Origin: Sycon ciliatum
Taxonomy: Eukaryota > Porifera > Calcarea > Leucosolenida > Sycettidae
Assembly: GCF_964019385.1 (NCBI RefSeq)
Contig: NC_088645.1
Span: 18,249,180 to 18,313,179 of the forward strand
Reading direction: 5' to 3'
Length of the DNA: 64,000 bases
Every line of letters starts with the position of its first letter. The stretch's first letter is position 1. Positions 1 through 64,000 of the stretch are shown here, one piece after another. The notes under the pieces are model-generated. The model was given only the letters and a program-made list of their open reading frames with translations, did no database searches and was not told where the DNA came from. The translations under genes were made by a program, and so were the position numbers.

Positions 1-1590
1 TGGAATTGTGGCTTTTTCTCATCAGGCAACATGACTGTTTATATTCTTTGACGCTGGCCTCCTATGCGCTAGTGTTGGGCCTGACTGGTTCCAGAGAACA
101 CCATAATCCTCTTGGTCATTCAAACAGTTAGTGCGTGCGAACACCAGGCCAGGTAGATCTACCACTCACACCAAAAAAATAAAACCAAGGAATCGCTCTC
201 TGTGACAAAAGATTTTTTCACGTAACGGGACGTGCAGAGTTTTCGGCTGTAGTCTAGACTGTAGACAGTGCACACGGGTGTTTCGCAGTGGCCACTCGTC
301 AAGATGGCGGCAAATCCGAGAGTACAAAAATTTCGACTCTGGCTATGTGCGCGGCGGATGCGAATCTCGCACGTGCATGCAAAATCTAGCCTTCTGCAGA
401 TCTGGGTAGAGCAAGTGTGTTGGAACGACGACCTTTTCCGAGAGAGAATGTGGCTCTTTTCATCCCAACATTTTACTCGCCACGCTCTCCCTCCCAGCTT
501 ATTGATACGAGTTTGTGCTACCGAGTAGAAGTCTCCATCTTCAGAGTAGGCCAGGCAGAATCGCAAGGTTGAAATACTTGCTCACTTGGGTTTTTTGGTC
601 CTTTGAGGTGTTGATGTGATCGTTGTGTACAACTCGAAGTGACAAACTTGAGACCCCCGCGCCACAAAAAACTAAGGCGCGCCACAAAGTTTCGTTTGGC
701 TGTTCAATGAAAGGACGTATGGAAGCAGGGATAAAAACTATCGTGGCTGCCGGCAAAACTCCTAGTAATGTAATAAACGGGGGTGTGACTTTGGTAATTC
801 CAAGGAGAATGTACGCACGGCCATTCCACAACGAAGACGAACTACGAGCTCAAAAACACTCCGATTTTCAAACAAACGACGCAGGAACGAAGACATGGCC
901 ACAGTGTTCCCGTGTGGCCTTCAAAACACCTAATTTTACTTCGATAGCGGCTGGTTCAGGGCAAATTCAGGCCCAATTCGACAGCGTCGTACCGCTCAGA
1001 TTCGCCCAAAACACGAGGAAATGTACGGTAGATCCAAATGCGTACGCATTTTGCGTACGGGGACGACTGGCCAGAGTTCATGCACTGCAAACACCCGTGT
1101 GCAGTGCAAGCTATAGCGCTAGTGCTGATCGACAGTACAACTTGTCAAGTGACAGGGCCATGTGCCGTGGCCGTGGGCATCATTACATGTGCGACCACTT
1201 GACTCGATCGAGAGTACAGGAGTGCATGATGCAGAAAGCCATCATTATGCATAACCAGTACTACCTCCCTATCCTAGGCCCTGTCCGATGAACACCGACA
1301 TGTGCATGCACTCCAAAGGGGCCGTCCTTTTATTTGTTCATTTCTCCGAACCACAATGTGGCAGACGTCTGAGCTGATGTCTTGTGATGAGTGTTTTTTG
1401 AACACGAAACTCGGAGCAAGGAGAACGCTTTTTGGTCTCTGTTGTTCTCCCTTGGCCTTGGGTAGATAGAGTTCGATAATTGTTTCACAAAGACGTTCGT
1501 CCAGTCCTGCCAATGCGTCATGCAAGTATAACTGTCTTTTTCCTGAACGTTGAAACCTTTTTGCATCTGTACATGTGAAAAACTGAAAAT
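1..1590. other. No recognised gene; possible decayed foldback element
   Basis: No protein family is recognisable here. The longest open stretch (623-1291, plus) lacks a convincing ATG and has no known motif. Imperfect inverted segments around 270-300 and 1080-1110, both built on CACCCGTGTGCA-like sequence, hint at an old foldback or terminal-inverted-repeat element, but its ends are not clear. Confidence 0.3.
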
Positions 1591-2395
1591 GGATTATTCT
1601 TTTATTCCACGATGGCGTGACGCCAATAAGGATGATTGATAAGTGCGATAGAACTGGTACTAGCCAGAAACAGCTAGATGGAAAATAACCGAGGAGGCAA
1701 GGAGCATTGGATCATGAAAAACAAGCGGGGGCAATAACGTTAGCAGGGGTGATCGAGATAGTAAAAGTACACGTTCGAGATATCAGAAACCAGGGGGATG
1801 CGCGGAGCAGGAACAGGTACTGCTCAAAAGAAGACTGGATGCATTGTTTCGGAAAGAATTTCTACGAGGTTGAGTTGTGATGTCGATAGGGAGTGAGTTG
1901 TAGAGGGTGAGGGCACTGTTGATGGGGGAATCTCGGTGCCTGTTTGTGTGTGCGTGTCCGATGGAGTAGGTCATTGTCTGTCGAAGAGTGTATGGTTGGT
2001 GTTGACGTTGTGGTGCAAGATGTGGTTGTTGCGGGTGTGGTGGGGAGGTTTGGTGGTGGATGTCCCATGCTAGTAGGACTTGTTTAACAAGGAGTCGTGA
2101 GCTAAGAGTGGGGAGCTTTGCATGATGGAGGAGGGAACTGTGGTGAACTGGTGCAAAGAGGGGAATCCGAAGGCAGATGCGTATAGCACGGTGTTGAATT
2201 CTCTCCAGTGTGTCCCGCTGTTGCTGTGTGGTGTTGGAGAGGGCAAGGCTGCCATTTTCGAGAACGGGTCGGATGTAGGTCGTGTATATTAACAATAGGC
2301 TGGAAGCGTTCATTGTGCCACGTGTCTTGTGGAGTTGGTGCAGTAGTTTTTTGGCTTTGTTGGTGGTTTCTATGATGTGTTGGGTTACCGGTACC
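1590..2395 (-). mobile_element. LINE 3' fragment (RT C-terminal region and 3' UTR)
   Basis: The minus strand encodes the region downstream of the reverse transcriptase palm of a Jockey/CR1-type non-LTR element. It includes YTTYIRPVLENGS, then LERIQHRAIRICL and a C-terminal basic tail, with a stop near 1783. The frame stays open upstream to about 2390 (TQHIIETTNKAKKLL), so the copy is 5'-truncated there. The 3' UTR ends with the AT-rich tail GGAATAAAAGAATAAT at about 1590-1610. The same 3' end occurs in plus orientation at 9262-9395, so this is a multi-copy family. Confidence 0.75.
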
Positions 2396-2744
2396 CATGT
2401 TGTGTAGCTTTCGACGTTCTCGGCTGTAGTCTATGGGAATGGCTTCATTGCAAAACGCGCTAAACGCCAATCTCATGCATATGGCGTTTTCGGTGTCAAG
2501 TAGGGATTACTGCATCTGATGGCCAAAAGGAATTCTCCAAAACTAGACATATCCCACTGAAAATCAACGTTGAAGTTGACGTTCTACTGCAAAACGCGAT
2601 AAACACCACCGATGTTTTCGAGCAAAATGCGACATATCCTGTCGCGCGGGCCAGCGTGACCTGCGCATGTGACAAGCCAGCGAGCGCTGGCGCAGCATGT
2701 GGCAAACATCGCGACTAGACTGAGTCTGTGCAAAATGTCGATGT

Positions 2745-3545
2745 CAGAGTTCAAAGTACAGTGTTTTCGTGTTGTTGCTTTGTACAACTACATCTACGTT
2801 TCCATTTCGTTCTTTTCGGATCATCTTCTTCGTAGCTGTTGTTTTTTCGCTTTCGAAACTGCAAAGGGCAGTATGCTAGAGGCGTCAGGGATGGACGGGG
2901 TCCACAGCGATGGCGTTTGAGGCGAGCAGTAGACTTGAAAGTACGCTGGCAGGCTGTACACACCGGGACCTCGGCAACAGGAGGAGCATCACTAGGCGGA
3001 CGGTCGTCACAGTTAGTAGTATAGTTTATTCATATTTCTCTAGGGCAGTCCCCACAGACCTATGGTCTCCTTACGGGGCACAGTTGTCACTCTCTTTGCA
3101 CTTATGCACTGCAAGCCCACCCCTGCTCCGCAGCCATCTACTGCAGGTAAGACACTGCACTGACCCAGGCTGTTGTGGTACGGGGAGATGTCGGAATGCT
3201 GTGCACTTGTGCTGGGCCATGTCAGCGCGACGACGAAACAGGCGGCCGCAAACGTGGCACACAATCGTCTTCGGGGCAGGATCCTTCACCCCCGCTGCTG
3301 CCCACACAATATCACGCCACTCTCCACGATCGTTGGCCGATTGGAACCAATGGTGCACACCGGCCACAGTCAGATCAGCCTGGACAGCGTCCTTCCAGCG
3401 ATGTTGGGGGCCGCAAAACGGGCGGGTTCGTGGGAGATGAGCGAAGAGCAACTGCTTGGGTAACCGACGCGGTCGCCAGGAAGGTGTTTTTCGTCACGAC
3501 TGTTGTCGTCCTCGTCTCACCATTCGCGGCGGTGTAGCTGACCCC
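2745..3545 (-). mobile_element. RTE-like LINE C-terminal fragment with C2H2 fingers
   Basis: The minus strand encodes QHRWKDAVQADL, the conserved post-RT 'RWKD' block of RTE-like non-LTR elements. It is followed by DRGEWRDIVWAA and three C2H2-type fingers (CHVCGRLFRR...HKC, CLTCSRWLRS...HKC, CTACQRTFKS...HRC). The fingers are split between two frames (3451-3071 and 2963-2751), so at least one frameshift is present. The RT core is absent; the copy stops at a CA microsatellite on its upstream side. Confidence 0.7.
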
Positions 3546-3550
3546 GAATG

Positions 3551-3631
<81 letters not shown>
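3551..3631. repeat. (CA)n microsatellite
   Basis: About 80 bp of uninterrupted CA dinucleotides. It produces spurious open frames on both strands. Confidence 0.98.
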
Positions 3632-3632
<1 letters not shown>

Positions 3633-3789
3633 CCCGCCTCACCGGCACAGGCTCCCTGAGAGCCCCTACATTGTCTGTCTTTCTCCTTTGTTGTCTCGAT
3701 CATTATCTTCTTTTGTCTTCTTCTTCTCCTCTCTTTGTTATGGTCTATCACATTCAGTAGGAGGTGAATTCTGTAAAAACACACACACA

Positions 3790-4329
3790 CACACACTTGT
3801 ACTTGTTGCTCACAGCCAAAACTGGTCACGTGGGTCTCCCAGGGAGAGGGAGAGAGACTCCAAAGGAATCTTGGAAAGATGACTCAATTGGCTATTGAAC
3901 CGCCCAACGGCCGCCACCCCTTGAAATCCCCAAAACTCTCCGTGGACTTGAAAATGATCCCACTTATGGGCTCACCACACCTCAGTAAGTGGGTGAGCAC
4001 AAGGTGCAGAAAAAGGATTGACGGCATCAGGGTATCCGTCCAGGGATCCAACTGCAGTTACCCCTGCCCCCAGGGAAGGTAATACTTGCTACGAGTGTGG
4101 GTGGCTGAATCAGAGTGAATCTGATATAAGCTTCACCAGCACCAATGATTACACAAGAGTTAATCTAGCCAGAAGCACTCCACGATTAACAGGTATGTAT
4201 ACTTCAAATAGAAAGTATATGAACCCTGGAACCAACAAAGGTGGCAGGTACAACAGTACACCTTCAAGCAGCCGAGCCCATTGGCAACAGACGCAACACA
4301 ATCAGGCATAAGTGTACCCACCAACTGAA

Positions 4330-4330
<1 letters not shown>
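3790..4330 (-). repeat. Dispersed ~520-bp repeat, copy 1
   Basis: This block is the inverted counterpart of 25905-26466. Both share landmarks such as GGTCACGTGGGTCTCCC, CTCAATTGGCTATTGAACCG and GATCCAACTGCAG. Copy 2 ends in an AAGTAC-type short tail, suggesting a non-LTR or SINE-like element with a microsatellite 3' tail. Copy 1 starts at a CA run followed by CTTGTACTTGTTG, the complement of that tail. No coding capacity is evident. Confidence 0.7.
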
Positions 4331-4332
<2 letters not shown>

Positions 4333-4367
<35 letters not shown>

Positions 4368-4424
4368 CACACACACACACGGCCACACACACACACACGC
4401 ACGCACACACACACACACGCACGA
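4333..4424. repeat. (CA)n microsatellite, interrupted
   Basis: CA-rich tract with GA, GG and GC interruptions, directly after the dispersed repeat. Confidence 0.95.
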
Positions 4425-4463
4425 CATCCCAACGACCTTACGTAGGAACAAGCGAATGTGCGA

Positions 4464-4496
4464 TGTACATGTACATGTACATGTACATGTACACAC
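4464..4496. repeat. (ACATGT)n tract
   Basis: Five or more tandem copies of the self-complementary hexamer ACATGT. Similar short runs are scattered through the whole window. Confidence 0.95.
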
Positions 4497-4499
4497 ATG

Positions 4500-6680
4500 A
4501 CTGTACAATCATGTATCTTGTTCATCCTCCGCATGCCACAGCCTAGGATTTGGAAAGCCAAACAGGACACGATCCTTCACATGCACAATCATGTGAATCA
4601 AATCGCATGAATGCGAGAACCGAACCAGGAAAGTGCTGCCAGTGCCAGTCTGATGAGTGATGTGTCAAAATAAATAATAAATCAAAATAAAACAGAGAGG
4701 TTCCAACCTGGGGTAGTAGAGTGATCGGTGATGAATGTCACAAAGGACATAACACAGCTACATGTACTTGCACAAGAAAGTGAGGATGTGTTGTGTAATA
4801 TGCCGACTTTCTTTCATGTGTATGTGCATGACGTACATGTGTATCTGCCACAACTGAGACAACTCCGAGTTTCTTTCACAATGTCAATGGAGTGATTCAC
4901 GGATGATTCCCTGACACATTCACATGTACAGTCCAGTCATGTACATGTATGTAGCACCATTCTACGAAAACAATGCGAGCCATCCAGGTACAGTGTCCTA
5001 CTTGACTACAATCATTATTATGGCTTTGTATGAATTGTTTCGATGCGTTTCATGACGGGATTACTGTTGTTTTCATTGTCTTTGGCCCCGGTTTGGGGCC
5101 TGGACGAGGAGAAGTATTAATTTTTCAAACGCAAATCCGAAGAATGCAGTGCAGGTTTTTATTTTGTTTGTTTGTTTATGTGCAGGACAAACGAGCAGCG
5201 ATGCTCAAAAACAGGGTAGCGAGGTACATTTTTTTATTTTTTGTATAATTATGTATGTCCATAAATGTACTCTAATGTTCTCCTTACTCCTGTTGTATTC
5301 GACTTGCTGGCAGCTGCGCAACCAAAGCAGAGCACCACCAATACAAGCATTATAATAGAAAATACATTGTAGAAGCATGGTGTACTTCCTGGCGCGACTG
5401 CATACTTCAGTACTACAAATGGCAGGTTGTCGTTGCAAATAATTCATATTCATAGAACTCAGTCACTCTGTACTTGAAACTACTTACTTACTTACTTACT
5501 TACCGGTACTACTCAAGTACAGTACGATCATCATGTGCTTGGTAACAGTCCATTGCTACCCCAAAGGCCCAAACACTGCCTCAGCATTTGAGTATTTGAG
5601 TATGACTACTAGTAGTATGCAACAGTGCTTTACTGCGCCCATGGAACACTGAAATGACGGCACGAAACACACACAAATAATATAAATATTAATGCAGTGA
5701 AACCTGTCTATAAAGCCGACGGCGCAAGAGGGACCTTACAAATGTGTATATGGGGCAGGGCCTAGGAGTGATCTTTGTATCCGGGGTCTTTTCACTGGAT
5801 GACTTGGTCCCAGTCGTACTCGTAGTCTTGTGAGGCAGGTACATGTAGTGGCGGTATCAGAATGGCAGGCTAGACATGTTTCAGCTGCACACTTTGCACT
5901 TTCAGTTCCTGAGCTGTGAAGGACAATAGGCTTACATGTAGCTATTTGCATACCCCAAAGTTCCGTTGTATACTCGCAATCAGGTATCCTTGGTCATAAT
6001 ATTATTCTCTGGCCAAGAATTATTTTTGCATCATGCTCTTCAAAATAAAGTCTGCTCACCCAAGCGCACATAATGTTACACACGCACACATACAATATAC
6101 GGCGTGCATCCACGCAAACGAGCATGTGCATTGTACAATACTTATGTACACGCTAATACGGAACAGTGAGCCGCCTCCACATGCGTTTGGTATCATCAGG
6201 AGCTCATCAAGTTCATATTTCAGCACCAAGACCTAAAACTGTACTCAGTGCCTGCACGCACATACTTAGAATGAAAAGATTGAGTAATAAAAAGTGGTTT
6301 GAGGGAAAGACGCAAACTATAAATATTTCCAGTAAATAAATGCGGATAAAACACCGCTGCACCAATATACAGTACATGTCCAGCAATGTCTGGCATTAGG
6401 ACCGTGATGATCAAGAATGCTGGGGTGCAAAATCAAGTCATAATTTTCAATGTCAAGGTTCAGTGTTCAATAAGACTGTTCTGATAAAACTGATCTCCAG
6501 AGGACTATCTCTACAGTCCAATGATGTGATAAACAATTATTTGTAGAGCAAAGGATCTGAACACTAGACAATGACGAGGTTCAAGATACCCAGTTTTGGC
6601 AACCTCCAAAACAGTTCAACATGTAGTTTTAAATAGTCATGTTGAACTGATATTACACGGTAGTTACGATAGCCAGATGC
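4500..6680. other. Intergenic, no gene recognised; pogo-like end near 5697
   Basis: Only short unsupported frames. CAGTGAAACCTGTCTATAAA near 5697 matches the ends of the small pogo-like repeat at 54888-55082. An ACTT tetranucleotide run lies at about 5480-5502. Confidence 0.5.
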
Positions 6681-6684
6681 AGAG

Positions 6685-7398
6685 TCAGAACGAAGTACCA
6701 AAATCAGGCGCAGCAGCTTCAGGCTGTTCAGCTTTGTGCTCTTCTTTCTCCCGTCCGTGCTCGGCCACTGCTTGTTGTGTGCTAGATGCACGTGTACATG
6801 GAGATATAGCGCATGGGCGAGAATGAACGCTCTTGTCCGTGCAACTGGTGTTGGCAGTAGCACTGGATCTGTTACTGCCTTTGTCACACATCAGTACTAG
6901 ATTCACTGCCAACACATAAATGTTGTACAAACCAAATATGAGCGAGCTCACCAGTACGCTAAGCGGGTAGAGGAGCATGTTCTCGAGCGTGACGATGCGG
7001 TGCAGTTTCTTCATGACCAGCAGATGCACTGGCGTACGGTTCCGTACCTCCGCCGCTGCCTCCATCTCGTCGGTGGACCGATCCCAGGAACGCAAGTGAG
7101 ATCTCTCGTTGCGCGTCATTAGATGGACTCGGACCGTCTTTGCAAAGCAAACTTCTTTCGGACTTGCTCCCAGCGAGTTTGATCTTGGCTTTCTCTTCTC
7201 GACATGCCGGACGCGGATAGGAACAGGTAACGTACGAGTCCGGCATCTGGGTGCAGGTGCCGCCGACGCCGACAGTGCTTCTAACAAGGAATCGCGGGCA
7301 TCCTGAATGTCTGTGTGATGCTGTTTATCCGTCTCCATCTCAGCTTGGATCGCCACCCGTAGATCTGCTACGTGCGAGTTGTGCTGGTCTTCGATCAT
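6685..7398 (-). CDS. Membrane protein with PPP1R15-like PP1-docking motif (tentative)
   Basis: A single open frame on the minus strand. The first ATG (MIEDQHNSH) is at 7398, giving about 237 residues; the frame is open a few codons further upstream without ATG. About halfway along is KEVCFAKTVRVHLM. KEVCF fits the RVxF docking motif for protein phosphatase 1, and the VxF...VHxM spacing resembles the PP1-binding core of the PPP1R15 (GADD34/CReP) eIF2-alpha phosphatase regulators. A downstream W/R-rich segment (SHLRSWDRSTDEMEA) could correspond to the rest of that core. A strongly hydrophobic helix follows (MLLYPLSVLVSSLIFGLYN), then a polar Ala/Glu-rich tail. Vertebrate PPP1R15 proteins associate with the ER through their N-terminus, so a C-terminal helix would be a different arrangement. 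The ORF length and composition look genuine; the family assignment is only suggestive. Confidence 0.5.
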   Translation of the reverse strand: MIEDQHNSHVADLRVAIQAEMETDKQHHTDIQDARDSLLEALSASAAPAPRCRTRTLPVPIRVRHVEKRKPRSNSLGASPKEVCFAKTVRVHLMTRNERSHLRSWDRSTDEMEAAAEVRNRTPVHLLVMKKLHRIVTLENMLLYPLSVLVSSLIFGLYNIYVLAVNLVLMCDKGSNRSSATANTSCTDKSVHSRPCAISPCTRASSTQQAVAEHGREKEEHKAEQPEAAAPDFGTSF

Positions 7399-7889
7399 CC
7401 CTCGAGAAAACGGCTGCACTCTAAAACTTCAAAAACGGTCTTTGCCTTCACAGAACCGCGATAGTGGATATTTCTGAGCTGAACTGTTGAGCACAACTGG
7501 GCTTTATACATGTACATCACTTCTACGGTACATGTACCTGAACAACATCAATACAACGGTTGAACCCCGCTTGGAGTTGCAGCTCGGTTCAGCTGGACTG
7601 ACTTCTCTTTCGCGCACCTTACCTGCACCTCAGTACTAGTACTACCCGTAGTAGTAGTATGTAGGAGGTGCATTCAGTAATTATTAATGTTCCACCTTCC
7701 ATGATCCACGTCCACGGTGACAGAAAACACTACCGATCAAGCAGCTGTCAGCAGCACCAACGTTCAACAGTTAACTGTCATACACTGTATTCATCTACAT
7801 AACCAGGGTACCCGGGTATAACATATTATTACTGTACTCTTGAGTCTTGTTTAGTTCATAGTGTTACGTAACTGCTTCACGTGCAACAA

Positions 7890-8240
<351 letters not shown>

Positions 8241-8770
8241 CACAGGAACGTACGCACGTAGCCAGGGTCGCACATCTACACTCGTGCGTAAAGAGCAAAC
8301 CTTTTTGTTGTGTACTGTTATAATACATGTACATGTACAATCATGTATGACTGTTTCTAAAAGAGGAAAGAGCCTACTGCTAGTACTAGTAGTAAATGTA
8401 CATTCTGTACATGTATTCAATACATTGTATTGAATAATTCAATCTGTAGTCGCACATCTAGACTAGGGTATTGCGTCTAAAGGTGCATTGTGTGTCCACT
8501 CATAGAGTCAAGGGCCCTCGAGACATCATTCTGCTGTTTCTGCTCATGATGAAACTCTATAAGTAGTACTTGACTGATCATTGGCATGTCCTAGAGTTCG
8601 AGTCGAGAAGCCCATTCATTCTGTGGATGCATACTCATACAATCATGTACATGCAATTACTGTACATTGTAATGTTGCATTCCCTTCCAAAGGCTTCCGT
8701 TCGTCGGTCCGGATCTGGGTCTGGCTGTGACGGAGAATGTGCACCAAATTAACGTCATCTTGTCGCGGTA

Positions 8771-9043
8771 CTAATGCATACCAAGCCCGTAATCAAGGCA
8801 ATGGGGATGCTTGGGGTCACGGCAGTCGATAGGAGCACCTTCATGCGGTCCGCTGGGCGCGTGATAATTCATCGCGAGACATTTCGAGGTGGTCAGTTCA
8901 TCGAATGACATTTCGCGACTGTGCTGTTTCGCAGCTTGATTTTTTTGCAGAGTAACACATTTCGACGAAGGTATATTTTCACCGCCGACCCAGTCGCCGA
9001 ATGTCACTGAAAAGATGTAAACTTTGGGTACGGAATCCTTCAT
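8771..9043 (-). CDS. Small ORF of unknown function
   Basis: An ATG-initiated 90-codon frame (MKDSVPKVYIFSVTFGDW...) with no recognised domain. Its start lies only about 20 bp from a divergent ATG on the plus strand (9061). It could be the first exon of a gene or part of a decayed transposon. Confidence 0.25.
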   Translation of the reverse strand: MKDSVPKVYIFSVTFGDWVGGENIPSSKCVTLQKNQAAKQHSREMSFDELTTSKCLAMNYHAPSGPHEGAPIDCRDPKHPHCLDYGLGMH

Positions 9044-9060
9044 CTTGGTGACTCAATCAT

Positions 9061-9236
9061 GGACGCTTATCCCGATTTTACTGACCTAACTTTGCGACGC
9101 AAACCCAAACCAGTCAAGGGTGGGTATGCCTACGTACAAGACAAGACGGAAGAAACGAGACTGTTTACTGGAGCTGCGAAAGAGAGACGAGCTGTCCTCC
9201 AGAGGTTGCATGAAGACAAAAAAAGCCGCGACTAGT
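9061..9236 (+). pseudogene. FLYWCH-like zinc-finger relic
   Basis: From the ATG at 9061 the frame reads MDAYPDFTDLTLRRKPKPVK then GGYAYVQDKT, resembling the start of a FLYWCH finger (basic-P-K-x-V-x-x-G-Y-x-Y-x-x-D). The rest of the finger (NETVYWSCERETSCPP) appears in a different frame from about 9151, and the first frame reaches a stop at 9234. A small indel would explain this. FLYWCH domains occur in transposon-derived and host genes; a MULE origin is possible but unproven. Confidence 0.4.
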
Positions 9237-9261
9237 CAGGACTCTTCCCACCAGATCGTCC

Positions 9262-9395
9262 CGGGGTCACTGGGAAAAAACCTGTTCCTGCTCCGCGCAT
9301 CCCCCTGGTTTCTGATATCTTGAACATGTACTTAACTATCTCGATCATCCCTGCTAACGTTATTGCCCATCGTGGAATAAAAGAATAATAAAAAA
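9262..9395 (+). mobile_element. 5'-truncated LINE 3' end
   Basis: Near-identical to the 3' UTR of the LINE at 1590-2395 (shared CCTGTTCCTGCTCCGCGCAT, CCCCTGGTTTCTGATATC, CCTGCTAACGTTATTGCCC). It ends in GGAATAAAAGAATAATAAAA. Only about 130 bp of 3' end was inserted, typical of 5'-truncated target-primed insertion. Confidence 0.75.
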
Positions 9396-9410
9396 GGGTG
9401 AGCTGTGGTT

Positions 9411-9668
9411 AGCCCTTGACGGATTATGCCGGCATAATATTTGGCATAATCTTGGGATTTCGTCAAAAAATTATGCTCCGGCATAATATACGGATTCCAA
9501 CGTGTAAGGTCGGCATAATCTTACGGTTTAGACAAAATTATGCTTAGGGCATGGCCGTGTGTGTATGCGTGGTTTCTCAATCCTCTATGTACAGCGTGAA
9601 CACATAGTGGAACCGAGCATAATTCAGCATAATTCAGCATATTTGTTGGCATAATTGTGGCCTAATCA
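9411..9668. mobile_element. hAT-like MITE (degenerate)
   Basis: AT-rich element starting TAGCCCTTGACGGATTATGC and ending GGCATAATTGTGGCCTA, filled with 'gcataat' motifs. The left end closely resembles that of the hAT-type MITE at 53367-53883. No clean target duplication was found. Confidence 0.5.
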
Positions 9669-9909
9669 AAAGCACAATTTGACGATTGGCCGAGCATAGT
9701 CCGCCAATGGCTAGCTTTGGTGAGCTTACCATTTTCCGTAGCTCTGAAGCGCACTGAGCGCAGAGCCCGAAATGCAGCCGATAATGTTCCGCCGACACCA
9801 ACTACATTTAACTTGGGCGCACTGGTGGTACTGGATATGTACATGAAAATGCATGGCGGGAGGCATTCCTTTTGAGTAATGTTTCAAGGTATTTTTATGC
9901 TTTTTCTTC

Positions 9910-9990
9910 GGTCTATATGGGAAATATAGGCCTCGTAAAAGACCTTGGCGGACCCCGGTCTTTTACTCGGCTTATATTTCCCATATACAT
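9910..9990. repeat. Imperfect palindrome (~31-bp arms)
   Basis: TATATGGGAAATATAGGCC...AAAAGACC is followed after a short G/C-rich spacer by its near-exact reverse complement (GGTCTTTTACTCGGC...CCCATATA, about three mismatches). It could form a cruciform or be the remnant of a small foldback MITE. Confidence 0.75.
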
Positions 9991-10194
9991 GTAGACCTCG
10001 TCTTGGTCAATATCCTATACTTACTTGTATATTCACTAGCAAGCTATACTGTCTGCGCTAATACTGTAATAGCTACCTCACCTAAGCAACCATCCACACA
10101 GCCATCATTTCAATATTTTCTGTGCTGAATCAGACACCAACCAGCTATCGCTAGGCTATGCTCTATATTGGCCAAGTCCCACTGAGCATGTTAC

Positions 10195-13100
10195 ATTTAT
10201 TCATTTATTTACATGTATTTATTTATTTCTGCGCCTCGTGGCATGTCAAGACAGCCAATTGAGGAGAGGGTGAGACCAACAACGGAAGAAGAGAAAAAAG
10301 AAAATGAAGAGCACGTACACAAAGTGGGAAGGGATTAGCAACTTACAAAGCAATGGGATGCCCAGCGAGCTATTCAGCGGAAGTGGTGACTGTGATTATT
10401 TTTGTTTACTGGGAGATACTGAAGTGCTGTCTGACGAGGGTACGGAATTTGGGCATATCTGGAGCTTGTCTAACACTGGGAAGCAGTTGGAGCCACGTGG
10501 AGTAAGAGGAAAAGAAAGGGGAATTTACGAATAGGGTAGACCTAGCTAGGGGGAGACGAACGCAGCTTCGGGTGGTGCCACCTGACTTAAACAACTTAAG
10601 TGACTGTAAATGAGCAGGGTGCAGGTCAAGAAAAATTGAATGTGCAAGGGTGCACTTGGAAGCATCAAGGAAGTGTTGCAGAGTGATAGTGGATGCAGCA
10701 GCATACAAGTCTAAATTTGAGTTATTATAACGATCAGTACGAAATATGATGCGCAGTATACGGCGATGGAGAACTTCTAATTTATCTATGTTGGTTTTGG
10801 TAATGGTAGATCAGGCCGGGAAGTCGTAGGTGATGAGGGGGAGTATGTACATGTATGATATATAATAATTACTCCGGCAATTTTGGGGCAAATGGGACAA
10901 GTGACTTGACATTATGCCGACAGATCGGCATTCTTTGGACGACACATGATCAGCATGGTGAGACCAGGAGAGGGCGGAATCTATGACAATGCCAAGGTGT
11001 TTATGGTGGGGCGCTACAGAGATAGGGTGACCGGGATCATCGGGAAAGTGGAAGATGGGCACTGGATCTGTGGGAGGGGGAAAAGGAGGAGCTCGGTTTT
11101 GGTCACATTTGGCTGAGGGTACCAAGTGCTCATCCAGTGAACAATGTCGTTGATACAGGTCTGAACTTTGGGGTACAGGGTGGCGTGAGATGGGGAGGAA
11201 GCAAGGACAGTGGTATCATTTGCAAACAAAGAAATATTGGGAATTGCATAGGGGAGGTCATTAACGTATGTGAGGAAGAGCAGGGGACCTAAAATGGAGC
11301 CCTGGGGCACTCCGGATGTCACAGACTCGGGTCAGATAAGGTTCCATTCACTGTGACGCACTGATTTCGGTCCAAGAGGTAGCTAGTTAATAGTTATCCA
11401 GGCGAGTAGGGAGCTGGAGACACCATGGGCACGAAGTTTGGCGATCAGGCCCTTGTGCAACACGGTGTCGAAGGCCTTGGAGAGGTCGAAGAAACAGATG
11501 CAGGAGACCTGCCGCTGGTCTTTTAGGGAGCAGAGGTCTTGAATTATGCGGAACAATTTGCAGGGATGTGTTGTCCTTACGACGGAAGCCAGATTGTGCG
11601 GGGTGAAGAAGAGGGGAGATATGGTCATACAAGCGGTCGTACACTATTCTCTCTAGCAGTTTGGAGACAAAGGGCAGGAGGGAGATTGGTCGGTAATTAG
11701 ACGGGTTGTTCTTGTCGCCTCTATTTTTGTACACTGGAATGAGAGTGGCTGAATTCCATCGTGACGGGAATGTGCCGGAGGAGAGGGAAAGGTTAAAAAG
11801 AATGGAGGGTGGGCGGGCAATTGAGTAGCTCAGTTTCCTGAGGATCTCATTGGTGATCCTATCAGCTCCGGGGACTTGTTCAGAGGCAGTCTTGCAATAT
11901 ACTTGTGAACAGTCGATGGGGTGATGATCAGGGAGTGCAATGTAGTTGCTGGTGGAGGCAGGGAGGAAATTGTGGGAATAGGAGCATCGGGGTCAACCTG
12001 TAAGCCAGCACTGACGAAGTGGCGGTTCAATAAATTACCAATGGATGCCGGAGAGGTGCTTGTTCGACCATTGGGACCCACCATCTTCGAAGGTATGACT
12101 CGGGCGCTGGTAGGATTTCGCAGTTGACGGATGAGCACAGGGAGGGATGGGAGGCGAGGGTTTGTGGGAGATACCGTGGCACGGAGGTTGCGGATGTAGC
12201 AGCGATGGCAGGATCTGGAAAGGCATTTTACATAGTTACGTTGGTGTTTGTATTACAAGAAACTAACTCTCCTCCTCCATGCGCTCTAAAGCCGACCGGG
12301 AGGAGAGTTAGTTTCTTGTATTATTCAACAGCCGAAAGGTACCGTTCAACAGTTTATTGGTGTTTGTATTTGTTGAAATTTGTAGGGGATGGGTATTTCC
12401 GGTAGATGCTGTAGAGATCACTCTTGACTTTAATAGCTGCTTTCAGTGATGCAGTCATCCAGGGGCAGGGTTTGTGGCGTGATTTCCGACGAGGAGGTGA
12501 GGATCTTCCTATATACAGGTCCAAGGCACCTTCAAGGATGTCAGTGAATGCGGAGACAGCCGTGTCGATGCAGTGGGAGGCAAGGACCTGAGACCAGGGT
12601 ACATCTGCGAGAAAAATATTCATGGCATTCCACATGTTATCCGTGGCACTCCGGACATTGTATTTTTGTGTAGGTGGTGGGCTACGACAGGTGCTGTCTG
12701 CTGTGGGGGAAGACTTTGAGGAGGAGAACTCAGCCAGCAGGACGGCATGGTCTGATGCGCCAAGAGGAACCAGGTATTGAATGTGGTTGAGTTGGTTAGG
12801 GATGTTGCTCGCTATAAGGTCTAGACAGCTGCCAAGTCCATTCGAGCGGAGGTGGGTGGGAAAGGTTACCGATTGGGTCAGTTTATAGCATGAGAAGAGG
12901 TCGTCAAGACTCAGACCCTGTGCATCTGTTTGGTCAGTTGAGCACCATCCGGAATACCTAAAGTTGAAGTTGCCTGATATCACAAGGGCTTCGGGCTTCC
13001 TTTGAGTTGATTGCAGGGCTATTTGGAAGCGGTCGAGAAAAGTCGAGAAGTCATCCGTCGACGGGGAAGGAGCACGGTAGATACAGGCTACGGTTAGGTG

Positions 13101-13560
13101 GGTGTTGGCAGGTCAGAAGGTGAGACAAGCTTATGTTCAGCGAGTGTAAACCGAAGTGCTAGCGCGTCCAAGCCCGGTTGCTGAAAATCCGGTAGCTGAT
13201 CAATGGAAGTACACAGACCTTCACGAACTAAGATTAGAACTCCTCCTTAACCCTTGTGTGGGTAACGGTTCTATCTATTTTCTAAAACAGGTCGGTCTCG
13301 ACGGAAGCATTCATAGTGTGGCACGTGAAAAGCTTGTGTGGGAGTCAGCCAGGTTTCTGTAATGCATATTACGCTGGGTGTGTGATCCTCACAGATTTGA
13401 ATGAGTTCGCCCGACTTGTTTGCTATGGAGCGAGCATTAAGGACACAGATTGTAAGTCGGTGAGTAGCAGCATGTACAGAATGGGGGAAGAAAGGTGGGG
13501 CAAGACCGTTGAGAGGCGCAGGGGTTGAAGTGGAAGAGGAGGGAGAGAGGTTACGCATTG
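10195..13560 (-). mobile_element. Jockey/CR1-type LINE, frameshifted and inactive
   Basis: The minus strand holds a nearly full-length but decayed non-LTR element. The endonuclease comes first (13558: ICVLNARSIANKSGE, ITETWL; 12983: SGNFN where GDFN is expected, and SDH). The reverse transcriptase follows (NYRPISLLP, FFDLSKAFDT, SGVPQGSILGP). The catalytic box reads FANDT instead of FADD(T), so one essential Asp is lost. RT segments lie in several frames and are broken by stops. The 3' UTR ends near 10195 in an AAATAAATAAAT-like tail (CATTTATTCATTTATTTAC on plus). A small MITE is inserted at 12241-12370. Confidence 0.85.
12241..12370. mobile_element. Small foldback MITE inside the LINE
   Basis: Arms AGAAACTAACTCTCCTCC and GGAGGAGAGTTAGTTTCT form a near-perfect inverted repeat of about 20 bp around a short loop. 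The block is bounded by the direct repeat TTGGTGTTTGTATT (14 bp). Removing one repeat and the insert restores continuous LINE sequence, so it inserted after the LINE. Confidence 0.75.
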
Positions 13561-13888
13561 GAAGCTGGCTTCGTCACTTTGGGGCTGTCCGCAAAACGCC
13601 ACTTGCATACTGAGTGGCTGATGGCTTCGGGCCAGAAGGCTCTGTCTAGTACACGCTCTTCATGTTCTGCAGCCATAGTGACTCTGGCATAGTCTCCTGA
13701 TGATTGCATTGAGCAAGAAACTCTGAGTTGCGACAACTCTGTAAACCTCCATTGTGCCTTTTTGTGTGTAGTAGTGCTCCACATTATTGTGTCGAGCCCT
13801 CTCCGCTGGCAGAAGGAAGTGTTCCTCCTTGTAATTGTATTGTATAAGTTACGAGTTATGACTACAGTCCGCCAAGGTAAGGAGATAA

Positions 13889-14071
13889 TAATTATACAGT
13901 CAGAGCTCACTGACTTGTCAGTTTGAGCACTCTGGCAAGGTACGTTCGGGCCTGATTGGAAATTTTTATTTCCATTGCTATCAGGTTCGGCCTCATTCCT
14001 CTGTGCTGCGCTGACGAGTCCACAAAGGACGAAACAGTTCTGTCCGCAGATTGAGTAATTATACAGTCAGA
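13889..14071 (+). mobile_element. Retrozyme family A monomer with 16-bp TSD
   Basis: A single copy of the unit that is tandemly repeated at 57488-58213, lacking about 70 bp of that unit's 5' portion. It is bounded by the perfect direct repeat TAATTATACAGTCAGA (13889-13904 and 14056-14071). The insert ends at ATTGAGTA, just past the hammerhead. The duplication length fits target-primed reverse transcription by a LINE. Retrozymes are known small non-coding retroelements carrying hammerhead ribozymes, reported in plants and animals; this assignment rests on the ribozyme core plus the target duplication. Confidence 0.85.
13998..14055 (+). ncRNA. Hammerhead ribozyme, type I (family A)
   Basis: All core elements are present. 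Stem I is CTGCG paired with CGCAG, plus an outer CTC/GAG with internal loops TGTG and ATT. The core is CTGACGA. Stem II is GTCC/GGAC with loop ACAAA. GAAA follows. Stem III is ACAG/CTGT with a 2-nt loop, then UC at the cleavage site (predicted between 14044 and 14045). The very short stem III is typical of animal type I hammerheads, which often cleave better as dimers. Confidence 0.9.
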
Positions 14072-14405
14072 TAGTGCGGCAACAAGGCACAACACGGACA
14101 GAAGACATTCAACGACCTGCCACCTACGGTGTCGCTACACTTCGTCGAGATTTGGTTCACACCGCGACGCTTCATGGCGAGCCATTTCCGAACCCTGCCG
14201 TTCACAGATGCGGCGATTCGCAGCCAATTCGCTTCACAGCGCGACATGCCACAGTGATCCGCTCGGCACCATTACATTTTCGCACCTGTCGCGTTCAGCG
14301 CGAGCATCACTTGATGCGTCTATAAGTATTGATTTCGGGGACAGTTGGATATCATGACGCATGCCACTTGCAAGCAAACAATGGAGAATGGAGGTGATTG
14401 CCGAC
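14072..14405. other. Intergenic, nothing recognised
   Basis: Unique-looking sequence between the retrozyme insertion and the next inverted-repeat element. No coding, RNA or repeat signal was identified. Confidence 0.4.
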
Positions 14406-14408
14406 TAG

Positions 14409-14609
14409 CGTCCGGAGGTAGGGACCGGCGGATTCTGCTCGAAAAGCAGTGAAATTGGCAGAACCATACGAACCTTATGGTGGGCAATTCCTCGAATTTT
14501 GCTCCATTTCTTTATCCACATACCAAACAAGCATGAAACTTACCAGAAAAAGTACCGAATTCTGCCAATTTTTCTGCCGGCAGAATCCGCCGGACCCTAT
14601 CCGGAGGAG
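14409..14609. mobile_element. ~200-bp MITE with inverted ends
   Basis: Left part CCGGCGGATTCTGCTCG and right part GGCAGAATCCGCCGGACCC are inverted copies. Inner inverted segments (ATTGGCAGAA / TTCTGCCAAT) extend the foldback. No coding capacity. Confidence 0.65.
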
Positions 14610-14739
14610 GAGCCAGACTACCGGTATATGACATCTACCAAGAGAGGAACCCCGAACATGTAAAATCATCACGTTCATGTACTGTATGTACATGATGTAG
14701 CTCAAACACATCTATGAAGCGTAAACCGACAACCATCAG

Positions 14740-14926
14740 CTTGGAAGGCTCAGGTGCGGAAAGTAGTTCCAATGCTCTTACTAGTCTCGTCATTATCATC
14801 CTGCAACATTCGACAATATTTGTTACCCAGGGACATACATGTACATGTACATAATTGTAGCTCGTGCACATCTTCGTGGCGAATCCCTTCCCCTCACTAG
14901 AACTTTCCGCACCTGAGCCTTCCAAG
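14740..14926. mobile_element. MITE with perfect 25-bp terminal inverted repeats
   Basis: Positions 14740-14764 (starting CTTGGAAGGCTCAGGTGCGG) are the exact reverse complement of 14902-14926. The interior is about 137 bp and non-coding. Superfamily not determined because no clear target duplication was seen. Confidence 0.7.
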
Positions 14927-14929
14927 TTG

Positions 14930-16440
14930 GAAGGTTGTTGGTTAGTGATGCACGCCTGCATGTTTTAAAAGAACTCACGTTCGCTTCAGGAGACATTTTT
15001 CCGCGAGCTCCGGTATGTTGAAGGTTGTGGATACCACGTAAATGTACGTGTACTATGATGTACGTCGACTTCGCTGTGCCGCTCGTGTGCTCCGCTACGA
15101 ACGACTGTTCTAGTCGCCCTGGCCGGACTAGTTCCGCACAGGAGAAGCTGGCGACTTGCAACGCCAGTGACCAACTTCTCCATGAAATATGCCGGATCAT
15201 CTGTTGCTCTCCACACACTGTGCAACATGGCAAACAGACATAACAATGGACACAAGAATGTTCTTCGAAGTACGTAGCAGAAAAATATACGCCAACATGC
15301 AACCATAACAGCGCAGGAGTACACAAGGAGTACACAAGCAGCCTAAACCAAAATTTTGGACTTTTGATCTAGGGCAGGTTTGGTGGTGAAACTAATGCAG
15401 CATGAGATGTCACGTCGCTGATGTGCCTGTCTATTCGGCACGTTTCCGATCTTCCTTGCCAAGTCAAAAGGTCACCACTGGTGCTAGTCTCTGGAGCTGA
15501 ATCGCAGAGTCTACCAGCGAGTTTAGACGTTCTGGATATTCTAGTTGCGATATGGTAGCGTGACAACACATTTTAGGTATTCCTCACAGATCCTACAAAC
15601 CTGCATACATGTACTCAATCTTGCGACATGATCCATACTCATCTTGAAATTGACGGCACAGTGTATAGAAATGAGGTGTAATCTCCCTCAGGTTTGTAGG
15701 CATGGCAATACAAGTCATGTGAATGTACATTGTACATGTACATGTACATGATTGTGTATGTACAATCATGTAAATAATTATACATGTTATGCATCAGATT
15801 GGACACTTCTACTGTTTATAGTGCCTGACTTGGTCTTGGTGTGGTGAGGCAAGGGTGACGATGCCGTTGAAAACAGGAGATCAGAGCATACACCACCCTT
15901 GGCATATCGAGCCCATTGAAACAGGATACCTCTCACACCGGCAGGGTATGGTCAGAATTGACTATTCGCTGACAATCTTGCCTGTACCGTTACCTCAATA
16001 TTGGGCTCCTTTGCAAAGTTATTAGCAAGACGAGCAAAGCAATGCCCATTTTGCAATTGAGAGAGTCGTAGGAGTAACTCCGCAGCGCGATTCCAAACAC
16101 TGCCATCACTGCTCCAAATGAACGTACAGCCAGGCAAGGCGATGCTATCCATAGCGATAGGACACTGTGCACACTTTGGAGGACTACGGAATTTCTACAA
16201 TCTACATTGTGGTGTTGAGTACTAGTACATATACGAGTTTCCCAATCTGGAATCTGGCCACCTAGATTGTAGCATTTTTTTTAAAACTTTGTTTTACTTC
16301 GCAAAATCCAAACGGGACTTTCTTCCCAATGACAAGGTAGCGAAGATATCACACAGCTCAGACTGAGCTCTACTCCCAACACTGACATCGTACCAAAACA
16401 TCAAGAGTAAATGCTTGCGATAACGGTACATTGTAAGTCA
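14930..16440. other. Intergenic, no gene recognised; ACATGTAC runs
   Basis: Several unsupported short frames. ACATGTACATGT runs occur at about 15727-15750. Sequence around 16290-16340 (ACTTCGCAAAATCCAAACGG) resembles 20850-20905, suggesting a low-copy dispersed repeat. Confidence 0.4.
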
Positions 16441-16448
16441 TCTCCATG

Positions 16449-16555
16449 TACAGTGTTGGCAACTGAAATCCTACCCCCTCCTGAGCGATGGGTTCATTCA
16501 CATTCTTTGCGATGTGAGCGCACCGGTGCGCTCAGGGGGTCGGATTTCAGTTGCA
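16449..16555. repeat. Small inverted-repeat element
   Basis: GGCAACTGAAATCCTACCCC and the reverse-complementary GGGGTCGGATTTCAGTTGC flank about 60 bp. Probably a tiny MITE. The ends (CAGTGTTGGCAACTGAAATCC) resemble the Tc1/mariner-like ends at 52917 (CAGTCGTGGCAAGTGAAATC). Confidence 0.55.
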
Positions 16556-16741
16556 TGGACATGTACATGGCCATGTATAAAGGCTTGAAAACAAGAAATA
16601 TGGAGTATACATGTACATATCCATGGGCTATATTAAATAATTCGTCTGCGTGCCGGCCAGGAAAAAAGGTGGACATAATGAATGGGAATGATTATAAAGC
16701 ACAGGTAGGATTCGTAATAATTATACCGTATAGATGTACAC

Positions 16742-16799
16742 AATGATGCAGACAGCCAGACTGTTTCGGCCAATGAGGCCTCATCAGTGCAACTCCGAG
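16742..16799 (-). ncRNA. Hammerhead ribozyme, type I (family B, unit 1)
   Basis: On the minus strand: stem I TGCA/TGCA with outer CTC/GAG; core CTGATGA; stem II GGCC/GGCC with loop TCATT; GAAA; stem III ACAG/CTGT with loop TCTGG; then UC. Predicted cleavage lies between 16751 and 16750. Confidence 0.88.
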
Positions 16800-16981
16800 C
16801 TTAAAATAGAATTGAACTGTCAGCCATGGCCACGAGAACCACAGACATTAGGACAGTTCGATGTACTAGCGCTGAGAGTGCTCAAACTGCTAGAAGCAGC
16901 GGGCAAAGCATAAAGCTAACCAGCACAAGTGCGTCCTATCGAGAGTGCTGAACAAGATCGAAATCGAGGAGCAAAATACTC

Positions 16982-17039
16982 AATGATGCAGACAGCCAGA
17001 CTGTTTCGGCCAATGAGGCCTCATCAGTGCAACTCCGAG
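16982..17039 (-). ncRNA. Hammerhead ribozyme, type I (family B, unit 2)
   Basis: Identical in sequence to the unit 1 ribozyme. Predicted cleavage lies between 16991 and 16990. The distance between cleavage sites gives a 240-nt monomer. Confidence 0.88.
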
Positions 17040-17251
17040 CTTAAAATAGGATTGATCTGTCAGCCATGGCCACGAGAACCACAGACATTAGGACAGCTCG
17101 ATGTACTAGCGCTGAGAGTGCTCAAACTGCTAGAAGCAGCGGGCAAAGCATAAAGCTAACCAGCGCAAGTGCGTCCTATTGAGAGTGCTGAACAAGATAG
17201 AAATCGAGAAGCAAAATACTCAATGATGCTGATGTGCCGTATAGATGTACA

Positions 17252-18130
17252 TGTAATTGTGCTGGACAGAAAGGCTACAGTGCACAGATGGAGAGTCGGC
17301 AATAGAATCACTGTTGCCAACCAGCGTTTAATTTAAAGGGACGTGAATCTTTCCCTCAAGCCAATGAGTGTAAAGTATTATAATATACTTCAAATGAAGG
17401 GAACAAAAAATAGCTGGAATAATTCCGTTGTGTTAACTACACGTGGTGTTATATTCTTCATAACACTTGCATGAAGGCTCAATATACCGGAGCACGACTT
17501 TCAATCCTGAAACCTACCAACGCACATGTACATGTGGATGAAATTGAATTACGTGTATCATATTTACGAACTTGGAACCTGTATCATCCTTGCCAGATAA
17601 ATACTAGTTCATTTACAAATCTTCTAATGATGATAAATACATGTATGTTGACGGTATTCAATAAGACTATAGCGACGATGCTGTATATCTTGTCCTACTA
17701 TGCCTGCACGCAGTTTGCATTCTTTACAGCTACAGCTATAGCAGCTTACAGGTATTACTAGTATGGTATAATATGGTGAGAGAATACTAGGACATCTAGG
17801 TGGGATTGCAAAAATTCAGGAGCGAACGAAATTGGAAAATGGTACACATATACAACGTACATGTACATGTACATGTACGCTCATTTTAGAACTTGTATTG
17901 AGATTACTCAACAACAACTTACTCACACACCCACAACATAATTATACTGTACATGTACAAACCCACCTGCGTCCTCTGATCGACGTCACCTTCTCCATGT
18001 ACATTGTACATTGTACGTTGTACGTGTACATTGACATACCCCACAAAGGATTCTCGCTATTGTGGATATTGACAATTTGACATACATGTACATGCACGGT
18101 GAGGACAGTTTGACCTCTCTTACTCTTACC
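17252..18130. other. Intergenic / 3' flank of the TGF-beta gene
   Basis: No gene recognised. Several ACATGTAC and TACATTGTAC runs lie at 17855-18020 and 18082-18092. Confidence 0.4.
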
Positions 18131-18133
18131 ACT

Positions 18134-19044
18134 CTAATGACATCCACAGTCACTGGCGCTGAATCCGGCTACAGTGAGAGTCTGAAACAGCCATGACGTG
18201 GACGTTAAAAAGAATGTGAATGAATGCAGCTGGGAAGCGACGCATTGCACCCGGGCACTGCCTCCTCTACCCATCACTAGCAAATGGTAGAGGTACATAT
18301 GATATGCACTCGGAGCTGCAGGTTTGTAGATGGCATACTCACAAGATCCTTCGCAACTTTTCAGGCTTATGTGCTTGGGCATGAGAATTTTTTCCTGCAT
18401 GATTGCATTCAAGTCGGCAATGGCTAGGTTCGTGCTTTGCAGCTGGCATGGACTGGGCTGCAGACGTGGGGGCATGATGTTGCTTCCCGATGCGCGTCGG
18501 CGGCGCCCCGTACTCAGGACAGCGGCGTGGTCGACCCTTTCTTTGGTGGTTGAGATTCCGTGAAGCACTTTCTTCTCTAGATGTTCATCGGGAACTATGG
18601 TGGCGATGATTATGCCAGTACCGGCGCATCGTAGAGCACGTTTGAGAGCTCTTTTCAACTCCGCCAATACTTCACTCAAAACCACCGGTACAGCGGAGGC
18701 CACATATCCATGCATGAGAATGCTGATGCTCATGTTTCGGTTGTCGTATTCATGGCACAGATCGTCTGTAATATTTACCTCGCTCCGGTCATTCATTCCT
18801 AGTTCACGCTGATACATGGGAGTTACGAGAATTGCCGATGTTCTTGAAACAGCGGCATGGCTGTTCCGTGCCGTTTGGTTCACAACAGTGTCAAATACAT
18901 CCAGGAACCGTCGAAATCCTAGTGTGGCGCTTTGGCACTGACGTCCTGGTGCTCTGCTGCCATTTAATTCATACATCATTTGAATCGTGGCTGTGATGTT
19001 GGTGAATCCAACACGGTTGGAGGTTGTGGCGTACAGTTGAGCGT
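18134..19044 (-). CDS. TGF-beta ligand terminal exon
   Basis: Starts after the acceptor TTTCTCTGTGCTCAG and ends at TAG (18134-18136). It encodes most of the prodomain, the RRRR cleavage site and the whole cystine-knot domain. Confidence 0.85.
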
Positions 19045-19934
19045 CTGAGCACAGAGAAATGCGAATACACACTTGTATCAAAAATCATGTTTCAAGTACA
19101 AACACATGTATGAATGAACTCGTATTGCGATTGATTCTGAGATTTTGCGAAGTAATTCAAAACCGACTGTCCAGTACGGGATACACTATGTCTAGATTGG
19201 TCACTGAGTAGAGTTGGTGGGAGACAAAGTGTTGCGATAATGTGAGAGGAGACTGTTGTAGTGTATTGATACTTGAAGTAGTATAAAGGGAGACTAGACG
19301 GTTGAAGAAGACACACGAAAATCCCGCATCATATCGGCCGTTCATAACGGGAAAGTACCAAACTCCAAAGCCTTCAAAATACAGGAGGTAACAAGGACAG
19401 TCATCTACATGTACATACATTGCACTGACTGCAAGTGTTCACGTTTCCTGAAGTCCGACAGGATCCATCCAGTTACCTAACCCGTATCTGGTGATCTGAA
19501 CGCAAACAAACAGTATTCAGCCGCATGCCTGTGCTACTGATCAATGGAGATTTTGTGCTAATAACCCATAGTCACTTCGGTGTTTTCCACTTTACCAAAA
19601 TATAAGTATGTACATCGTATATAGTCATGCTGACACGACGAATTCACTGACCATATAAAGATGGCACCAGTGCGGCAATAGAAGCAGCTCTGGTTGGCGC
19701 GGCGAAAGCTGCGTGCCTTCTACACGGCTTGGGGAGACGATGATGAGGGGAGAAATAGCGGACAGTTCGCTTTACCCGTCTTGTGGTGTTGTATGTAGCC
19801 TGCCAATGACCGTATAATTCGCCAGGCAGAGAAGCAGCTCTTGTACCGATCCCTACATGTACATGTATAGCCGCAGCTATTGATATGATCAGTCCTAGCC
19901 GGCTGCAAGGAAACAGTTCACGATGCATAGCCAT
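18134..19934 (-). CDS. TGF-beta superfamily ligand (two-exon model)
   Basis: Exon 1 is 19934-19652 and exon 2 is 19044-18134, joined in phase 1, predicting 397 residues. The N-terminus has a signal-peptide-like stretch (CSRLGLIISIAAAIHVHVG). The prodomain follows, then a furin-type RRRR at residues 275-278 and a 119-residue mature region. Its six cysteines (294, 325, 329, 362, 394, 396) have the spacing of the cystine-knot domain, ending CGCH. The position usually occupied by the first Cys of the CC pair, which makes the inter-chain disulfide, is Gln (VQCVAS). That resembles GDF9/BMP15/Lefty-type ligands, which lack it. The W...W block before the first knot cysteines is also absent. The product is a secreted ligand for type I/II receptor serine kinases; subfamily cannot be assigned. 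The exon 1 link rests on matching splice phase and the signal peptide, so an extra exon between is possible. Confidence 0.7.
19652..19934 (-). CDS. TGF-beta ligand putative first exon (signal peptide)
   Basis: ATG at 19934 (a second in-frame ATG at 19928); the donor GTCAGT follows 19652. Encodes a hydrophobic signal-like segment and a basic stretch. Phase 1 at the donor matches the next exon. Confidence 0.5.
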
Positions 19935-22900
19935 TGAAGGTTTCGAAAGATACAACGAGTTGCCGCAGGCCGATTTCTTCTTCGTCACTCTCCTTCTGCA
20001 AACCGATTCCTTCCTCTTCCTTCTGCTTTGCTCGTTGCTCCAGGTCACGATCTACATCAACACAGTCATTGGTGGAATATCAATATTTCTAGGGGCGCCT
20101 TGTACATGACATTATACTACGTAGCTATTGTGAATCAAATGTAAACCCGGAGAATTAGAAACTCAGTACAAAGTACATTATGCCTGAGCGCATAGAACAT
20201 CTTATCTGAAAAACGTCTGCCATAGTGAAACTTTTTTATACAAGTTAGCGCGAGATACGGGAAGTTCACACACTAATAATTGGTGCGGTCGATACCAGCG
20301 TATCATTTCCTTTTGTGAGCGTTCTTCATTCTGCCACTTGTCTTTGTCTGGCAGGAAATCAGCTGAGAGTACACTTGGTTCTGTGGTGCATTTTTTGTGC
20401 TAGGGGAATATCTGGTTCGTCTGCGGACATGCTGGATTCCCCACGCCCATCAGGCATTACGTCATTGCCAAAGCATTGGCAAAAACTAAGGCAAAAACTA
20501 AGGCAGTTTGGTTTCGTAGAGGTAGCGTAGGATCAGGTCTCCAGAGAACTGACTTGAAGAATTCATTGGTAGGAATGTTGTGGATTTGTGGCCATAAGTG
20601 GCTCTATTTTACATGCTCAGCTACACTTGTAGCTGTCCGCAGATTGAGTAAAACGCTCTATCATGTCATCTTTCAATATTTGGTTAGACACTGGGCCGAA
20701 ATAGTGTGTGCAATGCCTAGGCTAAGATGCAGTGCGGTCAGATTCACTGAATGAAAGAAGATACACGAGGTCGTATGATTGCCAGTCAGGTGAGTTCAAC
20801 ACGCATGCGGGCGATGAAATATCAGGTGAGCCTTGGTTGGTTGGTTTTTATTTCACTTCGCACATTCAAACGGGATGACGACCCAATAAAATGACGGCGA
20901 AGGCTTAGAGCCTCGGACAAGCACTCTTCTAGTTCTATGCAACAGTGCGCCTATGTAACATTGTTGTGCATACCTGGTGGCTTCAGGTCAAAGGATACGT
21001 TCACGGTTCGGCGTAAAACCAAAACTTGGCGCACTCTCAGTCCCAATCTAAAGACTATGCATTCAAGTCAGGGTCGCCACAGGTACTGTAAGCACCAGTG
21101 AGTCAGTGACTGCTGTCCTGCGAAGTAGTCTCCAGAATGAAGCTGCTGAATACCTGGCAGAGTTCCAGCCTGCAGATACTGAAACACACTAGGGTAAGTG
21201 TTGCGAAAAGTGGTGATAAACGCGAAGGAGACAACCGTTTTATGATCTCGAACACGCACCAGAATGGTGATATCGATCGCCCTATTTGAGTCAACCATGA
21301 GGTTGTTTAGCTGAAAGGCAAATTCGGGGACAAGACAGAGCTAGGTGCTTGACCTCGGTGAGAATGTGGATACGAGAAGACTAGCACGTGGTTTCAGGGA
21401 CTTTCCGTGATACGAAGTTTGGCCGCCACGACCAGTTGCACCTATGAACCTGAAATCTAAGTCTGTGTGCTTACGAGTAGGAAAGTGTAGCCATCCATCT
21501 TATCCCACCATGCATTCCTCTAGATGCCACGGTGCAAAGGATACTTCGTTCCCATTTCTAAAAGGACGAATTGAATTGAACCAATGGCTCATAATGTAAC
21601 CCCAAGGAAAAGGATCTAACTCGGTATTGGCATAATATTGGCATTGGATGTTTGCACTTGGATATATCAGAAAATCAGGCACACACTGAGATAACATGTG
21701 ATTTGATGATTGAGGTTCACAGAAGTCCCCGTGAGCGTCGATGCCTCCACTACTGTAGTTGCTGTCGCCGATCGCACGATCTACTTTCTGTAAGAACGCG
21801 CACCATGACCCGGTGAGGACGTGTCTTTGTTCTAATGCTACACTTTCGACACAAATTACGACTTGTGTTGTTCCCTACTTGCTTGCATTTGCTAGTGGAG
21901 AACTCGTGCGTCGACACAATCAGAAAGAGAGAAACGAGTTTTATAAAATTCCGCTCTGAATGTGAGATGTCATGGGGCACTCATACAATGTAGTCGACTT
22001 TCCTGAATGCATGTTATTCTGCTGCGCTCGTTTGTCTTTCTCTTTCCGGATCAAGCTGGATTCGGTGCGATTTTCCTACGCCTCGGGCTAGCTACGGTCG
22101 TAGCAGTCCTACCTGAGCATCGTGTATAGTAGCGTAGGGTGCACAGAGGCTACAGTTTGAGTCTTGCAGAGGACGTGAACTCCCGCGGACTCTGCTGCAT
22201 CAGAACAATGCCATCACGTGTCCTTCCTTCTGGAAGTGAGGCAGACCGGTCAGTTTGTATGCATGCTGAGCAACGAATGTCAACACTCAAGACTGAAGTG
22301 AAGCGTTATGGACGTGAAGGTGGAGAATTAGGTGTCATCGTTGACACCTTGAGCTATGTTGAAGAATGGGGCGATACGACGAAAATAGCACACTTCGTTC
22401 TATTGCCATTCCCAGAAATTCCCGTAGCTACTTTGGTTTCGCTGGTATTATGTCCACGGGGGTGTGTGATGGCAGGGTCTGTGAAACGAGAAGCTCAATG
22501 CTGCGCCTCTGCAAGCTACTTTTTACGGGTGACACTGATCGACAGTACACGGAGATTGAATGGGACGTGCTGCTTGCTTGACTTTGAGCCCTCTCATGAA
22601 CCAATACAGCAATAGCCTCCGGTACTGGTGCGCGAAAGGTAACGCAAGGACTAGTAACTCACGCGGCCATCAGTCCTGGCAGTAAGCAGGATCATTGAAA
22701 TAATGTACCTCACTTTGTACTGCACTACCAAATCTCCAGCGTGCATGGACGATGCGCTTGCATGGAGATGTTAGCCTGGCCCTGAGCCTTAGGCTTAGGT
22801 CTCCCAACGACGGACCCGTCCTTTCGTCGCCAATATACAATGTAATGGTATTCCACTCAGCACCGTATCGTGTGGCGGGTCTCTCGGCTCGTATTATGTC

Positions 22901-25900
22901 CAAATTTGGACAAATTGGCCTAAAACCAAGGCTCAAGTATTTGCTGGACTGCATTACGCGGCAGTGAGAATGTTTGTTAGGATCCAGAAGGAGGCTATCG
23001 TCACCATTGTCATTGCAACCTGGTCATGTGACCTCTGTGCTTCTCTTTGCGCCACTATACTGACGTGCAAGAAGGACTCTCTTGTCATGAGGCTGTCAAC
23101 AACATTCTTCCTCTGACATTATCATCAAGAGTAACTTAGTTTCTGCATTCGAGGTCGATAGAACCTTCGACATTCGCAGATCATCATTCTCAACGACACA
23201 GAAATCGTTGCACAATCATCCAAACCTTTTTTAGTACTGCGCGTGGAATAGTCACGTGTTCTGTTTAGCTGAAGTGGATGATTTGGATTTGTTTGCCTTC
23301 CGCGGACAATTGAGTCGTAAGAAGCAACATTATCCTTCGGCCGGTATATTCATTGCGCTGCATCAGACTGACTGACAAAACGCGATGCCTATATACTACA
23401 ATGGTGTACGTCAACATGTACATGAATATTTATACATGTATCTGACGAATCAGGCGCGCCTAAATAATATGAATTGCGCGAAGAAGAATTCAAGGAGTAT
23501 TCCCAGTGGGAAGCACCCATGCAGCAGGGCCATGCTCTCTGACGTTGGCAGTGATGTACTTGGAATGGATTCAAGTACAAAGGCATAAAACTGATTCTCG
23601 ATAAACCTTTGTTTGGCAGAGACTAACACATGGTGGCGACCTGCACAGACGGGGATGGTGGGAAATTGTGAGCTTGAAATTGTTGCGGCTCCCACCGCAC
23701 AAAGCTGGCAGGAGCCTTGAGCGTGTCTTGTTCTTAGGTACCCAACCTCTACGCCATAACGCCTATCCAAGTGCGGACGCTCGCGACGACATTAATTCTT
23801 AGCCCTGCCTCTTGAATCTAGGGAAAGGGGCCTAAATCAGAGCGTCAGTCTGTGTAGGCACAATGCACGATTCACACCCCTGGCCCTAGGTACATCATTC
23901 TGTAGTAAATGAATGGCACGTGAAAACTCTTCAGTGAAATATGCAGTCAATTCAAGTGGCCAGACCCAGAATTCTCCCGGGATTCGTCCCAAAGAGGTCC
24001 CTGTGAACGTTCTCTCTCTTTCTATTACTTTCAGTCAAGTAGTAGCGTCATGCCTCATGCTGGGACAGATGCTTTCTACTCTTACCAGTACATACATGTA
24101 CATGTAGTTGGTTCTTGATCATGTGAAATTTGTTGATGCACATTGATTCAGAAATGCGGAAAAAAATATGTGAGGTAGCTTACACGCTTTCAACTTCAAG
24201 GCAGTGTGTACGAATGTCAGTGTGACGTCCACCCCCGACTGGGCCTTTGATCATGGAGGCTTGCATTGGGTCTGGTCTCTCAGCGGATTGCCAGCTACAG
24301 CTACAGCTGTCCAATGTAATAATGGCATCGCCGTAGTGCAAGGGCGAGTGGGGATTAGGGAAAGATATTTCCATCCCTTGCGGAATCGGGAAACCGTAAC
24401 TCCCCTACAAGCGATCGACTTGCAACCACAATTAGCACCCATTTTCGCAATTAGCACGGAAGACTTCGTATCCGTGTGGCCGTCGCAGACATGCCGATTC
24501 CAGGTTACGTGCCGCACACGAAACACTTTGGACAAATACATACTCGAACCAGGACTCAGATTGTAAAATGTAACACTTGTTGAATGCGAACTGATTCTCA
24601 TCCGCGTTCGAACAAAGCCCGTCTATTAAGGGGAGTGTACTTGGGTACCTACAATGGCAACATGCTATTGGTATTAGTATTATAACGCTAGTGTGAGGAA
24701 TCGCCATGACCTACATGATGATTGTACAATGGTGCCAACACAAAAGTGAGTGCTTCTGTCTGATGATCACTGAAATGCGTGAAACGTGAGCTTAACTTAC
24801 AGCTCCGCACAGTCCGCAGCCCTTCGCGTCCGGTGCTTGTGTATAATTTATATTGATGGCACCAGATATTTTAAGGTATTCTGTATTTAATTTTACTTCA
24901 TCCAGCGACCAGGCAATGGTGCCATGCCAGTGATTGTTGACTCTCCTTCATTCATGGGGATGAATCAGCCTCTTTTTAGGTTTGCTAGAGCTTCATACTG
25001 CAGCGTAAAAATTAATCTGATCATGTATTTACATACATGTAATTATACAAGTTTAGCCTTTAGCCTCAGACCACCATTTCTGTAGCCTGGAATGTCGTTG
25101 CACGTGGGCTGTCCAGATAAGACGCGCCGTTTTCATTGACCACTTCACTTGTCATACATATCTCTCCTCGCACCAATGACATTGGCAATGTTTCATGCAG
25201 CACGGCCCTCCGATCCGGATCGGTGATATCCACACGATCATGTACATGTACATGTACATGCCAAGCCTGCTAGACGGTATCACGATACCACGATGTGTGT
25301 TGAGGTGCAACAAGAACTTAAATCAGATTCCGCCCTTTAAAATATACTTGTACTTCAGTAGGAGAAAAGCTTCACATTTTCAGATTCCTTATAAGCTCAT
25401 TCTGAGCTACGTGATAATCTGGTGGGAGAATGTCTAAAGTGCCTGGTGCTTTGAAAGTTTGTCCCGTCTTTGTGATCAGGTATGAAACTGGTCTGACTTG
25501 GACAGACGTTGCAAAGGACAATGCCCTCTTTTCGCATCCTCACTTGTGATACTAATACTATGTCCCTGTTTCAAAGCATATTTCGGAACTCCCCGCTTTC
25601 TTGTGATACGCTCGAAGCATCCTAGCAGACAGTCATTTAGGTAAGGACTTCAATGGCCGTGTTGTTGTTGTATGATTGTACCGGTATCTATTAGTTTCCT
25701 AGGGCAATCGGTCTGAATTCCCACAGACTATTATCTGAGTATAAGTCCTTTCACAGGGTACCCTGGGGAAGCGGGTTGAAAAAAGGTTGAATGAAGAAAA
25801 CGGAAGCTGCGTAGATCTACTATGCCAGTAATGATAATAATGATAATATGATGTGTTGCAAAAGAGACGGCGTAGAAGGCTGTTGCTACTAGTGACAGTC
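19935..25900. other. Long intergenic stretch, no gene recognised
   Basis: Open frames at 22139-22615 (+, 158 codons) and around 24180-24600 (both strands) have no recognised domain and no convincing splice context. 20850-20910 resembles the repeat at 16290-16340. ACATGTAC runs occur at 24093 and 25239-25260. A retrozyme-derived 18-mer lies at 20633-20650. Confidence 0.4.
20633..20650 (+). repeat. Retrozyme family A 3'-end fragment
   Basis: CTGTCCGCAGATTGAGTA is identical to the cleavage-site/3' end region of family A. It stops exactly where the other insertions stop (after GAGTA) and then diverges. Consistent with an extremely 5'-truncated insertion. Confidence 0.55.
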
Positions 25901-25904
25901 ACTG

Positions 25905-26466
25905 GATATGTGCCAGCTAGTTCGGTTGGTGGGTACACTTATGCCTGATTGTGTTGGGTCTGTTGCCAACGGGCTCGGGCTACTTGAAGGTGTAATGTTG
26001 TACTTGCCACCTTTGTTGGCTCCAGGGTTCATATACTTTCTATTTGAAGTGTACATACCTGTTAGCCATGGACTGCTTCTGGCTAGATTAACTCTTGTAT
26101 AATCAATGGTGCTAGTGAGGCTTATATCAGATCCACTCTGATTTAGCCACCCACACTAGTGGGAAGTATTACCTTCACTGGGGGCAGGGGTGACTGCAGT
26201 TGGATCCCGGGACGGATACCCTGATGCCGTGAATCCTTTTCTGCACCTTGTCCTCACCCACTTACTGAGGTGTTGTGAGCCCGTAAGTGGGATCATTTTC
26301 AAGTCCACCCAGAGTTTTGGGGATTTCAGGAGGCGTCGGCCGTTGGGCGGTTCAATAGCCAATTGAGTCATCTTTCCAGGATTCCTTTTGAGTCTCTCTC
26401 CCCTCTCCCGGGGAGACCCACGTGACCAGTTTTGGCAGTGAGCAACAAGTACAAGTACAAGTACTA
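25905..26466 (+). repeat. Dispersed ~520-bp repeat, copy 2
   Basis: Inverted partner of 3790-4330. It ends in (ACAAGT)n-like sequence CAAGTACAAGTACAAGTAC, a plausible non-LTR 3' tail. GATATG occurs at both boundaries and could be a short target duplication. It ends 60 bp from the BEL/Pao LTR. Confidence 0.7.
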
Positions 26467-26526
26467 GATATGGCGACGCGAAACGGAAAGGTTCCCCTTT
26501 TTCCCCTTCAACAGCGAATCTCGTGC

Positions 26527-26977
26527 TGTGGCTCATAAACCCAGAGATATTCTCGAAAGGCAACTAACTGTCTTGAACCATACTCAGATTTACTTCGATG
26601 ACCATTCAGAAGAATACCATCACAAGCAGAACTCTGGAAAACAACAACTGTGCCTACGCTCCGATGAACTTATATAGCAAGAGCGACGGCCACATCCAAC
26701 ACCCTGCCTCTACACCAACACTTAGCACATGCATGTAGATAAGAAGAGCGCGTGATGACGAATAAGGTGCTAAGTGCTAGCGTAGAAACAAGGCGCTAGA
26801 CGTAAGAAGAGCGCGTGATGACGAATAAGGTGCTAAGTGCTAGCGTAGAAACAAGGCGCTAGACGTGGCGCGTACAGGCAACGATTTAGCAGAGCATGGA
26901 GAGGAAAACTGTTCAGCAACATTCAAAGAAGCAGAACGAGAACGAATAATACTTCAATTGAGGCTACCTCCGTAACA
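26527..26977 (-). repeat. BEL/Pao 3' LTR
   Basis: 451 bp. Contains an internal direct duplication of about 63 bp (AAGAAGAGCGCGTGATGACG ... GGCGCTAGACGT twice, about 26740-26865), present identically in the other LTR, so it predates this insertion. Confidence 0.95.
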
Positions 26978-27224
26978 TTCTCCTCTTTCTCGATATGAGA
27001 CAACGTGACCAGATCGAAATAAAACAAAATAAATAGTACCTTACTAGCTCCACCACTAAGAACCCAACATCGTGTACTTAGCAAAGCAAGTCCAGGTGGC
27101 TAGACAGCAGGTCCGCAGCAGGGTAAAGATATAGCAATACCGCTGACTAATAATAATAAGAAGATAGAGGACATGCAATGATTTTTAGAAGACAGACAGC
27201 AGAAAAGCTGTCCACATCAGTCCA

Positions 27225-30200
27225 TCACTCTGGCGCATACTCCAGTGGGCACAAGCGGTTGATGGGTCGCACAAGAGTACGATCACCCACCTGCACCTTG
27301 GCAACACGTACTCGTTCATCCTTCCCGGGGTAGACTTCCAGAACCCGAGCCAAGGGCCATTTACGCCTAGCGGTGTCTGGAGACAGCAACAGCATGACAT
27401 CACCAACCTTCACGTTGCGTTGGTCTGCCGTCCATTTGACCCGCTTGCTGAGCTGAGGCAGCCACTCCTGGATCCAGCGACGCCAGACATGCCCAAGCAG
27501 CTCCTGAATGCGTTGCCATCGCTGACGCGGATGATCAGACTCCGGTAGGACGACTTCTCCAAGTCTCCCGTTCAGAAAATGATTCGGGGTGAGGGGCAAA
27601 TTGTCGTTGGGGTTGACTGATATGGCAGTGATCGGGCGAGAGTTGATCAGATCCTCTGCTCCGGCAAAGGCGGTCAGCAGATCCTCGTCGGTGATGTCAC
27701 TGCCAGACAGAATGTGGTAAATAGCACGTTTGGCTGCCTTCACCATAATCTCGAACACACCACCGAAATGAGGTGCTGCTGGAGGGTTGAACGACCAGGA
27801 CACACCATGATGTGCGGTGCCCGTCTGGATTTTGGTTTGGTCGATGTTGCGAATGAGGTCCTTCAGCTCCCGAACTGCACCAACAAAGTTTGTGCCATTG
27901 TCCGATATGACTTGATTGGGAAGGCCGCGCCGGCTCACGAACCGGAAGAAACAGTTGATGAAACTAGATGTGTCGAGTGAGAATGCGAGCTCCAGATGTA
28001 CAGCGCGCGTCTCCAGACACGTGAATACACACAGATAGCGTTTGGTTCTGGCCCGACCGCGTCCCTGCATGGTGAGGAAGGGGCCGGCGTAGTCGACGCC
28101 CACGCGGCTGAACGCACGATGAGAGGGCACGATCCGACTGACCGGCAGCGGTGCCATTCGTTGCCCAGCTGGCTTGCTCCGGTACCGGCGACAGACTGCG
28201 CATTCCTGTTCCCACTCGTGGACGGCCTCCCGTGCGGCGATGACCCAATAGCGGGCGGCGAGCGCAGACAATGTTGCGTTCGTCCCCGCAGCGTGCTTTC
28301 CCTTCTCGTGTTGGAACCTGATTAGCATCTTGGTCACGGCATGCTTCCGCGGCAGGATGATCGGATGGACAGCGTCTCGTGGCAGGAACTCCGCATACTG
28401 CAAGCGCCCTTCACAGCGTAGAACACCATCGTCGTCAAGAAATGGACACAGCTTGGCCAGCTTACTGGTAGCATGCACTGCTTTGCGTTTCCTCAGGAGG
28501 ACTATCTCAGCAGCGAACGCATCACGCTGCGTGTTCCGAACGACGTACAGCTCTGCGTCAGCCAACTCAATCGGGGTGAGCTCTCCTGCCAGGCGATCCT
28601 CTGCTGCTGCACGGCAGTTCGAGATGAACCGCCGGACCCATGTGAGCGTACGGATGGTCTTCTGCCAGTCTAGCCACTTTGCTGGGTCAATGATCCAATC
28701 CTGCTCGGGTGGTGCATCGTTGGCACTTTGGACGTCTGCATGATACGTTTGCATGTCCTGCGAGCGGTTGCGTGGCAAACCTTTTACATCCTGCCGAGCG
28801 CCGGAGCTGGGCTGAAGCGTAGGGCTGGCAGGCCATGGCTCGTCGGTTGACAGGAATGCGGGCCCAGTCCACCATAGGTCCGATGATGTCAGCACTGCTG
28901 CAGTACACCCACGAGAGACCAGATCTGCGGGGTTCTGGTCAGTGGTCACATGCCGCCATTGCTCTGGCTGTGTGAGACGACGAATCTCAGAGACGCGATT
29001 GGCCACGAATGTCTTGAACTGCCGACTGTGACCATGGATCCACCAGAGAACGTTCATGCTGTCAGACCACAGATAGATATCCTGCATCTCGAGAGCAAGG
29101 CTGACGACGGCTGCCAAACGGGCTGCCATGACGGCGGCTATCAACTCTAGTCGTGGGATGCTCACCGCTTCCAGCGGGGCGACTTTAGACTTAGCTGCAA
29201 CCAGCCGGCATGTAGCTCCACTGGGGTCCTTGGAAATGATGTAGGCGACAGCACCCATTGCCTTCTCGGAGGCATCTGCGAATACGTGCAGCGACGACAC
29301 ACCGTCAGCTGCCATGAGTGGTCTTGGAATGCGTAGCGTCTGCAGATCCCGCGCATCAGCAATCCACTCCTTCACCAGCTTGTCCACAGAGGGCTCCAGT
29401 GGGTCGTCCCAGGTCGAGCCTCGCAGCCACAGTTCCTGGATGAGCATCTTGCCTCGAATGATGTACGGCGCCAGCAGACCCAGCGGGTCAAAGACGGATG
29501 CTACCCGTTGTAGCACTCTCCGCTTGCTGAACTCCTGGCCGGAATCCGGTGGGATGGCAAAACTGAAAGCGTCGCTAGCAGCGGACCACGAGATGCCTAG
29601 CGTCTTCACTCTTGGCAGCTCCCCTGGTGACAGGTCGATGGAGCGTCCATGTTCTGACTCAGGTATCACTGCCAGAAGCTCGGTCGAGTTTGAGAGCCAC
29701 TTCGTCGGGTGCATGCCGGCCGACTCCCACACCTTCACAAGAGACTTGTAGAGTGCGATGCCATCAGCGACGGTTGGCACGGAATCAAGCGTGTCGTCCA
29801 TGTATGTGGACTTGTTGACTGCTTCAGCCGCACGTTCATCCGTACTGGTGAGCACCCTCGCATGCTCCTGGGAGACGAACTGAGCGAGGAATGGTGATGA
29901 GGCGAGTCCGAATACCACACGCTGGAACTCATACACTGCAGGCTGCGCATCGGAATCACAGTTGCGCCATAGGAATCGTTGGTATGGCCGGTCGGATTTG
30001 TGCACACCAATCTGCAGGTACATCTGCTTGATGTCACAGGCAATAGCAACAGGATGCTTGCGGAACCGCAGGAGCACGTCGCAGATGTCCCGTTGCAGCT
30101 TCGGCCCCTTGTTGAGGAAGTCGTTCACTCCGACGCCTTGGAACTGCGCCGACCCATCAAACACAATCCTCACTTTCGTTGTCTGCTTGTCCAGACGGAC

Positions 30201-33200
30201 CACCGGAAAGTGAGGCAGGTACCAGATGCTGTGTGGTCGTGGTTCCTCCTTCGGCACACGGCGGATATAGCCCTTTGCCAAGTACTCTTGGATGATGGCG
30301 CTGTACTTGGTACCCAGACCGTCCGTTAGGAGCAGCTTCCGCTCGGTGCCAATCAGTCGTTTGCGTGCCATGGCGAAGTTGTCGGGCAGGACCGGTGGTG
30401 TTGTCTTCCACGGAAGGCCCACATGATATCGACCGTCGCTGAACGCCAGGGATTCCCGTGTCTTTGTGAGCAGTTTCTCCTCCGCCGGTGACAAGTGTGG
30501 CAAGTCGGGTACGGCTAGCTCCTCGACGTCCCAGAAGCGACGCAGTAGCTGACTGATCTCATTGCCGCCGAGCTGCAGCTGCGCATGGTACGCATGCCCC
30601 ATACGCGAACTGCCTGGGCTCGCCCGTACCGGCCCCACACAGGTCCATCCTAGCGGGGTGAGCCGTGCGACTGGTTCACCCGGCTTACCAGTCACCTCGT
30701 GCAAGGACTGGTGCGCTGCGACACAGTCCAGGCCGAGCAGAACGTCGACTCGATCAGGCTTGGCGGTGGGAGGGAAACGTATCCCTTTGAGATGTGGCCA
30801 TGTCGATGCGCCGCGGTGCCAGTTGACTGGCTTCAGGCGTCCTGTTGGGTGCCGCACTGTCCAAGCATGGAGGTCTGTGCTGAACATGCCGTTGACACTT
30901 GCTACGCTGCAAGACACATGCACCGACTGAAATGTACTCGGTGTTCCGTCCAACGTGTTGACCGTGATGCTCTGCAACTCCCCGTGCAGACCAAGTTCGT
31001 GTGCTACGCCCTCACTGATGTAGCTCATGGTGCTGCCATCGTCCAACAGTGCATTGACGTGAATGCTTGTGTCGCCGTGCTTGATGGTGACCGGTATCGT
31101 CCTCAGGCTGATGGTCACGTGGGTGCTCTGGGAGGCGTAGCACTCCTCTTCCGTGGACGGAGAACCCTCCGTGACGACGGAGCAGAATGTCTGCTGCTCT
31201 GTTTGGCTGGACGACTGTTGGGTGCTAGCTGTGTTTGGCATAGCGCATCCTGCCCGACGCCCTGAGACAGAGTTCGCTGCTGGTGCCTGTGTGGACGGGC
31301 GTGTCACGCTGCTAAACACAGGGCCTCTGCTCTGTGTGGCGTGCAGAAAGCGATGATGGAGCTTCGTGCACCCGTCCAAACCACATGGCCGACTCCGCGT
31401 GCAGTCGCATCCATTGTGGCCGACATCCAGGCAGCGGAAACACACACCTGAATCCTTGGCAATGCGCCATCGCTTGTTCACTGTCGCAGCTTTGAAGGAT
31501 AGGCACTGCCACAGCTTGTGTTCACCTTGGCACACGATGCACTTTTGTGATTTGGCTGCCGGCTGGCTGCTGGTCACGAACGTGCTTGGTCGAGGCGACC
31601 GGTGGACCTTTGTTGACTGTGACGGCTCTGCCTTACTCACGGGAATCAAGCCAGCTTTCGTCTCCGCAGCGGAGACCATGAACTCTGCTTCCTGGGTACA
31701 GTACTCAAGCAGCTCTTCTACCGACTCAGCCTTAGCTTGTTCATGCCGCCACCGGTGGTAGCGGGTGATCAGCTGCTCATCCAGCTTCTTGAGAAGAGTC
31801 AGGTAGAAGGTTCCGGCCGCCAGCTCAGTAGCTCGGCCCGAGTCCTTCAAGTTAATGACAGCGACTGCCAGCAGTTCCGAGAACCGCTCCAGGTCTCTCG
31901 GGTGCTCCTTCCGCACGGGTTTGAGGGCCTCAATTTCTTCCAGATGGATGGCAACTCGGCGCCTCTCTCCGCCATATTTTCGGTGCAATAGGGCCTTGGC
32001 TGCATCATACGCAACGATGGTGTACCCGAATCGGTCGATGGCTTTTAACGGCTCACCCTGGACATACTGTCTTAGTCGAAGCATCTTGCATTCCGCGGTT
32101 AGCGGTGCCTTGTCCACACAGGTGGAAAACGCTGCCCACCAGGACTCGAAGCGCCGTTTATCGCCATCGAATGTGGGTATTGTGATTTTCTTCATACTCG
32201 CCCATGGCCCGATGTCGGCTGCTAGTGGTCGTTCACCCGTCAGTGGAGGCTGATACATATGGCTGCTCGAGGACCCAGTCGGTTGGGGAGCCATGGATGT
32301 GTTGGGGACTGTCACAGCGGGGACGACCGTTGATGCACTTCCAGCTGCACCTCCAGCTGCAGGGACCGTTCTAGGGGGTAATAACACACTCACTGCTGGT
32401 CTCAATCTGGACTGAGTGCTGGCAGTGGACTGGTGGCTCTGACTAAACTGAACAGACTTCTTGGTCAGCTGGGCCGTTCCCAGTGTGGTGTTGCTGACGC
32501 TGCTCCTCTTGGTGGGCTGACTGACTGCGCTTGGCATAGTACTACTGGCAGTACCATCATTAGCACTGGCCACTGACACACTGCTACCACTGGAACCGGT
32601 CACTGGCGCTGATGCACTGCCATTGCTGGTCTGATCAGCACTAGAGGTACTGGCAGTAGATGGTGTTGGAACCCGGAGTGGACTTGTGACACCTTGGCTC
32701 TCATGAAAGGCCAAGGCACTTAGGCTACTAGGAGAAGTTTTCATGCCAGATTCCACCAGCCCAGATCCAGCAGACCCAGAGTACAGCATTGACCTGGCCC
32801 CCAACTGGCCAAAGTCAGACCGCTCCGCACCCACCTCCGTCAAGTGATCTGGCGTCATCATTGGAGCTGAGTACCTCGCCGTCGAGTACTGGCTGTATCC
32901 CAAGCCATGACCAGCTCCAAACCGCCCACCAACACTAGCGCTGTACGTGGCTTCTTCCAGTGCTCTGTTCACAGCTGCGCTGTACTTCTCCTCAAGCTCT
33001 TCCAGCTCCGCAACCAGCTTCCTCCGTTTCGACAAGTCTCCGTCTCCAGAGCGCAGTCCCAGGAGATCGCCCACGACGCCTGCTGCACCAGAGTACGCGT
33101 GTTCCAGATATCCAAGGTCGTCATCACCAATCCCCTCTCCGTTCACTATCCGAGTCAGCAAACGTCTTCGAATGTTGGTGAAATTGGCCTTGGCATTGAT

Positions 33201-33452
33201 CTTCATCGTTCTCAGGCATTCTTCGCTGAACGCCGGTTCTTCATCATCATATTCTTGTTCTTCGTCATCAATATCGGAAACTCCAAAATCCTTCACCGTG
33301 CCCTCTGACTGCTGAATGCTGCTTGAACCGCCACTACGGGGGACCTGCTGTTCGTCCGCCAAACCTACGTCCGCCCCGACTTGGTCCGTTCCTTGCAGAC
33401 TCTCGTCACTTGCCACTGACAAAGAACTCTTTGTTTCCGCCATGGTTAACAT
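27225..33452 (-). CDS. BEL/Pao Gag-Pol polyprotein
   Basis: 2075 residues in one frame, starting MLTMAETKSS (a second ATG three codons in). Approximate residue order: Ser/Thr-rich N-terminus; DUF1759-like Gag region from about 419 (MKKITIPTFDGDKRRFESWW); zinc-knuckle-like Cys/His region from about 637 (CIVCQGEH, CFRCLDVGHNGCDC); DUF1758-type aspartic protease with DDGS at about 803; reverse transcriptase with YMDD at about 1216; RNase H (VFADAS) at about 1387; integrase HHCC region from about 1706, then a DDE core (VDYAGPF about 1786, SDNGTNF about 1847, GGVFEIMVKAAK about 1902); and a DUF5641-like C-terminal domain near 2000 (PLARVLEVYPG). Every catalytic motif looks intact, so the element may be competent. 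Domain order is diagnostic of BEL/Pao. Confidence 0.95.
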   Translation of the reverse strand: MLTMAETKSSLSVASDESLQGTDQVGADVGLADEQQVPRSGGSSSIQQSEGTVKDFGVSDIDDEEQEYDDEEPAFSEECLRTMKINAKANFTNIRRRLLTRIVNGEGIGDDDLGYLEHAYSGAAGVVGDLLGLRSGDGDLSKRRKLVAELEELEEKYSAAVNRALEEATYSASVGGRFGAGHGLGYSQYSTARYSAPMMTPDHLTEVGAERSDFGQLGARSMLYSGSAGSGLVESGMKTSPSSLSALAFHESQGVTSPLRVPTPSTASTSSADQTSNGSASAPVTGSSGSSVSVASANDGTASSTMPSAVSQPTKRSSVSNTTLGTAQLTKKSVQFSQSHQSTASTQSRLRPAVSVLLPPRTVPAAGGAAGSASTVVPAVTVPNTSMAPQPTGSSSSHMYQPPLTGERPLAADIGPWASMKKITIPTFDGDKRRFESWWAAFSTCVDKAPLTAECKMLRLRQYVQGEPLKAIDRFGYTIVAYDAAKALLHRKYGGERRRVAIHLEEIEALKPVRKEHPRDLERFSELLAVAVINLKDSGRATELAAGTFYLTLLKKLDEQLITRYHRWRHEQAKAESVEELLEYCTQEAEFMVSAAETKAGLIPVSKAEPSQSTKVHRSPRPSTFVTSSQPAAKSQKCIVCQGEHKLWQCLSFKAATVNKRWRIAKDSGVCFRCLDVGHNGCDCTRSRPCGLDGCTKLHHRFLHATQSRGPVFSSVTRPSTQAPAANSVSGRRAGCAMPNTASTQQSSSQTEQQTFCSVVTEGSPSTEEECYASQSTHVTISLRTIPVTIKHGDTSIHVNALLDDGSTMSYISEGVAHELGLHGELQSITVNTLDGTPSTFQSVHVSCSVASVNGMFSTDLHAWTVRHPTGRLKPVNWHRGASTWPHLKGIRFPPTAKPDRVDVLLGLDCVAAHQSLHEVTGKPGEPVARLTPLGWTCVGPVRASPGSSRMGHAYHAQLQLGGNEISQLLRRFWDVEELAVPDLPHLSPAEEKLLTKTRESLAFSDGRYHVGLPWKTTPPVLPDNFAMARKRLIGTERKLLLTDGLGTKYSAIIQEYLAKGYIRRVPKEEPRPHSIWYLPHFPVVRLDKQTTKVRIVFDGSAQFQGVGVNDFLNKGPKLQRDICDVLLRFRKHPVAIACDIKQMYLQIGVHKSDRPYQRFLWRNCDSDAQPAVYEFQRVVFGLASSPFLAQFVSQEHARVLTSTDERAAEAVNKSTYMDDTLDSVPTVADGIALYKSLVKVWESAGMHPTKWLSNSTELLAVIPESEHGRSIDLSPGELPRVKTLGISWSAASDAFSFAIPPDSGQEFSKRRVLQRVASVFDPLGLLAPYIIRGKMLIQELWLRGSTWDDPLEPSVDKLVKEWIADARDLQTLRIPRPLMAADGVSSLHVFADASEKAMGAVAYIISKDPSGATCRLVAAKSKVAPLEAVSIPRLELIAAVMAARLAAVVSLALEMQDIYLWSDSMNVLWWIHGHSRQFKTFVANRVSEIRRLTQPEQWRHVTTDQNPADLVSRGCTAAVLTSSDLWWTGPAFLSTDEPWPASPTLQPSSGARQDVKGLPRNRSQDMQTYHADVQSANDAPPEQDWIIDPAKWLDWQKTIRTLTWVRRFISNCRAAAEDRLAGELTPIELADAELYVVRNTQRDAFAAEIVLLRKRKAVHATSKLAKLCPFLDDDGVLRCEGRLQYAEFLPRDAVHPIILPRKHAVTKMLIRFQHEKGKHAAGTNATLSALAARYWVIAAREAVHEWEQECAVCRRYRSKPAGQRMAPLPVSRIVPSHRAFSRVGVDYAGPFLTMQGRGRARTKRYLCVFTCLETRAVHLELAFSLDTSSFINCFFRFVSRRGLPNQVISDNGTNFVGAVRELKDLIRNIDQTKIQTGTAHHGVSWSFNPPAAPHFGGVFEIMVKAAKRAIYHILSGSDITDEDLLTAFAGAEDLINSRPITAISVNPNDNLPLTPNHFLNGRLGEVVLPESDHPRQRWQRIQELLGHVWRRWIQEWLPQLSKRVKWTADQRNVKVGDVMLLLSPDTARRKWPLARVLEVYPGKDERVRVAKVQVGDRTLVRPINRLCPLEYAPE

Positions 33453-33550
33453 TCAAACCATCCTCTGCTACCAAATAATGTGGCTCATAAACCCAGAGAT
33501 ATTCTCGAAAGGCAACTAACTGTCTTGAACCATCCTCTGCTACCAAATAA
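33453..33550 (-). promoter_or_regulatory. Leader/PBS with 72-bp LTR-junction duplication
   Basis: In element orientation the 5' LTR is followed by TTATT and then TGGTAGCAGAGGATGG, a tRNA-primer-binding-site-like sequence starting TGG. The last ~51 bp of the LTR plus this site then occur a second time (33479-33550 versus 33551 onward, period 72 bp). The Gag start follows at once. The duplication gives the genomic RNA two candidate primer sites. Confidence 0.7.
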
Positions 33551-34001
33551 TGTGGCTCATAAACCCAGAGATATTCTCGAAAGGCAACTAACTGTCTTGA
33601 ACCATACTCAGATTTACTTCGATGACCATTCAGAAGAATACCATCACAAGCAGAACTCTGGAAAACAACAACTGTGCCTACGCTCCGATGAACTTATATA
33701 GCAAGAGCGACGGCCACATCCAACACCCTGCCTCTACACCAACACTTAGCACATGCATGTAGATAAGAAGAGCGCGTGATGACGAATAAGGTGCTAAGTG
33801 CTAGCGTAGAAACAAGGCGCTAGACGTAAGAAGAGCGCGTGATGACGAATAAGGTGCTAAGTGCTAGCGTAGAAACAAGGCGCTAGACGTGGCGCGTACA
33901 GGCAACAATTTAGCAGAGCATGGAGAGGAAAACTGTTCAGCAACATTCAAAGAAGCAGAACGAGAACGAATAATACTTCAATTGAGGCTACCTCCGTAAC
34001 A
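33551..34001 (-). repeat. BEL/Pao 5' LTR
   Basis: 451 bp, near-identical to the LTR at 26527-26977. Presumed promoter LTR for the minus-strand transcript. Confidence 0.95.
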
Positions 34002-34006
34002 CGTGC

Positions 34007-34810
34007 CATGCAGTAGCAGACTTGCAAGAACAGCTTAATGCAAGCCAACCTGATGCTTGATTTTGGCTGGTTGTGCGTGCCAGTTTAAGTTAGTATGTTC
34101 CCAAGTTCTAAGGATTGGCAACAAGACTTCCCCTACAGGTGGTTAGGATGCTGTCGGCCTCTGCATGCAGATCCTAACACACAAACGCTCATATGAATGT
34201 ACAGTACACACACACACACACCTGCCCCGACCCCCCCCCCCCCCCCCCTCCACATACCCACCACCATATCCACGTTCTCGCACGAAGGAACTCATCGAAT
34301 AAAGTCATTGATGCAAATCATGGTTGTCAGTGAAGACTTTCAATTTCACAGTATATTCGATTAAAAAGAAACCTAGGATAACAATTGAATCTACCATCAT
34401 TATAATACTTATAAAATTTCCACTGCCTGCAGTGTGAAATATAGGGCCATAATTATAGAATTACATCCAAAGATAGATCCATCCAAGACGGCTTGGACAT
34501 GGTGCTGCCGGGGAAACTGCCCGTGAAACTATACAACTAGGATGCAAACTAGAGGAAATCTGAGCGCTCTTCGCTGGCCGGCTCAGCCAAAAGAGGATAT
34601 GGAGCTAAGAGAACACCTGTGATAACCAGCACACCTAGGATTAGAGTATGAGTACAGTCTACATACACATAAGGACACTACATACACATAAGGACACTAC
34701 ATACAAATAAGGAGACTACCTAAGAGAAATGAATCCGCAATGGGGAAATGCAACAGGAAAGAGACCGCACTCCTCGAAACGTCCCCGCATCGACAATATA
34801 CCCCTACATC
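34007..34810. other. Intergenic/3' flank of CYBA; CA and poly-C tract
   Basis: No gene recognised. A CA run and a C-rich run lie at 34205-34250. Three copies of an 18-bp 'catacacataaggacacta'-like unit lie around 34663-34712. Confidence 0.45.
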
Positions 34811-34813
34811 CTC

Positions 34814-45901
<11,088 letters not shown>

Positions 45902-47960
45902 GGTGGCGTGTTGGACTCCTTGCTGGCCTCCCTGGCTCCTCACGAGTCTCAGCTAGCGAAAACACTGAAGGCTTCTCGCCACTGAATGCACTGCCCGGCA
46001 GCCGCCTGCGTCCCCAAAGACGTCCACAAGGCCAGACCGCGCAGTGAAGTATGAACGCTTTTACGAGCACCGAACAACAAGGGGCTACCGACTACGGGAA
46101 CACAGCTCTGGACAACAAGCTACGAAAAATATTCTTTTTTTCTGAAAATGAAAGAGGCAAGGTTCGTGTTTAGGCAAGGTAGCAAGCCGAGAATGTTTCC
46201 GCCACAGCTAGCTACATGTAGATCTACCAGTCCATATCCATCACGCTCACTTGTTCTGCTAGCTGTCGTTTGTCGGCAAAATCGAGGTGAGAAACCCTGT
46301 GTCAGGTGCAGACGTGACTCGCATCAAGTCGCTCCATCATGCTTGCTCGCGCTACTGCATGGTACAGACTAGACACCCAGGGCCATGCCCAGCTGGCCAG
46401 GCCAAGGCAGACGGGGCGTTGACCTGTTTGGTGTGAATGCCATTCTTCATACTGACAGCAGGGTCTTGCCTTGTCAGCTTCATCAGCTCACTCCTCGCCA
46501 GTGCCAGAACTACCACGGCTGAGTGGATCAACACTACACGACAGCAGACTGGGATAAAATGCACGCCTTTGCCTTTGGCTTTTTCAAACACCGATCATAT
46601 CAGAAAAGGAACCTTTCCGGACTGAAATCCGTCGAAGATTTTACTGTGCGTATTATACCGTGATTATCCCCTCCTCTGCTGTGTGAATATTACTAGTATG
46701 CTCTAGCTGTGTATATGTACACCTTGAGCACTGTAAGTAAGTTGTAACTATAAAAGGCTTAGTGCTCGTGGACTTCAGTCTTTAACAGTAACTGTTAGCA
46801 ATTGTTTGGTTGTAAGCCTTTTAAAAATTATCAAATCCGAAAAATGTTCCAGACACCAAAATGCAATAACATGTACGTGCGTATCAGTACGTACTCAGGT
46901 ACTGTGGCACTGACCAGGTAGCAGTATTGATGCACTGCATTATTTCTATTATTTTAGTGTCTGGAACAGTGTCCGATTTAGTAATTATTTTCTTGTTGCA
47001 CTGCACATGCACATCCTAATGCAGCATCATCCTCCCCTCCTCCCCCCCCCCCCCTCCTCGTCAGCAAAATTAATAATAATTATGTCATGGTGAAGTGTCT
47101 CAAATCGCTCATCCCTCAAAGTCATACGCAAGAACATTATGAAAGTGATATAATCCGATTCAAATCTCAACTCATAGATATGATCCATACCGGGACAGCC
47201 TCTGGTGATAAGATGCTCATAATCGAGGGTGAAAACGTTCCTAACGAATTCTCAGACGAGTCAGAGCAATGCTCTAGTGCAACGGCAGAGGTATAGGTAG
47301 GCACAAGAAAAGTAAGATGAGAAATAAACAATATAGCAAAATCTCTAGAAGAAAAAAAATATTTAAAATATTCAAAAGCCTTGGGCATTGAGAACCTAAA
47401 CGTTGCCAGCACCGGAACTGAATTTATCAATAATATTTATGGCGCTGCACCACACCTGTGGCACCCGCAAAGAGACACAGTAACATGGACAGCGAGGTCC
47501 GTGTCAGTGACATTACACTATGTCTGCAGTGCAGTCGCAGGGCAAATAAATTAATATGTCGGCAGACAGATTATAAAAGATTCTATTTGTTTCTCTGAAA
47601 GCACAGTGGCTGTTCATTGGCACAGTGGCTGTTCACAGATTAGAGTATCCAGTCAGTTCGTATAATAACAGAATGATCCTTGATAGCAGGTCAGAGTGCT
47701 CCTATCGAATGTCTCCTAAAGACTGCGCAGAGCGAGAAACTCTGAGTAGAGAGAACTCCACTGGACCATGTGTGCGCTCATATAATTATATATCTATATT
47801 ATCATGATCACTTGGCACAAGCCAATAAAGTTGTGGCGTGGGCAATAGCCGACCTCGGCACCATGCAGCAGGAGTTTCAGTTCCTCCAATGAATTTGTAT
47901 CACAGACCAAATCCGATCTACGTTCCCTATAAAAAGCCTGTTGGGAATTCACTAGTAGAA
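45902..47960. other. CYBA 5' flank and intergenic; small MITE
   Basis: No further gene recognised between CYBA and DIPK1. 46846-46967 is bounded by GTTCCAGACACCAAAAT and ATTTTAGTGTCTGGAAC, a 122-bp inverted-repeat element. A C run lies at 47043-47054. The CYBA promoter should be just above 45901 but no definite element can be named. Confidence 0.5.
46846..46967. mobile_element. 122-bp MITE
   Basis: Inverted ends GTTCCAGACACCAAAAT / ATTTTAGTGTCTGGAAC (one mismatch). Non-coding. Superfamily not determined. Confidence 0.65.
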
Positions 47961-47962
47961 CA

Positions 47963-48300
<338 letters not shown>

Positions 48301-48407
48301 GGAAAGAAGCATTGGGAACTTGTGGCCTGCGCCAATTCCTACCTCCACCATTAGGAATAATACAACCTCCACGAAAACTCAGCGGCTTCATAACATTGAT
48401 GGGGAGA

Positions 48408-48623
48408 CTACAGTGCTTTTTGACGTTGCGTCCGTTTTCGCGGGTTCAGCTCTTCTAGTAGGAGCGTTCTGAGGCGCTCAGTCATCAAACGTGTATCAGT
48501 CGTTGCCGTGTAATCACTGCACTCAGTCAGGAGCAAGTGCAAGTTATGACGTATACGCACCGGCGCGCTCCACAGCAGACCAACTTGTGTCTTCGTGCCA
48601 ATGAAAATCTTACGACACAGTAC
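48408..48623 (-). CDS. DIPK1 exon 4 (C-terminus)
   Basis: Acceptor GTGTGCGCTATGCCAG; phase 0 joins HNLH to VLCRKIFIG. Contains RHNLHLLLTECSD and ends at TAG (48408-48410). Confidence 0.8.
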   Translation of the reverse strand, partial: VLCRKIFIGTKTQVGLLWSAPVRIRHNLHLLLTECSDYTATTDTRLMTERLRTLLLEELNPRKRTQRQKAL

Positions 48624-50121
48624 CTGGCATAGCGCACACACAGTGAGTGTTGCAAAAGAAGAAACATTGGAGGTCAATACACGGACAGATGTCAAGGTAC
48701 TGTGCATGGAACCGTCACAAGACATACCCGGTACGGAATGTCCTGCAATGGGTGCACGTGCATTATTATTATTATTTACTCAATGCAGACTCAGTATAGT
48801 GCTGCAGGGTGCATAGCATGCGCATGTGACCAACACAAAAGTGCATGATTGTACTGGTAATACTGTAGAAGTACAAATTTTCGTTCACGAAATCTTTCGT
48901 TATTTCACTCCACCAGCCGGCTTGTTACGTACTAAATTTCGTTTTTGGTCGAGTTCTCTCACCCCGAATGTTCAGAAAAACAACTTGAGTTTGGTACAAA
49001 CTTTAATTATTTCGCGCCCCCTAACGGAAGCGGAAAGGTGGTTCTTGACCAGGGAGCTGTACGACTCCTTGTTCTTGACCTGCCCGGTACGCGAAACCGT
49101 CGATTTTTTTGATTTTTTTTAACGAATAAAGTTAATTCCAAACGAAAATTTGTTCTTGTACAGTACTGTGTTTCTGAAGATGGATTAGTGCGTGAAACTC
49201 AGAGTAAAAACACTTTTTCGTTCTCTTATTAATAGTTATTATCGCTTGTACTGGTATTATCATGATTCACGGCTATGCAGTTATGTTTTAGTTGTAAAAT
49301 ATCTCCAAGGCTGTGAATCATTTAAGAGTGTGCTGCAGTATTTTCATTGTAATGAAAGGTCATTTCAAGGGAGCGGCCGATCTCACAGAAATTGTACGTC
49401 TTTGGGGATCAGCTGATATTTGAATTTCCTGACCCATTCCTCTCTCAGCGGCAAACAAGTTGCACTCAAGTTTGGCTTTCGCGAACAGATGTCGCTCTCT
49501 CGAAAGGAAACAAGGACTGCTATACATAGCGCATTGGGCGAGCAGGCAGTACCATGTACGGTCAAGCTGGTACAATACATCTCATGCATGTACATCTAGT
49601 ATGCCAATGCCGGTACATAACAGTTATCCAGGTCGACACAGTGCGTGTGTGTGTGTGTTTGTGCGTGCGCGCACGGCCGCACGCGTGTGAGTCACACATG
49701 GTGCAGTGGTATGTGCAGTCGATTTCCAATCGAGAGGTTGCGGGTTCAATTTCCGACGATTAAGATCACGCACTGTGTGGTGTAGACCAGGCTAAAATAA
49801 CGGTCAATTCATCAGCCTTGCAAGCTGTTGAATGGTGTAATCCCAGCACAAGTTGCTATGTCTAGCATAGTTCTTCGCTATCATCTCTTCTGCGATGGGT
49901 ATGTCTGATTCTGAGTGTACGAACTAACCTGAGGCCGGGTTTAGGGATTTGATGGGAATTCCGGTATGCGTTGAAAGGATAAGAGCCCCTCTCGAATAGA
50001 AGCCTCCTCAAAATTGGCCATGTAACGTTAAAACTAGAGGTCCCCAGCTTCTAGTCGCGGGAGTAAGTTTGGCATGCACTGCTACACACGAATAGATGCA
50101 CATACTAGATGCACCCACCAG

Positions 50122-50160
<39 letters not shown>

Positions 50161-51420
50161 CACCTCAGACCTGCCCATCGCGGAAGCGATGATAGCGAAC
50201 AGCTATGTTAGACATAGCAACTTGTGCTGGGATTACACCATTCAACAGCTTGCAAGGCTGATGAATTGACCGCCACTATTTTCTAGCCTGGTATCCACGA
50301 CACAGCTGATTGAAGTGGCTTTTTCTGGCCAGTGAATCCCTATTTTTCATTTTTTTTTTACACACACACACACAAACACACATACTTCCTCCGTTAGCAA
50401 AAACTTCGTGATGGATTTTGATGGATACGAAAACGCTTAGAACAGGTCAAGAACAGTTTGTATCCACTGCAAATCACTGGACGAAGGTAGTTCAGCTTAT
50501 GTACAGCGTCTTTACAAGAGAAACTGGTGGCGGAATGAGCACAGAGTTCCGCTTGCGTCGCTTTCGCTCGACTCATTTTTGACCCTGCATTGTTGTCGTC
50601 ATCTGTTGCACGCGAGTCATCATATCTCCCGAGTCGTTGCTCAGCTTGTTTCAGCCTTGCCTCGGCTGCTTTGATCACACTCCGCTGAACTTGATGTCGT
50701 CGTCTTTCAAGTAAGTTGGCTTTCAAGCTGCGTGATCCGCCACGGTGGCGATTACTAGTTTCCACCAGGGAGTTGTACAAATATTTTACGACTCCCTGGT
50801 TTCATCTCTGGTCTCCAGAACTCCGCTAAATGAGGCGTAAAGTCACAGCCACATTTATTCCATTTTCTCTGATGGATACTCCTGCCAGCACTGAACGGCA
50901 GCGGCTAGCAAGCTCAGTCCAGTCAACTTTCCTTAGCCACGAGACTCACGTCGGAGTGCAGACTTCTGAAAGAATGCATGGTCATCAGCATTCGATTCTG
51001 GGCCTTCCGCAGGTTGAACAAGAACTTGAATTCAGAGTTTTTTCACTGCGCCGTGGGTTCGGAGCAGCTCCTTGTTCACTCGCTCATTGTGTGGGCTCGC
51101 TGGTCCGTTCCACCGCTCTCTAACACTCTATCACTCTCAAACTCAGTGCTAGAGTAGTAGAGAGGCAAAGCAGCGCATTATCCCTCGGAGAAGTTGTATT
51201 TCAGTTTCGTTCGACAGGACCGTCAACACCTATGTTGTCACAGCGTAACCATCGATTCTGCTCGGCTTGTTGTGAATGGCCGCTTTCCTTGCATCGTACC
51301 TCCTTCATGGCATGCCAGGGAAGGCCGAGAAAGTGATCGCGCCTCATTTCAAGGCAGTTTGTGCCCAAACCAGTCCCTCAAAAATCGATCACGAAGTTTT
51401 TGTTAATTAACGGAGGAAGT

Positions 51421-51493
<73 letters not shown>

Positions 51494-54400
51494 CACACAC
51501 GTCTGTGACACACACAAGCACAAACACACTGAACGTATTTCGCCATACCACTTACATGAAGGTTGTGGTTGGAGCGCACGTCGGCACACTGCCTCCTCCA
51601 CTTGTCGCAGTATGCGTGGCAGTCAAAGAATTCGCACTCTTCATCAGTGTCACAGCGCGGCTGGCCAAGCATCTCCTTCATCTTGCGCTCAAAGAACGAG
51701 ATATCAATATCGATTGCCTCCACCTCCAGCTCGTTTCTGCATTCCGACGACTCATCTGTATTGCGTTCCATCCTGACACCTGGATCATCTGCCCATTCAG
51801 TATCATGCGAGGATAGTGCGTGAACGTTTTCGGAGTTGTCCGAGCAGGTGGTTGCCTGTCTACGCACGCCAAAGTTCTCCCCTTTGACGTCGCACAGGTG
51901 GAAGACGCCGTACCTAGTGGACGCGAGGCGCTGCTCGAGTGTCAGAAAGCCGAGGGCGGTGCGAACACGCTCGCGCCACGAGATGTGCGGCAGCAGCATG
52001 AGATTGAATGCAGATGGAGGTGGTCGAGACGGCACGAGGTACGCATGCCCGCACGAGCCAATCAGGTTCGGTGTGACGCCGGAGTTCGCGAGCAGCATCA
52101 GGTGCACAAACTCCTCCTGGTCGAGCAGTGACCAGAGGCTGTGTAGCTGTGCAGTCGACGGTGGTGGTAAAGGCGGTGTGGAACTGGGTGGTGCCAGGCC
52201 GTACCGGTCCATGAACTTCAGCAGTGCTGTGCTGTTGGTTCGATACGGTGACACAAACGCATCCATCAGGTCCTTGAATAGCTGGGCATTGAGAACAAAC
52301 ACAATGATGGCTGTAAAAGGCTGAGCAGTTCTGTTATAATTTTAGAGTGAATACGCTGTTGACACTGTGTAACCATAGGACAGTGAGAAGACTCCCAAAG
52401 ATCATACCCCTAACTGCAAAGGCTACATCAAATTCATAAATTTCCACAGGTCACGGAATCTTACAACATCAGTTGACATTGTCAACAGAATTCGTAAGCT
52501 CCACTTTGCAAAACTTAGACTTCTCTTAGAAGACAAGGGGACCTTAGCCTTGTGGCAATAGACTTGGAGGCAGTAGTTTGATAAGGCCAATGACGAGTTC
52601 GATTGATGCAGATATTCCAACAGAACTTAACACCGTTGTAGATTTTACTTGAAGTAAACATGAGCTTCAAAATCTAGATTTCCGGGTAACGGAATAATTA
52701 TGAAAAAAATGCCCATGGTTCGAAATCGAACCATGGACTCCAAAGGGTTAAAACAAGATACGAAAACTGAGGCGCAGCCGAGGTTTTTATAAATGGTTTT
52801 GATTCCCTACAAAAACTCAGCCTTGGCATTTATCTTATACATAAGGCTGGTGTATTGTGCTGCGATGTCTACAGCGAACCTGCTCATTATTGCTCCAACT
52901 AGCTTTGTTTCACATACAGTCGTGGCAAGTGAAATCCTACACTTGGCATAAGGGACTACACCATGCAGTGTGCAGCCCCTGCAACCCTGCATAGGTAGCA
53001 CATGTGTTACACACAACTTTTATCTGTCTCATGACAGAACTCGTACTCATCACAGTCAAGGTTCACAAGAAAAGTTCAAAGGTGCAGGCGGAAATGCATG
53101 GGGACTGGATACCAATACTCCTTATGTGTACCATGTCTGTGGAATGTGTGTATCTACTTTGTGATCTTTCGACCTGTTTGGGATGCATACGGCTCTGATG
53201 TGCGAATTAGGTACAGCTCATTACATCATTGATATTAGTGTTGAAACGAATAATCGAATAATCGAATAATTTAGAATATTCGTGGGGTGAACGAATAATC
53301 GAATAGTCGTAGGAATTATCAGAAATCGAAAAAAAAAAAAAAAAAAAAAAAAAAACCGATCTATGCTAGGCCTTGACGGATTATGCTAATATTTTCGTGA
53401 AATTATGCTTTTCGCATTGCTGAAAAAATTGCCGAATTATGCTATTTTTATGCTAAAAGTTATCAAATTATGCCGCATTATGCTGCACATTTGCGACGAA
53501 ACACCACAGCACTAGCCAACTTGGTTTCGCAAAAAACATGCATGACGACTAGCGCAAGAGCTTTTTTTGTAGAGGGCGTTGTACTGAGTAGCAAAAGTTC
53601 AACGGGGTCAACGCACCGTCCGACCTAGCTACGACCGTCACTGATTGTAGTGGACTGGACATGTTATCAAGGGAGTCGTAAACCTACGACTTCCTGGTGC
53701 ATCTACTTGTACTTGTACTTGTAGGACATGACTTGTGCAACTGTATGGAATTTGATGCGAACAGGCGGATTATTCCAATTATTATTTATGCGATTCGTAT
53801 GCAATTTGCCTCGAATTATGCGATTATTCGATTTTGGTAGGAATTATGCGAAAAATTATGCTAGCATAATCCGTCAAGGCCTAATCTATGCTCGGTGCAC
53901 CGGTGCTGACCCTACTGATATTTGCACTGCGTAGATCTGCTCGTAGTATTTCTTCTCAATCTCTTCTCCTCCAAGATTTAATCTCCTATCGGTATCTATA
54001 AATACTTCTGTTCTTTCCATACGAGGGAAACTCTTGGCGGTACAGGTTAACCGGTTTTGCACCTCCACATAACAAAATCCGATAATCAGCAAAAAAATCA
54101 AAAAAAACCGCTTAAAAAAGTGCTGAAAAAGTGTTGAAAAATGCCATCATGCGTATGATAGAATATAGATTATTCGTTCGATGGAGGGCGAAATTATTCG
54201 ATAGATTATTCGTTCGAAGAATCCGTGTTCGGTTTAAACACTAATTGATATCCATTTGTGGCGCTGTTCCCTATGGCAAGTAACGGATTTCACTTGCCAC
54301 GACTGTACAATATTCATTATCAGAAACACTACAAGAACTCGTATGGTTGGGTAGTGCCTCGTAGATGTGCAGGAGCTAGGAATCACGTCGCTGGATGTCT

Positions 54401-55113
54401 CAGTACACCTTATCAGTGTTGTGCCACGTCGTCGCCCTTGCTGACCGTATATGATCAGGTTACTTTGGTGGACAGTTAGTGATAACTTGTAACATGTTAT
54501 CCATCCATTTTACACAGCATAAGATGAAATCTGCATCTCTTACCTCCAGTGCCTCTGCCATGGAGATGCCCCCGAGCGGCCCATCAATCGTAGAGCGATA
54601 ATGCTCGCCGGAGAAGTGCGATGCTTTCAACACCACATCCTCGCTGACCTCGCCTGCGCGTTGCTCGCTGCCACCTTCTCCATTGGCAAGCTGGAGACGA
54701 CGCGTCAGAGTCATCGCCAGGACAACCTTGTTGCCGTGTGAGAGGCACTTCTTGATAGTGAGCCGGCGTATGGCGTGGTCATCAGGTACCAACGTCGGCT
54801 GGCACAGAGCTGGGCACAGAGGTCCGACGATGTAGCCGTGCGTGTAGTTCGAACACTGGGCGTGAATAACAGACAGGAATACAGATAGAGTAAAACCTGT
54901 CAAGGCGACCACTCGGATAAGGCGACCACTCGGATAAGGCGACCACCTGTCCAAGAAGACCATTAGAACCAGGACCAAGGGATGTTATTCCCAGTCAAAT
55001 AACACTGGGTGAGGAGACCACCTGGCTACAGAGACCACGTTTTCAAGGTCCCTTGACCGGTCGTCTTAGACAGGTTTCACTGTGCACACATGCACGGACG
55101 CATGCACACACAC

Positions 55114-55170
<57 letters not shown>

Positions 55171-56031
55171 GGCACAGGCAACATTACCGTTCTGTGACAT
55201 ACGTGTATGATATACATGGCCTGCACAGGGAGAGATGCAAACAAAGAATGCGTACCACTGCCGCCACCACCCACCCCATCCTCACCCACAGCCTATACTA
55301 CGCAACTCATCGACCAGGACCGACTCTGTGTGCAGCTACACGTCACTCAGCTTATCAAACAAGACGGAGGTTACGTTATCAGGTGATTGTGTGCTTGAGC
55401 AATACACACAGACAGCCTGGGTTGCTTCTCGTAATGGTATACATAGCACTGCCAGCAACTCTGTGGCGTTGACACTTGAAAATTGTTGCAAGCAGGCAGC
55501 AGTGCAGTTACAACTAGTTGGTTACTCCCTGCTCACGCGTCGGTGCATTTACTAAAGCCTACACCGTATTCACGCGTCGGTGATGATACTTCTAATCTAG
55601 CCAAAATTTACAGAAGTGCATGATTTGAAGTGCAATCGCCCAGAGAGACAAAATTTACAATAAAAATAAATGCAGCACTTCGGAAGTAACATGAACAATC
55701 AACAAATCAATACGAAACAATCATTAATTTTGAGATAAAGAGATACTATAATACTATACTAGTATACGAAACACATTATTTTTATCCAAATTCTTACTAG
55801 TTGGTCCAGAAAGTTTATAGCTCTCTCCTCATCACATTGCAAGCCTAGCCTCTCCGCGAGCAATTTAGATTGGGGCAAGATTGGGGTGCTCCACAGAGCG
55901 AAGATGAACGCTACCGCCACGAGGACACTGATCACAGTGCAACGACGTCGCTGCCCCGCTGTGTGGGGACGGAGTCGCACGTACGATCGCCTGGCTCGAG
56001 TGCAGAGCCAGAAGAACAGAGCAAACAACAT
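48408..56031 (-). CDS. DIPK1/FAM69 family divergent protein kinase
   Basis: Four exons on minus: 56031-55798, 54855-54544, 52281-51556, 48623-48408, all phase 0, giving 495 residues. Exon 1 encodes a short cytoplasmic head and a signal-anchor helix (ISVLVAVAFIFALW), as in type II ER membrane proteins. Next come CSNYTHGYIVGPLCPALC and KKCLSHGNKV (cysteine-rich luminal block), then DVVLKAS (candidate ATP-binding Lys). The kinase C-lobe follows: LLDQEEFVHLMLLANSG, LIGSCGHAYLV, FHLCDVKGENFGV (catalytic-loop-like) and AIDID (DFG-like). A Cys-rich segment (CDTDEECEFFDCHAYC) and a C-terminal exon starting VLCRKIF complete it. These match the FAM69/PIP49_C family (DIPK1A-C) as I remember it. Which paralogue, and whether it is catalytically active, cannot be told. 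The family usually has about 430 residues; the excess is an acidic insert in exon 3. Confidence 0.88.
49697..49912 (+). mobile_element. tRNA-derived SINE, copy 1
   Basis: A-box-like GTGCAGTGGTATGTGCAG and B-box GGTTGCGGGTTCAATTTCC at tRNA spacing. A body follows (GACCAGGCTAAAATAACGG ... CTATCATCTCTTCTGCGATG). The body is repeated inverted at 50160-50305. In DIPK1 intron 3. Confidence 0.65.
50124..50160. repeat. (CA)n microsatellite
   Basis: Short CA tract directly before the inverted SINE copy; may be that copy's 3' tail read on the other strand. Confidence 0.9.
50160..50305 (-). mobile_element. tRNA-derived SINE body, copy 2 (inverted)
   Basis: Reverse complement of about 95 bp or more of the copy 1 body (GACATAGCAACTTGTGCTGG, GGCTGATGAATTGACCG). 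It lacks the tRNA head, so it is 5'-truncated. With copy 1 it forms an inverted pair able to fold in the transcript. Confidence 0.65.
50306..51420. other. DIPK1 intron 3 sequence, no exon recognised
   Basis: Open frames at 50394-50780 (minus) and 50830-51123 (plus) have no recognised domain. ACCAGGGAGTTGTACAAATA and its near-complement around 50765-50802 form a short palindrome; similar 'gggagtcgtaaa' sequence occurs at 53671. Confidence 0.4.
51424..51500. repeat. (CA)n microsatellite
   Basis: CA tract with one GC interruption just inside DIPK1 intron 3. It lengthens an artefactual open frame continuous with exon 3. Confidence 0.97.
51556..52281 (-). CDS. DIPK1 exon 3 (kinase core)
   Basis: Acceptor GTTCTCAATGCCCAG chosen for phase; begins LFKDLMDAF, ends ...SNHNLH; donor GTAAGT. 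Encodes the catalytic-loop-like and DFG-like motifs. A CA microsatellite starts about 55 bp into the next intron. Confidence 0.9.
53236..54243. mobile_element. hAT-type MITE 1 (middle of nest)
   Basis: Ends TAGTGTTGAAACGAATAATC and complementary GTTTAAACACTA, flanked by the 8-bp duplication ATTGATAT (53228-53235, 54244-54251). A poly-A run (53328-53355) sits inside. It is interrupted by a second hAT-type MITE. Confidence 0.85.
53367..53883. mobile_element. hAT-type MITE 2 (innermost)
   Basis: Ends TAGGCCTTGACGGATTATGC and its complement, flanked by the 8-bp duplication ATCTATGC (53359-53366, 53884-53891). The interior is rich in 'attatgc'. A degenerate relative is at 9411-9668. Confidence 0.85.
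54544..54855 (-). CDS. DIPK1 exon 2
   Basis: Acceptor TTATTCACGCCCAG; encodes the luminal cysteine block and the DVVLKAS segment, ending GGISMAEALE; donor GTAAGA. Confidence 0.9.
54888..55082. mobile_element. Pogo-like MITE beside DIPK1 exon 2
   Basis: Ends (C)AGT(G/A)AAACCTGTC with 'gcgaccactcggataag' direct repeats inside. In gene orientation it ends about 33 bp before the exon 2 acceptor, so it probably supplies part of the branch-point region. Confidence 0.65.
55100..55168. repeat. (CA)n microsatellite
   Basis: CA tract in DIPK1 intron 1, next to the MITE. Confidence 0.97.
55798..56031 (-). CDS. DIPK1 exon 1 (signal anchor)
   Basis: ATG at 56031 (MLFALFFWLCTRARR), with an in-frame stop upstream. 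Encodes the membrane helix and CDEERAINFLDQL; donor GTAAGA. Confidence 0.82.
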
Positions 56032-57045
56032 CCGTACTCGTACCGTCCACTGCCAGCGCGCTAGCGGCGCTGTACCCTATTGCAACAACTGTCTTATCTA
56101 ACGCTGCCCATGGCACATACTGTTCGCCGAGCAAAGCAGCGGCCTGATCCACGACCGCTACAAAGTCCCCGTCGTAGTTACTACCATCAATCTCCGAACC
56201 TGTACCTGCTGCTTGCACAGTGTTACACTTTGCTTCTCGCTTGGATCACCTTTCTTACATCTACTGCCAAGAACAGCAGCGCGGTAGATCTACGTGTAGG
56301 TATGCGGCCTGGCGAAGGCTTGAATCAATGAATAATTATAGCTTGAGCCTTGTTTTTTTTTATTGTAGTATATCCTCACCATGCACTATCATTTATTTCC
56401 TCTATCAACCACTCGGCACTATTTCCTTAGCCTGTTCGGTGTTCCATTATAAGGAAAGTAATTGAATACGTTTTGACTATTTTATGCAAACCGGTACATC
56501 GGCTCAGCTCAGATACCTTAGCTCAGTGCAGGAAATCGTGACAGGAAGAGTGTTCCTACTCCTGACCTGAAGAGTCTGTAGCTTCTTTTGTTACGGCAAT
56601 GATTCCCATTTGCGTTCAACGGACTGTGATCATGGTGATGTGAGTAGTGACTTCTCGGGCCCCGGTCGCTACGAACACGACACTTCGACAGCTATCACAT
56701 ATCACTATCACTATCAGTGTATCAATACTAAGGCCATAAGCTGATGCTACACAACAGTACAGGGCCACTGAGCCAGGCCGTGAGTGAGGGCCGTGAGGCT
56801 ACACCGTAGATCTACACGCGTGCGTCTAACACATGTACATCATGGTACATAGACAGGTGCAACTGTACTGTCTGTGCAAGGAAGGTGTTTACGTGACAAC
56901 GGAGTACTAGTAGTAGTAAAATTAATATTGGTAGTTTACTACTCCCCGCCCAATGCAATGTCAATGATTTTTTTCCAAGCACCTCTATGATTTTTTGGCG
57001 CGAACAGCAACATGACGCATTATGTGACAGTCCGTGCGTCAGATT
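56032..57045. other. DIPK1 5' flank, no gene recognised
   Basis: The DIPK1 promoter should lie here, but no specific element can be named. Unsupported short frames only. Confidence 0.4.
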
Positions 57046-57052
57046 CAAAATA

Positions 57053-57461
57053 GAGAGGTTCCGGGGTACGATTTTCCGTGCCAAAATCCGTATGGGCGCT
57101 ACGGATTTTTTCCAGGCGTGCTCCATACGATTTTTCGGCACGAGAATCCGTGTAGACTGGCTTTCATACGAACCATGCTTCGTATGGAGATTTTGCGTCA
57201 TCGAGTGCAGAAAGATTTTTCGCGTGCAAATTTGGTACGAGAAACATCGATTTTTCGCGGGAAGTTTTGATTTCGGTACAAATTTTCAAAATAAAAAGGC
57301 ATAGCGCGGGAATGTGACGTGTTTGCGATCGTAACCTAGGCAATGACGGCAAACACATAAGTTCCGTACCCCGGAACTTTTCACTGCTCGAAAACGACGT
57401 ATATAAAATCCGTAAAGCCTCCACGGATTTTGGCACGAAAAATCGTACTCCGGAACCTCCC
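57053..57461. mobile_element. MITE with ~40-bp TIRs and TA target
   Basis: GAGAGGTTCCGGGGTACGAT at left and the near-exact complement ending CCGGAACCTCCC at right, with matching GTGCCAAAATCCGT inside, flanked by TA. Non-coding, 409 bp. Confidence 0.8.
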
Positions 57462-57487
57462 TAATATATTATAATATATATATACAC

Positions 57488-57533
57488 GCTGACGAGTCCA
57501 CAAAGGACGAAACAGTTCTGTCCGCAGATTGAG
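57488..57533 (+). ncRNA. Hammerhead ribozyme, 5'-truncated (family A array)
   Basis: CTGACGA, stem II, GAAA and stem III are intact, but the upstream strand of stem I is replaced by flanking TATACAC sequence. Cleavage would be at 57522/57523, probably inefficient. Confidence 0.75.
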
Positions 57534-57701
57534 TATTTCGCTCCTGCTCTTGTAGCAGTTGAGCACTCTTGCGTGGGGTAGTGCCTTTGCTGTTTGCGTT
57601 ATGCAGAGCTCACTGACTTGTCAGTTTGAGCACTCTGGCAAGGTACGTTCGGGCCTGATTGGAAATTTTTATTTCCATTGCTATCAGGTTCGGCCTCATT
57701 T

Positions 57702-57759
57702 CCTCTGTGCTGCGCTGACGAGTCCACAAAGGACGAAACAGTTCTGTCCGCAGATTGAG
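57702..57759 (+). ncRNA. Hammerhead ribozyme, type I (family A, array unit)
   Basis: Complete core identical to 13998-14055. Predicted cleavage 57748/57749. Confidence 0.92.
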
Positions 57760-57927
57760 TATTTCGCTCCTGCTCTTGTAGCAGTTGAGCACTCTTGCGT
57801 GGGGTAGTGCCTTTGCTGTTTGCGTTATGCAGAGCTCACTGACTTGTCAGTTTGAGCACTCTGGCAAGGTACGTTCGGGCCTGATTGGAAATTTTTATTT
57901 CCATTGCTATCAGGTTCGGCCTCATTT

Positions 57928-57985
57928 CCTCTGTGCTGCGCTGACGAGTCCACAAAGGACGAAACAGTTCTGTCCGCAGATTGAG
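57928..57985 (+). ncRNA. Hammerhead ribozyme, type I (family A, array unit)
   Basis: Complete core. Predicted cleavage 57974/57975. Confidence 0.92.
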
Positions 57986-58153
57986 TATTTCGCTCCTGCT
58001 CTTGTAGCAGTTGAGCACTCTTGCGTGGGGTAGTGCCTTTGCTGTTTGCGTTATGCAGAGCTCACTGACTTGTCAGTTTGAGCACTCTGGCAAGGTACGT
58101 TCGGGCCTGATTGGAAATTTTTATTTCCATTGCTATCAGGTTCGGCCTCATTT

Positions 58154-58211
58154 CCTCTGTGCTGCGCTGACGAGTCCACAAAGGACGAAACAGTTCTGTC
58201 CGCAGATTGAG
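58154..58211 (+). ncRNA. Hammerhead ribozyme, type I (family A, last)
   Basis: Complete core. Predicted cleavage 58200/58201. The element ends 13 nt later at GAGTA, then a TA run. Confidence 0.92.
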
Positions 58212-58237
58212 TATATATATATATATATATATATATT
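58212..58237. repeat. (TA)n tract
   Basis: TA run between the retrozyme array and the oligo-A (minus strand) tail of the neighbouring LINE fragment. Confidence 0.95.
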
Positions 58238-60236
58238 TTTTTTGGTAAACCGGCCTCTTGTACGGGCATAGTAACACAGTGATACAATAAAAACAAGTAC
58301 CAGTAGTTACATGTACATGGACCATACGAGAAAAAGCAGTGATGACGAGGCATAAACAAGTGTCTAGTTGCTGTATGGCAGCTTCCGAGACAGCGAGTCG
58401 AGCGGATGACTCAGCCACCTCCGGGTGCGAATACAGCCGTCGTGCACCACGCAGGCAAGCCACGCCTGCATGGAGAAGGGCGAAGCTGAACCTGCAGCGG
58501 ATCCATGCCATCACTGCAGAGTATGGCTCACCAGATTTGTCGGAGACCATTGCAGCTATTCTCTTGAGGAGAGCGGCAGCAGCTCGACCAGTACCACCAG
58601 TTGCAGCGAAAACCACAGGGATGAAGGTTCCACGCTCGACCTCCTTGACGCGCTGTTCGTATCGCCTCCGTTTTTCACGTTCATGACGCTGGTAGCAAGC
58701 GGTGATGGAAGAGGATCGATTTGAGGGAGCAAAGGGGTTGAAAACCCGAATACAGGTCCTCCCTCATTATAACGAGTCCGGTTTGTACATAAACCCCGTT
58801 AGTAAATAGATATCTGAAATCCCCTGGCGAAACGTGGTCTATACAACTGTTTACAGGTCCGGTTATAACATAATTCGTTAGTACATAAAATTCGTTATAA
58901 CGACCCTTTGCCTAGATCCCTGGAGTGCCAAACCCTCAGTATAAGATAATACTGAGTCAGTGACCATGCAGGACCAAGGCCAAAACACGTAGGATAAAGC
59001 AGAAAGACGAAACGTAATAATCTATGTATTCGTGAATATGGACGATCCTTTGCATCCAAGGAAGAGTTATGTTGGAGATTTTCCATTATCTTATAACGAG
59101 TTGGAGCATCGATAATTTATGTTTTATCGAGGGTAGCCCCAGTAAGTACGAAGTAGTGCCTATTTCACCTTTAGCTGCAAGTCCTGCTACAAGATAAGTC
59201 TCGTTATAAGATAACTTTTTCGATGGCCCAGAGATTATCTACTAACGAGGGAGGACCTGTATCGAGAAAGACTCTCTCAAACCGACCTCCCCAAACACCA
59301 CTCGCCGCAACATCAAGTCGAGCCTGGTCTTCTGTGGAGGCAGTCTTGTAGCGGAGCTGCTCACCAGAGAGCGGTTGTAAGTGTGGCTCGATAGCGACAC
59401 TATTGGCGACACGTTTCAATAGCGAGGCAGTGATGTCCCGCACCTCATTGTGTCGAAGTGACGGGAAACCTCCGGTGCTGCATGTCAGGGCATGGGCTAC
59501 TGTGAAGCTGGCTCCACAGACACAGGTTGACAGTAAGCGAGAAGGCCGCCAGCCATAGCGCAGTGCCAAACCATCGCGGAACTCGCTTTTGGAAAGCACA
59601 AATCCATGACGGGATAGCGGACGACAAGTAAGCCAGCTGGAGGCGCCAGGCTCACTTGCCAACTGAATTGTGTGCTGCAAAGTGGGCGATGCGTCGGCAG
59701 CGAAGCCACGGATGTCGGTCTTCGCTTTCTGGCGGTGATCTGCACGCTGTGACGCTTTGGCTGAGGCACCGCTGGCAAGACCTTCCGTCACACTGAAGTC
59801 TTGGTCGAGGATGTTGGTGGTGAGCGCCGCTGTGATCGCGCGGGATGAGGCGTATTGGGTTGTTAGAGATGTTGGATTGACGATGCCCAGGCCACCATCC
59901 CGGCAAGGGAAGGCAAACAGCCGTCGCAGCTCCAGACTGACTTCTTCTCCAGTCAGGGCTGGCAGCAGCTTGGTAACAATGGCGTGTTCCAACTGATCAA
60001 GACCACTGGACGCATCCGGCAGAACACGACACAAGAATGTCCAGCGGCATGAGAGAGCACGAACAAAAGTAGTGTACGCTGCCTGGGGCTGGGTACGAGC
60101 GAAGGATGAGAGTGTCTCAATCTGCTTGCACCATTCATTGGCCTTCTCCTGGATGAACCCGTGGATGTAGTCGGGCGTGCCAATAGCGGAACCCAGGTAG
60201 CGGTTGCCGTCAGATGTTACTTGGATGCCAGTACAG
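58238..60236 (-). mobile_element. 5'-truncated LINE fragment (post-RT domain and 3' UTR)
   Basis: The minus strand encodes the C-terminal part of a non-LTR-type polyprotein: NRYLGSAIG, then RWTFLCRVLPD, FAFPCRDGGLGIVNP, SEFRDGLALRYGW, CVCGASFTVAHALTCSTGGF followed by PSLRHNEVRD, and after a MITE interruption GGTGRAAAALLKRIA and AWIRCRFSFALLHAGVACLR. The Cys/His block CxCG...H...C...GGF...RHN recurs in invertebrate RT-like proteins; I cannot name the clade. The frame is open apart from the MITE at 58753-59259. The 3' end is GCCGGTTTACC, oligo-A, then TA repeats. No reverse-transcriptase palm is present. Confidence 0.75.
58753..59259. mobile_element. Pogo-like MITE inside the LINE fragment
   Basis: TIRs CAGGTCCTCCCTC with 'ttataacgag' just inside, bounded by TA (58751-58752, 59260-59261). 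507 bp. Removing it rejoins the LINE reading frame. Confidence 0.85.
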
Positions 60237-60385
60237 TGGTCCCTCTATAATCCGGCACCATTTGTGCCACGGAAATCTGCTGGATTAGGGAGGGTGCTGG
60301 ATTAACAAATCTTATCTACTATTGTAATGTGCATGAAGAGGACATTTTGGCTACTGAAAATTGTGCACAGCGAACCTCCCTATTA
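60232..60385. mobile_element. Pogo/Tigger-type end fragment
   Basis: CAGTGGTCCCTCTATAATCC followed by GGCACC and 'gctggatta' motifs, as in Tigger/pogo ends. It is cut by the next MITE at 60386. Confidence 0.55.
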
Positions 60386-60725
60386 GGGAGGTTCTGCTAT
60401 GTGAAACGTAGAGAAATCACGTAGAGAGCAGGTGTCTGGGTTAGAGTCTACGGCTTCGCGTGTTTTGGCTCCAGATTTCTACGCGGAGATGGGGTTCTCT
60501 ACGTTGTGGCACACGCAGAGAAAATGCGTACGGATTTGCTGGGTATCGATCAACTGCATGCAGAAAACTGCCAAATATGGAAGGGGAAATTCCCAGTACA
60601 CATTCCACGTGACTTCTCTAGGTGAAACGTAGAGCAGAGCAGCATTTCTTTACGTTACGGGAACGCGAAGAAAGTTCGCGTGATTCTTTGCGTCGCGTTC
60701 CCAAAACGTAGAGCAGAACCTCCTT
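60386..60725. mobile_element. ~340-bp MITE
   Basis: GGGAGGTTCTGCTATGTGAA at left and complementary GAGCAGAACCTCC at right, flanked by TA. Repeated 'aaacgtagag' motifs inside. Confidence 0.7.
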
Positions 60726-60740
60726 TAATAGACACCCTTA

Positions 60741-61685
60741 GGGCGCGCTCACACTGCGACCATGAGCACGCGTCCATGCGTCAGCAAAACGCAGAAACGT
60801 GGGAGTCGTGCTCACACTAGGCCTCGTACACGCGTAGACGTGAAGTTGTCTCACAAACTTTACGAATTGCAGTTCGTATCCAAAAGAGTCCGTGCGTTTC
60901 CTAATAAAGTTGTGGCCCGTTTTGGATGTAATTTTTCGCATGTTGCATGTTGGAGGAAGTGCCTCGTGGCTCGTATTATTCTTATTGTATTGAAGTCGAC
61001 GAAAATAATTCATACAATCAGGTAGGTTTGGACTCTTGAGGGACTGCCGCTGACATCCAAGCGCTTTCGCTTTCCTGACCTCGTGGTCAGAGCAAGTGCC
61101 AGTGCAGTGGAAATTCCGGTAGTGGTTTCTTTCGTCTGTTGCCGAGATGAGAACTGTATTTTCCGATGATATGTAACTGAAATGTCTTGAGGTATGGCAT
61201 TCCATCATCGCAGAAAAGTAGAGAAAGATAATTTCCGAAACCGAAAAGCCAGACCAAGCTGCCATCGTATTGAACGAGTACACTGTAGAAATTGGTCACT
61301 GACCCGATCACAACGAAGCAACTACAAAAACAAAATCGACATCGTCCAAAAAGGGTAAAGAATGCATATATGGCGGTGCGTGCGTGCAGGACCACAACTA
61401 CAAAATTTTAAAAATGTGCAAATGTCGAGGTGACATCGACAACCGCCGATGTTCATGAATCAACACACCGGAATTTGAGAAATTGAACATACTTCAGGCC
61501 AGGTTGTACACAAATACGCTTCACGTCTACGATCATGTTGCCGCCAAGTCGTAGCACCCCCTCCGGGGGTCGCGGTCACGATTTGAAACGTGGCCGCGAC
61601 GTTTTGGTCAAGTTCATGCCGTTGCCATGCAACTTGGCCGCATGGCCGCATGGACGCTGGTTTTGGTCGCAGTGTGAGCGCGCCC
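60741..61685. mobile_element. PIF/Harbinger-like MITE A
   Basis: Perfect TIRs GGGCGCGCTCACACTGCGAC (22 bp in all) with TTA on both sides (60738-60740 and 61686-61688). 945 bp. No transposase motif recognised in its frames. Confidence 0.85.
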
Positions 61686-61688
61686 TTA

Positions 61689-62075
61689 GGCCGTCATCAC
61701 ACCACGTTCTCCGACTCCCGTTTACGTCTACGTCTATGGTGAAAAAACCAAAACGGGTGGTCGTGTCATCAGACAGGCACAGTGCTTGACGCGTACACGC
61801 AGTCAGGTTTTTGGAGAAATTTGAACCCACGTACATCGAAGTACAGGGTCGCTCGGAAAAAGGCTGGGGTAGATACGCACGTTCATACAAAAAGTCGTAT
61901 ACCCCCCCTCTCCATACCACGTCTACGTCTCCCGTTTCCTCTGCTCCCGTTTTCACCCCGTATACGGATCATCATGACAACCGACCAAAAACTCCGTGGA
62001 CGTGGACGTGGACGTAGACGTGGACGTAGACGTGGACGTAGACGCAGCGCTTTGTACCATGGTGTGATGACAGCC
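61689..62075. mobile_element. PIF/Harbinger-like MITE B
   Basis: TIRs GGCCGTCATCACACCA / TGGTGTGATGACAGCC, TTA on both sides (61686-61688 shared with A; 62076-62078). Contains a run of GTGGACGTAGAC hexamer-type repeats. 387 bp. Confidence 0.85.
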
Positions 62076-62407
62076 TTAGCAAAAAACGTTATGTTGTAAC
62101 GGTATTATCGTAAGGGGGAAAATACCGTGATTTGGGTTCGACCTTTAGCAAGATGCACGCTATTTTTAGTACGCTGTTGCCACGAGAATAGCTTTGATTT
62201 CGCGCGGTACAACCATTTTTGTCACCATATACGCGATACAAGGTGAAATGCGTACGGACTATGCAATATTTGGCCAAAACACGTACCGTTGGTCACAACG
62301 ATAAATCAGCCCCCATAACGTTTATACGCTGCAGCTTCAACGCTATTTGGGTGATCAAGGTACGAGTACCGTAAAAAATAGCGTTACCGTTGTTTGCTAA
62401 GGGTGTC

Positions 62408-62750
62408 AAATATCGCACTCTATCCGTGTTTTTTATTTTCCAGAGTCAGTGGACTTTGAACTTTTTGAGCTATTTCTTGAGAATTGTTAGTTTCTAGTCA
62501 TTGCAAGGTGGGCCTTACAAGGCCCTTTTCGTTCGAAATCAGACCTGACACGCCGTCCATCGCCGGATAAGGCAAACTTCTATCCTCAGTTTCGAACGTT
62601 TTCTCGCGGGGTGCTTCTGTCCCATGCAGCATCACGTCTTCTCCGACTGTCGAAATTTGAATTTTTCTTTACGCAGGACTTCAGCTTAGTGCCGTCAAGT
62701 ATTCCAGGCACGCGTAGTAACACCCACTACAACATGCAGAAGAACAAGCC
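62408..62750. other. Intervening sequence, nothing recognised
   Basis: About 340 bp between two MITE clusters. No gene or repeat recognised. Confidence 0.4.
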
Positions 62751-62753
62751 TTA

Positions 62754-63363
62754 GGGGCCGTTTACATGAGAAAAATAAGCCCGGGCTTATTCAACCCTAG
62801 GCTTACGATAAGCCCGCCTTGATCTGTCACCCAGTCATTTTAGAGCGCGCGTTTACATGGTCAGGCGGGCTTATTCAGCTCGCCCCGAGCTGAACTAGCC
62901 CTATCCTTGACCCCCGAGCTTATCCAACCCCCAGGGCTTATTTTGTCATGTAAACGGTCAAGAAGGGCTTATAAGCGAGTTTTTCCGTATTTTTCGATTT
63001 TGCCTCGTGAACCTGAGAGAATGTGGCCGTGGACAGTACAGTGCAGTGCGTCTCTTTTATTTATTTCTTGGTATGTTTTCTTCTAGTTTTTGTCCAGTGG
63101 AAGGTCCTAGCCCATCCTTCACCTTCTCGAAAAATAAGTGACAATTGGAAAGGCAGTAGAAACCTGAGCCGGCATTTCTTGATCCAAATTTCATCAGACA
63201 CGAACATTTACCACTGCGTTCATGTGCGATTTGAAAAATAAAATGCGCGCAGAACTCGCAGTCACTCACCTGAACTCAGCCCCATACAACCGTCATGTAA
63301 ACGGTTGAAAAATAAGCCCGAGGCGAATAAGCCCGGGCTTATTTTCCTCATGTAAACGGCCCC
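62754..63363. mobile_element. PIF/Harbinger-like MITE D
   Basis: Long TIRs GGGGCCGTTTACATGAG with AATAAGCCCGGGCTTATT palindromes just inside, TTA on both sides (62751-62753, 63364-63366). 610 bp. Confidence 0.88.
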
Positions 63364-63366
63364 TTA

Positions 63367-63770
63367 GGCCGCAACCACACTACGTAAAAATCACAGTACA
63401 AATTTTCATGCATATCTCACTGCAAGTCGGTACGCAACCACACTACACTTTTCGGTCTGCATAGATGACGTTTTCACGCGACCAGCACGTGACGTTGTCG
63501 TACCAAAGCGTGTGCCATGCGCTGGAAAAGACCGGGAAATTCAAAAACCCTGCTGTTGCTGATGCTATGTACGATGACCCGGTACAAAAGCAAAGTTGTA
63601 CACAGGAGAAGGAGCGCGAAAACGACGAAAACGACAAACGTGGCTTTCTACAGGGGTGCGCCAGTTGCTGAAAACCTACAAAGCGCATTTTGCATTTCGC
63701 ACGCGTCGGCATGACGATTTCTACTGTAATGCCGTTTGTACGTGATTTTGTACCTAGTGTGGTTGCAGCC
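63367..63770. mobile_element. PIF/Harbinger-like MITE E
   Basis: TIRs GGCCGCAACCACACTA / TAGTGTGGTTGCAGCC, TTA at 63364-63366 (shared with D) and 63771-63773. 404 bp. Confidence 0.85.
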
Positions 63771-63773
63771 TTA

Positions 63774-64000
63774 GTCTTTTAGTATGTGGTCTCTCGCCGG
63801 TGTCCAAGACCAAATAACACCACAACGACCAATTTTCTAACCTCTGTTTTTCTCGTTATTTACATGTATATGGAGGACAGCTGGAAACATGTAGCACTCA
63901 CAATGAACACATCAGGACGGTGTAATAATGCCACTCAGCTACACCCTGGGCGTGTATGCATTCCTGTCTGCGAGTTATGCCAAGCAACTCGTCTGGACAC
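63774..64000. other. Window end, nothing recognised
   Basis: No feature identified in the last 227 bp. Confidence 0.4.

Follow-up and report, generated by a model that had tools for sequence, protein, structure and literature searches.

By which route does an RNA built of ribozyme-bearing units return to DNA, and where on the unit does copying start and stop? This question is raised by an insertion at positions 16726 to 17251 of the window, by which we mean the whole stretch of 64,000 nucleotides of Sycon ciliatum DNA under analysis.

Anatomy of the insertion and its hammerheads

The insertion contains two direct copies of a 240-nt unit (16737-16976 and 16977-17216), which are 97% identical (232 of 240 positions the same, eight differences). 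On either side lies the 15-mer CCGTATAGATGTACA, at 16726-16740 and 17237-17251, with 100% identity between the two. The aligned element covers 496 nt (16737-17232), i.e. 2 x 240 + 16, and is read from the minus strand. The unit towards its 5' end (16977..17216, unit position 1 at 17216) served as the source of the reference unit. In the unit towards the 3' end (16737..16976, position 1 at 16976), the last four bases lie within the target-site duplication, so that element and target share 4 nt there. At the 5' end a partial unit follows, which comprises either 13 exact nucleotides (17217-17229, unit positions 228-240) or 16 nucleotides up to 17232 with one mismatch at 17230; the insert thus starts at most 2 nt from the ribozyme cut site. 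Depending on this mismatch, seven or four extra bases of minus-strand sequence (within 17230..17236) precede the element, possibly as a result of slippage or non-templated addition. The duplication copy at the element's 3' end (16726..16740) reads TGTACATCTATACGG on the minus strand, its partner at the 5' end is 17237..17251, and the flank test for this locus gave p = 0.002. Besides the units there is almost nothing in the insert, and none of the listed open frames of at least 150 aa overlaps it. Realignment bore out the initial annotation, which had described two 240-bp units plus 16 bp between identical flanks, with a minus-strand hammerhead in each unit.

A complete minus-strand hammerhead core is found in both units, at 17027 in one and at 16787 in the other. 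The parts are CUGAUGA, a 4-bp stem II, GAAA, a 4-bp stem III, GUC at the cut and a 4-bp inner stem I. Core and helices of a type I hammerhead extend over 16979..17041 in the first unit, with the cut between 16991 and 16990, and over 16739..16801 in the second, with the cut between 16751 and 16750; helices I to III were verified on the family consensus and in subfamily A, a relative described below. From the second cut, a 14-nt tail (16737..16750, minus strand) leads to the presumed start of reverse transcription. An Rfam search of the window at the gathering cutoff gave zero matches. Subfamily B, to which the insertion belongs, reached only 19 bits, with RF00008, the wrong type (type III; E 0.55), while the best score of its relative, subfamily A, was 30.1 bits, below the cutoff of 34. 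The assignment to type I is therefore based on the core, the helices, two pair changes between A and B that affect both sides of a helix, and the occurrence of a genome-wide family. Of these two pairs, the one in stem I adjoining the core is G-C in A and A-U in B, and the second pair of stem II is U-A in A and G-C in B. Across the family, 45 intact core motifs were counted in 37 insertions. The view that the element is a retrozyme, already put forward in the initial annotation, is supported by the hammerhead core, the helices and the genome-wide family. The predicted ring fold of the window unit was no stabler than that of shuffled sequences (z +1.1; for A, z -2.8), and fold stability was dropped as support for a ring in B. 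Matches of the hammerhead-core pattern in IMG/VR (25 loci) and GTDB (4 loci) were rejected as relatives of A and B; they look like unrelated hammerheads because the similarity is confined to 25-42 nt around the core.

Subfamily A is represented in the window by an array of 3.2 identical 226-bp units on the plus strand (57487..58214), whose 3' end, GATTGAGTA, lies in a TA tract. A single 5'-truncated copy of about 160 nt (13901..14060, plus strand) runs across the cut site and is accompanied by the target duplication TAATTATACAGTCAGA. Aligned from the cut site, A and the B consensus agree at 163 of 210 positions, and the alignment score of 157 compares with a maximum of 68 in 200 shuffles. The two are homologous and hence subfamilies of one lineage; B is not the separate second family it had first been taken for, and its opposite strand relative to A, also stressed at that time, is meaningless for a mobile element. 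The block ATTGAGTATTTCGCTCCT, which includes the fixed 3' end discussed below, is identical in A and B.

Some other features of the window were recorded. Minimal hammerhead-like motifs (CUGAUGAGGGG plus a CGAAAC) occur at 41541-41591, 44598-44634 and 45158-45208. Their stem III was taken to be short, a trait reported for Penelope-like elements, and the latter two motifs lie within a 90% inverted repeat (44435-44808 versus 44985-45352). A coding Penelope element at 41-46 kb was discarded, as no open frame there exceeds 196 aa. The window insertion itself was likewise rejected as a Penelope-like element, since 496 bp of 240-nt units are too short for a reverse transcriptase and a GIY-YIG nuclease. 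An unbroken BEL/Pao-type frame of 2075 aa (27225-33452, minus strand) is flanked by 451-bp direct repeats (26527-26977 and 33551-34001; 99.8%) and is 100% identical to a Sycon ciliatum protein over the 601 residues searched; this element is probably a recent insertion. Two further minus-strand frames match a TGF-beta domain (18134-19084, E 2.5e-07) and a FAM69 protein-kinase domain (51403-52341, E 1.8e-31).

Ends, lengths and target duplications of genomic copies

Hundreds of copies are present in the genome (538 Mb, 313 contigs), and those of B were collected in two ways. Scoring of the best 40 of 705 first-look candidates gave at least 78 matches on 13 contigs. These best-scoring 40 records, fetched with their flanks, represent 36 distinct loci and are biased to long copies. 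Insertions were aligned to a rotation-free five-unit reference, which makes the alignment end independent of unit rotation. The second sample was chosen by its junction, namely the tail together with a next base that differs from the array-internal one. When up to two mismatches were tolerated, 264 matches to the tail pattern were counted, internal ones included, compared to 19 for a reversed control. The junction pattern contains tail and cut letters, for which reason this sample is uninformative on the fixed end, cut passage and target overlap; on the other hand, it imposes no selection for length beyond about 17 nt. Another 28 distinct insertions, the shortest of 19 nt, came from this sample, and insertions of 14 nt or less lay below the reach of the sampling used.

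Altogether, 105 records were reduced to 73 distinct loci by the removal of 32 copies with similar flanks. Nine of these loci were left out of the set with an end in the tail: L055, which runs on to position 7 of the following unit and possesses tail plus overlap; L127, L134, L135, L137, L138 and L139, where the match lies at or near the end of the fetched stretch and the tail is internal; the composite L093; and L079, a true exception, which ends at position 42 without the tail. After L065 had been merged with L062 by hand, 63 distinct insertions remained. Duplicated copies with shared flanks were L097-L098, L113-L115, L117-L119 and L072/L074/L075. A similar 5' flank was also seen for L093, L137 and L138, common to the latter two and partly shared with L093; L093 has an apparent second short tail after position 44, and L138 starts alike before its fetched stretch ends.

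The 3' end is fixed in each of the 36 distinct insertions from the best-scoring records, where it follows the hammerhead cut (226/227) at a distance of 10-21 nt. It falls at unit positions 236-244 in 35 of them (at 240-241 in 24) and at 247 in L055. The 5' ends of the same 36 insertions are distributed all round the unit. Mean coverage in 37 insertions is 44.6 over positions 1-20 and reaches 73.7 over 221-240; this 5'-truncation pattern indicates that reverse transcription starts at a fixed point and stops at variable ones. Subfamily A behaves in the same way. Once flagged copies are set aside, 15 A rows are left, and 14 of them have their 3' end at or a few bases from GATTGAGTA, 13 nt past the A cut; L054 and L049 are duplicates of one locus, and counting them once gives 13 of 14. 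L096 is the sole exception, and several A copies exhibit target duplications. These counts comprise the loci fetched for B and those of the window, which are not a random sample; a whole-unit search of the genome for A came back without candidates, the probable reason being that the words of this unit occur too often. Copies of A and B were found near each other at L049, L054, L042, L055 and L062, in the same TA or GATA microsatellites and partly in opposite orientation.

The initial annotation had regarded the insertion as a precise dimer and had suggested a survey of copy numbers. About two turns are indeed present in the window copy, but the dimer is not a distinct product, as the lengths, both samples taken together, make up a continuum that extends from 19 to 788 nt, with one end fixed. 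One unit or less is contained in 33 of the 63 distinct insertions; 30 exceed 240 nt and eight exceed 480 nt. Prompted by the window copy, which starts at the cut, it was considered that ribozyme cutting sets the 5' ends, but this was rejected as a general rule because the 5' ends are scattered. Irrespective of the number of turns, seven of 64 5' ends lie at 226-241 where 4.3 are expected, which is not significant (P 0.13). Among the ten insertions of 241-310 nt, however, six have lengths of 241-254 nt (P 0.006, post hoc), which places their stops between the start point and the cut site after a single turn. The 5' ends of this full-turn cluster spread over positions 227-241, and none of the 63 insertions is 255-268 nt long. 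Two causes are conceivable for the cluster: the enzyme may be blocked on reaching the point from which it set out, or it may run off the 5' end of a cut template. Further clumps of 5' ends occur at 198-204 (8 of 64, expected 1.9), 209-215 (6 of 64, expected 1.9) and 125-135 (7 of 64, expected 2.9), in windows picked after seeing the data; perhaps these are stops at RNA structure.

Target duplications were scored against 947 control pairs composed of flanks from different insertions. A score of at least 9 was reached by 30 of 63 distinct insertions and by 19 of the 947 mismatched pairs, while it was absent in the other 33 insertions. The 15-bp duplication claimed for the window has therefore been corroborated at the locus and in the family. 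A coincidental duplication, named in advance as the finding that would speak against an insertion, can be put aside together with the notion of a chance tandem duplication next to a coincidental flanking repeat. This reading, for which only the general repeat frequency of the genome speaks, is negligible, given that 27 of 64 true pairs but only 13 of 947 mismatched ones score at least 10 and that the family occurs on 13 contigs.

In the 30 scoring insertions the duplications measure 9-24 bp. They start at unit position 239 (the TA of GAGTA) in 14 cases, at 238 in seven and at 237 in six. At least 2 nt of the element's own end are repeated by the duplication in 22 of the 30; among the 15 of these 30 that were not chosen by their tail, nine show such an overlap. 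By the strict count, zero overlap was observed in five of the 30, the window copy included. An overlap of this kind is a trace often expected from pairing between primer and RNA. Even very short insertions have duplications: five of the shortest 16 (up to 68 nt) score at least 9, for example L121 (29 nt, 24-bp duplication), L100 (29 nt, 16-bp duplication, in an AAT repeat) and L141 (43 nt, 13-bp duplication). For the two shortest, L131 (19 nt) and L090 (21 nt), no clear duplication was detected, and these could be chance matches. Taken together, the fixed start, the frequent target overlap and the 5'-truncation series point to target priming.

The template and its copying

The cut site is crossed in 63 of 63 insertions, a figure that is partly built into the samples, as the junction pattern includes the cut and the top hits are long. 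The same holds for short insertions of 27-45 nt, some of them with duplications. Since copying starts at about position 240, a cut monomer ends at 226 and insertions nevertheless cross the cut, the template must have been uncut or re-ligated at this point. Information on the template also comes from derived variants common to the units of one insertion. In 35 unit pairs they account for 0.109 of the variable sites, compared to 0.014 between insertions, and the within-insertion value was reached in 0 of 2000 resamples. Four shared variants were found in the window, three in L038, four in L055 and six in L067. As 22 of the 35 pairs share no derived variant, this result depends on few loci, a pair being uninformative if its template equalled the consensus. 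The mosaic insertion L047 behaves differently. Two of its units share five variants, whereas the 5'-most third unit lacks all four it covers, and either two templates or a later exchange is needed. Repeated copying of one molecule is the best explanation of the shared variants, with L047 speaking against it. Of the two routes initially proposed, a multimeric transcript and rolling copying of a circular RNA, both are possible; the shared variants favour the circle, the mosaic does not.

Set beside what can be read directly from the DNA, namely the fixed 3' end, the variable 5' end, the target duplications, the cut passage and the template variants shared by units, target-primed reverse transcription that begins at a fixed internal point of a ring, with a partner enzyme acting in trans, is the likely mode of insertion. 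The retrozyme transcript would be cut by its hammerhead and the monomer presumably closed into a ring in Sycon ciliatum. The reverse transcriptase of another element, as putative partner, would nick the genomic DNA, in many cases at a site that contains TA. The 3' end of the nicked strand would pair with the RNA past the foot of helix I, 13-14 nt downstream of the cut, and prime copying; such pairing is suggested by the fixed 3' end and the frequent target overlap of 2-4 nt. Copying would then circle the ring and stop variably, giving rise to 5'-truncated, one-turn and multi-turn insertions with duplications of 9-24 bp, and the window dimer would represent a two-turn run halted within 2 nt of the cut site. 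In a more specific form, rolling-circle target-primed copying of a closed ring at a genomic nick would start at the 3' foot of the hammerhead and tend to stop after one full turn on meeting its own start. For this form we consider the case evenly balanced. If it is true, the hammerhead has two jobs, the making of the ring and the marking of the reverse-transcriptase start.

The alternative that survives best retains the same fixed-start, target-primed copying but replaces the ring by a linear multimer, transcribed from a tandem array and incompletely cut. An uncut transcript explains insertions spanning the cut equally well, L047 does mix units of two sources, and a full-turn cluster which ends at the cut, with 0 of 63 lengths at 255-268, is what run-off would give. 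By contrast, units within one array differ by 0.4 to 18%, and transcripts of such old arrays would yield mixed units, while the units of an insertion share template variants. The A units of 57487-58214 are identical to one another, two units of L038 differ at 1 of 240 positions, and the full-turn 5' ends are spread over 227-241 instead of lying at 227 alone. A linear multimer is therefore unlikely, if clearly more credible than the following alternatives. Serial copying of cut linear monomers by end-to-end template jumping, with units joined at the cut, would suit L047, in which the switch occurs near a unit boundary (position 204 of one unit to 26 of the next). It is very improbable, however, as copying sets in near 240, beyond the end of a cut monomer at 226, insertions of 27-45 nt run through the cut and the unit-shared variants favour repeated copying of one molecule.

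Later change has to be considered as well. The two copies of one duplicated locus, L050 with 371 nt and L077 with 131 nt, are exactly one 240-nt unit apart, which shows that units can disappear from an array once it has been inserted; the change is best read as a loss because sub-unit insertions have no internal repeat to expand from. That unit number changes after insertion would fit single-unit insertions amplified later by unequal exchange or slippage, like a satellite. As 30 of the 63 insertions exceed one unit and share their fixed end with the short insertions, this origin of the arrays is more doubtful still than template jumping. We thus prefer target-primed copying of a ring.

Relation to known systems

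Metazoan retrozymes are described as bearing type I hammerheads and occurring from dimers upward without LTRs, with units of 150-450 bp and target duplications longer than 4 bp (PMC7229834, PMC7761336, PMC4918200). Coral units measure 220-240 bp (PMC7229834), and Nematostella repeats show 15-bp duplications like those of LINEs (PMC4918200). The Sycon family shares a type I hammerhead in each unit, recognised by core and helices I-III, a G+C content below 50% (48.3% in the B units, 49.2% in the consensus, 49.6% in A), short tandem units from dimer upward, even though 33 of 63 insertions comprise one unit or less, and duplications of more than 4 bp (9-24 bp in 30 of 63 insertions). Judged by its sequence, the window insertion is a real retrozyme insertion and belongs to the metazoan non-LTR retrozymes. 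These are an already known class, and the window element itself is ordinary for it, since the type I hammerhead, unit size, dimers and long duplications have all been known before; what appears to be new is the anatomy of the insertions. The near-identical units of some copies suggest that the retrozyme was probably active recently. Plant LTR retrozymes also possess hammerhead-flanked repeats and circular RNA intermediates, but differ by a type III hammerhead, rings of 600-800 nt, 4-bp duplications, a PBS and a PPT (PMC4918200, PMC7761336). For B, with its type I hammerhead and duplications of 9-24 bp, this class was ruled out by the type I layout and the 15-bp duplication of the window copy.

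Closure of the retrozyme monomer into a ring has been reported for other animals, and tandem cDNA synthesis from a primed ring has been proposed, with target DNA or small RNA left open as the primer (PMC7229834). In the metazoan retrozyme papers, whose elements share with B one type I hammerhead per unit, short tandem units and long duplications, we came across no account of a fixed 3' end, a 5'-truncation series or sub-unit insertions (PMC7229834, PMC7761336, PMC4918200). The host of B, a calcareous sponge, is a further difference. We found no paper on a hammerhead ribozyme in a sponge (Porifera) or on a ribozyme of Sycon ciliatum, and none of the literature matches listed joins retrozymes and target-primed reverse transcription; supplements, preprints and subscription papers were outside the search. 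The return of animal retrozymes to DNA is an open question, for which a start fixed within a few bases in both subfamilies makes an exact RNA site and junction available for biochemical tests. Rotation-free unit alignment with both ends plotted also offers a survey recipe for other genomes.

A parallel to the start point is found in a Penelope-like element, in which reverse transcription is reported to begin inside the RNA, downstream of the hammerhead, at AT-rich cuts (PMC11167929). Common to Penelope-like elements and B are a hammerhead upstream of the start, the internal start itself, AT-rich targets and tandem copies, but the former are autonomous and encode their own reverse transcriptase and GIY-YIG nuclease (PMC11167929). 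Moreover, the start in the Penelope-like element is described as not homologous to the cut DNA, while an overlap of at least 2 nt is frequent in B, and it follows the ribozyme cut at a distance of about 85-92 nt (computed from the numbers in PMC11167929), compared to 13-14 nt in B. The B start point is analogous to the Penelope-like start. A second parallel is provided by SINEs and 5'-truncated LINE copies, which have a fixed 3' end, a variable 5' end, target duplications of similar size and a partner enzyme acting in trans. What separates B from them is a template that appears to be closed or multimeric, so that insertions can exceed one full length.
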